This document shows, in pieces, positions 1 to 64,000 of a DNA stretch of 64,000 nt (its first letter is position 1; every line of letters starts with the position of its first letter). Position numbers and translations under genes: made by a program. The notes under the pieces are model-generated. The model did no database searches. It had not been told where the DNA came from and worked only from the letters and a program-made list of their open reading frames with translations. The DNA lies in contig NZ_CP084260.1 in the NCBI RefSeq assembly GCF_022879575.1, positions 1,674,001 through 1,738,000 on the forward strand. Reading direction: 5' to 3'. The stretch comes from Caballeronia sp. SL2Y3 (GTDB taxonomy: Bacteria > Pseudomonadota > Gammaproteobacteria > Burkholderiales > Burkholderiaceae).

Positions 1-4
1 GCCT

Positions 5-484
5 TTATTGACGGGCGATGGTGTTCGTGCGGCGGATCTTCGCCTGCAGCTGGATCACGCCGTAGACCAGCGCCTCGGCCGTCGGAGGGCAGCCCGGGAC
101 ATAGACGTCGACCGGAACGATACGGTCGCAGCCGCGCACGACGGAGTACGAATAGTGGTAGTAGCCACCACCATTCGCGCACGAACCCATGGAAATGACC
201 CAGCGCGGCTCGGCCATCTGGTCGTACACCTTACGAAGCGCGGGCGCCATCTTGTTGCACAGCGTGCCGGCGACGATCATCACGTCGGACTGGCGCGGGC
301 TCGGACGGAACACCACGCCGAAGCGGTCCAGGTCGTAACGGGCGGCGCCCGCATGCATCATCTCGACCGCACAGCACGCGAGACCGAACGTCATCGGCCA
401 CAGGGAGCCGGTGCGCGTCCAGTTGATCAGCTTGTCAGCCGTGGTGGTGACAAAGCCTTCCTTCAAGACCCCTTCGATACTCAT
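5..484 (-). CDS. nuoB: NADH-quinone oxidoreductase subunit B
   Basis: Subunit B of respiratory complex I, a peripheral-arm protein that carries iron-sulfur cluster N2 and passes electrons to quinone. The 159-residue product has the expected tandem Cys pair (C37, C38) plus C102 (GSCANGG) and C132 (VPGCPP), the four N2 ligands. I chose the ATG at 484 ([10 protein letters not shown]) over an upstream in-frame start because family members begin there. It follows nuoA by 61 bases on the same strand, and the rest of the nuo operon should continue past the left edge. Length is normal and the gene is complete. Confidence 0.97.
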
Positions 485-545
485 TTGATTTCCACTCCAG
501 ATGAGCAGCCAGCCAAAGCCGCCCATGAATCCGGTGATCTACCCG

Positions 546-905
546 TCATTCCCAGTCGAGACCGCCCTTTCTCCAGATGTAGGCGAAGCCGAGCAGGAAT
601 TCGAGCAGAAAGATCATCATGGCCATGAAGCCGGGCCAGCCGATGTCGCGCAGGGCCACGCCCCACGGAAACAGGAACGCCGTCTCAAGGTCGAAGATGA
701 TGAAAAGAATTGCGACGAGATAGTAGCGCACATCGAACTTCATACGCGCGTCTTCGAATGCTTCGAAGCCGCATTCGTACGGGGCATTCTTTTCGGTGTC
801 GGGCTTGTTGGGACCGAGAATCTTGCCGATGCTGACCAGCGCTATACCTAAACCAAGGCCCACCACAAGAAACAAGAAGACGGGGTAATAGGGTGCGAGG
901 TTCAA
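546..905 (-). CDS. nuoA: NADH-quinone oxidoreductase subunit A
   Basis: Small membrane subunit of complex I, 119 residues. Three hydrophobic segments are visible (about residues 8-28, 63-83 and 88-108), with the conserved ECGFEAF motif in the loop between the first two. It is the first nuo gene and is transcribed leftward into nuoB. The only strong promoter I see upstream lies ahead of tRNA-Leu, so nuoA may be expressed by read-through from the tRNA unit or from a weaker promoter in the 174-base gap, which contains two inverted repeats. Confidence 0.97.
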
Positions 906-996
906 GGCTTTCCTCTGATCGGTAGTTTCGGTCAGTGATGATTGAGATGCTTGCCGGGACAGACCACCCGGCGACGGGATTCACTTGGGACCGCTC

Positions 997-1015
997 ACGA
1001 TATCAACGATATCGT
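997..1015. repeat. perfect 8-bp palindrome upstream of nuoA
   Basis: ACGATATC-AAC-GATATCGT is a perfect 8+3+8 inverted repeat about 90 bases upstream of the nuoA start. Its short spacer and symmetry look like a dimeric regulator site rather than a terminator. I do not recognise the binding protein. Confidence 0.5.
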
Positions 1016-1035
1016 AAGGGTACTCCAGAAGTGAC

Positions 1036-1069
1036 AATGCCAGCCGAAGCGATGCATGCGGCTGGCATT
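1036..1069 (-). terminator. hairpin after tRNA-Leu, no U-run
   Basis: A perfect 11-bp stem (1036-1046 with 1059-1069, 12-base loop) lies just downstream of the tRNA-Leu 3' end in the direction of transcription. No T-run follows, so it could be a weak terminator, a 3'-end protecting hairpin, or an element in a tRNA-nuo read-through transcript. Confidence 0.45.
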
Positions 1070-1079
1070 GGATAACTTT

Positions 1080-1164
1080 TGGTGCCGACGGCGAGACTCG
1101 AACTCGCACAGCTTTCGCCACTACCCCCTCAAGATAGCGTGTCTACCAATTTCACCACGTCGGC
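1080..1164 (-). tRNA. tRNA-Leu(GAG)
   Basis: An 85-nt class II tRNA with encoded CCA. Acceptor stem GCCGACG/CGTCGGC, anticodon stem CTATC/GGTAG around loop TTGAGGG (anticodon GAG), a variable arm, and T-stem GCGAG/CTCGC around TTCGAGT all form. It reads CUC and CUU leucine codons. It lies between secG and nuoA, the same strand as both. Confidence 0.97.
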
Positions 1165-1224
1165 ACTGTACTGCAATCCGGGAAAACAAACTTCTTAATT
1201 GCCGCGAATCGCTTCAAGACTTGA

Positions 1225-1253
1225 ATTATAACTAGGTCCCACGAATTGTTCAA
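1225..1253 (-). promoter_or_regulatory. sigma70-type promoter for tRNA-Leu
   Basis: On the minus strand, a -35 TTGAAC (1248-1253), a 17-bp spacer and a perfect -10 TATAAT (1225-1230) point toward tRNA-Leu. The expected start is about 55 bases upstream of the mature tRNA. It is the strongest promoter visible ahead of nuoA. Confidence 0.75.
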
Positions 1254-1291
1254 CGCACAAAACACGAATTTCGCGAAAATTTGTTTTGGCG

Positions 1292-1678
1292 TTATTTCGG
1301 CACGTCCGCGCCGGGTGCAGAAGTGGCAGCAGCGGCCGACGCGGGCGCGCTCACCGGAGCCGAAGCGCTCTTTCCTGCCGCAGCAGGCGAAGAAGCAGAC
1401 GTCGGACCTGCGCCGAGAACGCCTGCCGAAGTCTGCGGCTTGTAGCTTCCGAGGTACGTGAGCGCGAGCGTCGTGACGAAGAAGATCGCGGCGAGCACAG
1501 CGGTGGTACGCGAAAGAAAGTTCGCCGAGCCGGTCGCGCCGAACAAACTGCCCGACGCGCCGCTGCCGAACGCCGCGCCCATGTCGGCGCCCTTTCCGTG
1601 CTGTAGCAGCACGAGCCCGATCACGCCAAGCGCCGACAGCAACTGGACGACGATAATCAATGTCTTCAAATACAGCAT
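1292..1678 (-). CDS. secG: preprotein translocase subunit SecG
   Basis: Auxiliary inner-membrane subunit of SecYEG, 128 residues. Two hydrophobic helices are visible (about 2-22 and 52-76), flanking a Gly-rich cytoplasmic loop with the typical LLQHGKGADMG and FGSGASGSLFG motifs. The C-terminal 45 residues are an Ala/Ser/Pro-rich tail, longer than in E. coli SecG but usual for Burkholderiaceae. It follows tpiA on the same strand after an 81-base gap, so a tpiA-secG unit is likely. Confidence 0.95.
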   Translation of the reverse strand: MLYLKTLIIVVQLLSALGVIGLVLLQHGKGADMGAAFGSGASGSLFGATGSANFLSRTTAVLAAIFFVTTLALTYLGSYKPQTSAGVLGAGPTSASSPAAAGKSASAPVSAPASAAAATSAPGADVPK

Positions 1679-1759
1679 TTCAACTCACCTGGATCTTGAT
1701 GTTTCCGCGACACTCACGTGTCGCGACATGCTCTTTCGACTGCTTTCGCCACGAACCGC

Positions 1760-2533
1760 TTATTGCAACACGGTTCGCGCTGCCTCGCAGATCGCAAGAA
1801 AATCTTTCGACTTCAGCGACGCGCCGCCAATCAGCCCGCCGTCGATGTCTTGTTGCCCGAACAATTCCTGCGCGTTCTCGGGTTTGACGCTGCCGCCATA
1901 GAGCAGCGGCACTTCGGCTGCGGCGGCACCCTTCTCGGCCAGCTTCTTGCGCAGGAACGCGTGAGCGCGCTGCGCCTGGTCGGCCGTCGCGCTCTTGCCG
2001 GTGCCGATCGCCCAGACCGGCTCGTACGCGACGACAATGCGCGCCGCCTGCTCCTCGTCCAGCATCAGAAGCACCGCATCTAGTTGAGCGCCGATGACCT
2101 GCTCCGTCGCTTCGCGCTCGCGTTCGCCGAGCGTTTCGCCGACACAGACGATGGGCGTCAGTCCCGCCTCGAGCGCGCGGCGCGCCTTGGCTCCGACCAG
2201 TTCCGGCGTTTCTTGGTGATACGCGCGACGCTCCGAATGCCCGACGATCGCGTAGGTCGCGCCGAAGTCGAGCGTCATCTCGGCCGCGACTTCGCCTGTG
2301 TACGCGCCCTGCGCATGCGCCGACACGTCCTGCACGCCCCAGCGCACCACCGAGCCGTCCAGCAGCGCCTGCGCCTGCGCGAGATACGGATACGGCACAC
2401 ACACGCCGACGTCCACGCCGTTGCGCAGAGCCGATGCCCCCGACGCCACCTCGGTCAGCAGAACCGCGTTTTCCTGCATGCGGCCGTGCATCTTCCAGTT
2501 GCCGACCACCAGTTTCGCTCGTTGTCTCGACAT
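1760..2533 (-). CDS. tpiA: triosephosphate isomerase
   Basis: Interconverts dihydroxyacetone phosphate and glyceraldehyde 3-phosphate in cytosolic glycolysis and gluconeogenesis. The 257-residue TIM barrel keeps all catalytic residues: K14 in GNWKMH, H99 in IVGHSERR, E171 in [12 protein letters not shown], and the phosphate loop LYGGSVKP near 211-218. Length is normal. It leads the tpiA-secG pair. Confidence 0.97.
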
Positions 2534-2704
2534 TGTCTCGTCACTCGGCGGCTTGCGACAGCCGCTTTAGTTATAGCGGCCGTGCTTTTCAATCAGCCGC
2601 CGCGTTATGGGAATGAACCGCTACAAACTGCGAACTGCTTGCAAAACAGGCGATTTTACTGTGTTACAGATAACTCGGTCAAACCGCCGATAACCGAGTC
2701 GCGT

Positions 2705-3736
2705 CTACTGCCCGCTTTGTTGCCCGTTCTCCGTCCAGTCGAGGACGATCTTGCCGACATGCGTGCTGCTTTCCATCAGCGCATGCGCGGCCGCCGCCTC
2801 GCTTGCCGGAAACACCTGGTGAATGACCGGTTTGATGCGCCCTGCCTCGATTTCCGGCCATACGCGTTCCTTCAGCTTCGCGGCGATCTTCGCCTTGAAC
2901 GCGACGGGACGCGGACGCAGCGTCGAGCCGGTGATGACGAGCCGGCGGCGCAGAATGTCGTTGAGGTTGATTTCCGCCTTCGCGCCGCCCAGGAGCGCGA
3001 TCACGCAGATGCGCCCGCCATCAGCGAGGGCCTTCAGCTCGCGCGGCAGGTAGTCGCCCGCGACCATGTCGAGAATCACGTCGACGCCACGATCGTTCGT
3101 GAGCGACCTCACCACTTCGACGAAATCCTCCGTCTTGTAGTTGATCGCCCGCTCGGCGCCGAGCGTCTCGCACGCGCGGCACTTTTCGTCGCTGCCCGCG
3201 GTCGCGAACACCCGAAAGCCGAGCGCGCGCGCAATCTGGATGGCCGTGACGCCGATGCCGCTCGAACCGCCTTGCACGAGCAGCGTCTCTTCGTCGCCGT
3301 TTTCGCCCGAGCCGAGATGCGCGCGCTCGAAGACGTTGCTCCATACCGTGAAGAACGTTTCCGGCAGCGATGCCGCTTCGATATCGGACAAACCGGCCGG
3401 CACCGGCAGGCATTGCTCCAGCGGCGCCACCGCATACTCGGCATAGCCGCCGCCCGCGAGCAGCGCGCACACGCGATCGCCTTTCTTGAGACCGAACGGG
3501 TTGTGCTTCGAATCGAGGTCGCCGTCGACGATTTCGCCCGCCACTTCCAGTCCCGGCAGGTCGGACGCGCCCGGCGGCGGCGCATAGGCGCCCTTGCGCT
3601 GAAAGACGTCCGGCCGGTTCACGCCGGAAGCCGCCACCTTGATGAGCACCTCGCACTTGCCGGCTTCGGGCATCGGGCGCTCGCCCAGCTTGAGAACTTC
3701 GGGTGCGCCAAACTCGGTGATTTCGACGGCCTTCAT
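2705..3736 (-). CDS. NAD(P)H:quinone oxidoreductase, MDR family
   Basis: A 343-residue zinc-independent medium-chain dehydrogenase of the quinone oxidoreductase/PIG3 type, expected to reduce quinones with NADPH. It has the N-terminal GroES-like fold (MKAVEITEFG) and a Rossmann region with GGSSGIGVTAIQIA. The structural-zinc cysteine cluster of alcohol dehydrogenases is absent. I chose the ATG at 3736 because AGGGGA lies just before it; an in-frame ATG 7 codons upstream is possible. The substrate is not predictable. Confidence 0.88.
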   Translation of the reverse strand: MKAVEITEFGAPEVLKLGERPMPEAGKCEVLIKVAASGVNRPDVFQRKGAYAPPPGASDLPGLEVAGEIVDGDLDSKHNPFGLKKGDRVCALLAGGGYAEYAVAPLEQCLPVPAGLSDIEAASLPETFFTVWSNVFERAHLGSGENGDEETLLVQGGSSGIGVTAIQIARALGFRVFATAGSDEKCRACETLGAERAINYKTEDFVEVVRSLTNDRGVDVILDMVAGDYLPRELKALADGGRICVIALLGGAKAEINLNDILRRRLVITGSTLRPRPVAFKAKIAAKLKERVWPEIEAGRIKPVIHQVFPASEAAAAHALMESSTHVGKIVLDWTENGQQSGQ

Positions 3737-3905
3737 AGCATTCCCCTGGATGGGCATGGCGGGATGGATCGATTCGAACGGCTCGAACCGGATGGCGCTG
3801 TGCACGCGCCGAGCAATTCACGCTCCACAGTGCCATCGGGTCCGGCGACGCATCGGACAATGCATAGTCCTGCATCGTCCCGCATCGTCCAATTGACGCC
3901 ATACA

Positions 3906-3939
3906 AGAAAACGGCCGGCTCGCGGATGCGGCCGGCCGT
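3906..3939 (-). terminator. intrinsic terminator of pnp
   Basis: Minus-strand stem ACGGCCGGC/GCCGGCCGT (3911-3919 with 3931-3939) is followed by TTTTCTTGT, 16 bases past the pnp stop codon. Confidence 0.8.
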
Positions 3940-3954
3940 CTACACATTACCGCA

Positions 3955-6093
3955 TTACTGCTGCGGCTGCGTCGGTTCGGTTTGTTGCGCGGCTTCGTGC
4001 AAGAGCGCCTTGGCCGACAAACGCACGCGGCCCTTCTCGTCCGTCTGGATGACCTTGACCTTCACGACCTGGCCTTCCTTCAGGTAATCGTTGATGTCCT
4101 TCACGCGCTCGTTGACGATCTCCGAGATGTGCAGCAGACCGTCCTTGCCCGGCAGGATATTCACGATCGCGCCGAAATCGAGCAGCTTGAGCACCGGACC
4201 TTCGTACACCTGGCCCACTTCCACTTCCGCCGTGATGTTCTCGATGCGCTTCTTCGCCTCGGCCATGCCTTCGGCGCTCGTGCTCGCGATGGTCACGACG
4301 CCGTCGTCCGAAATGTCGATGGTCGTGTTCGTCTCTTCGGTCAGCGCGCGGATCACCGAACCGCCCTTGCCGATCACGTCGCGGATCTTCTCCGGATTGA
4401 TCTTCAGCGTGATCATGCGCGGCGCGAATTCCGACAGTTCCGTGTTCGTGCCCGGCACCGCCGAGGTCATCTTGCCGAGGATGTGCATGCGGCCTTCCTT
4501 CGCCTGCGCGAGCGCGACCTGCATGATTTCCTTCGTGATGCCCTGGATCTTGATGTCCATCTGCAGCGCGGTCACGCCTTGCGCGGTGCCGGCCACCTTG
4601 AAGTCCATGTCGCCCAGGTGATCCTCGTCGCCGAGAATGTCGGTCAGAACCGCGAATTTGTTGCCTTCGAGGATCAGGCCCATCGCGATGCCGGCGACGT
4701 GCGCCTTCATCGGCACGCCGGCGTCCATCAGCGCGAGACAGCCGCCGCAGACCGAAGCCATCGACGACGAACCGTTCGATTCCGTGATTTCCGACACGAC
4801 GCGGATCGAGTAGCCGAATTCGTCGGCGCTCGGCAGGCACGCGACGAGCGCGCGCTTGGCAAGGCGCCCGTGGCCGATTTCGCGGCGCTTCGGCGAACCG
4901 ACGCGGCCGGTTTCGCCCGTGGCGAACGGCGGCATGTTGTAGTGGAGCATGAAGCGCTCGCGGTATTCGCCTTCGAGCGCGTCGATGTTCTGTTCGTCGC
5001 CCTTCGTGCCGAGCGTCGCGATCACGAGCGCCTGCGTCTCGCCGCGCGTGAAGAGCGCCGAGCCGTGCGTACGCGGCAACACGCCCGTGCGGATTTCGAT
5101 CGGGCGCACCGTGCGCGTGTCGCGGCCGTCGATACGCGGCTCGCCGTTCAGGATCTGCGAGCGGACGATCTTCGCTTCAATGTCGAACAGGACGTTGCCG
5201 ACGGTGGCCGCATCCGCAGCTGCCGTTCCCGATGCCGCCGCTTCCTCGGCGAGCTTCGCCGACGTCGCTGCATAGACTTCCTTCAGCTTCGTCGAGCGCG
5301 CCTGCTTGTTGCGCAACTGATACGCAGCTTCGAGTTCCGGCTTCGCGATTTCGGTGACGCGCGCGATCAGCGCCTCGTTCTTCGGCGCCGGCTGCCAGTC
5401 CCACTCGGGCCTGCCGCCGTCACGGACCAGTTCGTGGATCGCGTCGATTGCGGCTTGCATCTGCTCGTGGCCGAACACGACCGCGCCGAGCATCACTTCT
5501 TCCGAAAGCTGCTGCGCCTCGGATTCCACCATCAGCACCGCGCGCTCCGTACCCGCGACGACCAGATCGAGCGCCGATTCCTTCATCTGCGCGCGCGTCG
5601 GATTCAGCACGTACTCGTTGTTGATGTAGGCGACGCGCGCCGCGCCGACCGGGCCGTTGAACGGCAGACCGGACACCGCGAGCGCAGCGGACGCGCCGAT
5701 CAGCGCGGGGATATCGGCCGGGATTTCCGGATTCAGCGACAGGACGTGAATCACGACCTGCACTTCGTTATAGAAGCCTTCCGGGAAAAGCGGGCGCAGC
5801 GGACGGTCGATCAGGCGCGAGATGAGCGTCTCGCCTTCCGACGGACGGCCTTCGCGACGGAAGAAGCCGCCCGGAATCTTGCCGGCGGCGTAGGTCTTTT
5901 CCAGATAGTCGACGGTCAGCGGGAAGAAATCCTGGCCCGGCTTCGCCGTCTTCGCGCCGACGACGGTCGCGAGCACCACGGTGTCTTCGACATCGACGAT
6001 CACCGCGCCGCTTGCCTGACGCGCGATTTCACCCGTTTCCAGGCGGACGTTGTGTTGCCCCCACTTGAACTCTTTAACGATCTTATTAAACAT
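3955..6093 (-). CDS. pnp: polyribonucleotide nucleotidyltransferase (PNPase)
   Basis: 3'-5' phosphorolytic exoribonuclease of the RNA degradosome, 712 residues. Two RNase PH domains (about 1-220 and 310-545, the second with the conserved [20 protein letters not shown] region split here), a KH domain near 555-615 (IGKGGSVIR) and an S1 domain near 620-690 are in the usual order. The start at 6093 (MFNKIVKEF) has a strong AAGGAG. It lies downstream of rpsO with an intrinsic terminator between them, as in E. coli, and its long leader folds into two hairpins (separate entry). Confidence 0.97.
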
Positions 6094-6364
6094 TGCGACT
6101 CCTTCTATGTTGCGCCGCGCCTTCGGTCGAGCGCGTGAGCTGTCTCTGCGGCGCTGGGCGGGACGGTCCCGGGCCGCGCGTGAGAGGTGTGTTATGCCAT
6201 TCCAGGGCGGCGCGCGAACGGGCCGCGGGGCCGCGCTGGAATGACACAAAGCTCTGCCGCGAGGCTGGACCGAGTGTCGGGTAAAGCGATGACTGCCGAG
6301 AACGACTAACTACGAAGTGCCGGCCGATGAAACCGATCCGGCACCACTTCGCGAGCGGATCGCG
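6094..6364 (-). promoter_or_regulatory. structured pnp 5' leader
   Basis: The 270 bases between the rpsO terminator and pnp hold no gene. Two hairpins are visible on the minus strand. One spans 6315-6350 (GTGCCGG/CCGGCAC core). The longer one spans about 6189-6247 (8-bp CATTCCAG/CTGGAATG, outer GTGT/ACAC and an inner GC-rich stem). In E. coli a comparable leader is cut by RNase III and then used by PNPase to repress itself. A similar role here is inference. Confidence 0.5.
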
Positions 6365-6404
6365 CAAAAACAAAATGCCTGCATCAGCGAACTGACACAG
6401 GCAC
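6365..6404 (-). terminator. rpsO intrinsic terminator
   Basis: A 13-bp stem (6375-6387 with 6392-6404, allowing three G-U pairs) closes on a UUCG tetraloop and is followed on the minus strand by TTTTGTTTTTG. It separates rpsO from pnp, matching the attenuating t1 terminator position known in E. coli. Confidence 0.88.
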
Positions 6405-6444
6405 TTCGTTAGAACACTGGCCGCGAAGCCACGCCAGAGGCCAA

Positions 6445-6714
6445 TTACTTGCGCAGACCCAGCTTTTCGATCAGCGAGCGGTAACGATCCGCATCCTTGC
6501 CCTTCAGGTAGTCGAGCAGCTTGCGACGACGGCTGACCATGCGCAGCAGACCGCGGCGGCTGTGGTGATCCTTCGTGTGGGCCTTGAAGTGGATGGTCAG
6601 TTCGTTGATGCGGCTCGTGAGCAGTGCGACTTGCACTTCGGGGGAGCCGGTATCGTTGGCGCCGCGCGCGTATTCAGCGACGACGTCGGACTTCTTGATT
6701 TCTGCTACGGACAT
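6445..6714 (-). CDS. rpsO: 30S ribosomal protein S15
   Basis: Primary 16S rRNA-binding protein of the small-subunit platform. The 89-residue length is exactly that of the family. Conserved blocks are visible: [14 protein letters not shown] near 23-36, [16 protein letters not shown] near 42-57, and RRRKLLDYL near 62-70. I chose the start at 6714 (MSVAEIKK) because S15 proteins begin there and an AAGGAAAAG element precedes it. Confidence 0.98.
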
Positions 6715-6878
6715 TTGCTTTTCCTTTGATACAGACAGGCGGTCACGGAAGAAAGGCCGTGCCGTGGATTGCGTCGACAGGCCCAACTCGACAACTCGAC
6801 GAGTCGGACCCAATTTCACTTCGTTCCCGGCATTGCGCGCGCCTTGCAGGCACACATCCAGCCAAAAACGAAGCGCAG

Positions 6879-6887
6879 AGTATAGCA
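6879..6887 (-). promoter_or_regulatory. extended -10 promoter for rpsO
   Basis: Minus-strand TGC-TATACT forms an extended -10 about 165 bases upstream of the rpsO start. No good -35 is found 17 bp upstream, which fits the extended -10 class. Confidence 0.45.
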
Positions 6888-6921
6888 CACCGCGCTTTCC
6901 CGAGCGGACGGCTCCATGCGC

Positions 6922-8217
6922 TCAACGCGACGGGCGCGTCATTTTGCACGTGGTCGGGGGCGCGGTGTCGGCGGCGGGCACCGATAGCAGCGTGCGGAAG
7001 CCGTAGCCGGAACCTTCGTTGTCGAAGCGCACGCCCGGCGTCCCGGCCTTGTCCATCTCCATCACGTAGAGCGGCTGTATCAGTTGATGATCCGACGCGC
7101 GCATGGTCGATGGATGGAAGCCGGCGCCATCGAACTGCATGCCTTCGAGCGCGCGCGCCACGGCGAGCGGGTCCGCGCTGCCGGCGCGCGTCATGGCGGT
7201 GGCGAGCATGTCGATCATGAGCGGCATGCGCAGCACGAGGTAATCGTCGGAGGCGGCGGGAAAACGGGCGCGGAACGCGCGGTAATACGCGTCGGAGGCC
7301 GCGCCGCCCGCGTTCGGATGCCAGTCTGCGACCGCGATGACGCGCTTCACGCCGGCATCGCCGAGCGCGGCGGGCGCGCCCAGACTGTTGCCGTAGAACG
7401 TGTAGAACTTCGTGCCGAGCCCCTGCTCCCGCGCCGCCTTCACGAGCAGCGTCAGGTCGTTGCCCCAGTTCCCGGTGATGACGGCATCCGCGCCGCTCGT
7501 GCGAATCTTCGCGATATACGGCGCGAAGTCCTTCACGCGCCCGACCGGATGAAACTCGTCGCCCGTAATCGCAATGTCGGGCCGCTTTTCATGCAACGCG
7601 CGCCGCGCCTCGCGGCTCACGTCGTGGCCGAAGCTGTAGTCCTGATTCAGCAGATAGACCTTCTTCACGGCGCGATCGCCTTGCAGCGCGTCTGCGAGCG
7701 CGTCCATGCGCATGCCGGCGTGCGCGTCGAAACGGAAGTGCCAGAAGCTGCACGCGTCGTTGCTGAGCGCGGGATCGTCGGCGGAGTAATTCAGGAACAG
7801 GACGCGATGCTCCGGCTCGCGCTCGTTCTGCTTGTCGATGGCCGCGACCAGCGCCGCCGCCACCGCCGAACTGTTGCCCTGCATGACGAAGCCGATTTTC
7901 TCGTCGATGGCCGCGCGCAACTGCACGAGACTCGCCTCGCTGCTGCCCTTGCCGTCGAGCACGACGAGCTCGAGCGGATGCATGCCGTCCGCCAGCTTGA
8001 CGCCGCCTCGCGCATTCACCCGCTCGACGCCGAAGCGCAGATTGCGCTCGACCGCCGCGCCCGCGTTGGCAAATGGCCCGGACATGCCTTCGATCATCGC
8101 GAGCTTAATGGGCGCAAGATCGGCGGCGTTCGCCTTCGCTATGCACGTCAACGCGACACACGTCAACGCGATCCGCAGCCACCGCGCGCGCGACTTCATG
8201 AGACTGAGGCTTGCCAT
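6922..8217 (-). CDS. periplasmic binding protein, branched-chain amino acid type
   Basis: A 431-residue type 1 periplasmic binding protein of the Leu/Ile/Val receptor family. A Sec signal peptide ends near residue 31 (AKANA-AD), and the mature part opens with PIKLAMIEGMSGPFANAG. A LNQDYSFGHD segment near 194 is typical of the family. No permease or ATPase genes are nearby, so it is an orphan receptor that either feeds a transporter elsewhere or acts as a sensor. GGAAAGAG precedes the start. The ligand cannot be named. Confidence 0.85.
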   Translation of the reverse strand: MASLSLMKSRARWLRIALTCVALTCIAKANAADLAPIKLAMIEGMSGPFANAGAAVERNLRFGVERVNARGGVKLADGMHPLELVVLDGKGSSEASLVQLRAAIDEKIGFVMQGNSSAVAAALVAAIDKQNEREPEHRVLFLNYSADDPALSNDACSFWHFRFDAHAGMRMDALADALQGDRAVKKVYLLNQDYSFGHDVSREARRALHEKRPDIAITGDEFHPVGRVKDFAPYIAKIRTSGADAVITGNWGNDLTLLVKAAREQGLGTKFYTFYGNSLGAPAALGDAGVKRVIAVADWHPNAGGAASDAYYRAFRARFPAASDDYLVLRMPLMIDMLATAMTRAGSADPLAVARALEGMQFDGAGFHPSTMRASDHQLIQPLYVMEMDKAGTPGVRFDNEGSGYGFRTLLSVPAADTAPPTTCKMTRPSR

Positions 8218-8369
8218 CGCTCTTTCCGAAGATCAAAGCGCGGATCATAGGCTGCGGCGCGGGCGCGATGCAAGCCGGCGCGACGCATGGTTCTTGCGCC
8301 GCATGTCAAAATCGGGGAAAGCGAAGAAAAGCCCTCGCCATCGCGAGGAACCTGCACGTGGAGGCTTCA

Positions 8370-8885
8370 ATGCTGCACTCATTCAACCGTCTGCGCGGCG
8401 CGCTCGTCTGCGCCGGGACGGCGTTGCTGCTCGCGGGTTGCGCGCAGCCGTGGCAGAACTATCAGGCAGGCGCGGATGCCTCGACCATCGTCGCCCGCCT
8501 CGGCCCGCCGCGCGAAGTCTACGACCTGCCGAACGGCGGCAAGCGCCTGATGTGGCCGACGCAGCCGCTCGGCGAATTCACGACCGCCGCGGACATCGAC
8601 GCCTCGGGCAAGATCGTCAGCGTGCGTCAGGTGCTCGACGAGAACGAGTTCTACAAGGCGCAAATCGGCACGTGGACCAAGAAAGACGTGCTCGTGAACT
8701 TCGGCCGGCCGGTGGAAACGTCGTATTACCCGCTGATGAAGCGCGAAGTCTGGACGTATCGCTATATGGAAGCGAACTTCTGGTACTTGATGTACAGCTT
8801 CTATTTCGACGATGAGGGCGTCCTGCGCCTGATGCAGAAATCGCCCGATCCGCTGCACGATCCCGATCGGCGCAGTCTGTTCTGA
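8370..8885 (+). CDS. small outer-membrane-type lipoprotein
   Basis: A 171-residue protein with a clear lipoprotein signal: hydrophobic stretch then LLLAGC, with C24 as the lipidation site. The mature part shows two related halves (DASTIVARLGPPREVYDLPNG near 34-54 and VLVNFGRPVETSYYPL near 109-124), reminiscent of SmpA/OmlA-like folds. The start at 8370 has GGAGG seven bases upstream. It stands alone, convergent with leuA. Its function is unknown. Confidence 0.8.
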   Translation: MLHSFNRLRGALVCAGTALLLAGCAQPWQNYQAGADASTIVARLGPPREVYDLPNGGKRLMWPTQPLGEFTTAADIDASGKIVSVRQVLDENEFYKAQIGTWTKKDVLVNFGRPVETSYYPLMKREVWTYRYMEANFWYLMYSFYFDDEGVLRLMQKSPDPLHDPDRRSLF

Positions 8886-8900
8886 CAGGCGGCGCGCGGA

Positions 8901-8925
8901 AAAAAAGCCCTCCGAGGAGGGCTTC
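8901..8925 (-). terminator. intrinsic terminator of leuA
   Basis: Perfect stem AAGCCCTC/GAGGGCTT (8906-8925) with a 4-base loop is followed on the minus strand by a run of seven T. It lies between the convergent lipoprotein gene and leuA. Confidence 0.88.
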
Positions 8926-8962
8926 TGCGTTATTGCGACTCTGTGCGGATCAAAGCTGCCGA

Positions 8963-10507
8963 TCAAAGCTGCGGATTGAGCTTTTCGACCTTCGAATGCA
9001 GCTTGTTGAGCGCGGCGATATACGCCTTCGCCGAAGCGGCGACGATATCCGGATCCGTGCCGACGCCGTTCACGATACGCCCGCTCTTCGACAGCCGCAC
9101 CGTCACTTCGCCCTGCGCCTGCGTGCCGGTCGTGATCGCGTTGACCGAGTACAGCACGAGTTCCGCGCCGCTTTCCACCTTCGATTCGATCGCGTGCAGC
9201 GTGGCATCGACCGGGCCGTTGCCGCGTGCTTCGCCCGTCAATTCGGTGCCATCCACCGCGAAGACCACGCGCGCCTGCGGCTGCTCGCCGGTCTCCGAAT
9301 GCTGCTTCATCGAAACGAAGCGGAAATGCTCCTTCGCCTGCGCTTCCGGCGATTCTTCGGAGACGATCTGCATGATGTCTTCGTCGAAGATTTCGGCTTT
9401 GCGGTCCGCCAGATCCTTGAAGCGCGCGAACGCGGCATTCACTTCCGCTTCCGATTCGAGCTGCACGCCGAGTTCTTCGAGACGCTGCTTGAACGCGTTG
9501 CGGCCGGACAGCTTGCCGAGCACGATCTTGTTCGCGCTCCAGCCCACGTCTTCGGCGCGCATGATTTCGTAGGTGTCGCGCGCCTTCAGCACGCCGTCCT
9601 GGTGGATGCCCGACGCGTGCGCGAACGCGTTCGCGCCGACCACCGCCTTGTTCGGCTGCACGACGAAGCCGGTGATCTGCGAGACGAGCTTCGAAGTCGG
9701 CACGATCTGCGTCGTGTCGATACCCAGGTCGAGCCCGAAATAATCCTTGCGCGTCTTGACCGCCATCACGATTTCTTCGAGCGACGTATTGCCCGCGCGC
9801 TCGCCCAGGCCGTTGATCGTGCATTCCACCTGACGCGCGCCGCCGATCTGCACGCCCGCGAGCGAATTCGCCACCGCCATGCCGAGGTCATCGTGGCAGT
9901 GAACGGAGAAGATGGCCTTGTCCGAATTCGGGATGCGCTCGCGCAGCGTCTTCACGAGGTTGCCGTAGAGTTCCGGCACGCCATAACCCACCGTGTCGGC
10001 GATATTGATCGTGCGCGCGCCTTCGTCGATCACCGCTTCGAGCACGCGGCACAGAAAGTCGATATCCGAGCGGCTGCCGTCTTCCGGTGAGAACTCCACA
10101 TCGTCCGTGAACTTGCGGGCGAAGCGCACCGCGAGCCGCGCCTGTTCGTACACCTGCTCCGGCGACATGCGCAGCTTCTTTTCCATATGCAGCGCGGACG
10201 TGGCGATGAACGTGTGAATGCGGAAGCGGTTCGCGGGCTTCAACGCATCGGCGGCGCGCTGGATGTCCTTGTCGTTGGCGCGGGCAAGCGAGCAGACCGT
10301 GCTGTCCTTCACGAGCGAGGCGATCGTCTGGATCGCGTCGAAGTCGCCGTTGGAACTGGCGGCGAAACCGGCCTCGATCACGTCGACCTTCATGCGCTCC
10401 AGTTGCTTCGCGATGCGGATCTTCTCCTCTTTCGTCATCGAAGCGCCGGGGGACTGCTCGCCGTCACGCAAGGTCGTATCGAAGATGATCAACTTGTCTG
10501 CTGCCAT
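8963..10507 (-). CDS. leuA: 2-isopropylmalate synthase
   Basis: First committed step of leucine synthesis: condenses acetyl-CoA with 2-oxoisovalerate. The 514-residue product has the HMGL-like catalytic domain ([13 protein letters not shown] near 9-21, metal-binding HCHDD near 203-207) and a C-terminal LeuA allosteric domain (about 370-505) for leucine feedback. The start at 10507 has AGGAG. A leucine-rich leader ORF with its own promoter lies upstream, so attenuation by leucyl-tRNA supply is likely in addition to allosteric control. Confidence 0.97.
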
Positions 10508-10634
10508 GTTGGGCTCCTGTGGGGAGATTTATCGATTGTTGGAAATATCGAGATAGAACGACAAAGGGAATCCGGGTGTTCGCGCCACCGCTGGCGTCGA
10601 AAACCTTGAACGAGCAGACGGGAGGCGAGACAGA

Positions 10635-10721
10635 TCAGCGCGGTAGGCGCGCTAGTAGCGATAGTGCGCGTAGGAACGCACCAGCCGAGGAAGACGAGAG
10701 AAGGAACAGAGAAATGTTCAT
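10635..10721 (-). CDS. leuL: leucine leader peptide (leuA attenuator)
   Basis: A 28-codon ORF in the leuA leader, ending 127 bases before leuA. Eight of 28 residues are Leu, and the last five (L17, L20, L22, L23, L26) are all CUA, a rare Leu codon in such G+C-rich genomes. Two hairpins overlap these codons (10664-10681 and 10637-10653). The CGCGCC-U-ACC strand at 10642-10651 can instead pair with GGUGGCGCG at 10581-10589. No ribosome binding site precedes the ATG; the promoter places +1 on the ATG itself, suggesting a leaderless message. I see no U-run terminator before leuA. Confidence 0.72.
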   Translation of the reverse strand: MNISLFLLSSSSAGAFLRALSLLARLPR

Positions 10722-10727
10722 TCGAAA

Positions 10728-10756
10728 ACTATAACGGCTTTCGAAGACGCGTGCAA
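10728..10756 (-). promoter_or_regulatory. promoter of the leuL-leuA transcript
   Basis: Minus-strand -35 TTGCAC (10751-10756), 17-bp spacer, -10 TATAGT (10728-10733). Six bases separate the -10 from the leader-peptide ATG at 10721, so the predicted +1 is the A of ATG. The rest of 10508-10869 holds only this promoter, the leader ORF, its hairpins and the terminator at 10807-10840. Confidence 0.65.
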
Positions 10757-10800
10757 TGAGGCTTTGCGATCGCATCAATAGCCCACTTCGCGACGACGCG

Positions 10801-10840
10801 ACAAAACAAAAAGCCTGCATTCGCGAGAACGCAGGCTTTT
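10801..10840 (-). terminator. intrinsic terminator of the NlpC/P60 gene
   Basis: Stem AAAAGCCTGC/GCAGGCTTTT (10809-10818 with 10831-10840), followed on the minus strand by TTGTTTTG. It ends the gene to its right just before the leuA promoter. Confidence 0.85.
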
Positions 10841-10869
10841 GTGATGCGCGTGTGAAGCAAAGGGGTCGG

Positions 10870-11541
10870 TCAGTAACCGCCGAGCGTCGCGCTCACGCGC
10901 TGACGCAATTCAGCGCCGTCGTTGAACTGCGCGTTCTCGATGCGGCGAGCGCCCGTGAACCGCTTTTCCCAATAGCCGTTTTCCATGTCGTCGACGCGGA
11001 TCGTGCTGCCGGTGGACGGCGAATGCACGAACTTGTTGTCGCCGATATAGATGCCGACATGCGAGAACGAGCGGCGCATCGTGTTGAAGAACACGAGATC
11101 GCCCGGCTTGAGATCCGACACGCGGACCTTCTCGCCGACGCGGCTCATTTCTTCGGCGCGGCGCGGCAGCGTCATGCCGAGCGTGTCCTGAAAGACGTAG
11201 CGCACGAAGCCGCTGCAATCGAGGCCCGAATCCGGCGTGTCGCCGCCCCAGCGATAGCGCACGCCGATCATGTTGAGCGCGCCGACGACGACGTCGCCTG
11301 CCTTGCTCGCTACGCCGGAGAAGAACGCCTTCGCGCCGCGCGGTGCGCTGGCGGTATCCGCCGTGGCTGCGACGGCCGCAGTGTCGGCGGCTTTGGAAGC
11401 GGTGGAGATGCCGTTGCCGGCATTTTGGCTGTTACTGCTGACTTCGTCGGCGAAAGCGCCGGAAGTGGTGGTCATCAGAAGGCCGAGCAACATGCCCGCG
11501 GCAGCGCGCGCACATGTCTGAGTCAACGTGAGTGGTTGCAT
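10870..11541 (-). CDS. NlpC/P60 family cell-wall hydrolase
   Basis: A 223-residue exported C40 peptidase that probably cleaves peptide cross-links in peptidoglycan. A signal peptide ends near residue 31 (SGAFA-DE), then comes an Ala/Ser/Thr-rich linker to about 68. The catalytic domain has Cys in LDCSGFVRYVF (C109) and His in HVGIYIG (H161), with H173 as the likely third residue. The start at 11541 is the first Met directly ahead of a signal peptide. It has its own promoter and terminator, so it is monocistronic. Confidence 0.9.
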   Translation of the reverse strand: MQPLTLTQTCARAAAGMLLGLLMTTTSGAFADEVSSNSQNAGNGISTASKAADTAAVAATADTASAPRGAKAFFSGVASKAGDVVVGALNMIGVRYRWGGDTPDSGLDCSGFVRYVFQDTLGMTLPRRAEEMSRVGEKVRVSDLKPGDLVFFNTMRRSFSHVGIYIGDNKFVHSPSTGSTIRVDDMENGYWEKRFTGARRIENAQFNDGAELRQRVSATLGGY

Positions 11542-11603
11542 CGGTCGGTAGGTTTTACAATTAAAGACTGAAAAATCAGTGAGATATGTGAAAGTTTGAA
11601 CGC

Positions 11604-11632
11604 ATACTAGCCACAAAGTATTTAACTGTCAA
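11604..11632 (-). promoter_or_regulatory. sigma70 promoter of the NlpC/P60 gene
   Basis: Minus-strand consensus -35 TTGACA (11627-11632), 17-bp spacer, -10 TAGTAT (11604-11609). It sits about 60 bases upstream of the coding start in a conspicuously A+T-rich stretch. Confidence 0.75.
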
Positions 11633-11688
11633 AAGAAATAGGAAAATACAATTGAGACGGACACGCAATTGACGAAAAAGAAAGAATT

Positions 11689-13287
11689 TTAGGAATTCAG
11701 GGCTGCCGCCAGTAGCTTTCGTGTGTATTCGTCGGAAGGATTCGCAAAAATCTTCTCTGCTTCACCAGCCTCGACGACATTTCCATCTCGCATGACCGCG
11801 ACGCGATGCGCCATCGCGCCGATCACCTGCAAGTCGTGGCTGATAAACACATATCCCAGATTGTGCTTCTTCTGAATGTCGGCAAGCAGCGCCAGAACTT
11901 GAGTCTGGATTGAGACATCGAGCGCGCTCGTCGGTTCGTCGAGAATGAGAATGCTCGGTTCCAGCACGAGCGCGCGCGCAATCGCGATGCGCTGCCGCTG
12001 CCCGCCCGAGAACTCGTGCGCGTAGCGCGTGAGCGCCGTGCGATCCAGCCCGACTTCGCGCAGCACGGCAATCACCTTCGCGCGGCGCGCGGCCGCATCC
12101 AGTTCCGGGCGATGCAGCGCCAGCCCTTCGCCGACGATGCGCTCCACCGTCTGGCGCGGCGATAGCGAACTGAACGGGTCCTGAAACACCACTTGCAGAT
12201 TCGAGCGCAACACGGTCTTTTCGCGCCCGTGAAAATCGCCGAGCGCCCTGCCCTGAAACTGCACGCTTCCGTGCGAGATGCGCTGCAAGCCGAGCAGCGC
12301 CATCGCGAGCGTCGACTTCCCGGAGCCGGATTCTCCGACGATGCCGAGCGTTTCTCCCTGCCGCACGGAGAGCGTCACGTCGTCGACGGCCTTGAAGCGG
12401 CCGCGCCGGAACCACCCCTGAAAGCCCGGCAGCCGCGTCGGATATTCCACGCGCACGTCTTTCGCATCGAGCAGCACGGGCGCGATCGGCAGGACCGGCA
12501 GCACGCGCCGCTCGGGCCGGCTGTTCAACAGGCGCTGCGTGTACGGGTGCTGCGGCGACTCGAAGATCGTGTCGACCGCGCCGCTTTCGACCAGCACGCC
12601 CTTTTCCATCACGGCCACGCGCTCTGCGAAACGCCGCACCAGATTCAGATCGTGCGTGATGAGCAGCACCGCCATGCCGCGCTTCTCGGCCTCGTCGCGC
12701 TGAAGCTCCAGCAGCAGTTCGACGATCTGCGCGCGAATGGTCACGTCGAGCGCGGTCGTCGGCTCGTCGGCGAGCAAGAGACGCGGGCGGCACGCGAGCG
12801 CCATCGCGATCATCACGCGCTGGCGCTGGCCGCCTGAAAGCTGATGCGGATAACTGTCGACGCGCCGCTCCGGTTCCGTAATGCCCGTGCGCGCCAAGAG
12901 CGCGATGGCGCGCTCGCGGGCCTGTCGCGGAGTCGCGCCGTCGTGAAGCTGGATCGTCTCGCCGATCTGATCGCCGACGGTGTACAGCGGATTGAGCGCG
13001 GTCATCGGCTCCTGAAAGATCATCGCGATGTCCGAGCCGCGCAGGCCGCGCATCTCGCGCTCGCTTTTCGCGAGCAGGTCTTCACCGGCGAAGCGGATGG
13101 CGCCCGTCACTTCGGCATCGCGCAAAAGACGCAGCACCGACAGCGCGGTCACGCTCTTGCCCGAGCCCGATTCGCCGACGAGCGCGACGCGTTCGCCCGC
13201 GCGAACGTCGAGTGTCACGCCATCGACGGCGAGCGTGTCGCCGAAGCGCACGCGCAGATTGTCGATCGACAAGAGCGGCGCGCTCAT
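11689..13287 (-). CDS. yejF: ABC importer double ATPase (YejF-type)
   Basis: A fused two-domain ATPase of 532 residues that powers a peptide/oligopeptide importer. Each half has its own Walker A (GESGSGKS at 38-45 and again near 317), [16 protein letters not shown] signature and Walker B ([24 protein letters not shown]). The start at 13287 overlaps the yejE stop in ATGA, showing translational coupling. It is the last gene of yejABEF. The substrate is probably oligopeptides (E. coli Yej takes up microcin C and peptides), an inference from family. Confidence 0.92.
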
Positions 13288-14396
13288 TGACCGCCTCCGG
13301 CCTTGACCGCATCCGCGATGCGCGTGTCGAGCGCATTGCGCAGCGCATCGCCCATGAAGGTGAGCAGAAGCAATGTCGCCACCAGCACGCCGAAGGTCGA
13401 GACCGAAATCCACCACGCGTCGAGATTGGCCTTGCCCTGCGCGAGCAGTTCACCGAGCGACGGCGTCGGCGACGGCACACCCAGCCCGAGAAAATCGAGG
13501 CTCGTGAGCGCGAGAATCGCCCCACTCATTCGAAACGGCAGGAATGTGATGACGGGCGTCAGGCTATTGGGCAGCACATGCCGCCAGATGATCTGCCAGT
13601 TGGACAAGCCCATCGCGCGGGCGGCGCGCACATAGTCCTGCGTGCGGTTGCGCAAAAACTCCGCGCGCACGTAATCCGACAGGCCGATCCAGCCGAAAAG
13701 CGACAGCAGCACGATGAGCAGGATCAGACTCGGCTCGAAGATCGACGCGAAGATGATGAGCAGATAAAGCTCCGGCAGCGCGCTCCAGATTTCGATCAGC
13801 CGCTGCCCGGTAATGTCGATGCGTCCGCCGAAGTAACCCTGCACCGCGCCCGCGACGACGCCGAGCACGGTGCCGATGGCCGTCAGCACGAGCGCGAACA
13901 GCACCGACACGCGAAAGCCGTAGACGAGCCGCGCGAACACGTCGCGGCCGCGATCGTCGGTGCCGAGCCAGTTTTCGCGCGACGGCGGCGCCGGGTTCGA
14001 GCCCTTCGAGAAGTAATTGAGCGTGTCGTAGTAATAGTGATTCGGCGGATAGACCGCGAAGTTGCCCGGCGCGTTGAAGCGGTCGCGCACGAACGGATCG
14101 AGATAATCGGCGGGCGTCGGGAAGTCGCCGCCGAAGGTCGTCTCGGCGTAAGTCTTGACGAGCGGAAAGTAGAACTGCCCCTGATAGCGCACGACGAGCG
14201 GCTTGTCGTTCGACCACAGCGGCCCCGCGAGGCTGATGACGAACGCCGCGACGAACACGACGAGGCTCCAGTACCCCAGCCGGTTGCGTCGGAAACGCTG
14301 CCACACGCGCCGCCCGGGCGTCGTCGAGACTTCGGGGCGCAGCGGCTGGCCGTCTGTTGCGGTCGCGGCGCGGCGCGACGATGCGGCTCGGTTCAA
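13284..14396 (-). CDS. yejE: ABC importer permease (YejE-type)
   Basis: Inner-membrane permease of 370 residues. One N-terminal helix (about 44-64) precedes a long periplasmic loop, then five helices form the BPD permease domain with the EAA-like loop (ARAMGLSNWQIIWRHVLPN near 257-275). The start is TTG at 14396, two bases after the yejB stop, and no better start is visible upstream. The 4-base overlap with yejF and the gene order A-B-E-F are those of E. coli yej. Confidence 0.92.
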   Translation of the reverse strand: MNRAASSRRAATATDGQPLRPEVSTTPGRRVWQRFRRNRLGYWSLVVFVAAFVISLAGPLWSNDKPLVVRYQGQFYFPLVKTYAETTFGGDFPTPADYLDPFVRDRFNAPGNFAVYPPNHYYYDTLNYFSKGSNPAPPSRENWLGTDDRGRDVFARLVYGFRVSVLFALVLTAIGTVLGVVAGAVQGYFGGRIDITGQRLIEIWSALPELYLLIIFASIFEPSLILLIVLLSLFGWIGLSDYVRAEFLRNRTQDYVRAARAMGLSNWQIIWRHVLPNSLTPVITFLPFRMSGAILALTSLDFLGLGVPSPTPSLGELLAQGKANLDAWWISVSTFGVLVATLLLLTFMGDALRNALDTRIADAVKAGGGQ

Positions 14397-14397
14397 G

Positions 14398-15438
14398 TCA
14401 ACGCTCCAGTTGCTCGAATTGAATGCGCGGATCGACCCATACGTAGCAAAGGTCCGAGATGAGCTTCGTCGCGAGGCCGATCAGCGTGAAGAGATACAGC
14501 GTGCCGAGCACGACGGGATAATCGCGCCGCACGACCGATTCGTAAGAAAGCAGCCCGAGGCCGTCGAGCGAAAAGAGCGTCTCGATCAGCAGGCTGCCCG
14601 TGAAGAACGCGCCGATGAACGCCGCCGGAAAGCCGACGATCAGCGGCAAAAGCGCATTGCGGAACACGTGCTTCCAGAGCACGCGCCGCTCGCCCAGGCC
14701 CTTCGCGCGCGCGGTGAGCACGTATTGCTTGCGGATTTCGTCGAGGAACGCGTTCTTCGTCAGCATGGTGATCACGGCGAAGCTCCCGACCACCGACGCC
14801 ACCACGGGCAACGTGATGTGCCACAGATAATCGAGGATTTTCCCGCCGAGCGAGAGCGTCGCCCAGTTGTCCGAAGTCAGATTGCGCAGCGGGAACAGTT
14901 GCCAGAACGTTCCGCCGCCGAACAGCACGAGCAGCAGCACGCCCAGCACAAAGCCGGGAATCGCAAAGCCGATCAGGACGATGAGACTCGTCGCGACATC
15001 GAACTTCGAGCCGTTCTTCACGGCCTTCGCGATGCCGAGCGGCACCGATATCAGATACGTGATGAAGAACGTCCACAAGCCGATGCTGATGGACACCGGC
15101 AGCTTCGACACGATGAGCGACCACACGCTCTGATGCCGGAAGTAGCTCTCGCCGAGATCGAAGCGCGCGAACTTGCCGAGCATCAGGAAATAACGCTGCA
15201 GCGGTGGCTTGTCGAAGCCGTAAAGCGCCTTGAGTTGCGCGATCTGCTGTGCATCGACGCCGGTGTGCGAGCGCATGCCGAACGCCGCGCCGCCTTCCGC
15301 GTTGCCGCGCCGCAGATCGTGAACGGCCTGCTCCACCGGACCGCCCGGCACGAACTGGATCACGACGAAGGTCAGCGTGAGCACGCCGACGAGCGTCGGG
15401 ATCATCAACAGAATGCGTTTAAGGATGTAGCTCCACAT
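14398..15438 (-). CDS. yejB: ABC importer permease (YejB-type)
   Basis: Inner-membrane permease of 346 residues, DppB family. The N-terminus MWSYILKRILLMIPTLVG is typical, and the EAA-like loop is LTARAKGLGERRVLWKHVF near 222-240. It partners YejE to form the channel. It starts 10 bases after the yejA stop codon, and its own stop lies one base from the yejE start, so the four genes are one operon. Confidence 0.93.
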   Translation of the reverse strand: MWSYILKRILLMIPTLVGVLTLTFVVIQFVPGGPVEQAVHDLRRGNAEGGAAFGMRSHTGVDAQQIAQLKALYGFDKPPLQRYFLMLGKFARFDLGESYFRHQSVWSLIVSKLPVSISIGLWTFFITYLISVPLGIAKAVKNGSKFDVATSLIVLIGFAIPGFVLGVLLLVLFGGGTFWQLFPLRNLTSDNWATLSLGGKILDYLWHITLPVVASVVGSFAVITMLTKNAFLDEIRKQYVLTARAKGLGERRVLWKHVFRNALLPLIVGFPAAFIGAFFTGSLLIETLFSLDGLGLLSYESVVRRDYPVVLGTLYLFTLIGLATKLISDLCYVWVDPRIQFEQLER

Positions 15439-15448
15439 CGCGTCGTCC

Positions 15449-17341
15449 TTATTTAGATACCGCCGCGGGCTTCTGCCACCACGTCGAGAGCACCCACTCA
15501 TCCGCGACGTAATAAAGCGGCAGCGTCGACGGATAGCCGAGCGTATTGCGGTACGCCACCCGATGCGTCGCCGAATACCAGTGCGGAATCACGTAATAGC
15601 CGTTCATCAGCACACGGTCGAGCGCGTGCGTGGCATCCACGAGCTGATCGCGCGTCTGCGCGGACACGACCTTGCGCAAAATCGCGTCGATGGCCGGCGA
15701 CTTCACGCCCGCGAGGTTGTCCGAGCCCTGCTCGTCCGCGTATTTGCTGCCGAAGCGCGACACCTGCTCGGTGCCCGGCACCTGCACGTCGGGCAGACGC
15801 ACGCTCGTCATGTCGAAGTCGAACGCATCGAGGCGCTTCTGGATCAGCGCGTAATCGACCGTGCGGAAGTTCATCGTGATGCCGAGCTTCTGCAGGTTGC
15901 GTCCGAACGCGGCCGCGACCGGCTCCATCGACGCGCCGCCGCCCGTGTCGTCGAGTATCTCGAACACGAACGGCTGGCCCTTCTCATTGCGCAGCGCGCC
16001 GTCGCGATACGTCCAGCCGGCTTGCGCCAGCAACTCGCGCGCCTTGATGAGATTCGCGCGCAGCGAGCCGGGCGGATCGGTGTCGGGCTGCTTCGGCATC
16101 TCGCCGAAGACCGCGGGATCGAGCTTGTTGCGCAGCGGATTGAGAATCGCGAGCTCGCCTTCGCTCGGCATGCCTTTCGCCTGCAGGTCCGTGTTGACGA
16201 AGAAGCTGTCCGTGCGCTTGTACTGGTTGAAGAACAGTTGCCGGTTGAGCCACTCGAAGTCGAGCGCGAGATCGAGCGCCTGCCGCACGCGCACGTCCTT
16301 GAAAAGCGGCCGGCGCAGGTTCATGAAGAAGCCCTGCATGCCGGTGCCGTTGTGATGCGGAAACTCGCGCTTGATGAGTTCGCCGCTATCGAACCGCTTG
16401 CCGATATCGCGCCGCACCCAGCTTCGCGCGACGTTTTCGACGAGCACGTCGTACTCGCCGGCCTTGAACGCTTCGAGCCGCGCGGTGGCGTCCGAATACA
16501 GCTTGTAGTCGATGCGCGCGAAGTTGTGCGTGCCGACGCGCACCGGCAGCGACGCGCCCCAGTAGTGCGGATCGCGCTTGTAGGTGATCGTGCGGCCGTT
16601 GTCGAACGAGTCGATCACGTAATCGCCGCTCGCAATCGGCTTTTCGAACGCGAGCTGATCGAACGGGATGCGCGTGCCGTCGGGCCGCATGCCCCATTTG
16701 CGCGAGAACACCGGAATGCCGCCCGCGAGCAGCGGCATTTCGCGCGTCGCCACTTTGTATTCGAAGCGGATAGTCAGCCGGTCGACGACAACCGCCCGCG
16801 TGATCTGCCCGAAGTACACCGAAAACTGCGGCGCGGCTTTCGGACTCTTGAGCGTCTCGAAGGAGAACTTGACGTCCTCGGCCGTGACCGGATCGCCATT
16901 GTTGAAGCGCGCTTTCGGGTTGATGTGGAAGGTCGTCGACAATCCGTCCGGCGCCACGTCGATATTGTCCGCGAGCAGGCAATAGGCGCTCGCCACTTCG
17001 TCGGAGCTTCCTGTCGTCAGGCTTTCGAACATGAGCCCGAGGCCCGGCGCGGCATTGCCTCTCAGCGTGAACGGATTGAACTTGTCGAAGCTCGTCAGGC
17101 GGCTCGGATTGGCGAGCACCAGCGTGCCGTCGCGCGGCGCGTCGGGATTCACGTAATCGAAGTGCTTGAAGTCCGGCGGATACTTCGGCTCGCCGTACTG
17201 CGCGTAGGCGTGCGCGGCGAACGCCGGGCTGCCCGGGAAGCAGGCGACCCAGGCGACGCTGGCGGCGAGCATGAGCGCGAGGCGCTTGCCCCGCGCGGGC
17301 GGTGATGCGAACGGCAGGCGGGACGTCGACAGCCCGGTCAT
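15449..17341 (-). CDS. yejA: periplasmic peptide-binding protein (YejA-type)
   Basis: Family 5 extracellular solute-binding protein, 630 residues, receptor of the Yej importer. A signal peptide ends near residue 42 (GSPAFA-AH). The mature protein begins with HAYAQYGEPKYPPDFKHFDYVN, split here as typical YejA sequence. I chose the ATG at 17341 because AAGGAG precedes it and the signal peptide starts there; a much longer upstream reading is unsupported. It heads the yejABEF operon and is divergent from fabI. Confidence 0.92.
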   Translation of the reverse strand: MTGLSTSRLPFASPPARGKRLALMLAASVAWVACFPGSPAFAAHAYAQYGEPKYPPDFKHFDYVNPDAPRDGTLVLANPSRLTSFDKFNPFTLRGNAAPGLGLMFESLTTGSSDEVASAYCLLADNIDVAPDGLSTTFHINPKARFNNGDPVTAEDVKFSFETLKSPKAAPQFSVYFGQITRAVVVDRLTIRFEYKVATREMPLLAGGIPVFSRKWGMRPDGTRIPFDQLAFEKPIASGDYVIDSFDNGRTITYKRDPHYWGASLPVRVGTHNFARIDYKLYSDATARLEAFKAGEYDVLVENVARSWVRRDIGKRFDSGELIKREFPHHNGTGMQGFFMNLRRPLFKDVRVRQALDLALDFEWLNRQLFFNQYKRTDSFFVNTDLQAKGMPSEGELAILNPLRNKLDPAVFGEMPKQPDTDPPGSLRANLIKARELLAQAGWTYRDGALRNEKGQPFVFEILDDTGGGASMEPVAAAFGRNLQKLGITMNFRTVDYALIQKRLDAFDFDMTSVRLPDVQVPGTEQVSRFGSKYADEQGSDNLAGVKSPAIDAILRKVVSAQTRDQLVDATHALDRVLMNGYYVIPHWYSATHRVAYRNTLGYPSTLPLYYVADEWVLSTWWQKPAAVSK

Positions 17342-17594
17342 AGGCTCCTTGCGAGATGAGTGAATGGCCCGGCGCTCACGAAACGCGAGACGCAGGACCC
17401 GAGCGAGCGGCCGGACGGCTCTGGCGATGTGAGAGAATTCTACCCAATCAAAACGCCATGCGGTTTGGCGCACGGAAGGCGTCTCCTCTGATGCCCCTAC
17501 GTCCCGCCCGACCGATGCGCGCCGCACCCGACGCGAAGCCCGCAATCGAGACGCCTTGCGAGCCTCGCGTGACATTGACATTCAAGGAGCATTC

Positions 17595-18386
17595 ATGGGC
17601 TTTCTCGCTGGAAAACGAATTCTGCTGACCGGCTTGCTGTCGAACCGCTCGATCGCTTACGGTATCGCACAGGCCTGCAAGCGCGAGGGCGCGGAACTGG
17701 CGTTCACGTATGTCGGCGAGCGCTTCAAGGACCGCATCACCGAATTTGCGACCGAATTCGGCAGCGACATGGTCTACCCGTGCGATGTGAGCAGCGACGC
17801 CGACATCGAAGCGCTCTTCTCGTCGATCAAGGAACGCTGGGATACGCTCGACGGCCTCGTGCATTCCATCGGCTTCGCGCCGCGCGAAGCGATTGCCGGC
17901 GACTTCCTCGAAGGCATGACGCGCGAGAACTTCCGCATCGCGCACGACATCTCCGCATACAGCTTCCCGGCGCTGGCCAAGGCCGCGCATTCCATGCTCT
18001 CGGACAGCGCGTCGCTGCTCACGCTCAGCTATCTCGGCGCGGAACGCGCGATTCCCAACTACAACACGATGGGTCTCGCGAAGGCGTCGCTGGAAGCGAG
18101 CGTGCGTTATCTCGCGGCATCGCTCGGCCAGAAAGGCGTGCGCGTGAACGGCATCTCGGCCGGCCCGATCAAGACGCTGGCGGCGAGCGGCATCAAAGGC
18201 TTCGGCAAGATCCTCGATTTCGTGGAAGACAACGCGCCGCTCAAGCGCAACGTGACGATCGAACAGGTGGGCAACGTCGCCGCGTTCCTGCTGTCGGACC
18301 TGGCGGGCGGCGTGAGCGCGGAAATCGTGCATGTCGATGCCGGTTTCCACGCGGTCGTCGGCGGCATGGCGGGCATCGGCGAGTAA
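17595..18386 (+). CDS. fabI: enoyl-[acyl-carrier-protein] reductase (NADH)
   Basis: Last step of each fatty-acid elongation cycle. The 263-residue short-chain reductase has the FabI-type nucleotide motif [15 protein letters not shown] and the catalytic Tyr-Tyr-Lys set at Y146, Y156 and K163 ([19 protein letters not shown]). The start at 17595 has AAGGAG seven bases upstream. It is monocistronic, with a terminator just after it. This is the triclosan/isoniazid-type target family. Confidence 0.97.
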
Positions 18387-18407
18387 GCGCTCTCGCGGCA
18401 TCGCGTT

Positions 18408-18441
18408 AAAAAGGGCTGTTCCTTCGCGGAACGGCCCTTTT
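18408..18441 (+). terminator. fabI intrinsic terminator
   Basis: Stem AAAGGGC-U-GUUCC/GGAAC-G-GCCCTTT with a UUCG-type loop, followed by TTTTG, 20 bases after the fabI stop. Confidence 0.85.
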
Positions 18442-18466
18442 GTCGTTTGGCGGCGGTCGAGCGAGA

Positions 18467-18838
18467 TCAACGGTGGCCGTGACCGTGGCCGTGACCGTTC
18501 CCGTGGCCATTACCGTGGCCGTTGCCGTGTCTGTGCTCGTATCCATGGCCGTAGCCGTGATAGCGATTCCAGTCGGCGCGGCTCCAGTAGCGTCGTCCGT
18601 CCCAATACCGGTTGCCGTGCCAGCCGATCACGACCGGCGGCGCATACATCGGCCCGGGCGCGTAGATCACCGGCGGCGGCGGCGGCGCGTACACGGGCGT
18701 CGGCGCGACAAACACCGGCGCCGGAACGCCGATGTTCACGCCGACGTGCACATCCGCCGCTTGCGCGGAGCTGCCCGCCGCCCAAGCTCCGACGCTTAGC
18801 GCGACTGCGAGCGACGCCCTCGTCGTATTGACTTTCAT
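18467..18838 (-). CDS. exported His/Gly-rich protein, paralogue 1
   Basis: A 123-residue exported protein of unknown function. A signal peptide ends near residue 28 (SSAQA-AD). The middle is Pro/Tyr-rich (VYAPPPPP), then comes a VIGWHGNRYWDGRRYW segment. The last 30 residues are nearly all His, Gly, Asn and Tyr in GHGNGHG-like repeats, encoded by imperfect GTGGCC/GTGACC hexamers. Such tails often bind Ni, Zn or Cu, but that is inference. It is paralogous to the gene at 19050-19400. Confidence 0.8.
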   Translation of the reverse strand: MKVNTTRASLAVALSVGAWAAGSSAQAADVHVGVNIGVPAPVFVAPTPVYAPPPPPVIYAPGPMYAPPVVIGWHGNRYWDGRRYWSRADWNRYHGYGHGYEHRHGNGHGNGHGNGHGHGHGHR

Positions 18839-18985
18839 GGCTTCGGTCCTCGTTTACTCGTTGTTGGATGCCACGAAATATAACGGAATGCTTTCAGCCG
18901 GATATTTCCGCTTTGTAAGTTCGTGCGCATTTCGCCGTTAAGTCAGAGGAAAGCTTACTTTTCGTTACATGGGAAGCTGCAAAAC

Positions 18986-19018
18986 AAAAAGCCACCGGCG
19001 TTCGTACGGGTGGCTTTT
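18986..19018 (-). terminator. terminator of His/Gly-rich paralogue 2
   Basis: Stem AAAAGCCACC/GGTGGCTTTT followed on the minus strand by a T-rich tract (TTTTTGTTTTG), about 30 bases past the stop codon of the gene to its right. Confidence 0.85.
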
Positions 19019-19049
19019 CTGTGGAGAAGCTGTCGAGCGAGTTGCCGGC

Positions 19050-19400
19050 TCAATGCCAGCCGTGACGCCCGTGGTCTCCGTGGCCGTGCTCCTCGTGGCC
19101 ATACGCATGGCCGCGGCCGTGATACCGATACCAGTCGTCGCGATCCCAATAGCGACGCCCGTCCCAGTAACGATCGCCGTGCCAGCCGATCACGACGGCC
19201 GGCTGCGCATAGACCGGCGGCGGCGGCGCGTACACGACGGGCGGCGGAGGCGGCGCATACACCGGCGCCGGCGCGACGTAGACCGGCGCGGGCACCCCGA
19301 TGTTCACGCCCACCGACACTCCCGCCATTGCCGCGCCCGACACCGTCAAGCCGCCGAGCACGAGCGCATACGCCACGGAAGCCTTCGAAACCTTGTTCAT
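19050..19400 (-). CDS. exported His/Gly-rich protein, paralogue 2
   Basis: A 116-residue exported protein. A signal peptide ends near residue 26 (GAAMA-GV). The mature part shares GVNIGVPAPVYVAPAPVYAP and VIGWHGDRYWDGRRYW with the gene at 18467-18838, and ends in a His-rich tail (GHEEHGHGDHGRHGWH). I chose the start at 19400 because it directly precedes a signal peptide and a purine-rich AGGTGGG lies upstream. The pair probably arose by tandem duplication. A periplasmic metal-binding or surface role is possible but unproven. Confidence 0.8.
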   Translation of the reverse strand: MNKVSKASVAYALVLGGLTVSGAAMAGVSVGVNIGVPAPVYVAPAPVYAPPPPPVVYAPPPPVYAQPAVVIGWHGDRYWDGRRYWDRDDWYRYHGRGHAYGHEEHGHGDHGRHGWH

Positions 19401-19525
19401 GTGAAGCCCACCTCGATGGGATGTTTGTTGTGTTGAATCGACTATATCGAACGATTTGCCAGACAGTTGTTCGAGTTCGTAACCTCGCGTTACCAGCCAG
19501 AAAAGCCAAGCGCTGCCGCGCCAAA

Positions 19526-19554
19526 AACAAACGGCGGCCCACGCAGGGCCGCCG
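19526..19554 (-). terminator. terminator of the MFS transporter gene
   Basis: Perfect 9-bp stem CGGCGGCCC/GGGCCGCCG (19532-19540 with 19546-19554), followed on the minus strand by TTTGTTTTTGG. Confidence 0.85.
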
Positions 19555-19578
19555 CGATAGTACCGCATGTCATACCAA

Positions 19579-20895
19579 TCAGTTGGGCAGTTCCTGGCCC
19601 TTCGTTTCCGGCGCGAACGGAATGACCGCGAGGCCGATCAAAAACGCAATGCCCGTGAGCGCGATCGGCACGCCGAGCGTCTTCATGTTCAGAACCATCG
19701 CGCCGATCCCGAAGTTCACGATCGCGCCGAAGAAACGCCCGATCGACGTGCAGAAAGCGAACGCCGTCGCCCGCACGCGGGTCTCGAACTGCTCGGGGAG
19801 CCAGAGGCTGAAGAGCGCGAAGTTGCCGCCGAAGAAGCCGAGCACGAACAGAAGCGCGATGAACGGCACGAGCCCGTTGTTCAGATAGAACGCCCAGCCG
19901 AACGACAGCGCGATGGACGCCGCCATGCCGACGAAGTACACCGCGAGCGTCTTGCGCCGGCCGATGCGCTCGGCCATCGGCGGCAGCGCGAGACAGCCGA
20001 TGATCGTGCCGATGGACAAGAGCCCCGTCGCGATCGACGCCATGCGCGCGGCTTCGGGCTTGCTCATGCCGGCGCGCGTCGCAAGCTGAATGACCGCCGA
20101 CGGTTCATACACCGCGCCGGCCCACAGCCCGATGATCGCCACCGTCAGCAGCACGGCCGCGACGATGGTGCGCTTGCGATACTGCGCCGAGAAAATGGCG
20201 CGCAGCGGACTCTGATGCTTGACCGCGGGTGCCGCCGTGGCTTCGGCGCGCTCCCACTTGTCGGTTTCCTTGACGCGCGTCAGCACGAGAATCGACACGA
20301 CGACCGGAAACAGCCCGACGAGAAACATCGCGCGCCAGCCGAACGCCGCGCCGATGGTGTAGTTCAGCGCCGCCGCGAGAAAAAAGCCCGCGTAGTAGCC
20401 GGTTTGCAGATAGCCCGCGCCCATTTTGCGGCGGTCTTCCGGCCATGCTTCCGCGACGTAGGTCCCGGCGAGCGCCCACTCCCCGCCTATGCCGACGCCG
20501 GCGAAGAAGCGGTAGATGCCGAGCGCCCAGACCGTGTGCGCGGTGGCGGCCAGCCCGGTGAAGATGGCGAACGTGAAGATGGTCGCTGCGAGCACCTTGG
20601 TGCGCCCGAAGCGGTCGGCGAGCGGCCCCCAGATGAACGACAGTCCCCATCCGACCAGAAACAGCGCGAAAAGAATCGATCCGGCGAGACCGACGTTCGC
20701 GGGCGTCGCGGCATAGCCGGAGCGCGGCAGCAGCTCGGTCAGCGCCGGCGCGAGCACGAGCGCGTAAATGAACGAGTCCATCCCGTCGAGCGTCCAGCCC
20801 GCCCATGCGCCCCAGAAGCCGGTGATTTGCGAACGGTTGAGCGGTGTCCTCGTGGCGCGCATGGCGCTGATCGGTCGATCTAGCGTGCTTGGCAT
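19579..20895 (-). CDS. MFS transporter, putative malonate/carboxylate carrier
   Basis: A 438-residue major facilitator with about 12 hydrophobic segments and MFS motifs: GPLADRFGRTK in the loop after helix 2, the RFFAGVGIGGEWALAGTYVAE region, and PPMAERIGRRKT after helix 8. It resembles carboxylate/aromatic-acid proton symporters. It is transcribed away from the GntR regulator and mdc operon, which lacks the usual malonate transporter genes, so malonate uptake is a reasonable inference. Residues 1-25 are cytosolic. Confidence 0.85.
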   Translation of the reverse strand: MPSTLDRPISAMRATRTPLNRSQITGFWGAWAGWTLDGMDSFIYALVLAPALTELLPRSGYAATPANVGLAGSILFALFLVGWGLSFIWGPLADRFGRTKVLAATIFTFAIFTGLAATAHTVWALGIYRFFAGVGIGGEWALAGTYVAEAWPEDRRKMGAGYLQTGYYAGFFLAAALNYTIGAAFGWRAMFLVGLFPVVVSILVLTRVKETDKWERAEATAAPAVKHQSPLRAIFSAQYRKRTIVAAVLLTVAIIGLWAGAVYEPSAVIQLATRAGMSKPEAARMASIATGLLSIGTIIGCLALPPMAERIGRRKTLAVYFVGMAASIALSFGWAFYLNNGLVPFIALLFVLGFFGGNFALFSLWLPEQFETRVRATAFAFCTSIGRFFGAIVNFGIGAMVLNMKTLGVPIALTGIAFLIGLAVIPFAPETKGQELPN

Positions 20896-21062
20896 GGCGT
20901 GTCTCTCCTTTCTCTGCAGGTCGGCAACTGACGGAAATTTCGACGCGCGTGTTATCGGTTCGAGTGTCGGCGTCTAGGGAAAGCACCGTAGTTCGGCGTA
21001 CGGTTTTATATATAATATTTGAACAACGGGACGCGACAACCCCGCACTTTCACCTAGCAGCC
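20896..21062. promoter_or_regulatory. divergent promoter region, MFS carrier / mdc operon
   Basis: The 167-base gap separates the leftward MFS gene from the rightward regulator and mdc genes. A consensus TATAAT lies at 21011-21016 for the rightward unit within an A+T-rich block (TTTTATATATAATATTT), but no clear -35 is seen. An inverted repeat CCGTA-GTTCGGCG-TACGG (20986-21003) overlaps the expected -35 position and is a candidate operator for the adjacent GntR protein. Confidence 0.5.
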
Positions 21063-21845
21063 ATGTCGACAAATCTCTCTTCACAAGCGGCTTCGTTTCG
21101 CGACGCGCAGTTCGAGCCGCGCCAGAGCACCTCGCGCTTCATCGCGGATGCGTTGCGCGCCGCCATCGTCGAAGGCTCGCTCACGCCCGGCGAGCCGCTG
21201 CGTCAGGATGCGATCGCCCGGCAGTTCTCGGTGAGCGCGATACCCGTGCGCGAAGCCTTCCGGCAACTGGAAAGCGAAGGCTGGGTAAAGATCGAGCCGA
21301 ATCGCGGCGCCGCGGTCAGCCCGCAATCGGCGGACGAAGCGCGCGAGATCTACGAGATTCGCGCATCGCTCGAAAGTCTCGCCATCGGCATCGCCATCGC
21401 GCACCACACGCCGGACACGCTCGCGGAATGCAAACGGCTGCTCGAAGCCGCCGAGAACGAGCCGGACCCCGCGCTCTACGTCATGCGCAACGAGCAGTTC
21501 CATACGAGCCTGTACGCGCCGGCTAATCGCCCGCATCTGATGGAGCTGATCGGCCAGATGCATCGGCGCGGCGTGCGGTATCTGCGTCTCAAGCTCGGCT
21601 TGCCGATCCACAAGGATTCCTCCGATGCCGAGCACCGCGCGATCTTCGATGCGCTCGCCGCACGCGACATCGAAGCTGCGCAGACGCTCGTCGCACGCCA
21701 CTTGCTCGCGACGGGCGAGCTGATTCACCGCTTTCTCGCCGATGCGCAGGCGCTCGCTGCAACGAAAGAGGTGAAAAACAAGCGCCGCGCGCGTGCTTCC
21801 GCCGCTCAATCCTCACGAACGTCTTCCCGACAGGCCGACCGATGA
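21063..21845 (+). CDS. GntR/FCD-family regulator of malonate genes
   Basis: A 260-residue transcription factor. An N-terminal winged helix (about 20-90, with LRQDAIARQFSVSAIPVREAFRQLE) is followed by an all-alpha FCD ligand domain (about 95-230). The last 25 residues are Arg/Ser-rich. It is first in the mdc operon, its stop overlapping the mdcA start in ATGA. GntR proteins called MdcY control mdc genes in Acinetobacter; the same job here, with malonate or malonyl-CoA as ligand, is inference from position. The start follows CACCTAGCAGCC without a strong Shine-Dalgarno. Confidence 0.88.
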   Translation: MSTNLSSQAASFRDAQFEPRQSTSRFIADALRAAIVEGSLTPGEPLRQDAIARQFSVSAIPVREAFRQLESEGWVKIEPNRGAAVSPQSADEAREIYEIRASLESLAIGIAIAHHTPDTLAECKRLLEAAENEPDPALYVMRNEQFHTSLYAPANRPHLMELIGQMHRRGVRYLRLKLGLPIHKDSSDAEHRAIFDALAARDIEAAQTLVARHLLATGELIHRFLADAQALAATKEVKNKRRARASAAQSSRTSSRQADR

Positions 21846-23518
21846 ATTCGTCCCCTTCCGCCGATGCCCTCACGCCATCCCGAAGCTGGAACACGCGCGC
21901 CCAGGAAAAAGCGCGCCGCCTGAAGCTGATCGAGCCGTGGCTCGACGGTCCGGTGCTCGACAGCGAACGCATCGTGGACGCGCTGCATGCGTTGATCGTC
22001 ACGGGCGACCGCGTCGCGCTCGAAGGGAACAACCAGAAGCAGGCGGATTTTCTGTCGCGCGCCTTCGCGCGGCTCGATCCCGAGCGCGTGCACGACGTGC
22101 ATCTGCTGATTTCGAGCATCAGCCGGCCCGAGCATCTGACGCTCTTCGAACAGGGCATCGCGCGCAAGGTCGATTTCGCCTATGCCGGCCCGCAGAGCCT
22201 GCGCGTCGCGCAACTGCTGGAAGACGGGCTGCTCGAAATCGGCGCGATTTATACGTACATCGAACTGTACGCGCGCATGTTCATCGATCTGACGCCGAAC
22301 GTCGCGCTCGTCTGCGCGGAGAAGGCGGACCGCCACGGCAATCTGTACACCGGCGCGAACACCGAAGACACGCCGACCATCGTGGAAGCGGCCGCGTTCC
22401 GGCATGGCATCGTGATCGCGCAGGTCAACGAAATCGTCGACGAACTGCCGCGCGTCGATATTCCCGGCTCGTGGGTCGACGTGATCGTGAAGGCGGACCG
22501 GCCGTTCGCCGTCGAGCCGCTTTTCACGCGCGATCCGCGCCATATCGGTGAGCTGCAAATCCTGATGGCGATGATGACGATTCGCGGCATCTACGCGCGC
22601 TACGGCGTCACGTCGCTGAACCACGGCATCGGCTTCGACACGGCGGCCATCGAACTGCTTCTGCCGACGTACGGCGAATCGCTCGGCCTGAAGGGCAAGG
22701 TCTGCACGCACTGGGCGCTCAATCCGCACCCGACGCTGATTCCCGCCATCGAAAGCGGCTGGGTCGAAAGCGTGCACTGCTTTGGCAGCGAGGTCGGCAT
22801 GGAGAAGTACATCGCGGCGCGCCCGGACGTGTTCTTCACCGGACGCGACGGCAGCCTGCGCTCGAATCGCGTGTTCTGTCAGCTTGCGGGACAGTATGGC
22901 GTCGATCTCTTCATCGGCTCGACCTTGCAGATGGACGCTGACGCGAATTCATCGACCGTCACGCTCGGACGGCTCGCGGGCTTCGGCGGCGCGCCGAACA
23001 TGGGCCACGATCCGCGCGGACGCCGACATTCGAGCGAGGCGTGGCTCAAGCTCCTGAAAAACGACGGCCCGAATCCGGCCATCGCACGGGGACACAAGCT
23101 CGTCGTGCAGACCGCCGAGACGTACAAGAAAGGCGGCGAGCCGACCATCGTGGATGCGCTCGACGCCATCGCCGTCGGCGAAAAGAGCCGCATGCCGATC
23201 GCGCCCGTGATGATCTACGGCGACGACGTCACGCATGTGGTGACGGAAGAAGGCATCGCCTACCTGCACGCGGCCGAAGGCATCGACGAACGGCGCGCGG
23301 CGCTCGCCGCCGTGGCCGGCGTGACGCCCATCGGCATGCGCGCCGATGCGAACAAGACGGCCGAGCTGCGGCGGCGCGGCATCGTCGCGTTCCCGGAAGA
23401 CCTCGGCGTGCGGCGCGGCGACGCGAAACGCTCGCTCCTCGCCGCGCGCAGCATCGACGATCTCGTCGCGTGGTCGGGCGGTCTGTATGCGCCGCCCGCG
23501 CGCTTCAGAAGCTGGTGA
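21842..23518 (+). CDS. mdcA: malonate decarboxylase alpha subunit
   Basis: Acetyl-S-ACP:malonate ACP transferase subunit of the biotin-independent malonate decarboxylase. It moves the acyl carrier protein onto malonate. The 558-residue length is normal, and the product aligns over its whole length with MdcA-type CoA transferases (start SRSWNTRAQEKARRL, end APPARFRSW). It overlaps the regulator stop by four bases and abuts mdcB, so expression is coupled. Malonyl-ACP made here is decarboxylated by MdcDE. Confidence 0.95.
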   Translation: MNSSPSADALTPSRSWNTRAQEKARRLKLIEPWLDGPVLDSERIVDALHALIVTGDRVALEGNNQKQADFLSRAFARLDPERVHDVHLLISSISRPEHLTLFEQGIARKVDFAYAGPQSLRVAQLLEDGLLEIGAIYTYIELYARMFIDLTPNVALVCAEKADRHGNLYTGANTEDTPTIVEAAAFRHGIVIAQVNEIVDELPRVDIPGSWVDVIVKADRPFAVEPLFTRDPRHIGELQILMAMMTIRGIYARYGVTSLNHGIGFDTAAIELLLPTYGESLGLKGKVCTHWALNPHPTLIPAIESGWVESVHCFGSEVGMEKYIAARPDVFFTGRDGSLRSNRVFCQLAGQYGVDLFIGSTLQMDADANSSTVTLGRLAGFGGAPNMGHDPRGRRHSSEAWLKLLKNDGPNPAIARGHKLVVQTAETYKKGGEPTIVDALDAIAVGEKSRMPIAPVMIYGDDVTHVVTEEGIAYLHAAEGIDERRAALAAVAGVTPIGMRADANKTAELRRRGIVAFPEDLGVRRGDAKRSLLAARSIDDLVAWSGGLYAPPARFRSW

Positions 23519-23523
23519 GCGCG

Positions 23524-24399
23524 ATGACCGCCGCCCTTCCCCTCCTTCGCGATGACGGGTGCCGGAGCGCGCGCGCCGCGCCTGCGCCTGTCATCGCCGA
23601 GCTCGCCGTCGATGCGCTGATCGCCGAGGCGCGTCTCACGCCGAAGCCCGCGCTCGTCGACGAACGCGGCAGCGGCGCGCATCGCGATCTCGATCTCGAC
23701 ACGATGCTGCGCTCGGCGCACGCGCTGCATCCGACGTTTCTCGCCATCGCGCGGGCCGCGTCGGGCGTGGCGCCGTCGCAGGCGTTGCGCGAACGGCTCG
23801 CGCGCATCGGCCGCGAAGGCGAAGCCGCGATGCTGCGCGCGACCGGCGGCAGCAATGCGCATCGCGGCGCGATCTGGATCGTCGGCTTGTTGTGCGCGGG
23901 CGCCGCGATGCATGCGCCCGGCGACAGCGAGGCGATCTGCGCGTCGGCGGCGTGCATCGCGCGCTACGACGACCGCTTCGCGCCCGCGTCCGCAAAGGCG
24001 AGCCACGGCGCACGCGTGACGGCGCGCTTTCGTGTCGCGGGCGCGCGCGGCGAAGCGCGCGAGGGCTTTCCGCACGCGTTGCGAATGGGCTTGCCGGCGC
24101 TCGCCGATGCGCGCCGCCGCGGCCTCTCCGACACTCACGCGCGGCTCGACGCGCTCGTCGCCATCATGGCCTCGCTCGACGATACGTGCCTCTTGCATCG
24201 CGGCGGCATGGAAGCGCTCGCCGTCGCGAAAGACGGCGCGCGGTGCGTGATCGACCACGGCGGGTTGGCGCATGCAGCGGGACGCGCGGCGCTCGCGCGG
24301 CTCGACGCGGACTTGCTGGCGCTGAACGCATCGCCGGGCGGCGCGGCCGACCTGCTTGCCGCCACGCTCTTTCTCGACAGCCTCGGGCAATCGTCCTGA
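23524..24399 (+). CDS. mdcB: triphosphoribosyl-dephospho-CoA synthase
   Basis: Makes the prosthetic-group precursor 2'-(5''-triphosphoribosyl)-3'-dephospho-CoA from ATP and dephospho-CoA. The 291-residue product has the CitG/MdcB fold with LTPKPALVDERGSGAHRDLD near 35-54 and GGSNAHRGAIW near 108-118. I chose the ATG at 23524; a GTG three codons earlier (23515) overlaps the mdcA stop and is possible. Together with MdcG it activates the carrier protein MdcC. Confidence 0.92.
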   Translation: MTAALPLLRDDGCRSARAAPAPVIAELAVDALIAEARLTPKPALVDERGSGAHRDLDLDTMLRSAHALHPTFLAIARAASGVAPSQALRERLARIGREGEAAMLRATGGSNAHRGAIWIVGLLCAGAAMHAPGDSEAICASAACIARYDDRFAPASAKASHGARVTARFRVAGARGEAREGFPHALRMGLPALADARRRGLSDTHARLDALVAIMASLDDTCLLHRGGMEALAVAKDGARCVIDHGGLAHAAGRAALARLDADLLALNASPGGAADLLAATLFLDSLGQSS

Positions 24400-24420
24400 A
24401 ACGCAACCAGAGGAACGAAG

Positions 24421-24735
24421 ATGGAAAACATGCGATACGAATACCCCGCGAAACGGCCCGTCACGCGCCGCGCGCACGTCGGCGTGGTCGGATCGGGCGA
24501 TCTCGAAGTGCTGCTCACGCCATCGCAGACGGCCAACGCGGAAGTGGTGATCCGCACGAGCGTCGACGGCTACGAGCACGTATGGAAAAGCGTGCTCGAC
24601 CGCTTCTTCCAGCGCTACGACGGTGCCGCGAAATTCGAACTCAACGACTTCGGCGCGACGCCCGGCGTCGTGATGCTGCGCCTTTCGGAAGCGGCAGAAG
24701 CCAGCGACGCGCAGGAACAGGGAGAGGCGCGATGA
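24421..24735 (+). CDS. mdcC: malonate decarboxylase acyl carrier protein
   Basis: Delta subunit of 104 residues. S25 in VGSGDLEVLL matches the serine that carries the phosphoribosyl-dephospho-CoA arm in characterised MdcC proteins. It shuttles acetyl and malonyl groups between MdcA and MdcDE. GAGGAACGAAG precedes the ATG, and its stop overlaps the mdcD start in ATGA. Confidence 0.94.
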   Translation: MENMRYEYPAKRPVTRRAHVGVVGSGDLEVLLTPSQTANAEVVIRTSVDGYEHVWKSVLDRFFQRYDGAAKFELNDFGATPGVVMLRLSEAAEASDAQEQGEAR

Positions 24736-25589
24736 ATGCACACGACACGTTTCTCGCGCGGCACAGCTTCATCGAAATGACGGCGCGCGAACGCGCCCGC
24801 GCCTTGCTCGATGCGGGCACGTACCGCGAACTGCTCGGCCCGTTCGACCGCCTCGAATCGCCGTGGCTCGCCATGCAGAACATCGTCTGCCAGTCCGACG
24901 ACGGCGCGGTGATCGCACGCGGCACGCTCGGCGGCGAGCCGGCCGTCATCGCGGCCATCGAGCCGGCGTTTCAGGGCGGCAGCATCGGCGAAGTCTCGGG
25001 CGCGAAGATCGCGGCCGCGCTCGAACTTGCGCTCGGCGAACTCGAAGCGGGTCGCGCGATTCGTCCGGTGATCCTCTTCGAAACCGGCGGCGTGCGCTTA
25101 CAGGAGGCGAACCTCGGCCTCGCGGCGATCGCGGAGATTCAGGCGGCTATCGTCGCGCTGCGGCGGCATGTGCCGGTGGTCGGCGTGATCGGCGGGATGG
25201 TCGGCTGCTTCGGCGGCATGTCGCTCGCTGCGGCCCTGTGCACGGAACTCGTGATGACGCGGCAGGCGCGGCTCGGCATGAACGGCCCGGAAGTGATCGA
25301 GCAGGAAGCGGGCATCGAGGAACTGGACGCCGGAGATCGCCGGCTCATCTGGTCGATGATCGGCGGCGAAGAGCGCGTGGCGGTCGGGCTGGCGGATACG
25401 CTCGTCGAAGACGATACGGCGCAGGTTCGCGACGCGGTGCTCGCGGCGTTCGCGCGGGGCATGCCGGCGCGGCATCGCAGCGAGGACGTGGACGGGTTCA
25501 TCGAACGCCTTGCGCGCGTGAATCCGGATGCGATCGATCCCGACACGCTGCGCGCGCTGTGGAACCAGACTAGAGGATTGCAACGATGA
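24732..25589 (+). CDS. mdcD: malonate decarboxylase beta subunit
   Basis: Carboxyltransferase-like subunit of 285 residues that decarboxylates malonyl-S-MdcC with MdcE. The crotonase-like oxyanion region is visible (FQGGSIGEVSGAKI near 77-90, and VGVIGGMVGCFGGMSLAAAL near 149-168). The start overlaps mdcC and the end overlaps mdcE, each by four bases. The length is normal for MdcD. Confidence 0.94.
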   Translation: MNAHDTFLARHSFIEMTARERARALLDAGTYRELLGPFDRLESPWLAMQNIVCQSDDGAVIARGTLGGEPAVIAAIEPAFQGGSIGEVSGAKIAAALELALGELEAGRAIRPVILFETGGVRLQEANLGLAAIAEIQAAIVALRRHVPVVGVIGGMVGCFGGMSLAAALCTELVMTRQARLGMNGPEVIEQEAGIEELDAGDRRLIWSMIGGEERVAVGLADTLVEDDTAQVRDAVLAAFARGMPARHRSEDVDGFIERLARVNPDAIDPDTLRALWNQTRGLQR

Positions 25590-26410
25590 GCACGATCAAC
25601 GCCATGACTTCGCGCGGCGCGTGCTGGCTGGATGCGCTAACGACGGCACCTGCCGACGCCGAAAGCGGCCCGGTCCGCGCGCGCGACGGCGAACTGGATG
25701 GCGCTGCGGCGCGCTTCATCGCCGTGGTGCCCGATCCGCACAACCGCTTCCCGCGCGCGACCGAGAACGTGGTCGGGCTCGAACAGGGCTGGCTGCTCGC
25801 GCGCGCGGTGCGCGAGGTGATCGACGCCGACCGCGACGCCGAGTCCAGGCGGCCTATCGTCGCCATCGTCGATGTGAAGAGCCAGGCGTACGGACGGCGC
25901 GAGGAGTTGCTCGGCATCCATCTCGCGTGCGCCGCCGCGGTGGATGCCTACGCGAGCGCGCGGCTCGCCGGGCATCCGGTGATCGCGCTGATCGTCGGGC
26001 CGGCGATGTCGGGCGCGTATCTCGCGCACGGCTATCAGGCGAACCGGATCGTCGCTCTCGATGCGTCGGGCACGGCGGTGCACGCCATGGGCAAGGAAGC
26101 GGCGGCGCGCGTCACGCGGCGCAGCGTCGAGAGCCTCGATGCGCTCGGCGATACGGTCTTGCCGATGTCGTACAAGATGAGCGCGTACGCGAAGCTCGGA
26201 CTGCTGCACGAACTGATCGAAGGCGTGAATGCGGATGCGCCTTCAGAGGCGGATATCGAACGCGTCAAGGCATCGCTGGCTGCGGCGGTTGTAGATGCGC
26301 GTGGCGGACCGCGCGATTTATCGAACCGGCTGGCGTCGGCGGATGCGAAGCGCACGCGGGCGGCGTCGGTGGAAGTGCGGCGGCGGATGCGCGAGCAATG
26401 GGAGCGGTGA
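25586..26410 (+). CDS. mdcE: malonate decarboxylase gamma subunit
   Basis: The second carboxyltransferase subunit, 274 residues. It has VVPDPHNRFPRATENVVGLEQ (shown in part), PIVAIVDVKSQAYGRREE near 89-106, and IVGPAMSGAYLAHGYQ near 138-153. It pairs with MdcD to release CO2 and leave acetyl-S-MdcC. It is followed by a 120-base gap, the only sizeable break in the operon. Confidence 0.94.
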   Translation: MSTINAMTSRGACWLDALTTAPADAESGPVRARDGELDGAAARFIAVVPDPHNRFPRATENVVGLEQGWLLARAVREVIDADRDAESRRPIVAIVDVKSQAYGRREELLGIHLACAAAVDAYASARLAGHPVIALIVGPAMSGAYLAHGYQANRIVALDASGTAVHAMGKEAAARVTRRSVESLDALGDTVLPMSYKMSAYAKLGLLHELIEGVNADAPSEADIERVKASLAAAVVDARGGPRDLSNRLASADAKRTRAASVEVRRRMREQWER

Positions 26411-26445
26411 TGGCGGACGAGTCGGGGCGTTTAGAGCGTTCGGGC

Positions 26446-26506
26446 GGTTGGGCGCATTCGGCCTGTGCGGCGTGTGCGGCGCTTCGGCGTGCCGCGCCGC
26501 CCAACC
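26446..26506 (+). repeat. intercistronic inverted repeat between mdcE and mdcG
   Basis: GGTTGGGCG (26446-26454) and CGCCCAACC (26498-26506) form a perfect 9-bp stem enclosing GC-rich sequence that can fold further. There is no T-run, so it is more likely an mRNA-stability or dosage element than a terminator. Confidence 0.45.
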
Positions 26507-26530
26507 ATCGGATAGGAAGTTGACCGCGCG

Positions 26531-27169
26531 ATGACCTCCCCGCCGCACGAACCGCGCCCGCACGACTTGCTGGCCTTGTCCCCGGCTGCCCCGCCCTTTC
26601 CCGACGCTCGCTCGTGGGTCGAAGCATCGCTCACTCGCGCGCCGTTCGTCGTCGTGCGGCGCGCGCCGCGCATGGGTAGCGCCATCGCCGTCGGCATACG
26701 CGGGACGACGCGCAGCGAGCGATTCGGCACGTGGGTCGAGGCGCGTGACATCGAGTGCGTGCTGACGCCCGAAGCATTGCGGCTGCGCGAGCCCGCCGCA
26801 TCGCGCAGAGACATGCCGGCCTTCGCGCTGTTGCGCGCCGTCGCGCCGATCTTCGACGCTTCGGGACTCGCCTGGGGCCCCGCCGGAAGCACGGGCTTCG
26901 AACTGGCGAGCGGCCAGCCGACGGTCACGGCAAGCAGCGATCTCGACGTGATCGTGCGAGCGCCCGAGCCGCTCTCGCACGCCGATGCGTCGCGTCTCTT
27001 GGATGCGCTCTCGCACGAAGCGCGCTGCGTCGGCACGCGTATCGACGTGCAAATCGAAACGACGGACGCCGCGTTCTCGCTTGCCGACTATGCCCGGCAA
27101 AACGTCCGCGTGCTGCTCCGTCACGCGGACGGTCCACGTCTCGCCGCCGATCCGTGGGCCGTGCCATGA
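26531..27169 (+). CDS. mdcG: phosphoribosyl-dephospho-CoA transferase
   Basis: Attaches the prosthetic group made by MdcB to serine 25 of MdcC. The 212-residue product starts with PRPHDLLALSP and contains a nucleotidyltransferase-like acidic motif (SSDLDVIVRAPEPLS near 136-150). AGGAAG lies upstream of the ATG. Its stop overlaps the mdcH start in ATGA. Length is normal. Confidence 0.92.
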   Translation: MTSPPHEPRPHDLLALSPAAPPFPDARSWVEASLTRAPFVVVRRAPRMGSAIAVGIRGTTRSERFGTWVEARDIECVLTPEALRLREPAASRRDMPAFALLRAVAPIFDASGLAWGPAGSTGFELASGQPTVTASSDLDVIVRAPEPLSHADASRLLDALSHEARCVGTRIDVQIETTDAAFSLADYARQNVRVLLRHADGPRLAADPWAVP

Positions 27170-28113
27170 TCGCGTATCTCTTCCCGGGACAAGGCGCGCA
27201 GACGCCGGGCTTTTTGCATCGCATGGGCGGCGAGAAGCCGCATCCGGCTATCGCGCGCACGATCGCCGAGGCGTCGGCCATTCTCGGTCAGGACGTGCTC
27301 TCGCTGGACGACGCGAACGCGCTCGCATCGACCGTCGCGGTGCAGATCGCGCTGACCGTGGCGGGCGTCGCAGCCACGCGGGCGCTCGCTGAAGAAGGCA
27401 TCGAACCGCACGCCGTCGCGGGCTTGTCCGTCGGCGCGTACGGCGCGGCCGTCGCCTGCGGCGCGATTGCTTTCGACGACGCGTTGCGGCTCGTACGCCT
27501 GCGCGCCACGCTCATGCAGGACGCGTATCCGCGCGGCTACGGCATGCTCGCGATACTCGGCCTGAACGAACGCGAGGTTGCGGGTGTGATCGAAAAGGTT
27601 CGCGAGGAGGCTCGCGCCGATGCCTACATCGGCAATCTGAATGCGCCGCGGCAAATCGTCGTATCGGGCAGCAATCAAGCGCTCGACGCCGTGCGCGAAG
27701 CCGCGCTCGCACGCGGCGCGCGCAAGGCGGACCGGCTCGCGGTGAGCGTGCCGTCGCATTGCGTGTTGCTCGACGACGCGGCCGTGCGCCTCGCCGAAGC
27801 GGCCGACAAGGTGCGCTTCGTCGCGCCGCGCATCGCTTACGTGGGCAACCGCGGCGCGCGCGCGCTCGGGCGCGCCGATGCGATCCGCGAAGACCTCGCG
27901 ACGAACCTGCGTTATCCGGTACGCTGGCACGATTCGACGATCGCGCTTGCCGAGCGCGGCGCTAACGTGTTCGTCGAAATGCCGCCCGGCCGCACGCTCA
28001 CGCAGCTTCTCGCCGAAGCCCTGCCCGATGTGCCGGGAATCGCGATGGATGCGTCGCCGGTGGCATCGACTGCGGCGCGCGTGCGCGCGGCATGCCGCCG
28101 CGCGGATGAATGA
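27166..28113 (+). CDS. mdcH: malonyl-CoA:ACP transacylase of malonate decarboxylase
   Basis: Primes MdcC with a malonyl group. A FabD-like acyltransferase of 315 residues: LFPGQGAQ at 5-12, nucleophile S88 in GLSVGAYGAA, and the catalytic His region VPSHCVLLD near 196-204. It is the last gene of the mdc operon. No intrinsic terminator is evident in the 143 bases before the next gene. Confidence 0.93.
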   Translation: MIAYLFPGQGAQTPGFLHRMGGEKPHPAIARTIAEASAILGQDVLSLDDANALASTVAVQIALTVAGVAATRALAEEGIEPHAVAGLSVGAYGAAVACGAIAFDDALRLVRLRATLMQDAYPRGYGMLAILGLNEREVAGVIEKVREEARADAYIGNLNAPRQIVVSGSNQALDAVREAALARGARKADRLAVSVPSHCVLLDDAAVRLAEAADKVRFVAPRIAYVGNRGARALGRADAIREDLATNLRYPVRWHDSTIALAERGANVFVEMPPGRTLTQLLAEALPDVPGIAMDASPVASTAARVRAACRRADE

Positions 28114-28256
28114 ATCTGCGCGGTCCGTCGGCGTTTCGTCATCGAGCCGTCAGCAAAATAGGAATTTTCGGATAGCTTACGACGCGCTCGCCCGTGAGCA
28201 TTGCGCTCCGTCCGTGAATCATCGCGGATCGACCACAACAACTCATAAGGCAGACC

Positions 28257-29021
28257 ATGAAACACGTTCGCATTGCAATCGCAGCCTCCGCAGCATCCGC
28301 AGCCTTCGCGCTCGCTTCCTGTGGCAACGTCGCCAACCTGAGCCCGGACACGCTGCTGCAATCCGGCCAGATGGCCACGCAAGCGTTCACGCTCAGCGAC
28401 GCCGACGTGCGCCAGCTCTCCGACAAGTCGTGCGCCGAGATGGATGCGCAGAACAAGATCGCGCCGGCGTCCAGCGCATACGCGCAGCGCCTGAACCGCA
28501 TCTCGAAGCAGCTCGGCGACAACATCAACGGCGTGCCGGTGAACTACAAGGTGTACATCACGAAGGATGTCAATGCATGGGCGATGGCCAACGGCTGCGT
28601 GCGCGTCTATAGCGGCCTGATGGACATGATGAACGACGACGAAGTGCGCGGCGTGGTCGGCCATGAAATGGGCCACGTGGCGCTCGGCCACACGAAGAAG
28701 GCGATGCAGGTGGCCTATGCGACATCGGCGGCGCGCTCGGTGGCGTCGTCGGCGGGCGGCGTGGTCGGCAGCCTGTCGGCATCGCAGCTCGGCGATCTCT
28801 CGGAAAAGTTTGTCAACGCGCAGTTCTCGCAGTCGCAGGAAAGCGCCGCCGACGATTATTCGTTCGATATGCAGAAGAAGAAGGGCTACAGCCCGGCGGG
28901 ACTCGTCACCGCGTTCCAGAAGCTCGCGGCGCTGGATGGCGGGAAGTCGAGCATGCTGAGTTCTCACCCGTCGTCGCCGTCGCGGGCGAAGCATATCGAG
29001 GAGAGGCTTGCGGCGAAGTGA
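28257..29021 (+). CDS. M48-family metalloprotease lipoprotein
   Basis: A 254-residue membrane-anchored zinc protease. A lipoprotein signal ends in ALASC (C22). The zinc site is HEMGH (136-140), with the third ligand probably E195 in SQSQESAADDY. It resembles E. coli LoiP/YcaL, which act in outer-membrane protein quality control; that role here is inference from family. It stands alone, with no promoter motif I can defend. Confidence 0.9.
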   Translation: MKHVRIAIAASAASAAFALASCGNVANLSPDTLLQSGQMATQAFTLSDADVRQLSDKSCAEMDAQNKIAPASSAYAQRLNRISKQLGDNINGVPVNYKVYITKDVNAWAMANGCVRVYSGLMDMMNDDEVRGVVGHEMGHVALGHTKKAMQVAYATSAARSVASSAGGVVGSLSASQLGDLSEKFVNAQFSQSQESAADDYSFDMQKKKGYSPAGLVTAFQKLAALDGGKSSMLSSHPSSPSRAKHIEERLAAK

Positions 29022-30324
29022 GGTTGTTTTGAGTCGCGCGAGCGGGAACAGATGCGCACGAGTCACTGAGTGATGAGCACGCGGTGCCTGGGTAGGATGT
29101 GGATTCGATGCATGGCACCGCGGGGTCGTTTGCGTTGTTGCGATTGCCGGCCTGCTGTTGTCGGCGTCGACGTGCGAGGCGCGGAGGGAGTGAATTCGAC
29201 GTTGGAGCCGGTGTCTCGACAAACACTGGCGAGCGGGGAGGCGAAGCACTGCATGCGTCGCCCTATTGCCCCCGCGCCGGCGCTCGTCAAGCGGTATGGA
29301 GTCAGCGTCATATTGCACGTCCGTTCTTCGTCGCGCCGTCGGCAAGGCGACACCCCAGGACGAGTCGCCAGTGCACGCTTTGGAGCAGCTCTGGTGCTTA
29401 GTTAGAAGAAAGCGTCTCCGTCCGCTATCTCGTCGGAGAAGCATTCGATCAAGGCGGCGTATCAACTAAAGACATCCACCCTGTTCAATAACGCCGCTCG
29501 TTGACCGAAGCGTGGCGCGGGATAGTCGGTGATTGACACCAAGAGCCCCGCGTGTGCGGCGCTTTCAAAACAAATCAGTCGATGCCATACGGCAGCGTGG
29601 TAGAACAGATAGAAACGAACTGCACCTAGAGTCAGTAGTAACGCCAACGCTCGCGACGATGGGTTCTCAGCATGTTTGAAGCCATTGATCGCATACTGCG
29701 CTCGGCGCAAAAGCGGATCCAAAGATCAGGGCATAGGCAAATGCAGACACGTTGCCGTGTTCAGTGGTCCCAGCAATCATGCCAATGCATGCTGAACAGC
29801 GGCCAGGATAGCCGCCGCGACAAGCGACTGATCCAGACCGCCGATTGCCACGATAATAGGGCACCGGCGACCAGAAAGACAACGGACCATGCGATGCGCT
29901 TCGATTGATTTCCCAAAGCAGAATCTACTGGCGGCGCGGGTCGTTACTTTCGCAAACCGCCATACGGGCGCCATGACGCGGGATTCGCGCCGAGCTACAA
30001 CGCTAAGAGGATGTCCGCACTGGCAGCGATCGCATCCGTGGAATACCGGAAGCATCCGATATAAGCCAGTTTTGAGTGCGGACAATTCGAGACGGCGCCC
30101 GCTCCCATGCGATAGTTTGCGGAGCATCGCCTTCGCGCTTGTTTTCCCATCTAACAATCAGCGATAAGCCGAATTCAACTACCGGGAGAATGGGATTTTT
30201 CCCATACCCGAACCGCTTGATAGGGGTAGCGTCTATTCTTCGTATTCCTTACCATGTGATGGCGCTGTGCTATCTGATGCCGTACGCATTGCATGACGTT
30301 ATCGACTTCAACCCGAGCACCTCT
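29022..30324. other. gene-poor entry to the accessory island
   Basis: About 1.3 kb without a convincing gene. The first 430 bases are G+C-rich and show only Arg-rich shadow frames. From about 29460 the base composition becomes visibly more A+T-rich and stays so through the vgrG module. No transposase, integrase or inverted terminal repeats were recognised. Hydrophobic fragments on the minus strand around 29462-29912 may be a decayed gene (separate entry). Confidence 0.5.
29462..29912 (-). pseudogene. possible decayed membrane-protein gene
   Basis: Three minus-strand frames each show a short hydrophobic stretch in succession: AWSVVFLVAGALLSWQSAVW, then AFAYALIFGSAFAPSA, then ALALLLTLGAVRFYLFYHAA, ending at a stop at 29462. 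This order would fit one small membrane protein broken by two frameshifts. The last frame alone is an 86-codon ORF (29462-29722). No family is recognised and chance is a real alternative. Confidence 0.22.
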
Positions 30325-32652
30325 ATGCCTCAACAAAGCGATATGCGCTTTACTATCGAACTTGCCGGTGGTGGTCCTTTCAATGTAGTTGAGTTCGATC
30401 TCGATGAAGCAATTTCGTCATGCTTCGAACTTGTCGTCCATCTATCCAGCGAGAACCCCGCGGTCGATTTCGGTTCGATTCTCGATCAGCCCGCGTTGCT
30501 TACGATCTGGCGGGGCGACACGCCCGTGCGGTATGTACATGGGCTAGTCAGCACTTTCGAACAAGGCGAGACAGGCTTCAGGCGCAGCCGATATAAGGCG
30601 ACCATTGAGCCTGCATACGCCCGCGCCGCAATACGCTCTAACTGGCGTGCTTTCCAACTGAAAAACGTTCCGGAAATCCTGCAAACGCTCATGACCGAAC
30701 AGAGAATTACGGACTACGAGCAACGGATCTATGGCGTTCACCAGACGCGCGAATTTTGCGTGCAACCCGGCGAGACCACTCTCGCGTTCTGCGACCGGAT
30801 TGCAGCCGAAGAAGGACTGATCTACAGCTTCGTCCACACAGGACAAGGCCACCGCCTGATCCATAATGATCGCCTGATTGTGCACGGCGCAATCGGCGGC
30901 GCCCCGGTTTCGTACAACCCGAACCCCGGCGGCGACGCGCCCGAACCCGCGCTGCGTACCTTCCGTTACGCCGAACGGGTACGAACCAGCCGCGTGACGC
31001 GACGTGACTATACGTTCCGTAATCCGAGGTATGCCCACGAGCATAGCAGCACTGGGGCAAGCCTCGGTCATCAAGGCTCGGGCTATGAAAATTTCGGGTA
31101 TCCCGGACGATACAAGACAGACGAAGCGGGACGACCTTTTACGCAAACGCGGCTGCTGGCCTTGCGCGGCGATGCGCAGATGGTCCGCGCCGAAGGCGAC
31201 GACGCGCGCCTCACGCCCGGTCTGGCCTTCGAACTGACGGGGCATCCGCGCGAGGAGTTGAACCGTAGCTGGCGTCCTGTGCGCATCCGGCATCGTGGCG
31301 TACAGCGCACCAGTCAGCAGGAAGAATCCGCCGACACCATCGAAGGCACGCTGTATCGCTGCACCGCCGATCTCATACCGGACGATGTGGAATGGAAAGC
31401 GCCGCTGCTGCCGAAGCCGCGTATCGACGGACCGCACATAGCGACCGTCACCGGCCCTGCGGGAGAGGAAATCCATACGGACCAGCATGGCCGGGTCAAA
31501 GTTCAATTTGCATGGGATCGCGAAGGCAAAAACGACGAACATAGTTCCTGCTGGATTCGCGTGGCGCAAAACTGGGCCGGTGCTACTTGGGGGCACATGG
31601 CGATACCGCGTATCGGACAGGAAGTGATTGTGGACTGGCTCGATGTTGATTGCGACCAGCCGATCATCATCGGCCGCGCCTATAACGCCCTGAACCTGCC
31701 GCCCTACGAACTGCCACGCCACAAGACGCGCATGACCATCAAAAGCCAAACGCATAAGGGCGATGGCTTCAACGAACTGCGTTTCGAGGACGAAGCCGGG
31801 CAGGAGGAAATCTACGTCCACGCGCAGAAGGATCAGAACATCCACGTGAATCATGACGAGACGACTTTCGTAGGGCATGACCACCACGAGAATGTCGAGC
31901 ATGACCAATCGATCGGTATCGGGCACGACCGCACGGAGACGGTAGGCAATGATGAGCAGGTGTCCATCGGTCGCGAGCGGCGTCATAGCGTTGGACAGGA
32001 TGCGTTCCTCATAATCGAGCGCAATCACACGATTGCTGTCGCTAAGGACCGCGTTGAAACGGTTGGCAACCATCGCAAGGAGCAGACGACGGCGAACCAT
32101 ATCGTGGACGTCGGCGGCCATGTTGAACAATCCGTGCAGGGGCGTTACAGGCTTATCACGGGACAACGCATCGAACGCCAAACGCAAAAGTATCTATTGC
32201 AGGCCGCTGATCGTGCGGTGATCCAGGGACCGGGCGGCACGATCACTCTCGACAATAGCGGCGTCACCATCGAAGGTATGGCGATTCGGTTCAAAGGCCC
32301 GGTGTCGATCGGCGATGGCGGCGTCGGTCATGCCAAGGCGGTTGACGGAAATCCCGCGGAGGGGCTACCTAATGGCCCGTATCAGGAGTTCTTCGTTTTG
32401 CAGGATGCAATCACGGGCAAAGTCCTGCGCAATCACCCTTACCGCCTGCAACGCTGGGGCAAGGGCGAGGTGGAAAGTCGGTCCGACGCGCAGGGACGCA
32501 CGCAGGTTGTGAACACCGAAAACAGCGAGTTGCTGAGCGCAGAAGCTCACCCCGACCCCGCACAACAACTGATGCTCAATTCATCGTACTGGGATCAGCA
32601 CGCTGATTTCAAGATCGATTTTCTGCGCAATCCCGCACCAGACCAGCACTAA
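30325..32652 (+). CDS. vgrG: type VI secretion spike protein VgrG
   Basis: Trimeric spike tip (TssI) that carries effectors out of the cell through the T6SS tube. The 775-residue product has the gp27-like N-terminal half (about 10-350), the gp5-type OB fold (HIATVTGPAGEEIHTDQHGRV near 370-390, split as the family signature) and a His/Gly/Val-rich needle repeat (about 500-620). A roughly 80-residue C-terminal extension follows (QEFFVLQDAITGKVLRN). The start is uncertain: no Shine-Dalgarno is clear, and 30259 or 30343 are alternatives. The effector gene begins 3 bases after its stop. No other T6SS structural gene is in the window. Confidence 0.92.
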   Translation: MPQQSDMRFTIELAGGGPFNVVEFDLDEAISSCFELVVHLSSENPAVDFGSILDQPALLTIWRGDTPVRYVHGLVSTFEQGETGFRRSRYKATIEPAYARAAIRSNWRAFQLKNVPEILQTLMTEQRITDYEQRIYGVHQTREFCVQPGETTLAFCDRIAAEEGLIYSFVHTGQGHRLIHNDRLIVHGAIGGAPVSYNPNPGGDAPEPALRTFRYAERVRTSRVTRRDYTFRNPRYAHEHSSTGASLGHQGSGYENFGYPGRYKTDEAGRPFTQTRLLALRGDAQMVRAEGDDARLTPGLAFELTGHPREELNRSWRPVRIRHRGVQRTSQQEESADTIEGTLYRCTADLIPDDVEWKAPLLPKPRIDGPHIATVTGPAGEEIHTDQHGRVKVQFAWDREGKNDEHSSCWIRVAQNWAGATWGHMAIPRIGQEVIVDWLDVDCDQPIIIGRAYNALNLPPYELPRHKTRMTIKSQTHKGDGFNELRFEDEAGQEEIYVHAQKDQNIHVNHDETTFVGHDHHENVEHDQSIGIGHDRTETVGNDEQVSIGRERRHSVGQDAFLIIERNHTIAVAKDRVETVGNHRKEQTTANHIVDVGGHVEQSVQGRYRLITGQRIERQTQKYLLQAADRAVIQGPGGTITLDNSGVTIEGMAIRFKGPVSIGDGGVGHAKAVDGNPAEGLPNGPYQEFFVLQDAITGKVLRNHPYRLQRWGKGEVESRSDAQGRTQVVNTENSELLSAEAHPDPAQQLMLNSSYWDQHADFKIDFLRNPAPDQH

Positions 32653-32655
32653 GCC

Positions 32656-34005
32656 ATGGCAAACCTACCGCGCACCGCATCACGCGCGCCCAGTGGCGGC
32701 GCGCGCACCACCACGAAATCCAACGCTGAAGGAACCGTTTTACCCGTGGTCAATCCGCTGGACCTCTGGTATCTGTGCGAGAAAGCCGTCTACGCCAAAC
32801 GCAATCCGTATCGGCGGGCAAAGGACGGACGGCCCATGTACCAGCGTACCGTCACGACGCTCGTACGCGCCGATAATGAACTATTCAAATATCACTTTCC
32901 GTACTGCGGCGAGGTTGGTTACGACATGACCGTCTCACCACCGAAGCCGCTGATGAGTCGTGGAGAATCGTGGCGGCCCAGTCGCTTTCCGCTCTCGTTC
33001 TATAAGCAGATCACTACCGAGATCATGCCCGATTACGCGGCGCTGGAAGTGGAACGCGACCTAATCGGCAAAGACGAACTCGAATCGACGATTGCGCTTC
33101 CCCTACCCGACGATGTGGACAAGCGTGGCCTGTGGACCGACGTACAGGGCGGCGTGCGCGGGCTGCTGCGTATTCCCGATGCGCTGCGGCTGCAAAGCTT
33201 CAACAACCCCGGAGAGGCGCAGTACAGTCAGCCCAATCTGGCATGTGTGATCGAGATGAAGTTTCCGGGGGACTATCTTTCAGAAAGACAGCAGCGTGCC
33301 TATGAAAACATTGCTGGCCTGAAGAGCAATTTTCGGTTGCTCGAAATATCCCGCTGTGAGATTGCAGACAAGCGCCTTCGCCGAGACTGGATGCGTGCTG
33401 CCCAGAAAGAGCCCGTCTACAAACCTGTGGGACAAGCGATGAGTCTGCCGACACGCGCCATGGCCGATCCTTATCAATTGCTGGCGGGCCTCATTGATGC
33501 AGAACACGATTTGGCACGGCGACAACTCGAAGTCAAGCCACCGCCTCCGGGTACGCCTGTGATGAGCGCGCTCCCCGATCCTGCCGAGGCGGAAGCGCGC
33601 CGCCGTCAAGGCGTGGCGCAGATCGAGATGACGCTAGCCGCACCATTCGTCGTCGTTGGCGCGGGCATCCTCGCCATTGCAGCCGTCCCGGCTGCCGGTG
33701 GTGCTGCCGCAGGGGAAGCAACCACCATCGAGGCTAATGCGGGAGCCGAAGTCATTCAGTTCAATCGCTATTTGCGTGCGGCCCGCGTAGCGCGCGCGAC
33801 GGGTACGGCAGCAGCAGCGGGGACCGCTGCCGACAAGCTTGCTGCACGGCCCGCCGACCTACCCCAAGCGACCACGCCTGCTCTTTCGCCTGAACCGCAG
33901 CGCCGTTGGGATGCTTATTGGGAGTGGGAAAAACAGCAGCGATTTCAACCTCAAGAAGAAAAACACTATCTCTTCTGGCCCGATGCGCCGAGGATCGCAC
34001 AATGA
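32656..34005 (+). CDS. putative T6SS nuclease effector, VRR-NUC type
   Basis: A 449-residue protein directly after vgrG. Residues 170-220 show the PD-(D/E)xK pattern of VRR-NUC nucleases: IPDALRL (D175), then VIEMKFPGDYLSERQQ with E200, K202 and Q212. The N-terminal 150 residues match no domain I know and may bind VgrG or form the toxin shell. A hydrophobic, Gly/Ala-rich segment lies at 326-353, and the last 45 residues are Trp/Gln-rich. The stop overlaps the next gene, which is of the immunity family paired with VRR-NUC toxins. DNA cleavage in rival cells is therefore likely but inferred. Confidence 0.75.
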   Translation: MANLPRTASRAPSGGARTTTKSNAEGTVLPVVNPLDLWYLCEKAVYAKRNPYRRAKDGRPMYQRTVTTLVRADNELFKYHFPYCGEVGYDMTVSPPKPLMSRGESWRPSRFPLSFYKQITTEIMPDYAALEVERDLIGKDELESTIALPLPDDVDKRGLWTDVQGGVRGLLRIPDALRLQSFNNPGEAQYSQPNLACVIEMKFPGDYLSERQQRAYENIAGLKSNFRLLEISRCEIADKRLRRDWMRAAQKEPVYKPVGQAMSLPTRAMADPYQLLAGLIDAEHDLARRQLEVKPPPPGTPVMSALPDPAEAEARRRQGVAQIEMTLAAPFVVVGAGILAIAAVPAAGGAAAGEATTIEANAGAEVIQFNRYLRAARVARATGTAAAAGTAADKLAARPADLPQATTPALSPEPQRRWDAYWEWEKQQRFQPQEEKHYLFWPDAPRIAQ

Positions 34006-35207
34006 ACGAACAAGAGTTCTTCGAAGCATTCGAAACCGAGCGCTGGAATTTCACATTTGTGGATGAAGCTGACACGACAAAGCCTGTGCAGCAGGTTGGC
34101 TTAGTGGCTGTCTTCCATCTTGTGGATGCCTATTTGCCAATTAGACGGAAGCACATTGCCGAGGCATTTACTCTTTACGATAAACACTATGGCAGCAAGT
34201 TGAAGGGTGGCTATCGTGAGGACCTTGGAATGCGTATACGGCCTTATAGCCGTGAAGAATTCCACGATTGTGTTAGCTATATTGAAACCATCGGCTTGAA
34301 CGACGCAGTGGAGTTCAAGTGGATGTCGCGCCCGAATCTTGATCTGGTCAGCGATTACATGTTTGGAGTCTTCTCGCCCGAGGGTTGGTATGAAAAGGTG
34401 CATGGATCACTCACGAAGGTTCGATTTTATCTGCCGGTAGAGGAGTTAAAGAATGATGGTCAAGCACATTTCGAAAAGGTAATGACCGAGATGTGCCAAC
34501 TTCTACGGCCGATTCATGGGGCCGCAGGCCTCGCTGTTCAGGAATCCCACGCGTGGGAGGACTTCCAACATACCGAATACGAAACGGCGTGGGCATATCG
34601 CGGCGTAGACGTATGCATTCCCACCGACAACAAGTCGTGGCGTGACGGCTATTCCAACCTCAATTGGTACACCTTCATCGCCCACCACTGGCTTGCCAAA
34701 CTTGGCACGCCCGAAGAACTAAGGACCAAACTCGACGACGACCGTATCGAGGTCATACCGTACGAATGGGGTAGCATGATTCGGGCAGGCAACTGGCCGC
34801 AACTAGGGAAGGCTGATGTCGATCCGCAACCGGAGCTTTACGTCAAGGTGAACGAAGCCATCAAGCCGCTGCGCGTAGATGATATCGGATCGCTGCATTA
34901 CGGCTCCGTGGGCGGCGAAGTGCGTTTCAACCGGCGTACTAGTAATTCGTGGCTGCGGCGCTTCGACCGACCACGAGCGCCATCCACCGGGGCGGCCGAT
35001 GATTCCGATAATGCTGTTGAGTCGTCGTCGGCCAAGAGCGAAGCCCGCCGCTTTCTTCGTATCGCCTCGGGCACGCCATGCCCTTGGCCGGGCGTATGGC
35101 TATGCGAGGAAGCCGAACACCTAGGCCCACAGACCGTTGCTCACGGCGTGCCCATGCCCGAAATCGAGGGACGCGCCGTGACATGGCGGCTAATCAGAGG
35201 ACTTTGA
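34002..35207 (+). CDS. putative TsiV-type (DUF3396) immunity protein
   Basis: A 401-residue protein whose start overlaps the effector stop in ATGA, the usual tight coupling of toxin and antidote. It looks like the DUF3396/TsiV family (type VI immunity for VRR-NUC): HIAEAFTLYDKHYG, a SYIETIGLND segment, and the Trp/Tyr-rich core EYETAWAYRGVDVCIPT. No signal peptide is seen, fitting protection against a cytoplasmic nuclease. The first two thirds are clearly A+T-richer than the flanking chromosome. Family assignment is by eye. Confidence 0.72.
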   Translation: MNEQEFFEAFETERWNFTFVDEADTTKPVQQVGLVAVFHLVDAYLPIRRKHIAEAFTLYDKHYGSKLKGGYREDLGMRIRPYSREEFHDCVSYIETIGLNDAVEFKWMSRPNLDLVSDYMFGVFSPEGWYEKVHGSLTKVRFYLPVEELKNDGQAHFEKVMTEMCQLLRPIHGAAGLAVQESHAWEDFQHTEYETAWAYRGVDVCIPTDNKSWRDGYSNLNWYTFIAHHWLAKLGTPEELRTKLDDDRIEVIPYEWGSMIRAGNWPQLGKADVDPQPELYVKVNEAIKPLRVDDIGSLHYGSVGGEVRFNRRTSNSWLRRFDRPRAPSTGAADDSDNAVESSSAKSEARRFLRIASGTPCPWPGVWLCEEAEHLGPQTVAHGVPMPEIEGRAVTWRLIRGL

Positions 35208-35374
35208 TATCCTGTCGCCAACTATGTGCCGCCCATACTTGCAACAAGTGGCGGCGCGATTCCCAGCAAGTTGATCCGATGGGTTCGTATCGCTTCATGA
35301 GGTGTCGTTGGAGTTCTATATGCTTTGCGGAATAGTCACGTAGAGATGCTACAGGAGCGTGGGTTGCTTTTTGC

Positions 35375-35421
35375 TCGTCGAAAAAGCAAAAGCCCCGTAA
35401 GTCGGTGAACTTACGGGGCTT
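35375..35421 (-). terminator. tRNA-Ser intrinsic terminator
   Basis: Perfect 12-bp stem AAGCCCCGTAAG/CTTACGGGGCTT (35390-35401 with 35410-35421), followed on the minus strand by TTTGCTTTTTCG. It lies 13 bases past the tRNA-Ser 3' end and also stops transcripts coming from the island. Confidence 0.88.
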
Positions 35422-35433
35422 CCTTCCTACCAC

Positions 35434-35527
35434 TGGCGGAGACGGAGGGATTCGAACCCTCGATCCAGTTCTTAGCCAGATGCTCCCTTAGCAGGGGAGT
35501 GCCTTCGACCTCTCGGCCACGTCTCCC
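35434..35527 (-). tRNA. tRNA-Ser(GCT)
   Basis: A 94-nt class II tRNA with encoded CCA. Acceptor GGAGACG/CGTCTCC, anticodon stem CTCCC/GGGAG around CTGCTAA (anticodon GCT), a long variable arm and T-arm GAGGGTTCGAATCCCTC are all present. It reads AGC and AGU. The accessory island lies immediately downstream of its 3' end. Confidence 0.97.
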
Positions 35528-35569
35528 AAACTTTTCGTTGCACCGGGAGTACAGTGCAACGAGATCGAG

Positions 35570-35598
35570 ATAATAGCCTGTTCAGCCGCAGCGGTCAA
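35570..35598 (-). promoter_or_regulatory. tRNA-Ser promoter
   Basis: Minus-strand -35 TTGACC (35593-35598), 17-bp spacer, -10 TATTAT (35570-35575). Between it and the tRNA lies a perfect 8-bp inverted repeat, CGTTGCAC/GTGCAACG (35536-35543 with 35554-35561). Confidence 0.72.
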
Positions 35599-35701
35599 AT
35601 TCGCATGACGATTTTTTCCAATCGATCAAATTCGAATCTCGCCGACAGCCGAACCGCAACAGTGCCAAGGTACGAAGCCGCCCGGCCGGCCGGTCAGGCG
35701 C

Positions 35702-36952
35702 TCAGCCGCGATCCAGCTCGAACGCCTTGTGCAGCGCGCGAACCGCGAGCTCGGTGTACTTCTCGTCGATCAGCACGGAGATCTTAATTTCCGAAGTCGA
35801 GATCATCTGGATGTTGATGCCCTCTTCCGACAACGTGCGGAACATCGTGCTCGCAATGCCCACGTGCGAACGCATGCCCACGCCCACGACCGACACCTTC
35901 GACACCTTCGGATCACCCAGCACGGTTTCCGCGTTCACGTGGCCCTTTACCTGGCCGTTCAGGATCTCCAGCGCGCGCTGGTAGTCGCCGCGGCCCACCG
36001 TGAACGTGAAGTCGGTCTTGCCGTTCACGCTCTGGTTCTGGATGATCATGTCGATGTCGATGTTCGCATCGGCCACCGGACCGAGAATCTGATACGCGAC
36101 GCCCGGCTTGTCGGGCACGCCCATGACGGCGATGCGCGCTTCGTCGCGCTGGAACGCGATGCCGGAGATAACTGCCTTTTCCATGTTCTCGTCTTCTTCA
36201 AAAGTAATCAGGGTGCCCGAGTGCATCTCGGCCTCGAGCGGCATGAGCGGATCGGTCAGGCTGGACAGCACCCGCGTCTTCACCTGGTACTTGCCGGCGA
36301 ATTCCACCGAGCGGATCTGCAGGACCTTCGAGCCCAGGCTCGCCATTTCCAGCATTTCCTCGAAGGTCACGCGATCCAGCCGGCGCGCCTCTTCGACGAC
36401 GCGCGGGTCGGTCGTGTAGACGCCGTCGACGTCGGTATAGATCAGGCACTCGTCGGCCTTCAGCGCCGCCGCGATCGCGACCGCCGACGTATCCGAGCCG
36501 CCGCGCCCGAGCGTGGCGATATGGCCTTCCGGATCGACGCCCTGAAAGCCCGTGATGACCACGACCTTGCCCGCGTCGAGGTCTTTCAGCACGCGCTCGC
36601 CGTCGATTTCGCTGATACGCGCCTTCGTGAACGCGCTATCCGTCTTGATGGGCACCTGCCAGCCGGCATAGCTCACGGCGTCGAGGCCTTCGGCGTGCAG
36701 CGCGATGGCGAGGAGTCCCACGCTCACCTGCTCGCCCGTGGAGGCAATCATGTCGAGTTCGCGCGGGTCCGGGTTCGCCGTGATGTCTTTTGCAAGACCG
36801 AGCAGGCGGTTGGTTTCGCCGGACATCGCCGAGGGCACGACGACCATTCGGTGGCCGGCCTTGTGCCATTTGGCGACGCGCTTGGCGACGTTCTTGATGC
36901 GCTCGACCGAGCCCATCGAAGTGCCGCCGTATTTGTGTACGATGAGTGCCAT
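35702..36952 (-). CDS. lysC: aspartate kinase
   Basis: First step of the aspartate pathway to lysine, threonine and methionine. The 416-residue product has the kinase domain (MALIVHKYGGTSMGS start, FQGVDPEGHIATLGRGGSDTSA near 155-176, split as the family motif) and two C-terminal ACT domains (about 265-405) for end-product inhibition. Its length is that of the lysine/threonine-sensitive betaproteobacterial form. It is downstream of tilS on the same strand with a 340-base gap. Lysine made through DapA (59441-60361) draws on the same pathway. Confidence 0.96.
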   Translation of the reverse strand: MALIVHKYGGTSMGSVERIKNVAKRVAKWHKAGHRMVVVPSAMSGETNRLLGLAKDITANPDPRELDMIASTGEQVSVGLLAIALHAEGLDAVSYAGWQVPIKTDSAFTKARISEIDGERVLKDLDAGKVVVITGFQGVDPEGHIATLGRGGSDTSAVAIAAALKADECLIYTDVDGVYTTDPRVVEEARRLDRVTFEEMLEMASLGSKVLQIRSVEFAGKYQVKTRVLSSLTDPLMPLEAEMHSGTLITFEEDENMEKAVISGIAFQRDEARIAVMGVPDKPGVAYQILGPVADANIDIDMIIQNQSVNGKTDFTFTVGRGDYQRALEILNGQVKGHVNAETVLGDPKVSKVSVVGVGMRSHVGIASTMFRTLSEEGINIQMISTSEIKISVLIDEKYTELAVRALHKAFELDRG

Positions 36953-37292
36953 TGTCGTTTTGAACTGAAGGGAAAACCGCGCTGACGCGCTCGATGCGTG
37001 CTGCTCGTGTTGCTATGGCGTTGCGCTCGACGGCTTCGCGGATAGGGAAAGCCAATCACGAGACGCGGGTGCCGCCGCATACCCGCCCAGGGAGTCGCAC
37101 TCGTGGAGTGACTTGTGCGCGCAAGGGCGCAAGCGGCACATCACGGGCGAAATTCGCGTCTTTTGAACGGAGATGCCGCGCAAAGCGCGTGGCGGGCAAA
37201 CGAGTTACGGTACCTGAACGAGGCCTAAATTTCAAGATTGGGCGGCGTAGCGCGCTATTTTACCGCCTTCGCAGACCGCTCCGTGGCGGACC
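36953..37292 (-). promoter_or_regulatory. tilS-lysC intergenic region with candidate lysC promoter
   Basis: This 340-base gap holds no gene. A candidate minus-strand promoter is TTGAAA (37230-37235), 17 bp, TACCGT (37207-37212); the -10 is weak. The following leader of about 250 bases contains short GC-rich inverted repeats but nothing I recognise as a lysine riboswitch or an obvious Lys/Thr-rich leader peptide. Confidence 0.4.
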
Positions 37293-38720
37293 TCAGGCCA
37301 GCAGCAAATCCGGCCGCCAGACGATGCGGCGCAACGGCGCATTCGCCGTCTCCGGCGCCACTTCGCGATTCACGCCGACGAGCGGCACGAAGAGAAGCGC
37401 ATCGCGAATGAAAAGCAGCGGCACGTCGCGCTTCCACGCCGGCACGCCGCGCTCCTGAAACAGGTTCTTGAGCGTGCGGCTCGGCGCATCGGCGAAAAGG
37501 CGCATGCGCTCGCCTCCGGCACGCGAACGCGCGACGATGGGCGCCGCGCGTAACAAACCCTCCGCGACGACATCGACACCGGGCAACGCGGCCGGCTCGA
37601 ACACGAACGAGCCGCGCCACTGCGGCAGCCGCCAGACTTCATCGCCCTGCCAGTGCAATTCGCTTGGCGCCTTCGGCACCGCCGCGCCCTGATCGAGGTC
37701 GGGCGCATCCGCGCTGTCGCCCGTCTCCCAGAAGAGCGCGTTGCGATACACGCGCAGACACCGCCCCGCGTGATCGACGCGCAGCGCATGACCGTCGCGT
37801 GCATTCGCCGCGCGCCGGAGTTGGCGCAGCATGTCCGCGACGCGCGCCGTCGATGCAGCCGGCAAGTCGCGCGTGCGCATCCAGTAGCGCAGCACGTTCA
37901 CGGCGCGTTCGTCGTCGAGCGCGAGCAGCGCGTCGAGGGCGAGCGCGCCCTCCTCTTCGCTCTGCGCGGTGTCCATGTCGAGACGGGCCAGATCGTCGAG
38001 CAGCCGCTGCGCCGATGCCGCGTGTGACGCGGTGCGCGCGAGCGCATCGCGAAAGCCGGGGAAATGCACGGCGAGCACCGGCAGCACGTCGTGGCGCAGC
38101 GCGTTGCGCGCGTAGCGGGTATCGGCGTTCGATTCGTCGTCGATCCAGCTTAAGTCGCGCTCGTGCGCGTACTGCTCCAGTTGCGCCCGCAAGAGCCGCA
38201 AGAGCGGTCGCAGGCGCGGCACGTTCGCGCCGTCGAGCCGCTGCGGCGCCATCGCGGCGAGCCCCGCGACGCCCGCGCCACGCAGCAATTGCAGCAGCAC
38301 GGTCTCCGCCTGATCGTCTGCGTGATGCGCGATCAGGAGCGCCGCCGCGCCGTGCGCGTCGCAGAGTTCGTCGAGCGCGCGATAACGCGCATCGCGCGCG
38401 GCGGCTTCGAGGCTCTCGCCGCCCGCGCGCATCACGTCGACATGGCGCGCCGCGTAACGTACGCCGAGCGATGCCGCGAACGACTGGCAGTGCGCGGCCC
38501 AGGCATCGGCGTTCGGACTCAAGCCGTGATGCACGTGGAACGCGACGACGCGCGCCGCGCCGAACACGCGCACGGCGGCATCGAGCAAAACGGTGGAATC
38601 GAGACCGCCGCTCAATGCGACGGCGAGCAGCGAATCAGCGGCGAGTCCGGCATCGGCCACCGCCGCGCGGACCGCCTCGAGCACGAGGCGGCCGGCCGTG
38701 GTTTCGCTGTCGGATGTCAC
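37293..38720 (-). CDS. tilS: tRNA(Ile)-lysidine synthetase
   Basis: Converts C34 of tRNA-Ile(CAU) to lysidine so that it reads AUA. The 475-residue product has the PP-loop ATPase motif SGGLDS (37-42), an HHADDQAETVLLQLLRG segment near 131-147, and the long C-terminal domains of the E. coli-type enzyme. It follows accA by 49 bases on the same strand; the accA-tilS-lysC order is characteristic of betaproteobacteria. Confidence 0.95.
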   Translation of the reverse strand: MTSDSETTAGRLVLEAVRAAVADAGLAADSLLAVALSGGLDSTVLLDAAVRVFGAARVVAFHVHHGLSPNADAWAAHCQSFAASLGVRYAARHVDVMRAGGESLEAAARDARYRALDELCDAHGAAALLIAHHADDQAETVLLQLLRGAGVAGLAAMAPQRLDGANVPRLRPLLRLLRAQLEQYAHERDLSWIDDESNADTRYARNALRHDVLPVLAVHFPGFRDALARTASHAASAQRLLDDLARLDMDTAQSEEEGALALDALLALDDERAVNVLRYWMRTRDLPAASTARVADMLRQLRRAANARDGHALRVDHAGRCLRVYRNALFWETGDSADAPDLDQGAAVPKAPSELHWQGDEVWRLPQWRGSFVFEPAALPGVDVVAEGLLRAAPIVARSRAGGERMRLFADAPSRTLKNLFQERGVPAWKRDVPLLFIRDALLFVPLVGVNREVAPETANAPLRRIVWRPDLLLA

Positions 38721-38769
38721 GAGAATCGTGAGGAGAAGGAAGAAGGAAGCAAGCGTCAGAACGACGCGA

Positions 38770-39741
38770 TCATGCGCCGGGCATCGATTCCTTGAACTTG
38801 CCGTAGGCCATGATCTTGTCGAAGCGGCGGTCGCGCAAGTCTTGCATGCTCATGCCCTGGAACTGACGCAGCGAATCGGCGAGCGCGCGGCGCAGCAGCG
38901 CGGCCATGCCCTTCGGATCGCGGTGCGCGCCGCCGAGCGGCTCGTTCACGATCTTGTCGATGAGTCCGAGCGCCTTGAGCCGATGCGCTGTCAAACCGAG
39001 CGCCTCGGCCGCTTCGGGCGCCTTCGCCGCGCTCTTCCACAGAATGGACGCGCAGCCTTCCGGCGAGATGACCGAATACGTGGAGAACTGCAGCATCATC
39101 ACGGTGTCGGCGACGGCAATGGCCAGCGCGCCGCCCGAGCCGCCTTCGCCGATGATCGTCGTGATGATCGGTGTCTTCAGTTCGGCCATGACGAACAGAT
39201 TGCGGCCGATGGCTTCGGACTGCCCGCGCTCTTCCGCGCCGATGCCCGGATACGCGCCCGGCGTATCGACGAACGTAAAGATCGGCATGCTGAATTTTTC
39301 GGCCAGGCGCATGAGCCGCTCGGCCTTGCGATAGCCTTCCGGACGCGGCATGCCGAAGTTGCGCAGCGCGCGCTCCTTGGTGTCGCGGCCCTTCTGATGG
39401 CCGATCACCATGCACGGCTGGCCGTTGAAACGCGCGAAGCCGCCGACGATAGCGAGGTCGTCCGCGAAAGAGCGGTCGCCATGCAGTTCGTGGAAGTCGG
39501 TGAACAGTTCGCTCACATAGTCGAGCGTGTAAGGACGCTGCGGATGACGCGCGATTTGCGACACCTGCCACGGCGACAGGTTGGCGTACAAATCCTTGGT
39601 GAGCTGCTGGCTCTTCTTCGACAGCCGCTCGATTTCTTCCGAGATGTCGACAGCGGAATCGTCCTGAACGAAGCGGAGTTCTTCGATCTTCGCTTCGAGT
39701 TCAGCGATCGGCTGCTCGAAATCCAGAAACGTGGTCTTCAT
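38770..39741 (-). CDS. accA: acetyl-CoA carboxylase carboxyltransferase alpha subunit
   Basis: Carboxyltransferase subunit that transfers CO2 from biotin to acetyl-CoA in the first step of fatty-acid synthesis, working with AccD. The 323-residue length matches the family. The N-terminal helix [29 protein letters not shown] near 134-143, [19 protein letters not shown] near 177-195 and [11 protein letters not shown] near 218-228 are conserved. Confidence 0.97.
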
Positions 39742-39868
39742 GTGTTCGAGTCCTTGAACAACGGGCAGGGGCGCAAGGGCGTCTATTCTAACCGCCTCCG
39801 TCCCTGTTAAAAACGCGCGGGAACTATCAATTATAAATCAACGATAGCCCGGCAAATGCGCTTGCGAA

Positions 39869-40909
39869 TCAGTGGTCTGCGGGAATCGGGTTCAGGCTGC
39901 GCCACATGTACCACGTCGCGACGGTTCGCCACGGCTCCCAGTTCGCCGCGACTTCGCGCGCTTCGCTGCGCGTGACCGGCTCGCCGCTGAAGTAATTCAC
40001 GCTGATCGCCTGAATGAGGCCGAGGTCGTCGAGCGGCAGCACGTTCGGGCGCGACAGGTTGAAGATGAGAAACATCTCCGCCGTCCATCGGCCGATGCCG
40101 CGAATCTGCGTGAGCTCGGCGATCACGGCTTCGTCGTCCATCGACGCCCATGTATCCACGTGCAGCGCGCCCGAGACGAAGTGCTGCGCGAGATCTAGGA
40201 TGTACTCGGTCTTGCGCTTCGAGAGGCCGCACGCTTGCAGCTTCTCCGCGCCGAGCGCGATGAAATCCGCCGGCAAGATGGTCGGACACGCGGTCTTCAC
40301 GCGCTCCCAGATGGCTTGCGCGGCCTTCACCGAAATCTGCTGTCCGGCAACCGAACGCGCGAGCGTCGAGAACGGATCGCCGAGATTGACGAGATGCATC
40401 TGCCCGAACTTCGGGATCAGTTTCTTGAGAATGCGGTCGCGCTTCATGAGATCGGCGCAGGCCTTGTCCCAGTAATCGGGACGCTCGATGTCGCGCGTGA
40501 GGCCGCCCACTTGCGCGGGCACGGCGGCATCGGCCGTGACCACGCGCGACTTGCGAACGACTTCGCCCGGCTCCTTGTCCGCGACGAGCGATTGCGCGTT
40601 CGCCGCATCGCTCGTGGATGCGCGGACGTTGCCCTTCGCTCGCGGCGCGGGTGCGATGTCAGCCTTCGACGTCCGCGCCGAGACATCCTCGCCATTGACG
40701 CGGCGCGCGCCGTTCACGTGCGCGCCTGCCGTGTCCTTCGATGCCCGCTTGAGCGCGGTCTTGCGCGGCGCTGCGGTCGAGGCACCAGCGGTCTGCAAAG
40801 CGGTCTGCGTGCTTGCGTTCAATTGCGCACCGCGCGTCCGCTTCGTTGCGGGCGACGCAGCACTTCCTGACGCGGGTCGCTTGACCGGCGTCTTCCTGGC
40901 CGTTGCCAT
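39869..40909 (-). CDS. DNA-3-methyladenine glycosylase II with N-terminal extension
   Basis: An HhH-GPD base-excision glycosylase, 346 residues, that removes alkylated bases. The HhH motif LTQIRGIGRWTAEMFLIF lies at 266-283 and the catalytic Asp in PLDDLGL at 294/295. The first 135 residues are a low-complexity Lys/Arg/Ala/Thr-rich tail with no domain, likely disordered and DNA-binding; typical AlkA-like proteins are near 200-220 residues. It lies 47 bases after cysS on the same strand. Confidence 0.9.
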   Translation of the reverse strand: MATARKTPVKRPASGSAASPATKRTRGAQLNASTQTALQTAGASTAAPRKTALKRASKDTAGAHVNGARRVNGEDVSARTSKADIAPAPRAKGNVRASTSDAANAQSLVADKEPGEVVRKSRVVTADAAVPAQVGGLTRDIERPDYWDKACADLMKRDRILKKLIPKFGQMHLVNLGDPFSTLARSVAGQQISVKAAQAIWERVKTACPTILPADFIALGAEKLQACGLSKRKTEYILDLAQHFVSGALHVDTWASMDDEAVIAELTQIRGIGRWTAEMFLIFNLSRPNVLPLDDLGLIQAISVNYFSGEPVTRSEAREVAANWEPWRTVATWYMWRSLNPIPADH

Positions 40910-40956
40910 CTTGCCTCCTGCCTGGCGAGTCGATCAGAGGGTTCGAAGGTTCGCGC

Positions 40957-42354
40957 TCAAACGCGACGCCATTCGGTCGACCCACCCGGTTTGTCTTCAA
41001 GCGCAATCCCGGCTTCGAGCAACTGGGCGCGAATCCGGTCTGCTTCGGCATAGTTCTTCGCCTGCTTCGCCGCGATGCGCTCGGCGATTCTGGCTTCGAT
41101 CTCTTGCGGCGAAAGGCCTTCTGCCGCAGCGGTGCCGCCTGCTTGCTGCAGGAAGGCGCGCGGCTCGCGGCCGAAGAAACCGAGCACCTGACCCAGGCCC
41201 TTCAGCTGGCGCGCGAGCGCGGCATCGCGCGTGCGGTTGACTTCACTTGCGAGATCGAACAGCACGGACACGGCCACCGGCGTGTTGAAGTCGTCGTTCA
41301 TCGCAGACTGGAAACGCTGCGCGTTCGCCTCGTCCCAGTCAAGTTGCTGATTGTCCGGCTCGACATCCTTCAACGCCGTATATAGACGCGTCAGTGCGTT
41401 CCTTGCATCGTCGAGATGCACGTCGCTGTAGTTCAGCGGCGACCGATAGTGTGCCCGCGCAATAAAGAAGCGCACCACTTCGGCATCGAATTTTTCGAGC
41501 ACTTCGCGAATCGTGAAGAAGTTGCCGAGCGACTTCGACATCTTCTCGCTGTCGATCTGCACGAAGCCGTTATGCATCCAGTAGTTCACGAAGATCTGGC
41601 CGGTCGCGCCTTCGCTTTGCGCGATCTCGTTCTCGTGATGCGGGAACTGCAAGTCCTGACCGCCGCCGTGAATGTCGAAATGTTCGCCGAGCAGTTTGCA
41701 GGCCATGGCCGAACATTCGATATGCCAGCCCGGACGGCCGCGTCCCCACTTCGAGTCCCAGCCCGAGTCCGCGGGCTCGCCCTCCTTCGCGCGCTTCCAC
41801 AGCACGAAGTCGAGCGGATCTTCCTTCGCGTCGTTGGCCGCGACGCGCTCCCCCGCGCGCAGGTCTTCGAGCGACTTGCCCGAGAGCTTGCCGTAGCCCG
41901 CGAACTTGCGCACCGCGTAGTTCACGTCGCCGTCCTTCGCGTGATACGCGTAGCCGTTGGCTTCCAACGCATCGATCATGCCGAGCATCTGCGGGATGAA
42001 GTCGGTGGCGCGCGGCTCCAGGTCCGGGCGCGCGACGCCGAGCGCATCGGCGTCTTCGTGCATCGCCGTGATGAAGCGCTGCGTGAGCGACTTGATCGGC
42101 TCGTTGTTCTCGACCGCGCGGCGGATGATCTTGTCGTCGATGTCCGTGATGTTCTGAACGTGCGTGACCTTGTAGCCGAGCGTGCGCAGCCACCGTTGCA
42201 CGAGATCGAACACCACCATCACGCGCGCATGGCCGACATGACAATAGTCATAGACCGTCATTCCGCAGACGTACATGCGTACCTCGCCGGGGCGAAGCGG
42301 CGTGAAGGGTTGCTTGTCACGCGCGAGCGTGTTGTAGATGCGCAGCGAATTCAT
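40957..42354 (-). CDS. cysS: cysteinyl-tRNA synthetase
   Basis: Class I synthetase of 465 residues. Zinc ligand C30 ([15 protein letters not shown]), HIGH-type HVGH at 39-42, and KMSKS ([10 protein letters not shown]) near 270 are present. I chose the ATG at 42354 because cysS proteins begin [10 protein letters not shown]; a longer reading upstream lacks support. It is followed by the glycosylase gene. Confidence 0.97.
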
Positions 42355-42817
42355 AGAGGACAGTGCGTGAGCCGGAACCAACCGTGCGTGGAGTCGCAAA
42401 CGGCGTGCTCGATATTGCGGGGCGAAGAAGACGCACACGCGAGCGCGAACACGACGGTCATGCGACCAGGACGGAGACGGCCACGAGTGGCGAAGACAGT
42501 CCGATGTCGGCAGCGCGTGAGCACGAGCGTATGTCGTGTGCAAGACGCGTGCGCGGAACGTCCGGACCTTTTGTTAGAATGGGTCGGAGTATAACACCCG
42601 GATTTGAGCCCATGAAACCTCCTGGCGGCCGCACGGCAGGCAATGTGACGCATGCTTTGCGCTTCGCTCTCGGCCCCGCCGTTCATGGTGTTTCGTGCGT
42701 CGCCCGGCGGTCGCTTCGCGGGTCGTTCGCAGCCCGCGCTCCGCTATCTCGGCTATCTTCGCTTTCTTCCCGCCTCCTTCCTTGACCCATATTCAAGTGA
42801 CTCACGCCCAAGCGCGC
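42355..42817. other. divergent intergenic region, cysS / TPR protein
   Basis: A 463-base gap between the leftward cysS and the rightward TPR gene. I see no gene. A small A+T-rich island (42571-42596, TTGTTAGAAT...AGTATAACA) carries -10-like hexamers on both strands (TATAAC forward, TATACT reverse) and is the most likely site of the divergent promoters; no good -35 boxes fit. Confidence 0.35.
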
Positions 42818-43618
42818 ATGCCTCTGCAATTCTCTCGCCGGCCCGCTGCCGATCGCTTCCTTTTCCAATTCCGCTCACGCTTTGCCGCGACGCTTGTGCG
42901 CACCGCCGCTGTCGCCGTCTTCGGCGTTGCCGCATGCTTCGGCTGGTCGAACGCGGCGCTCGCGCAGGTATCGACGGCCACGGCGGACGATACGCCGCAG
43001 ATCGACGCCGCCATCGCCGGCAAGGACTGGAACGCCGCGCTCACGCAACTGGACGCGCGCCTGGCCACGCATCCGCGCGACGTGCAGGCGAAGTTCAAGC
43101 GCGCGACGGTGCTGGCACGTCTGAATCGCGACGACGAAGCCATCACCGCGTTCACCGAGCTCACGCAGGCCTACCCCGAGTTGCCCGAGCCGTATAACAA
43201 TCTCGCCGCGCTGTACGCGAAGAAAGGCCGCTACGAAGATGCACGCGTCGCGCTGGAAACGGCCGTGAAAGCGAATCCCGGCTATGCCCTCGCCTACGAC
43301 AATCTCGGCGATCTGTATCTGCGGCTTGCGAGCGAATCGTACAAGCGCGCGCAGTCGCTCGGCTCGACGAGCCCGCTCACGCGGCAACGCGTGACCGCCA
43401 TCCAGAACATCATCACGCCGCCGCCGAGAAAGCGCGGAGCGGCTGCGGCTTCGGGCGCGCAGGCGGCGTCGGCGCCGCGCGCGGCATCGGATCTGTGGAC
43501 GCCCGCGCCGGGCTCCAACGTCACGACGATGCCTTCGCCCGACAGCTACTCGCCGTTCGGCGGACCGAGCGGCCCATTGCCGACATCGCCCTATGTCGCG
43601 CCCAACGGCCAGCCGTAA
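42818..43618 (+). CDS. exported TPR-repeat protein
   Basis: A 266-residue protein with a twin-basic N-terminal region and hydrophobic signal ending near residue 49 (NAALA-QV). Two to three tetratricopeptide repeats span about 65-180 (RDVQAKFKRATVLARLNRDD, EPYNNLAALYAKKGRYEDAR, YALAYDNLGDLYLRLASES). The C-terminal 70 residues are Pro/Ser/Ala-rich. It probably acts as a periplasmic scaffold; partners are unknown. It is followed by two cyclophilin genes on the same strand, the first 93 bases on. Confidence 0.82.
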   Translation: MPLQFSRRPAADRFLFQFRSRFAATLVRTAAVAVFGVAACFGWSNAALAQVSTATADDTPQIDAAIAGKDWNAALTQLDARLATHPRDVQAKFKRATVLARLNRDDEAITAFTELTQAYPELPEPYNNLAALYAKKGRYEDARVALETAVKANPGYALAYDNLGDLYLRLASESYKRAQSLGSTSPLTRQRVTAIQNIITPPPRKRGAAAASGAQAASAPRAASDLWTPAPGSNVTTMPSPDSYSPFGGPSGPLPTSPYVAPNGQP

Positions 43619-43711
43619 GCAGGAGAACCCGCGCGCGCAGGCGGTAAGCTGTCGTCCTGCGCCGCGCGATTGCACGACGCTTTGCATCCATCAATCGAGG
43701 ATTGGACCTTC

Positions 43712-44290
43712 ATGAAATTGCTGATGTTGGCGCTGTCCGGCGCCGCCCTGATCGCGACAGCCCCCGCCTTTGCTCAGAGCGCGCAGGCCGCGCATCCGAA
43801 CGTGCTCTTCAAGACGTCGCAAGGCGACATCCGCGTCGAGCTGTATCCCGAGAAGGCGCCGAAGACGGTCGAGAACTTTCTCGCCTACGTGAAGTCCGGT
43901 CAATACAGCGGCACGATCTTTCATCGCGTGATTCCCGGCTTCATGATTCAGGGCGGCGGCTATAGCACGAGCTTTGCTGAGAAGCCCACGCGCGCGCCGA
44001 TTCCGCTCGAAAGCCGCAACGGCCTGAAGAACGCGACCGGCACCATCGCGATGGCGCGCACGAGCGATCCGAATTCGGCAACGGCGCAGTTCTTCATCAA
44101 TACGGTCGATAATGCCGGCCTCGACTATCCGAACCCGGACGGCAACGGCTATGCCGTGTTCGGCAAGGTGGTCTCGGGCATGGATGTCGTGAAGAAGATC
44201 GAAGGCAGCCCGACCACCACGCGCGGGCCGATGGCCGACGTGCCGCAGAAGCCGACCGTCATCGAGTCGGCCACCGTGGTGTCCCAGTAA
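43712..44290 (+). CDS. ppiA: periplasmic peptidyl-prolyl isomerase, cyclophilin type
   Basis: A 192-residue cyclophilin with a signal peptide (about 1-21, APAFA-QS), so it folds exported proteins. The core motifs are [34 protein letters not shown] and [12 protein letters not shown]. The start at 43712 is the first Met before the signal sequence, preceded by AGGATTGGACC. It sits in tandem with the cytoplasmic paralogue ppiB 73 bases downstream, a common betaproteobacterial arrangement. Confidence 0.93.
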
Positions 44291-44363
44291 CACGAACACT
44301 CGCGGCGGCGCGCGATGGTCGCGCGCCGCGCATTGCGCTCATTCAACACACCGGAGAAAGAAC

Positions 44364-44855
44364 ATGGTCGAACTGCATACGAACCACGGCGTCATCAAGC
44401 TCGAACTCGACGCGGAGAAGGCGCCGAAGACCGTTGAGAACTTCCTCAACTACGTGAAGAAGGGCCACTACGACAACACGGTGTTCCATCGCGTGATCGA
44501 CGGCTTCATGATTCAGGGCGGCGGCTTCGAGCCGGGCATGAAGCAGAAGCCGACTGACGCGCCGATCCAGAACGAAGCCAACAACGGCCTGACGAACGAC
44601 ACCGGCACGGTCGCGATGGCGCGCACGAATGACCCGCATTCGGCCACCGCGCAGTTCTTCATCAACGTGAAGGACAACGACTTCCTGAACCATTCGTCGC
44701 CGACGCCGCAAGGCTGGGGCTACACCGTGTTCGGCCGCGTCGTCGAAGGGCTGGATGTCGTCGAGAAGATCAAGAAGGTCAAGACGGGCTCGAAGGGCTT
44801 CCACCAGGACGTGCCGGTCGATGACGTGATCATCGAGAAGGCCGTGGTGGTCTGA
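44364..44855 (+). CDS. ppiB: cytoplasmic peptidyl-prolyl isomerase, cyclophilin type
   Basis: A 163-residue cyclophilin without a signal peptide. It carries [15 protein letters not shown] near 47-61 and [14 protein letters not shown] near 92-105, and is clearly paralogous to the upstream ppiA. GGAGAAAG precedes the ATG. The product acts on proline bonds of cytosolic proteins. lpxH starts 11 bases later. Confidence 0.95.
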
Positions 44856-44866
44856 TCGTTCATCGC

Positions 44867-45676
44867 ATGATCGATACGAAGTCTTTCGGTCGCGAATCGA
44901 AACACGAGGCAGCGGGCAGCGCGCACGTCGCGCGCCCGCTGTTTTTCATTTCGGACCTGCACTTGAGCGAGGCGATACCGAAGACGGTCGCCGCGTTCGA
45001 ACATTTCATCGAAGTCACGGCCAGCGAGGCGGACTCCGTTTTCATTCTCGGCGACCTGTTCGAGTTCTGGGTCGGCGACGACGTGCTCGATCCCGCCGTG
45101 GACCACGAGCGCGCACGCTTCGCGCGGCGCATGACCAAGCTCATGCACACGCTTTCGGAGCGCGGCATCGGCCTATATGTGATGCACGGCAATCGTGACT
45201 TTCTGCTGGGCAAACGTTTCATGCGCGAAGCCGGCGCCATGCTGCTGCCCGATCCGTATGCGATGACCGCGTTCGGCACGCGCATCGTGCTCGCGCACGG
45301 CGACGCGCTGTGTACCGCCGATCGCGCGTATCAGCACTTTCGACGCTTCGCGCGCAACCGCTACGCGCAACGCGCCTTTCTCGCGCTGCCGCTCGGCGTA
45401 CGGCTCGCCATCGGCGAGCGCATGCGAGGCAAAAGCGAAGGCGCGCGCATGCACGGCGTATCGGCGAAATACGACGTGACGCGCAAGGCCGTGTCGGAGC
45501 TCTTCATCCGAAGCCGCACGCATACGCTGATTCACGGCCATACGCACCGTCCCGCGATGCATCGCGAAGTGGAAGGCGTGCGCTGGGTGCTGCCCGATTG
45601 GGAACTGGATATCGACGCGCCGCGCGGCGGCTATCTACGTCTGGATGCCGGCGGCGTGCGCGCGCTGCCGCTATAA
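44867..45676 (+). CDS. lpxH: UDP-2,3-diacylglucosamine diphosphatase
   Basis: Fourth step of lipid A synthesis: cleaves UDP-2,3-diacyl-GlcN to lipid X and UMP. The 269-residue calcineurin-like enzyme has ISDLHLSE (DxH), [16 protein letters not shown] and HGHTH motifs, giving the full dimanganese site. The start at 44867 lies close to ppiB and its N-terminal 20 residues are variable in the family, so a later start is possible. Its 3' end overlaps the convergent cysE by six bases. Confidence 0.93.
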
Positions 45677-46465
45677 GTGACGTTCGGCGCTGCGCGCCTC
45701 GCCTTCTATCACTTTTGAGAGGCGCTTCAGGTCGAGCAGCGCCGCGCCGTCCACGCCGTGCAGCGCCTCGACGCGCGCGCCGAGCCGCTCCAGCGCCGCG
45801 ACGATCTCGTCGGTGCGCTGCGCCTGCGTCGATGCGTGATCGATCAGGCCGTGAATGGCGAGCGACACGGGATCGTCCGCATTCGGCGTGATGCCGTACG
45901 CGCAGAATGCGGCGCTCGCGTTCTCGCGCGCATCGGGCTTCTTCGCGACCGCCGGCATCACCACGCGCGCCGGATTGCCCACCGCCGTGCCGCCCGCCGG
46001 CACCGGCTTCACGACGACGGCGTTCGAACCGATCTTCGCCTGCGCGCCGACGCTGAAGCTGCCGAGCACCTTCGCGCCCGCGCCGACGATCACGCCTTGT
46101 TCGAGCGTCGGGTGCCGCTTCGCGCCGCGCGAGAGCGACGTGCCGCCGAGCGTCACGCCCTGATAGATGGTGCAGTCGTCGCCGACGATAGCCGTCTCGC
46201 CGATCACCACGCCCATGCCGTGATCGATGAATACGCGCCGCCCGAGCGTCGCGCCCGGATGAATTTCGATGCCGGTCAGAAAACGCGCGATCTGCGAGAC
46301 GAAGCGCCCGAGCCAGCGCCAGCCGCGGTTCCAGCAGCCGTGCGCGAAACGATGCAGGACGATGGCATGCAGGCCCGGATAACACGTGACGACTTCAAAG
46401 ACGCTGCGAGCGGCGGGATCGCGCTCACGAATGGCGGCGATGTCTTCGCGAAATCGGTCGAACAT
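45671..46465 (-). CDS. cysE: serine O-acetyltransferase
   Basis: Acetylates serine for cysteine synthesis. The 264-residue product has the N-terminal helical SAT domain, then left-handed beta-helix hexapeptide repeats from [10 protein letters not shown] near 65 through [18 protein letters not shown] and YQGVTLGG to about 175. The C-terminal 80 residues extend beyond the short epsilonproteobacterial-type SAT. It is convergent with lpxH. Confidence 0.93.
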
Positions 46466-46660
46466 GGCGGTGGTCTCGGTCGGGGGAAGGATGGCGCTGG
46501 ATCGCGCTGGGTCGCACTGGGTCGCACTATGTCGGGCTTTGCTCTGCTTTGCTGGAAAAGCGCAAAGCTTATGACGGCGCGCCGTTTCTTGCCGATTGTA
46601 GGACGAGCGCGCCGCCGTTGCAGGACGCGCCCGATGCCCCCGATGACAACGCGGTCGCGC

Positions 46661-47428
46661 TCACGGCTTACCACGCAGAAGAATATGCTTTGCAATGCCT
46701 CGAAGAATGTTCACTTCCTCACGTTCGAGACCGGCTCGTGCAAAAAGACGCCGCACGCGCGACATCAGCTTCTTGGGATTGGCCGGATCGAGGAACGATA
46801 GCGCGACCAATGCCTCTTCGAGGTGCGCGTACATGCCTTCGATTTCATCGCTCGGTGCAAGCTGCACCACCGTTTCGCCGGGCGTCGCGACGGGCGCGGC
46901 CTGATGAAACGCGAGCCGCAGTTCGTAGGCGAGCACCTGAACCGCCTGCGCGAGATTGAGCGAGCTATACGCGGGGTTCGCCGGAATATGCGCGAGCGCG
47001 CTGCATCGCTCGACATCCGCGTTGGAAAGCCCGGTGCGCTCGTTGCCGAAGACGAGCGCAATGTCGCCGTGATGCGTGAGCTCTCGCGCGCGCTCGCCCA
47101 CGACACGCGGCGGCATGTGCGGCGGCCCGTACTCGCGCGTGCGCGCGGTCAGCGCGACGGACCAGTGCACGCCGACGAGCGCATCCGCGAGCGAATCGAC
47201 GACATGCGCGGACGCGAGCACGTCGTCCGCGCCGCTCGCCATCGCGACGGCTTCGGGGTCGTTCTTCACGTCGGCCACGCGCGGCGCGACCAGCACGAGG
47301 CGCGCAAAGCCCATCGTCTTGAGCGCGCGGGCCGCGGCGCCCACATTGCCCGGATGACTCGGCTCGACGAGGATGAATCGCGTGGACGTGAAGCCACCGG
47401 CGGGGAGAGAAAGATCGTTGGATTCCAA
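46661..47428 (-). CDS. trmJ: tRNA (cytidine/uridine-2'-O-)-methyltransferase TrmJ
   Basis: SPOUT-family methyltransferase that modifies ribose 32 in the tRNA anticodon loop. The 255-residue product has EPSHPGNVGAAARALKTMGF near 22-41, FGNERTGLSNADV near 127-139, and ANPAYSSLNLAQAVQVLAYE near 149-168 forming the trefoil-knot SAM site. It is divergent from suhB, a conserved arrangement. Confidence 0.93.
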   Translation of the reverse strand: MESNDLSLPAGGFTSTRFILVEPSHPGNVGAAARALKTMGFARLVLVAPRVADVKNDPEAVAMASGADDVLASAHVVDSLADALVGVHWSVALTARTREYGPPHMPPRVVGERARELTHHGDIALVFGNERTGLSNADVERCSALAHIPANPAYSSLNLAQAVQVLAYELRLAFHQAAPVATPGETVVQLAPSDEIEGMYAHLEEALVALSFLDPANPKKLMSRVRRLFARAGLEREEVNILRGIAKHILLRGKP

Positions 47429-47697
47429 GGCGCGGTTCGTGCTCTGAGTTGCGGACGGGTTGGAGAATAAGTGCGAGAGTAACCCGCTATGTTATCGCCG
47501 ATTGACCCGGTCGGCCGCCCTCGCTGCGCCCGGCCGCATTCGGGTAAAATGGCCCCTTCGCGCTTCGTGAACGTCTGCGGGCGCCCCGCTCTTATTCAAT
47601 TCGTCTTTCGTCGACCTTAGTCGTTGTCGCCAACCCTTCTTGCAACCCATCGCCCGCGCACGTGAGTGCAACGCGCGGCGGTCAAAGGATTTCGCTC

Positions 47698-48501
47698 ATG
47701 CATCCGATGCTCAACATCGCTGTCAAGGCCGCGCGCCGCGCCGGACAGATCATCAACCGCGCGTCGCTGGACCTGGACCGCCTCCTCGTCAGCAAGAAGC
47801 AGCACAACGACTTCGTGACGGAAGTCGACAAGGCGTCGGAAGCGGCCATCATCGAGACGCTGCACACCGCCTATCCCGATCATTCGATTCTCGCGGAAGA
47901 CTCCGGCCAGGACGATCGCGAGTCCGACTATCAGTGGATGATCGATCCGCTCGACGGCACCACCAACTTCATCCACGGCTTCCAGTACTACTGCGTCTCG
48001 ATCGCGCTCGCGCACAAGGGCACGGTCACGCAAGCCGTCGTCTACGATCCGACGCGCAACGATCTCTTCACCGCCTCGCGCGGCGGCGGCGCGTATCTGA
48101 ACGAGCGGCGCATTCGCGTCGGCAAGCTGGACCGTCTCTCCGATGCGCTCATCGGCACGGGCTTTCCGTTTCGCGACGGCCAGGGCCTGAACGCCTACAC
48201 GCGCCTTTTCAGCGAAATGACGATGTCGTGCGCCGGTCTGCGTCGTCCGGGCGCGGCGGCGCTCGATCTGGCAAACGTCGCGGCCGGACGCCTCGACGGC
48301 TTCTTCGAGCAGGGCATTCATCCGTGGGACGTCGCCGCGGGCAGCCTGATCGTGACCGAAGCGGGCGGGCTCGTCGGCAACTACACGGGCGAATCCGACT
48401 TCCTGTTTCAGAACGAGATCGTCGCCGCGAACCCGAAGGTGTACGCGCAGATGGTCAAGATTCTAGACATGTACTCGCGCACGCGTCTGACCGGCGAATA
48501 A
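47698..48501 (+). CDS. suhB: inositol-1-monophosphatase family protein SuhB
   Basis: Mg2+-dependent phosphatase of 267 residues; in E. coli SuhB also binds RNA polymerase as part of the rRNA antitermination complex. It has [10 protein letters not shown] near 41, AEDSG near 66 and the signature [13 protein letters not shown] near 83-95, with [15 protein letters not shown] near 210-224. The start at 47698 matches family N-termini ([16 protein letters not shown]). Confidence 0.95.
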
Positions 48502-48712
48502 GCCGGCGCACGCGAAACAATCGCAATCGCTTTGCCGGAGCGCGCGCCGCCGCGCTCCGTTTCCATTGGCCTGACGGGCGCGCCGCGTGCTCTGCAACGA
48601 AAGTCGCGCTCGGCTAGAGTGCAATCTTTTGCTTCGCGTTCAGCGGGGCGCGCTTTCTCCCCTTCCCTTTCAGTTTCCGTTCACGGCGCCACGCGCCCGG
48701 TCGCCCGCACCC

Positions 48713-50011
48713 ATGAAAGAAGGCTTCTATACGATCATCGCCGCGCAGTTCGTCTCGTCGCTGGCGGACAACGCGCTTCTGATCGCCGCGATCGCGATGC
48801 TCGCCGTCGTGCGCTCCGCGCCGTGGGTCACGCCGCTCTTGCAGATCTTCTTCACCGTTTCGTACGTGGTGCTCGCGCCTTTCGTCGGCGCATTCGCCGA
48901 TGCGCTGCAAAAGCGCCATGTCATGTTCATCTCGAACGCGCTCAAGGCCGGCGGCTGCGCGTTGATGATCGCGGGCGTGCATCCGATGATCGCGTACGGC
49001 GTGGTCGGCCTCGGCGCGGCCGCGTATTCGCCGGCCAAGTACGGCATCCTCACCGAACTGCTGCCGCCGCAAAAGCTGATCGCGGCCAACGCGTGGCTCG
49101 AATCGGCGACGGTCGGCTCGACCATCATCGGCACCGTGATCGGCGGCGCGCTCGTGAGCCAGGTCGTCGAACGCTGGGTGTCGCAGGCGCATGTGCCGCT
49201 CGTCACCAGCGCCGCACACGCCGCGATGTTCGCCGTCATGCTGATCTACGCATCGGCGGCCGTCATCAACGCGTTCATCCCCGATACCGGCGCGCGCTAT
49301 CCGAATTTGCTGACGCAGCCCACGCGCCTCGTGCACGACTTCTCGCGCTGCTTCAAGGTCTTGTGGAGCGACAAGCTCGCGCAGATCGCGCTCTGGGTCA
49401 CGACGCTCCTGTGGGGCGCGGCCGTCACGCTGCAACTGCTCGTGCTGAAGTGGGCCGATGCGAACCTCGGCTTGTCGCTTTCGAAGGCGGCTGTTCTGCA
49501 AGGCATCACGGGTGTCGGCATTGCGCTCGGCGCGGCAGCGGCGTCCGCGTGGATCGTGCTGCGGCAGTCGCTGAAGGTGCTGCCGGTCGGCGTGCTGATC
49601 GGCGCGGTGGCTGTCGCGATGGCGTTCTACAACAAGGACCTCTTTCCGGCGGGCGCGGGCGTGCACATCGGTCCTTTCTTCGCGCCGGCGTACATTCTGA
49701 TGGCCTATCCGCTGATGATCGCGCTCGGCGGCCTGTCGGGCTTTTTCATCGTGCCGATGAACGCGATACTGCAACATCGCGGCGCGACGCTGCTTTCGGC
49801 GGGCCATTCGATCGCCGTGCAGAATTTCAACCAGAACCTCGCCGTGCTCGCGATGCTCGGCGCCTATGCGCTCCTCCTGACGGAGAAGATGCCGGTGCAG
49901 TGGATCATCGTCGTGTTCGGCGTCTTCGTCTGCGGGATGATGGCGCTCGCGATGCGCCGGCATAACCGCAACGAACGCGAAGTGGATCTGGGCGCGCTCG
50001 TCGAGGAATGA
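48713..50011 (+). CDS. lplT: LplT-like lysophospholipid transporter (MFS)
   Basis: A 432-residue inner-membrane protein with about 12 hydrophobic segments. It opens with MKEGFYTIIAAQFVSSLADN, characteristic of LplT, and has GAFADALQKRHVM after helix 2. LplT flips lysophosphatidylethanolamine inward for re-acylation. No aas acyltransferase gene follows here, unlike the enterobacterial lplT-aas pair. It is on its own after suhB. Confidence 0.88.
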   Translation: MKEGFYTIIAAQFVSSLADNALLIAAIAMLAVVRSAPWVTPLLQIFFTVSYVVLAPFVGAFADALQKRHVMFISNALKAGGCALMIAGVHPMIAYGVVGLGAAAYSPAKYGILTELLPPQKLIAANAWLESATVGSTIIGTVIGGALVSQVVERWVSQAHVPLVTSAAHAAMFAVMLIYASAAVINAFIPDTGARYPNLLTQPTRLVHDFSRCFKVLWSDKLAQIALWVTTLLWGAAVTLQLLVLKWADANLGLSLSKAAVLQGITGVGIALGAAAASAWIVLRQSLKVLPVGVLIGAVAVAMAFYNKDLFPAGAGVHIGPFFAPAYILMAYPLMIALGGLSGFFIVPMNAILQHRGATLLSAGHSIAVQNFNQNLAVLAMLGAYALLLTEKMPVQWIIVVFGVFVCGMMALAMRRHNRNEREVDLGALVEE

Positions 50012-50194
50012 AGCTTGCTTGTCCGTTGAATCCGGCTGCACGCGTCGGCGTCTGAACAGGCAGGAACGTCGGCGCACGGTTTGAGTCGTAACAGCAGGGA
50101 ACGCGCATCAGCGCAAGAGGCCGCGCGGGCCGGATCACGCAACTACAGTTCGCGCGCAGCCATTCTCCGGCACGTCAAATAAAGGAGCAATGAA

Positions 50195-50563
50195 ATGGGA
50201 CTGTTTTCACGTTCGACGCTCGACAGCAAGATCAATGGCGCAGCCGATGTCGGCCAGCGCGCCGTGCGCGGTGCGGGCGATGTCGTCGATTCGGCGACCG
50301 ACCAGCTGCGCAGCCTGCTCGACGATCTTGAAAGCTCGCTTCAGGGCGCGAAGGATATCGACGCCGACCGCCTGCGCAAGCGACTGCAATCGAAGCTGAA
50401 GTTCGCGCGCTCGCAAATGGACGGCGCGAGCTCGGCCATCACCGACAAGCTCGGCGACGCAGCGGGCTACGCCGACGACTTCGTCCATGACAAGCCGTGG
50501 CATACGCTCGGCGCGGTGGCGGGCCTCGCGCTGCTCGTCGGCTTTCTGGCGGGACGCTCCTAA
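50195..50563 (+). CDS. DUF883 family membrane-anchored protein
   Basis: A 122-residue protein of the ElaB/YgaM/YqjD (DUF883) type. A long amphipathic helical region (about 20-95, rich in Asp, Ala, Leu and Lys) precedes a C-terminal hydrophobic anchor (HTLGAVAGLALLVGFLAGRS). E. coli YqjD binds ribosomes at the membrane in stationary phase; the same role is inferred only. A strong AAAGGAG precedes the ATG, and an intrinsic terminator follows. Confidence 0.88.
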   Translation: MGLFSRSTLDSKINGAADVGQRAVRGAGDVVDSATDQLRSLLDDLESSLQGAKDIDADRLRKRLQSKLKFARSQMDGASSAITDKLGDAAGYADDFVHDKPWHTLGAVAGLALLVGFLAGRS

Positions 50564-50591
50564 AGCATCGCGCCTGCTTTGCCTGTGACAA

Positions 50592-50625
50592 CGGGGCCGC
50601 CGCAGGGCGGCCCCGCTTGTTTTTG
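50592..50625 (+). terminator. intrinsic terminator after the DUF883 gene
   Basis: Perfect 10-bp stem CGGGGCCGCC/GGCGGCCCCG with a GCAG loop, followed by CTTGTTTTTG. Confidence 0.85.
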
Positions 50626-50699
50626 CGTCGCCCGTCGCGCGGCTTATGCCTTTCGGCCGCCTCCGTCGCCCAAGCGCCGCAGGTTAAACTCTTGCACTA

Positions 50700-50732
50700 T
50701 TGGCTGAACGCGGCTGAATTTGGCTGAACGCG
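50700..50732 (+). repeat. 13-bp direct repeat upstream of mutS
   Basis: TTGGCTGAACGCG occurs twice (50700-50712 and 50720-50732), and the intervening GGCTGAAT is a partial third copy. It lies about 40 bases upstream of the mutS start. Confidence 0.6.
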
Positions 50733-50769
50733 CGTTGCGTTCGGCCCGTTGGCTCTTACCGCACGCAAG

Positions 50770-53478
50770 ATGGGCAATCACACGGCAACTCCCGACTCTC
50801 CTTCCGCTCCGGCCGCCGCCGCGCTTCCGGCGGACTTCGCGCAGCACACGCCGATGATGCAGCAGTACCTTCGCATTAAAGCGGAGCATCCCGGCACGCT
50901 CGTCTTCTATCGCATGGGCGATTTCTACGAGCTTTTTTTCGACGATGCCGAGAAAGCGGCGCGCCTGCTCGATCTCACGCTCACGCAACGCGGCGCGTCC
51001 GGTGGCAATCCGATCCGCATGGCGGGCGTGCCGCATCACGCGTGCGAGCAATATCTCGCGAAGCTGGTGAAGCTCGGCGAGTCGGTCGCGATTTGCGAAC
51101 AGATCGGCGATCCGGCCACGTCGAAAGGGCCGGTCGAGCGCAAGGTCGTGCGCGTGGTGACGCCCGGCACGCTCACGGACGCCGCGCTGCTCTCCGACAA
51201 AAGCGATGTCTATCTGCTCGCGCTCTGCCCCGCGCACAACCGGCGCGGCGTGGTGACGAGCGTCGGCCTCGCGTGGCTCAATCTGGCGAGCGGTGCGCTG
51301 CGGCTCGCGGAAGTCGCGCCCGAGCAGGTGGCAGCGGCGCTGGAGCGCATCCGTCCGTCGGAAACGCTCATCGCCGATACCGTCACCGACATGCAGGCGA
51401 CTTTCGGCGTCGCGAATCTCGCCGCGCCGACGCGCGTGCCCGCCTGGCACTTCGATGTCGGCTCCGGCACGCAGCGTCTTCGCGAGCAACTCAACGTCGC
51501 GAGCCTCGACGGCTTCGGCGGCGAAACGCTCACCTGCGCGTGCGGCGCGGCGGGCGCGCTCTTGCTGTACGCCGCCGCAACGCAAGGGCAGCAGTTGCGC
51601 CATGTGCGCAGCCTGAAGGTCGAGCATGAGTCGGAGTACATCGGGCTCGACCCGGCGACGCGCCGCAATCTCGAACTGACCGAAACGCTGCGCGGCACCG
51701 AATCGCCGACGCTCTGTTCGCTGCTCGATACCTGCTGCACGAGCATGGGGAGCCGCCTGTTGCGTCACTGGCTGCATCATCCGCCGCGCGATGCGTCCGT
51801 CGCGCAGGCTCGCCAGCATGCGATCGGCGCGCTGCTCGACGCGCCGGCTGCGAGCGGACTCGACGCGCTGCGAACCGCGCTTCGCAAGATCTCGGATATC
51901 GAACGCATCACGGGGCGGCTCGCGCTGCTGTCGGCGCGCCCGCGCGATCTGTCCTGCCTGCGCGACACGTTCGCCGCGCTGCCCGAACTGCAGACGCTCG
52001 TCGCGGCGTTGCCCGCGCAGCCGGCGGCGCTCGCGCGCATCGGCGCGGCGCTCGAACCGCCGCACGAATGCCTCGATCTGCTCGCGAGCGCCATCGCGCC
52101 CGAACCGGCCGCGCTGATTCGCGATGGCGGCGTGATCGCGCGCGGCTACGACGCCGATCTCGACGAACTGCGCGATATTTCGGAGAACTGCGATCAATTC
52201 CTGATCGACCTCGAAGCGCGCGAGCGCACGCGCACGGGCATCGGCAACCTGCGCGTCGAGTACAACCGCGTGCATGGCTTCTATATCGAAGTGACGCGCG
52301 GCCAGACCGACAAGGTGCCGGACGATTACCGCCGCCGTCAGACGCTGAAGAACGCGGAGCGGTACATCACGCCCGAGCTCAAGGCGTTCGAGGACAAGGC
52401 GCTATCGGCGCAGGAACGCGCACTGGCCCGCGAACGCGCGCTCTATGAAGCGCTGCTGCAAAACCTGTTGCCGTTTCTTGAAGACTGTCAGCGCGTCGCC
52501 AGCGCGCTCGCCGAACTCGACTTGCTCGGCGCGTTCGCGGAGCGTGCGCGCGCGCTCGATTGGGTCGCGCCGGAGTTCGCGGCGGACGCCGGCATCGATA
52601 TCGAACAGGGACGGCACCCGGTCGTGGAGGCGCAGGTCGAGCAGTTCATCGCGAACGATTGCTGCCTGAATGACGACCGCAAGCTGTTGCTGATCACCGG
52701 CCCCAACATGGGCGGTAAATCGACGTTCATGCGGCAGACGGCGTTGATCGCGCTGATGGCGTATGTCGGCAGCTACGTGCCGGCCAGGCGCGCGCGTTTC
52801 GGCGCGCTCGACCGCATCTTCACGCGCATCGGCGCGGCGGACGATCTCGCGGGCGGCCGGTCCACGTTCATGGTCGAGATGACCGAAGCCGCCGCCATTC
52901 TCAACGACGCCACCGCGTCGAGCCTCGTCCTCATGGACGAGATTGGCCGCGGCACCTCGACGTTCGACGGCCTCGCGCTCGCGTGGGCCATCGCGCGGCA
53001 TCTGCTGTCGCACAACCACTGCTATACGCTCTTCGCGACGCATTACTTCGAATTGACGCAGTTGCCCACCGAGTTCACGCAGGCGGCGAACGTGCACTTG
53101 TCGGCAGTCGAGCACGATCACGGCATCGTGTTCCTGCATTCGGTCAACGAAGGCCCGGCGAACCAGAGCTACGGCTTGCAGGTCGCGCAGCTTGCGGGCG
53201 TTCCGTCAGCGGTGATCCGCGCCGCGCGCAAGCATCTCGTGCATCTGGAACAGCAGTCCATCGGGCAGCCGACCGCGCAGTTCGATCTTTTCGCGAGCCC
53301 GCCGTACGCGTTCGACGACGAAGCGGGTAACGAACCCGCCGCGCAACCCGCGGCCGATCATCCGGTGCTCGACAAACTGCGCGCGCTCGATCCGAACGAC
53401 CTGCGTCCGCGCGATGCGCTTGATTTGCTCTACGAACTGCATGAACTGGCGAATCAGGCGCCGGATGCGTCGCACTGA
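50770..53478 (+). CDS. mutS: DNA mismatch repair protein MutS
   Basis: Recognises mispaired and looped bases and starts repair with MutL. The 902-residue product has the mismatch-wedge motif [11 protein letters not shown], the connector and lever/clamp domains, and the ABC-type ATPase with Walker [10 protein letters not shown] near 644, Walker [13 protein letters not shown] and [12 protein letters not shown] chose the ATG at 50770; a TTG seven codons upstream is possible. The next gene starts inside its end. Confidence 0.97.
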
Positions 53479-54817
53479 GCGCATCGACGGCACTGGCGCG
53501 TCGCGTCTTTTGCGCGCGGCCGCACGGCTTTGCAATGGCGCGTTCGTAACGGCGCTCTTGGCGGGCGCGTTCGCTCAGGCGCACGCCCAGAACGGCGATC
53601 CGCTGACGTTCGCTGTCATCTCCGACGCGCTCACCCGCCCTGCCGACGAAGCGCCCGTGCGTCAAATGCTCGATGCCATCGCGCGGGATCGCGACGTCGG
53701 TTTCATCATCTACGACGGCAACGTGAAAGGTCCAACGGAGCCTTGCCGCGACAGCATCTATCAGTCGCGGCGCGATCTGCTGGATGCATCACGAACGCCG
53801 CTCGTGCTGGTGCTCGGCCAGCACGACTGGGCCGATTGCGGACTGACGCATGGCGGCGCGTACGATCCCGTCGAACGGCTCGACTTCGTTCGGCAGCTTT
53901 TTTTCGCGGATGCCAGTTCCCTGGGACAGAATCCGCTTACGCTCACGCGCGAAAGCGACGTTGCGCGCTTTCGGCCGTTTCGTGAAAACGTGCGCTGGCA
54001 GGCCGAAGGCATTGCGTTCATCGGCCTGAATGCGCCGAGTCCGAACAACCATTACTTGACGGCAGGCGGGCGCAACGGCGAGTTCGAGGATCGCACGGTG
54101 GCGACGACGTTCTGGCTCGATCACGCCGCCGAATCGGCGCGGCGCGCGGGCATGCGCGCGCTCGTCATCGTGCTTCAGGGCGATCCCGACTTCGCGCGTT
54201 ATGAACGGCGCGACCGTTTCGCTTGGCTGCGCTTTTCGCGCGCCAACGAGCCGCGCGATGGCTTTCTCGAACTGAAGCGCTCGCTCGTGAAAGCGGCGGA
54301 GACGTTTCGCGGACCGGTGATCGTCATTCATCGAACGGAAGCGTCCGAGCCGAACGGGTTTAATATCGACCAGCCGTTGCGCAACGACAAGGGGCTGACC
54401 GTGACGAATCTGACGCGCGTCGCGCTTTCGCTGAAGCGACCGCAGTCGCAATGGCTCGAAGTGGTCAGCGACGCGCGATGGCATCCGCCGTTTCGGCTAC
54501 GGGTGCGCGATAGTCGCGATGTGCGTAACGCGCAGGACTCTCGCAAGCGTGATGCGACGGAGCAGAAAGCAGAAACGCCCGCGCAATCCGCGCCGTCGAG
54601 CGCGCCTTACGGCTCATATCCCGATTACGTGCCGACTGCGCCCGCATCGACACCGCCCGCGCTGCCGCGTAACGATTTGCCCACGCAAATTCCCGCGCCG
54701 CCGTCGCTCATGCAGCCGGCGTCGGGCGTGCCCCCCATTCTCACTCCGCCGCAAGCGTTGCCGCCTATTCTCCCGGTGCCCGCGTCGGGCGTGTCCGGCA
54801 ACGGCACCCCGCAATAA
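53465..54817 (+). CDS. exported metallophosphoesterase-like protein
   Basis: A 450-residue protein with a signal peptide ending near residue 42 (AQAHA-QN). The following domain has the layout of calcineurin-like phosphoesterases, but the metal motifs look degenerate: SDAL (D54) for DxH, YDGN (D84) for GDxxD, and GQHDW (118-122) for GNHD. From about 355 on it is a Pro/Ala/Ser-rich low-complexity tail of nearly 100 residues. The start overlaps the mutS stop by 14 bases; translational coupling is likely. The function is unknown and activity is doubtful. Confidence 0.75.
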
Positions 54818-54818
54818 A

Positions 54819-54842
54819 AAAGCGCAGCCGAAGCTGCGCTTT
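54819..54842. terminator. bidirectional terminator
   Basis: Stem AAAGCGCAGC/GCTGCGCTTT with a CGAA loop. It lies between the convergent phosphoesterase-like gene and slyD; the T-run is stronger on the minus strand (TTTTTTATTG), so it mainly serves slyD. Confidence 0.85.
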
Positions 54843-54870
54843 GCGACGACGCCTGAGAACTCCGATGCGC

Positions 54871-55416
54871 TTAATGCAGCGTCGGGCCGGAGTCCGTGCG
54901 CGGCTCGTCGTCGTCTTCGTCTTCATCCAGCACTTCGAGGCCGTCCACGCCGTGCGCGTGCTGATGCTTCACCTCGTCTTCCGTGGCCGTGCGCACTTCC
55001 TGCACCGACAGCGCAAAGCGCAGCGCCATGCCGGCAAGCGGATGATTGCCGTCGAGCACCACTTTGTCTTCCGCGACATCCGTCACCGTGTAGATGAGCG
55101 CGTCGAGATCGTCGTCGCTGTCTTCGGGCGTGCCTTCGAACTGCATGCCCACTTCCAGCGGCTCCGGAAAACGGCTGCGCTCTTCGATTTTGACGAGCTC
55201 GGGATCGTATTCGCCGAACGCGTCTTGCGGCTCGAGCTGGATGAGCGTTTCATAACCCGGCTCGCGACCGTCTAGCGCTTCCTCGATCTTGGGGAACGTG
55301 CCATCATAGCCGCCGTGCAGATAGACCATCGGCTCGTCGCTCTCCTCGATCAGATTGCCTTGCGCATCCGATAGCTTGTAGGCGACCGAAACGACAGTGT
55401 CTTTCGCAATTTTCAT
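54871..55416 (-). CDS. slyD: FKBP-type peptidyl-prolyl isomerase, SlyD family
   Basis: A 181-residue cytosolic chaperone and prolyl isomerase. The FKBP core is interrupted by an insert-in-flap domain (about 70-120), the SlyD hallmark, with GGYDGTFPKIEEALDGREPG near 35-54 (split family motif). The C-terminus is acidic (DEDEDDDEP) and lacks the long His/Cys-rich nickel tail of E. coli SlyD. TTGGAGG precedes the start. Confidence 0.92.
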   Translation of the reverse strand: MKIAKDTVVSVAYKLSDAQGNLIEESDEPMVYLHGGYDGTFPKIEEALDGREPGYETLIQLEPQDAFGEYDPELVKIEERSRFPEPLEVGMQFEGTPEDSDDDLDALIYTVTDVAEDKVVLDGNHPLAGMALRFALSVQEVRTATEDEVKHQHAHGVDGLEVLDEDEDDDEPRTDSGPTLH

Positions 55417-55441
55417 TGAATCCTCCAAGATACAAGCCTCG

Positions 55442-55447
55442 ATTATA
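55442..55447 (-). promoter_or_regulatory. -10 element of slyD
   Basis: Consensus TATAAT on the minus strand, 25 bases upstream of the slyD start and immediately before the divergent roxA ATG. The -35 would lie inside the roxA coding region (GTCTGA, poor match). Confidence 0.5.
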
Positions 55448-55449
55448 CG

Positions 55450-56688
55450 ATGCGCCAGCGGCCCTCAGACGTTCCCACCTTACCCCTTCCCAGCCTTTCC
55501 GAGCCCTCCGGCGCGCCGCTTCCCGACGAGATCACACCGTTGTTGGGCAACCGCACGCCGCGACAGTTCATGCGGCGTTACTGGCAGAAAAAGCCGCTTC
55601 TGATCCGTCAGGCGATCCCCGGCATATCCGCGCCCGTTCCGCGCGACGACCTGTTCGAACTCGCCGATCTCGACGACGTGGAATCGCGCCTCATCACGCA
55701 TTTTCGCAATACGTGGAATCTCGAGCACGGCCCGTTCGCGGCGGACGAACTGCCTTCCGTCAGGAAGCGCGAATGGACCTTGCTCGTGCAAGGCGTGAAC
55801 CTGCACGACGAGCGCGCGCATGCGCTGATGAACCGTTTTCGCTTCATTCCTGACGCGCGTCTCGACGATCTCATGATCTCTTATGCCACCGACGGCGGCG
55901 GCGTCGGCCCGCACTTCGACTCTTACGATGTGTTTCTGCTGCAAGTGCACGGCAAGCGGCGCTGGCGCATTGGCGCGCAGCGGGATCTCTCGCTAAAACC
56001 CGGCCTGCCGTTGAAAGTTTTACAGCACTTCGAGCCGGAAGAAGAATGGGTGCTGGAGCCGGGCGACATGCTGTATCTGCCGCCGCATATCGCGCACGAC
56101 GGCATCGCGGAAGGCGAATGCATGACGTGCTCCATCGGCTTTCGCGCGCCATCGGCTCGTGAGCTCACCGCGCAGTTTCTCTATCACCTCGCGGAGCGAG
56201 CGGGAGACGAATCGAACGCGGGCAAAGCCGATGTGCGCTATCGCGATCCTGCGCAGCCGCCGGTCGAGAAGCCGGGCGAGTTGCCCGCGCTTCTCGTCGA
56301 GCGCGTTGGCGCGATCCTTGCGAACCTCACCTGGAATGAAAAGGACGTTGCCGAGTTTCTCGGAAGTTATCTGAGCGAACCGAAAGCCAATGTCGTATTC
56401 GATCCGCCCTCCCGCGCGCTTAATGAGCAAAAATTTGTTGAGCGAGCGAAAAAGACAGGGATCAGACTAGATAGAAAGACGAATTTGCTCTACAACACGC
56501 ACTCGTATTTCGTTAATGGCGAAGCGGCCGCGTTATCCGCAAAGGCTAAAAAGTGGCTGCCGGAGTTGGCTGACAAACGGCGTCTGGAGGCGAAACGCTT
56601 TGTAACACTTACAGGCGATTCGGCAATGACATCCCTGCTGCACGAGTGGTATCGTGCGGGCTGGATTCAGACGGACCCGCCGGCCTGA
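55450..56688 (+). CDS. roxA: ribosomal protein L16 arginine hydroxylase (RoxA/YcfD-type)
   Basis: A 2-oxoglutarate/Fe(II) oxygenase of the JmjC/cupin ROX family that hydroxylates an arginine of ribosomal protein L16. The 412-residue product has the iron triad H155-x-D157 (GVGPHFDSYDVF) and H216 (PPHIAHDG), plus the C-terminal winged helix typical of YcfD. It closely follows the E. coli YcfD pattern (HGPF, MISYATDGGGVGPH, LEPGDMLYLPP). The start at 55450 is only 33 bases from slyD and no Shine-Dalgarno is evident, so a downstream start is possible. Confidence 0.9.
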   Translation: MRQRPSDVPTLPLPSLSEPSGAPLPDEITPLLGNRTPRQFMRRYWQKKPLLIRQAIPGISAPVPRDDLFELADLDDVESRLITHFRNTWNLEHGPFAADELPSVRKREWTLLVQGVNLHDERAHALMNRFRFIPDARLDDLMISYATDGGGVGPHFDSYDVFLLQVHGKRRWRIGAQRDLSLKPGLPLKVLQHFEPEEEWVLEPGDMLYLPPHIAHDGIAEGECMTCSIGFRAPSARELTAQFLYHLAERAGDESNAGKADVRYRDPAQPPVEKPGELPALLVERVGAILANLTWNEKDVAEFLGSYLSEPKANVVFDPPSRALNEQKFVERAKKTGIRLDRKTNLLYNTHSYFVNGEAAALSAKAKKWLPELADKRRLEAKRFVTLTGDSAMTSLLHEWYRAGWIQTDPPA

Positions 56689-56952
56689 AACGCTTTGCGC
56701 GAACGCGTCGGGCGATTCACCGAAGGCCCTGGTTTTGCTGTTCCGCAATACGAATGTTTGTATGAGAAAGACAACGTACCGTCCCCGCATTTATCGACGG
56801 TCGTTACGAAAGTGCCTATAATTTCCGGCCAAGCCGTGTAGGTCTCACACAAAAAGAATTGTGAGGCTCCACAGCGGCCCAGGTCGGTGTTGGAGCACAC
56901 ATTACCGGTACTTTGCGCTGTTGCTTACCTTTAACCATAAAAGGACGTGATC

Positions 56953-57207
56953 ATGAAGAAATCCCTCCTCGTAGCATCCCTGTTGGCTGCTGTTGCCCTG
57001 GCTGCATGCAACAAGTCTAGCGATACGGCTGCTCCGAGCGCTGCAAGCGATTCGTCGGCTGCTTCGGCTCCGGCTGCTGCCGCTTCGGACGCAAACGCTG
57101 CTGCATCGAGCGCATCGGCCGCTGCAAGCGACGCAGCTTCGGCAGCTGGCGCTGCTTCGGACGCTGCTGCTTCGTCGGCTGCTCCGGCTTCGGGCGCAAG
57201 CCAGTAA
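56953..57207 (+). CDS. Ala/Ser-rich small lipoprotein
   Basis: An 84-residue lipoprotein: signal then LAAC with C19 as the lipidation site. The 65-residue mature part is almost entirely Ala, Ser, Asp and Pro in SAAASDA-like repeats, without a folded domain, so it may be an extended surface or periplasmic spacer. I chose the ATG at 56953 (AAAGGACG upstream) over one two codons earlier. It is monocistronic, with strong hairpins after it. Confidence 0.8.
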   Translation: MKKSLLVASLLAAVALAACNKSSDTAAPSAASDSSAASAPAAAASDANAAASSASAAASDAASAAGAASDAAASSAAPASGASQ

Positions 57208-57267
57208 GGCCATCAGGCTTTACGCCAGCGCGTGACGCCTGGCAGGGCCGCTTCAAGCGGCCCATAC

Positions 57268-57295
57268 AAAAAAACCGGCTCGCGCCGGTTTTTTT
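57268..57295. terminator. bidirectional intrinsic terminator
   Basis: Perfect stem AAAAAAACCGGC/GCCGGTTTTTTT with a TCGC loop, and T-runs on both strands. It serves the lipoprotein gene and the convergent MBL gene. A second perfect hairpin, GGGCCGCTT/AAGCGGCCC, lies just before it (57245-57263). Confidence 0.92.
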
Positions 57296-57318
57296 GTTTG
57301 TGCTCACGGGTTCGCTGT

Positions 57319-58092
57319 CTACAGCGTCAACCAGTCGAAGCCATCCGCCTGCGATGCCACCACGACATCCTCCGCCGACGCGCCGAGCACCGCCGCGAGC
57401 GCGCCCTGCGCGAGATGCGGCAGATTGTTTTGCTGACTCAGATGCGCGGCCACGAGATGCCGCATTCTGGAACGATCGAGCGATGCGAGGATCGCGGCGG
57501 CGGCATCGTTATTCAGGTGTCCATGGGTCCCGCCGATACGCGCCTTCAGCGACGCCGGATAACGGCTTGCGGCGAGCATCGCGAGGTCATGGTTGGATTC
57601 GAGCACGAGCGCGTCGCAGCCGCTTAGAACGCTCGTGATGTGCGGCGTCGCCACGCCGACATCAGTCAGGACACCGAGACGGCTTGCGCCATCCGAAAAG
57701 ACATATTGCAGCGGCTCGCGCGCGTCGTGCGGCACCGTGTACGGCAGCAGGCTGACATCGCCGATAGCGACGCTCTCGTCGCCCCACAGCACGCGCAGAT
57801 CGACCTTCGCTTCGTCCGCGCCGACCGCCCGCGCGGTGCCCCAACTCATATACAGCGGAATGGACCACTTGCGCGCCAGTGTCAGCGCGCTGCCGATATG
57901 GTCCGTGTGCTCGTGCGTGATGACGATGGCATCGAGTTGCGCCGCAGCGCACCCGAGCCGTGCAAGCCGGCGCTCTACTTCCTTCGCGGAAAAACCGCAA
58001 TCGAGCAGCACGCGCGTGGTGGTCGTGCCGCTCGTCGACTCGACGAGCAGCGCGTTGCCTTCACTGCCGCTACCCAGACTGGCGAATCTCAC
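57319..58092 (-). CDS. MBL-fold metallo-hydrolase (YycJ/WalJ-like)
   Basis: A 257-residue metallo-beta-lactamase-fold enzyme with the dinuclear metal motif HEHTDH (60-65), LTDVG near 139-143 and a later THGHLNND near 194-201. It resembles WalJ-type exonucleases. The start is a GTG at 58092 (VRFASLGSGSEGN); a longer reading would overlap bamC. It is 19 bases downstream of bamC, completing a dapA-bamC-MBL run. Confidence 0.88.
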   Translation of the reverse strand: MRFASLGSGSEGNALLVESTSGTTTTRVLLDCGFSAKEVERRLARLGCAAAQLDAIVITHEHTDHIGSALTLARKWSIPLYMSWGTARAVGADEAKVDLRVLWGDESVAIGDVSLLPYTVPHDAREPLQYVFSDGASRLGVLTDVGVATPHITSVLSGCDALVLESNHDLAMLAASRYPASLKARIGGTHGHLNNDAAAAILASLDRSRMRHLVAAHLSQQNNLPHLAQGALAAVLGASAEDVVVASQADGFDWLTL

Positions 58093-58111
58093 AATCGCTC
58101 GGCGCCCGGGC

Positions 58112-59254
58112 TCAGTTGAGTTGCGCGTGAAGCAGCGAAACGATGCGCTGCGCATCGGACGAGTTGTCCGGCTGGCCGTTCGCATCGACGACGGCGACCT
58201 GCGTGAGCGCATCCGCTTTCGGACGAACGTTCACGAGGAACTGGCGCGTGGGCTTCGGCGAATTGCTGGAGAACAGCTTGCCAAGGAGACCTTCCTTCTT
58301 CAGCTCCGCCATCGAATCCGAATAGTGCACGTAGTAGATGCCCTTCTCGCGGTCGCGATTGTCGACCGTGAAGTTCGTGCGATCCAGCGCGAGGCCGACG
58401 CGCAGCCATGCGCGGTCGAACGGCTCGGCGAGATCGAGCGTGGAGGTGCCCGCCGTCTGCTCGACGGCGACCTTCGCGCCCGCCGGACGCGCCTGCGCGA
58501 TCAGCTGCTTCGATTGATCTTCGGTCAGGCCGAACTTCTGCATCATCTTTGCGAGAAACGCGGCTTCGAGCGCCGGATTGCGCGGACGCGTTTCCCAGCG
58601 CGACGAGGTCTTGTCCTGACCCGTCAGCACTTCTTCCATCGCGCTATGCGTGACGGAGATATCGGTCGAGCCGTCCGACGCGCGATCCACCTGCGTGCGG
58701 AACATGTCGCGCGTGCCGGACGAATACGCGAAGTCCAGCAGCTTGCCGACGCTGTTGCGGAACCAGTCGTTCGGAATGTTCGCGCGATTCTCGGCCCAGT
58801 CGGTCGCCATGATGCCGGTCTGCGCCGAGTCGGTTTTCAGCGTGAAGCCGTTCTCGGTCCAGAACTCCTGCAACTGCGGCCAGACCTGATCCGGCGAACG
58901 GCCATCCACGACGAGCCAGCGGCGGTCGCCGTCGCTCTCGACGTGCATGCCGTAGGGGTCCTGCGCATTCGGCACGCCGAGCGTCAGGTTGCCCGCGGGC
59001 GTCGCGTTGCGCTGCGCAGTGCCGCCGAGCGTGTTGATCGGCGGCGGCGCGGCGTAACGCTGGCTGATGTCGGCCGTGCTGAGATCGGACGGCACGTTGA
59101 GCGACGGTGCGGTTTCAGCGGCCTTGTAATTCACGCGATCGGGCGCGAGCCAGTCGTTCAGCGTGTCGCAACCCGCCAGCGCGAAGACGACGCCGGCGCC
59201 AAGCGACAGCACGCCCAGGCGTTTGGCTTGAGTAAGAAGAGTGGAATGTTTCAT
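58112..59254 (-). CDS. bamC: outer-membrane assembly lipoprotein BamC
   Basis: Accessory lipoprotein of the BAM complex that inserts beta-barrel proteins. The 380-residue product (NlpB/DapX family) has lipobox LAGC (C29), an unstructured N-terminal stretch (YKAAETAPSLNVPSDLSTAD), and two helix-grip domains. The start at 59254 has AAGGAC. It follows dapA on the same strand, the position also seen in E. coli (dapA-bamC). Confidence 0.9.
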   Translation of the reverse strand: MKHSTLLTQAKRLGVLSLGAGVVFALAGCDTLNDWLAPDRVNYKAAETAPSLNVPSDLSTADISQRYAAPPPINTLGGTAQRNATPAGNLTLGVPNAQDPYGMHVESDGDRRWLVVDGRSPDQVWPQLQEFWTENGFTLKTDSAQTGIMATDWAENRANIPNDWFRNSVGKLLDFAYSSGTRDMFRTQVDRASDGSTDISVTHSAMEEVLTGQDKTSSRWETRPRNPALEAAFLAKMMQKFGLTEDQSKQLIAQARPAGAKVAVEQTAGTSTLDLAEPFDRAWLRVGLALDRTNFTVDNRDREKGIYYVHYSDSMAELKKEGLLGKLFSSNSPKPTRQFLVNVRPKADALTQVAVVDANGQPDNSSDAQRIVSLLHAQLN

Positions 59255-59440
59255 GAGGTCCTTCTTTGCTGCAGATGACGTGCTGTTACGCATGGCCTCA
59301 CGTCGGTCGCGCGTGCGAACGCGGGCAAGCGAGGCCGATGAGCGGCGGTTGATGACGGGTCGCGATCGCTTCGATCACGTTGAGCGGCGCCGTCGATTTC
59401 GATGTGTCGTCGATATCGCGAGTGCGCCGCCGCGCTTCGG

Positions 59441-60361
59441 TCAAGAGAGCAGCCCGGCGCTTTGCAGCGCGCCACGCACGATGTCGTGAAAGCGCGCGTC
59501 GAGCGGCGTGAGCGGCAGGCGGATGCCGCCTTCCATGCGGCCGAGCGCCTGCAGCGCCCATTTCGCCGGAATCGGGTTGGATTCGCAGAACAGTTGCTTG
59601 TGCAGTTCCAAAAGGCTCAGATGGATGCGGCGCGCGGTGATCGCGTCGCCTGCGAGCGCGGCGCGGCACAGCTCGCTCATCTGCTTCGGCGCGACGTTGG
59701 CCGTCACCGAAATGTTGCCGTGGCCGCCCAGCAGCATCAGCGCGATGGCCGTGGGATCGTCGCCGCTGAAGATGGCGAAATCGGCCGGCGCGTGCTTGAT
59801 GAGATGCGCCGCGCGATCGATGTTGCCGGTCGCTTCCTTCACGCCGATGATGCCAGGCACGTCGGCCAGGCGCAGGATCGTCTCGTTGCTCATGTCGGCA
59901 ACGGTGCGGCCCGGCACGTTATAGAGAATCACGGGAAGATCGACGGCTTCCGCAATGGCGCGGAAGTGCCGGTACATGCCCTCTTGCGTCGGCTTGTTGT
60001 AGTACGGCACGACTTGCAGTGTGGCATCCGCGCCGACTTTCTTGGCCTGCTTGGACAGTTCGATGGCTTCCGCCGTCGAATTGCCGCCCGCGCCCGCGAT
60101 GATCGGGAACCGCTTGGCCGCGTGCTCGACCGCCGTCTGCACCATCAGCACGTGCTCTTCGACCGACAACGTGGCCGACTCGCCGCTCGTGCCCACGACC
60201 ACGAGCCCGTTCGAGCCCTGCTCGACATGCCAGTCGATCAGCTTACGAAACGCCGGCAGATCGAGACTACCGTCCTCGTGCATCGGTGTGACGATGGCAG
60301 GGATGCTGCCGCGAATCCGGAGGCCGCCGCCGTTGGACCCGCCGTTAGTTCCGTTAGTCAT
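59441..60361 (-). CDS. dapA: 4-hydroxy-tetrahydrodipicolinate synthase
   Basis: Condenses pyruvate with aspartate semialdehyde, the committed step to diaminopimelate and lysine. The 306-residue TIM barrel has VVVGTSGES near 54-62, catalytic Y147 ([10 protein letters not shown]) and the Schiff-base lysine K175 ([10 protein letters not shown]). The first 16 residues are a Gly/Asn/Ser-rich extension. A perfect 12-bp tandem repeat lies directly before the start. It is followed by bamC after 186 bases. Confidence 0.96.
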
Positions 60362-60370
60362 GAAACTCTA

Positions 60371-60394
60371 TGAATTTAATCGTGAATTTAATCG
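60371..60394 (-). repeat. tandem 12-bp repeat in the dapA 5' region
   Basis: TGAATTTAATCG is repeated twice without a gap (60371-60382, 60383-60394), 10 bases from the dapA start codon. It could be a regulator half-site pair or a replication slip. Confidence 0.7.
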
Positions 60395-60424
60395 CAAAAA
60401 GCGATATTACGCGATTGTAGCGGA

Positions 60425-61033
60425 TTAGCCCGCCAAATCGTAACGAGGCGAACCCGAAGACGTGTTACCAACCGTGAGCGGTTTTTCTGCGCCCGATGGC
60501 GCGCTATCGGTTGCCTGTAGCTCGCGGACCGCGCAAATTCGCTGCACATAGGCAGCACGCGGGCGTTCGACGTAACCATCTTCGCATGCGATCACGCGAA
60601 GCCGGCCGCGAACCGCGTCGAGCAATTCGCCGGGCGCGAGCAGAAACGCGGGATTCGATGGCTTGCCGATGCGCTCGTTGCCCGCCGCGAACGTCTCATA
60701 GATGAGCACGCCACCGGGTGCGAGCGAGTCGATCAGATGACCGAAGAGCGGCCGATGCAGATAGTTCGTGACGACGACCGCGCCGAACCGTCGATCGGCT
60801 GGAAGCGGCCACGGCGCGCCTTCGAGATCGGCGGCGAGCGTCGTGACGCCGTCGCACGCGGACATCGACGCAAGCGCCTCGACGTCGCGATCGACCGCGA
60901 GCACCGCGTGACCGCGCTCCGCGAACCAGCGCGCGTGGCGTCCGCTGCCCGACGCGACATCGAGCACGTCGGCGCCGGGCGCAACGAGATGCGCCCAGCG
61001 CGTGACCCAGCCGCTCGGCGTGCCGGCATCCAT
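60425..61033 (-). CDS. SAM-dependent methyltransferase
   Basis: A 202-residue class I methyltransferase. It has motif I DVASGSGRHARWF near 24-36, acidic motif II AVDRD near 46, and VVVTNYLHRPLFGHL near 84-98. It resembles small TehB/UbiE-like cytosolic enzymes; the substrate is unknown. Its ATG overlaps the trpS stop by one base (TGATG), so it is translated with trpS. Confidence 0.88.
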   Translation of the reverse strand: MDAGTPSGWVTRWAHLVAPGADVLDVASGSGRHARWFAERGHAVLAVDRDVEALASMSACDGVTTLAADLEGAPWPLPADRRFGAVVVTNYLHRPLFGHLIDSLAPGGVLIYETFAAGNERIGKPSNPAFLLAPGELLDAVRGRLRVIACEDGYVERPRAAYVQRICAVRELQATDSAPSGAEKPLTVGNTSSGSPRYDLAG

Positions 61034-62235
61034 CAGTTGTACGACAGGCCCATTGCTTCGCGCACGTCGCGCATGGTTTCCGTCGCGAACTTGCGCGCCT
61101 TGTCGCAGCCATCGGCGACGATCGCGCGCAGAAGCGACGGATCGTCCATGTACTTTTGCGCGCGTTCGAGCATCGGCTGCTGCTCGCGCAAGATGCCTTC
61201 GATCACCGGCTGCTTGCAGTCGAGGCAACCGATGCCCGCGCTGCGGCAGCCCTGCTGCACCCACTTGTGCGTCTCTTCATCGGTGTAGACCTGATGCAGT
61301 TGCCACACCGGGCACTTGTCCGGGTCGCCCGGGTCGGTGCGGCGCACGCGCGCCGGATCGGTGGGCATGGTGCGCACTTTCTTCGTGATGGTTTCCGCGT
61401 CCTCGCGCAGGCCGATGGTGTTGCCGTACGACTTCGACATCTTCTGCCCGTCGAGACCCGGCATGCGCGACGCTTCCGTCAAGAGCACTTGCGGCTCGAC
61501 GAGAATCAGCTTGCGCGCGCCTTCCAGATAGCCGAACAGGCGTTCGCGGTCGCTCATCGACAGGCTCTGCGATTCCTGCAGCATTGCGCGGGCTTGTTCG
61601 AGCGCCTCGTCGTCGCCTTCCTGCTGATACGCGATGCGCAGTTCGTGATACAGCTTCGCGCGCTTGCCGCCGAGCTTCTTCGCGGCTTCGAGCGCCTTCT
61701 CTTCGAAGTCCGGCTCCTTGCCGTAGAGATAGTTGAAGCGGCGCGCGATCTCGCGCGTCATTTCGACGTGCGGCACCTGGTCTTCGCCGACCGGCACCAG
61801 CGACGCGCGATACAGCAGAATGTCCGCCGCCATCAGCACCGGATAGCCGAGAAAGCCGTACGTGGACAGGTCCTTTTCCTTCAGCTTCTCGATCTGCTCC
61901 TTGTAGGTCGGCACGCGTTCGAGCCAGCCGAGCGGCGTGCCCATGCCGAGCAGGAGCGACAATTCCGCGTGTTCAGGCACGCGGCTCTGGATGAAGAGCG
62001 TGGCCTGCGCCGGATCGATGCCGGAAGCGAGCCAGTCGATCAGCACTTCCCAGACGTTTTTCTCGATGACCTCGGGCGTCTCGTAGTGCGTGGTGAGCGC
62101 GTGCCAGTCCACCACCGCGAAGAAGCACGGATACTCGGACTGCAGCCGCACCCAGTTTTTCAGCACGCCGTGATAGTGGCCGAGGTGCAGCGACCCGGTG
62201 GGCCGCATGCCGGAGAAGATACGGTCAGGGAACAT
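61033..62235 (-). CDS. trpS: tryptophanyl-tRNA synthetase
   Basis: Class I synthetase of 400 residues. HIGH-type LHLGH at 17-21 (RPTGSLHLGHYHG) and KMSKS (DGQKMSKSYGNT) near 263 are present. It is longer than the 334-residue E. coli enzyme because of an insertion around 155-215 (Lys/Ala/Glu-rich), as in other Burkholderiaceae. It starts four bases after the M50 gene and is coupled to the methyltransferase. Confidence 0.95.
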   Translation of the reverse strand: MFPDRIFSGMRPTGSLHLGHYHGVLKNWVRLQSEYPCFFAVVDWHALTTHYETPEVIEKNVWEVLIDWLASGIDPAQATLFIQSRVPEHAELSLLLGMGTPLGWLERVPTYKEQIEKLKEKDLSTYGFLGYPVLMAADILLYRASLVPVGEDQVPHVEMTREIARRFNYLYGKEPDFEEKALEAAKKLGGKRAKLYHELRIAYQQEGDDEALEQARAMLQESQSLSMSDRERLFGYLEGARKLILVEPQVLLTEASRMPGLDGQKMSKSYGNTIGLREDAETITKKVRTMPTDPARVRRTDPGDPDKCPVWQLHQVYTDEETHKWVQQGCRSAGIGCLDCKQPVIEGILREQQPMLERAQKYMDDPSLLRAIVADGCDKARKFATETMRDVREAMGLSYN

Positions 62236-62239
62236 GATC

Positions 62240-62905
62240 TTAGGGAAAGAGTGAAGCGAAGGGATTCAGAATGGCCGACACCGCCGCGTAGCCCACGTTC
62301 ACGAGGGGGCCGAGCCAGAAGCGCGTCAGCGCGTTGGTCATGATGAGCGCCATCACGATCCAGAAACCGTACGGCTCGATCTTCTGAAATGCAAGCGACG
62401 CGCGCACCGGCAAGAGCGCCGACAGAATGCGCCCGCCGTCGAGCGGCAGCAGCGGAAAGAGATTGAGCACGCCGAACACCAGATTCACGCCGACGCCGGC
62501 TGCCGCCATGCGCGTGAAGAACGGTTCATCGACATGAAAGGCGGCGAGCAGCACCGCGAGCACGCCCCACAGGAGCGCCTGCACGAAGTTGCTGCCCGGA
62601 CCCGCCGCCGCGACCCACAGGCCGCCCCAGCGCGGATTGCGCAGATTGCCGAACGCGACGGGAACCGGTTTCGCGTAGCCGAACATGAACGCGCCGCTCG
62701 TCACGAAATACAGCACGATGGGAATGACGATGGTCCCGATCGGGTCGATGTGGCGCATCGGATTCATGGAAACGCGGCCGAGCACGTAAGCCGTGTTGTC
62801 GCCGAGCAGACGCGCGGCGTAGCCATGCGCGGCCTCGTGCAGCGTGATCGCGAAGATCACCGGGAGCGCGTAGACCGCGATGGTTTGTATCAGGGAAGGA
62901 TCCAT
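62240..62905 (-). CDS. site-2-protease family (M50) membrane metalloprotease
   Basis: A 221-residue integral membrane protein with the zinc motif HEAAH (near 23-27) inside its first hydrophobic segment and NLFPLLPLDGGRIL near 147-160 supplying the third ligand. This is the small PDZ-less M50B type. Four to five hydrophobic segments are visible. Its substrate is unknown. It is immediately upstream of trpS on the same strand. Confidence 0.9.
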   Translation of the reverse strand: MDPSLIQTIAVYALPVIFAITLHEAAHGYAARLLGDNTAYVLGRVSMNPMRHIDPIGTIVIPIVLYFVTSGAFMFGYAKPVPVAFGNLRNPRWGGLWVAAAGPGSNFVQALLWGVLAVLLAAFHVDEPFFTRMAAAGVGVNLVFGVLNLFPLLPLDGGRILSALLPVRASLAFQKIEPYGFWIVMALIMTNALTRFWLGPLVNVGYAAVSAILNPFASLFP

Positions 62906-63002
62906 AGGGCGCTATTGTATCAAGCGGGCAGGCGTCGGCAGGCGCGGCGCGGCTTGCGCGCGGCGTTTCTGGCTTCGGAAATGCGCAGCCGTGAGGCCGC
63001 GC

Positions 63003-63632
63003 TCACGCCGCCAGGCCGAACGGCTCCAGACTGCCCCGGCCCGCGCGCACCAGCACCGGCTCGCCGCCCGTCAGGTCGATCACCGTGGAAGGCTCGGCCG
63101 GGCACGCGCCCGCATCGATCACGAGGTCGATTTGCTTTTCCAGCCGCTCGCGGATTTCCTCGGCGTCGTTGAGCGGCTCGGTCTCGCCCGGCAGGATCAG
63201 GGTGGACGCGAGCAGCGGCTCGCCGAGCGCGCCGAGCAGCGCGAGCGTGATCTCGTGATCCGGCACGCGCAGCCCGATGGTCTTGCGCGACGGATGCGAC
63301 AGCCTGCGCGGCACTTCCTTCGTCGCTTGGAGCACGAACACGTACGGCCCCGGCGTGACCGATTTGATCAGCCGATACTGCCGGTTGTCGACCATCGCGA
63401 AGTTGGCGAGCTCGGACAGATCGCGCACGAGCAGCGACAACAGTTGCTTGTCGTCGATGCCGCGAATGCGCCGCAGCCGCTCGACGGCAGTCTTGTCGTC
63501 GAGATGGCAGGCGAGCGCGTAGCTCGAATCGGTCGGCAGGGCGACGATGCCGCCGTCCTTGATGATCTGCACCGCCTGATTGATCAGACGCGGCTGCGGA
63601 TTATCCGGATGAATACGAAAGAACTGGGACAT
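63003..63632 (-). CDS. YrdC/Sua5/YciO-domain protein (threonylcarbamoyl-AMP synthase family)
   Basis: A 209-residue YrdC-fold protein: ALPTDSSYALACH near 31-43, LLVRDLSELA near 67, SVTPGPYVFVLQAT near 90-103, and STLILPGE near 143-150. Members make threonylcarbamoyl-AMP for the tRNA t6A modification or, for YciO, act on nucleotides or RNA. By length and the MSQFFRIHPDNPQPRLI N-terminus it is nearer YciO, so I do not assign tsaC. The start at 63632 fits the family. Confidence 0.88.
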   Translation of the reverse strand: MSQFFRIHPDNPQPRLINQAVQIIKDGGIVALPTDSSYALACHLDDKTAVERLRRIRGIDDKQLLSLLVRDLSELANFAMVDNRQYRLIKSVTPGPYVFVLQATKEVPRRLSHPSRKTIGLRVPDHEITLALLGALGEPLLASTLILPGETEPLNDAEEIRERLEKQIDLVIDAGACPAEPSTVIDLTGGEPVLVRAGRGSLEPFGLAA

Positions 63633-63778
63633 GGGACGCCTTGTTGTGTCGTTCTTGCCCGTGGACGCGTACGCCTCGCGCGTGAGTGCGCGAGCGCGAC
63701 GCTTCGGCCAAACCGTACGTGCGATAGATGCCGTGAGGCAAGGACCATGCGCGTGCGCGCAAGGCACGCGCCGAGACG

Positions 63779-64000
63779 TTACAGCCAGCGCGCCCAGACG
63801 GGCGTGAGGTCCTCGGGTAGCGGCGGAAGCCGGCCCAGATCGACGCGCCCTTCCCCCGGCCCGTGAAAGTCCGAACCGCGCGACGCTTCGAAGCCGTAAC
63901 GGCGCGCGACATCAGCGTACTCGCGGTACTGGTCGGGCGTATGACTGCCGGTCACGACTTCGATGGCCTTGCCGCCCAACTGGATAAACTCGTCGAAGAG
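63779..64000 (-). CDS. PHP-domain phosphoesterase, C-terminal part
   Basis: The last 73 codons of a PHP-family protein whose 5' end lies beyond the right edge. EVVTGSHTPDQYREYADVA and the metal-binding SDFHGPGEGR region match the 3',5'-nucleoside bisphosphate phosphatase (RnmA/TrpH-like) group. The stop is at 63779. Only this portion can be judged. Confidence 0.82.
   Translation of the reverse strand, partial: LFDEFIQLGGKAIEVVTGSHTPDQYREYADVARRYGFEASRGSDFHGPGEGRVDLGRLPPLPEDLTPVWARWL

Follow-up and report, generated by a model that had tools for sequence, protein, structure and literature searches.

The window analysed here is a stretch of 64,000 nucleotides from Caballeronia sp. SL2Y3 (NCBI RefSeq contig NZ_CP084260.1, positions 1,674,001 to 1,738,000), in which leuA, encoding a 2-isopropylmalate synthase, is read from the minus strand. 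Just 5′ of leuA lies a short open reading frame (ORF) with a run of leucine codons, as expected of an attenuator. The features of the locus, in the direction of transcription, are the following.

10809..10840, minus strand: terminator-like site 3′ of the upstream NlpC/P60 gene
10751..10756, minus strand: -35 element of the putative leader promoter, TTGCAC
10728..10733, minus strand: -10 element, TATAGT, after a 17-base spacer
10721, minus strand: predicted transcription start, the A of the leader ATG, placed from the -10 spacing in relatives
10635..10721, minus strand: leader peptide ORF of 28 codons, eight of them Leu and the last five of these CTA
10664..10681, minus strand: predicted hairpin A, GUGCG..CGCAC, with CUA in the loop
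10637..10653, minus strand: predicted hairpin B, AGCGCG..CGCGCU, with CUA in the loop, ending at the stop codon
10619..10629, minus strand: segment m, conserved CUCGCCUCCCG, predicted to pair with f as the outer stem of hairpin D
10583..10596, minus strand: predicted hairpin C, core CGCCA-GCGG-UGGCG, extended form about 10605-10575, at a terminator-like position with no U-run
10581..10590, minus strand: segment f, CGGUGGCGCG, common to the competing folds C and D
10519..10580, minus strand: C-rich, G-poor stretch 5′ of the leuA Shine-Dalgarno sequence, predicted unstructured, a rut-like candidate
10514..10518, minus strand: leuA Shine-Dalgarno sequence, AGGAG
8963..10507, minus strand: leuA, 514 amino acid residues, with HMGL-like and LeuA_dimer domains

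The scan for terminators found one terminator-like site after the NlpC/P60 gene, with 0.7 expected in shuffles, and leuA is therefore probably its own transcription unit. The stretch 10806-10912 (minus strand), which overlaps this site, weakly resembles the Burkholderia sRNA family ncS011 (23.8 bits against a cut-off of 48) and was rejected as an sRNA. The leader adjoins leuA despite differing upstream neighbours, the NlpC/P60 gene in the window and a CDP-alcohol phosphatidyltransferase gene in the Burkholderia locus L007. A second, shorter LeuA-like match of about 79% identity was seen in some genomes of the same genus (G020:C169, G035:C4, G018:C2 and G004:C10).

The leader ORF runs from the ATG at 10721-10719 to the TGA at 10637-10635 and its translation is MNISLFLLSSSSAGAFLRALSLLARLPR. 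Its leucine codons are CTG, CTT and CTC followed by five CTA (codons 17, 20, 22, 23 and 26). Since CTA makes up 47 of the 1424 leucine codons (3.3%) in the 34 long ORFs of the window, five CTA among eight leucine codons are unlikely by chance (binomial P for at least five, 2e-6); the probability of at least eight leucines in 27 codons is 0.002. The first-pass annotation of this DNA, made from the letters alone, had described a 28-codon Leu-rich ORF whose last five leucine codons are CTA, rare in such G+C-rich DNA, and both the sequence and the codon counts confirm it.

Promoter geometry and codons of the leader in relatives

In the window leader six bases separate TATAGT from the ATG, so that the A of the ATG is the seventh base past the -10 element, and no Shine-Dalgarno sequence precedes the ATG. 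The same arrangement was collected from relatives with a pattern of TTG, a spacer of 17-19 bases, TATANT and an ATG 6-8 bases further on. Among the 121 distinct sites picked in this way, TTGC was present in 120, although the pattern required only TTG at this position; the spacer was of 17 bases in 120, the -10 element was TATAGT in 104 and TATATT in 17, and a Shine-Dalgarno-like motif between the -10 element and the ATG was found in none. A later count dropped the ATG condition. The promoter, taken as TTGC and TATANT spaced as in a promoter and no more than about 340 bases from leuA, was then present in 137 of 215 distinct leuA upstream regions, and the first ATG of any frame lay 6-8 bases past the -10 element in 129 of these 137 (6 bases in 63, 7 in 65 and 8 in one), the exceptions being L009, L010, L178, L189, L197, L198, L206 and L020, the last with its second ATG at 7. 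When distances of 4 to 9 bases were allowed, 122 of 123 leaders had the ATG at 6 or 7. By the same rule promoter plus ATG were absent from 87 of 224 loci, many of them Comamonadaceae-type loci that have another kind of promoter, with an extended -10.

Within the 5.5 Mb genome the pattern TTGC-N18-20-TATANT-N6-7-ATG has a single match, at leuA. The same kind of promoter-ATG pattern has matches in at least 128 of 150 genomes of the family, many of those listed lying away from leuA. Other leaderless-looking sites recur in genomes of groups g10 and g3 (G133:C3:256577, G177:C1:218864 and G177:C6:193187, among the matches listed); the recurring types are TTGCTT..TATACT..ATG and a palindrome around TTCGAATATATTCGAA.

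A sigma-70 scan found no promoter at the leader, and TTGCAC agrees with the sigma-70 consensus at only three of six positions; the case for the promoter therefore rests on its conservation. The spacing TTGCAC-17-TATAGT, which had been proposed to place the transcription start on an ATG without Shine-Dalgarno sequence, is borne out in the window and recurs in relatives, and we infer from it that the transcript is leaderless, with its 5′ end at the leader ATG. Leaderless mRNAs have been reported in B. cenocepacia J2315 (PMC4603805) and in C. metallidurans (PMC7563307). The main texts of these two reports and of PMC9045368 do not mention leuA, attenuation, a leader peptide or leucine.

Across the 123 distinct leader ORFs sharing the promoter geometry, CTA accounts for 433 of 795 leucine codons; at least four leucines are present in 112 of the ORFs and at least two CTA in 108. 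CTA stands at codons 17 and 20 in every one of the 25 Caballeronia-type leaders that have the same length and at codon 23 in 23 of them, and codons 22 and 23 are always CTA or CTG; leucine at codons 5-16 is not kept and varies between leaders. Variable sites in these 25 leaders number 16, 14 and 16 by codon position. As the three positions vary about equally, the peptide itself is not evidently conserved, while the codons and the RNA folds are. All 121 gap runs within the ORF in the alignment are multiples of three, compared with 27 of 382 downstream of the stop codon, many of the gaps being inherited from few events. Aligning leuA leaders for conserved CUA codons had been suggested as a check, and the ORF, its CTA codons and the promoter-ATG distance do recur in many Burkholderiales. 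Judged by its relatives, the leader is a real feature.

RNA folds of the leader and of the region past its stop codon

The folds were assessed on an alignment of 66 of the 111 leader references, from which lost or altered ORFs, near-duplicates, L098 (mis-sited) and one Cupriavidus-like leader were left out. The two hairpins overlapping the CUA codons that the first-pass annotation had pointed out are present in these aligned leaders. Hairpin A is paired in 97.7% of cells and its covariation score was reached by 0 of 500 shuffles; hairpin B is paired in 99.5%, with weak covariation (44 of 500).

The first-pass annotation had also proposed that 10651-10642 pairs alternatively with 10589-10581. 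This complementarity exists (94.1% paired, 66 sequences), but its role as a switch was rejected, as it lacks covariation, 500 of 500 shuffles scoring at least as high. Another partner of the same strand, 10629-10619, does better: segment m (10629-10619) with segment f (10590-10581) is paired in 98.7% of cells, with seven double-change cells in the 66 leaders and a covariation score that none of 500 shuffles attained. Most of this covariation comes from one position, at which A in f accompanies U in m. On a rough tree, on which 12 of 106 rows are unplaced, the two columns of this position change 11 and 10 times, and 18 times jointly, with L123 as a counter-example, so that few of the changes coincide. 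The covariation of the m:f pairing, and with it fold D, is thus suggestive. The distal motif CGCCANCGGTGGCGCG has a single occurrence in the genome.

For hairpin C the share of paired cells is 88.4% or 95.5%, depending on the register, and no double changes were found in the 66 leaders, so that this hairpin was rejected as a covarying stem in either register. A further fold, b with c (65-73/81-89), was rejected as well, with 80.6% of cells paired and a covariation score that 42 of 500 shuffles reached. Of the 66 folds, 11 were inspected, and in these the region past the leader stop codon folds as the long hairpin D, using m and f. The mean fold energy over the 66 sequences was -20.9 kcal/mol; with m masked it was -17.7 kcal/mol and hairpin C formed, and with e masked it was -10.9 kcal/mol. 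According to these models C and D are mutually exclusive, as they compete for one strand. Compared with shuffles in 33 sequences (every second row of the alignment), the C region had a mean z-score of -2.04, that is, it is more stable, and the D/C module had a less clear -1.43. Folding with the ribosome at stall positions did not clearly separate the states among the results listed.

Terminators, the C-rich stretch and loss of the leader

The lineages were compared in a census. A leader was counted if it had one CTA or more and a -10 element at 5-9 bases; the Pandoraea-like loci, along with some others, were not included. Leaders were counted in 39 of 58 Comamonadaceae-type, 12 of 12 Cupriavidus-like, 2 of 2 Ralstonia-like and 3 of 3 Polynucleobacter loci; by the same rule 19 of the 58 Comamonadaceae-type loci have no leader, and one more was too short. 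A scripted call placed an intrinsic terminator after 55 of the 56 leaders of these four groups.

In the Cupriavidus-like, Ralstonia-like and Polynucleobacter loci, leader codons are complementary to the 5′ arm of the terminator. The sequences of leader and arm differ between groups yet match each other, as in CAGGUCGGG:CCCGGCCUG and CUGGGGU:ACCCCAG, and in 14 of the 17 loci the complementarity exceeds that of at least 95 of 100 leader shuffles. The usual match in Comamonadaceae-type loci, ACGGGC:GCCCGU, is short; its mean score is 10.9 versus 8.6 for shuffled leaders, and of 38 loci only 4 individually outscore 95 of 100 shuffles. On this comparison with shuffles, the sequences of the first three groups give good support to classical attenuation by way of a leaderless leader, which is plausible for the Comamonadaceae-type. 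In two of the Comamonadaceae-type loci (L027:16-83 and L036:200-268) the ilvH RNA motif of Rfam is found a few kilobases 5′ of leuA, in L027 directly before an IlvH-like ORF as judged by inspection.

The window leader differs at this point from an attenuator of the classical form, as the scan found no intrinsic terminator in it; the first-pass annotation was right that no U-run terminator is present here. In the census an intrinsic terminator was called in 0 of 22 Burkholderia-type, 0 of 14 g25/g13 and 0 of 11 Paraburkholderia-type leaders, and in 4 of 46 Caballeronia-type leaders, all four being poor stems with a 13-nt loop. Oxalobacteraceae-type leaders gave 0 of 6; three of these loci (L019, L020 and L056) seem, as judged by eye, to have a different stem in common, ACCC..GGGU, between the leader stop codon and leuA. 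The Caballeronia/Burkholderia/Paraburkholderia clade is thus without a detectable terminator and has instead a conserved downstream module, comprising two predicted folds that exclude each other and a tail rich in C. The intrinsic terminator was probably lost in this clade.

A different reading of the same region is that the extended hairpin C, together with the interrupted tract UUCC(C/G)UUUU, forms a weak intrinsic terminator. Hairpin C does extend to ..CGAAU, directly 5′ of UCCGUUUU, in several of the 11 folds inspected, and many of the aligned Caballeronia-, Paraburkholderia- and g25/g13-type sequences show the tract. It is not seen in the Burkholderia-type rows, however, and given the negative scan of the window leader and the census counts above, with only poor stems in the Caballeronia-type, we consider this reading unlikely.

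The stretch between hairpin C and the leuA Shine-Dalgarno sequence is predicted to be unstructured in 33 relatives (mean z 0.20, mean MFE -2.4). From the leader stop codon to leuA the C/G ratio in the window is 1.76, versus 1.02 on average in randomly drawn stretches, most of them coding. After the leader stop codon it is 1.39-1.81 by group in the clade, 1.23-1.25 in the terminator-bearing groups and 1.42 in the Oxalobacteraceae-type, and YC dinucleotides per base number 0.23-0.24 in the clade versus 0.13-0.16. A rut-like test of C spacing gave no separation between the clades: by group it matched 19/20, 18/45, 12/14 and 7/11 leaders in the clade of the window and, outside it, 12/13 in Cupriavidus/Ralstonia, 11/37 in the Comamonadaceae-type and 2/6 in the Oxalobacteraceae-type. 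Because the composition leans to Rho but the C spacing does not, Rho is something that we infer, and our best guess for the clade of the window is that folds C and D guide a termination assisted by Rho.

Masking of the leuA start had been offered besides Rho as a substitute for an intrinsic terminator. RNAalifold gave four base pairs only, between leader pyrimidines and the GGAG of leuA, and start-codon masking was set aside as the main mechanism, no good stem having been found. A broader version, in which the peptide truly stalls ribosomes and the read-out is leuA translation or mRNA stability, would also suit a clade without intrinsic terminators, and it has a precedent in one reading of the actinobacterial LEU element, described as pairing Leu codons with the leuA Shine-Dalgarno sequence (PMC1262725). 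One of the four pairs is broken in 17 of the 66 rows, though, the stretch before the Shine-Dalgarno sequence is unstructured in the 33 sequences folded, and the leaders of the sister lineages end in intrinsic terminators in all but one case; a read-out of this kind seems to us improbable, somewhat more so than a weak terminator.

Loss of the ORF in close relatives, which the first-pass annotation had named as an outcome that would speak against an attenuator, was found in part of the clade, the ORF being kept elsewhere. The CTA-bearing leader is absent from 12 of 23 Paraburkholderia-type loci, often with the promoter still present, and the ORF is destroyed in at least 2 of 49 Caballeronia-type loci, by loss of the start codon in L106 and a frameshift in L116. 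The Caballeronia-type L109 differs only in the -10 element. Among eight leader-less Paraburkholderia-type loci that were folded, five keep GGTGGCG near leuA, three of these with a D-like hairpin (L009, L010 and L197); in two others GGTGGCG occurs only about 450 bases off, and in one it is absent. The losses and the retained D-like hairpin therefore suggest that the leader is dispensable in places and that the downstream module may serve a function of its own. The Pandoraea-like loci L013, L202, L203, L205, L208-L210 and L213 show the same promoter-ATG geometry, with longer or shortened ORFs, few leucines and 0-2 CTA, and these ORFs are perhaps a decaying leader. That the leaderless-looking ORF is a product of chance or a relic without present function in the clade of the window could draw on the lost and broken ORFs just described, but most other loci retain the promoter geometry, the identity of the codons and the reading frame, and the arrangement is unique in the genome of the window, at leuA, which makes this reading very improbable.

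Proposed mechanism and comparison with known systems

The proposal of the first-pass annotation, a leucine attenuator with a leaderless leader peptide, is supported by the recurrent ORF, CTA codons and promoter-ATG distance and by the terminators of the sister lineages, and on these sequence comparisons we regard it as very likely. This main claim stands although the evidence for the antiterminator and for fold D is soft, because it rests on codons, promoter geometry and terminators. The best explanation for the locus, and one that we hold with good confidence, is a leucine-responsive attenuator of leuA in which folds C and D would form the switch.

Transcription would begin at the A of the leader AUG, and the ribosome would load directly at the exposed 5′ end. 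A shortage of charged tRNA-Leu that reads the rare codon CUA is expected to stall the ribosome at the CUA codons of the leader; with ample leucine, the ribosome would reach the UGA and cover the RNA just past it. The position of the ribosome would in this way select either D, in which m (10629-10619) pairs with f (10590-10581), or C, in which 10596-10592 pairs with f. At a best guess, stalling would favour D and read-through into leuA, and C or the exposed C-rich RNA would lead to the end of transcription before leuA, probably with Rho.

A more tentative, evolutionary extension, to which we give rather less than even credence, is that an ancestral leaderless attenuator lost its intrinsic terminator in the Burkholderia-Caballeronia-Paraburkholderia clade, that CUA stalling there now picks C or D and so hides or exposes a C-rich Rho loading region, and that part of Paraburkholderia kept the RNA module without the leucine-sensing ORF.

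If the attenuator is as proposed, many Burkholderiales would gain a leucine sensor at leuA, outside any Rfam family, and leaderless leader peptides would be extended to a large proteobacterial group. The relatives differ mainly in the last step (a U-tract terminator, none, or no leader at all) and would form a natural series on how stalling is read without an intrinsic terminator. A literature search by title and opening of the abstract, in which subscription journals are poorly covered, gave no description of such an attenuator in Burkholderiales.

The enterobacterial leu leader has its own Shine-Dalgarno sequence and an intrinsic terminator. The window leader, unlike it, has neither, and it has no Rfam match: the Rfam families, Leu_leader included, gave none at the window leader (E up to 5) or in 12 relatives (E up to 1). 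It shares with leuL of Salmonella and E. coli (Rfam Leu_leader) the leucine control codons and the use of CUA among them; in the Salmonella leu leader CUA is reported as control codon, and its change to CUG reduced sensitivity (PMC1183508, citing Carter 1986).

A start at the leader AUG or one base from it, as predicted here, is described for trpL of Sinorhizobium meliloti, whose RNA starts with its ATG (PMC7298713), and for ilvBNC of Corynebacterium glutamicum, whose transcript starts one base from the leader AUG (PMC11857589). Both differ from the leuA leader in serving other amino acids in other phyla or classes, and in having terminators described. A leader peptide without an obvious terminator hairpin is shared with leaders read by Rho, such as E. 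coli tna, by analogy with which Rho was proposed for actinobacterial cys leaders (PMC1262725); for the window leader Rho is the conjecture set out above.

The nearest known counterpart is leuL1, the leader 5′ of leuA in Streptomyces lividans, which is described as leaderless and without a typical terminator (PMC8079986); the LEU element of other Actinobacteria has Leu codons that form pairs with the Shine-Dalgarno sequence of leuA (PMC1262725). As in leuL1 and LEU, a predicted leaderless Leu-rich peptide precedes leuA in the window with no typical intrinsic terminator. The LEU pairing lies below a pseudoknot, whereas the pairing with the Shine-Dalgarno sequence predicted here is of 4 bp, the two being compared on that pairing alone. 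The phylum and the peptide are also different, the sister lineages within the Burkholderiales have terminators, and over half of the leader leucine codons are CUA.
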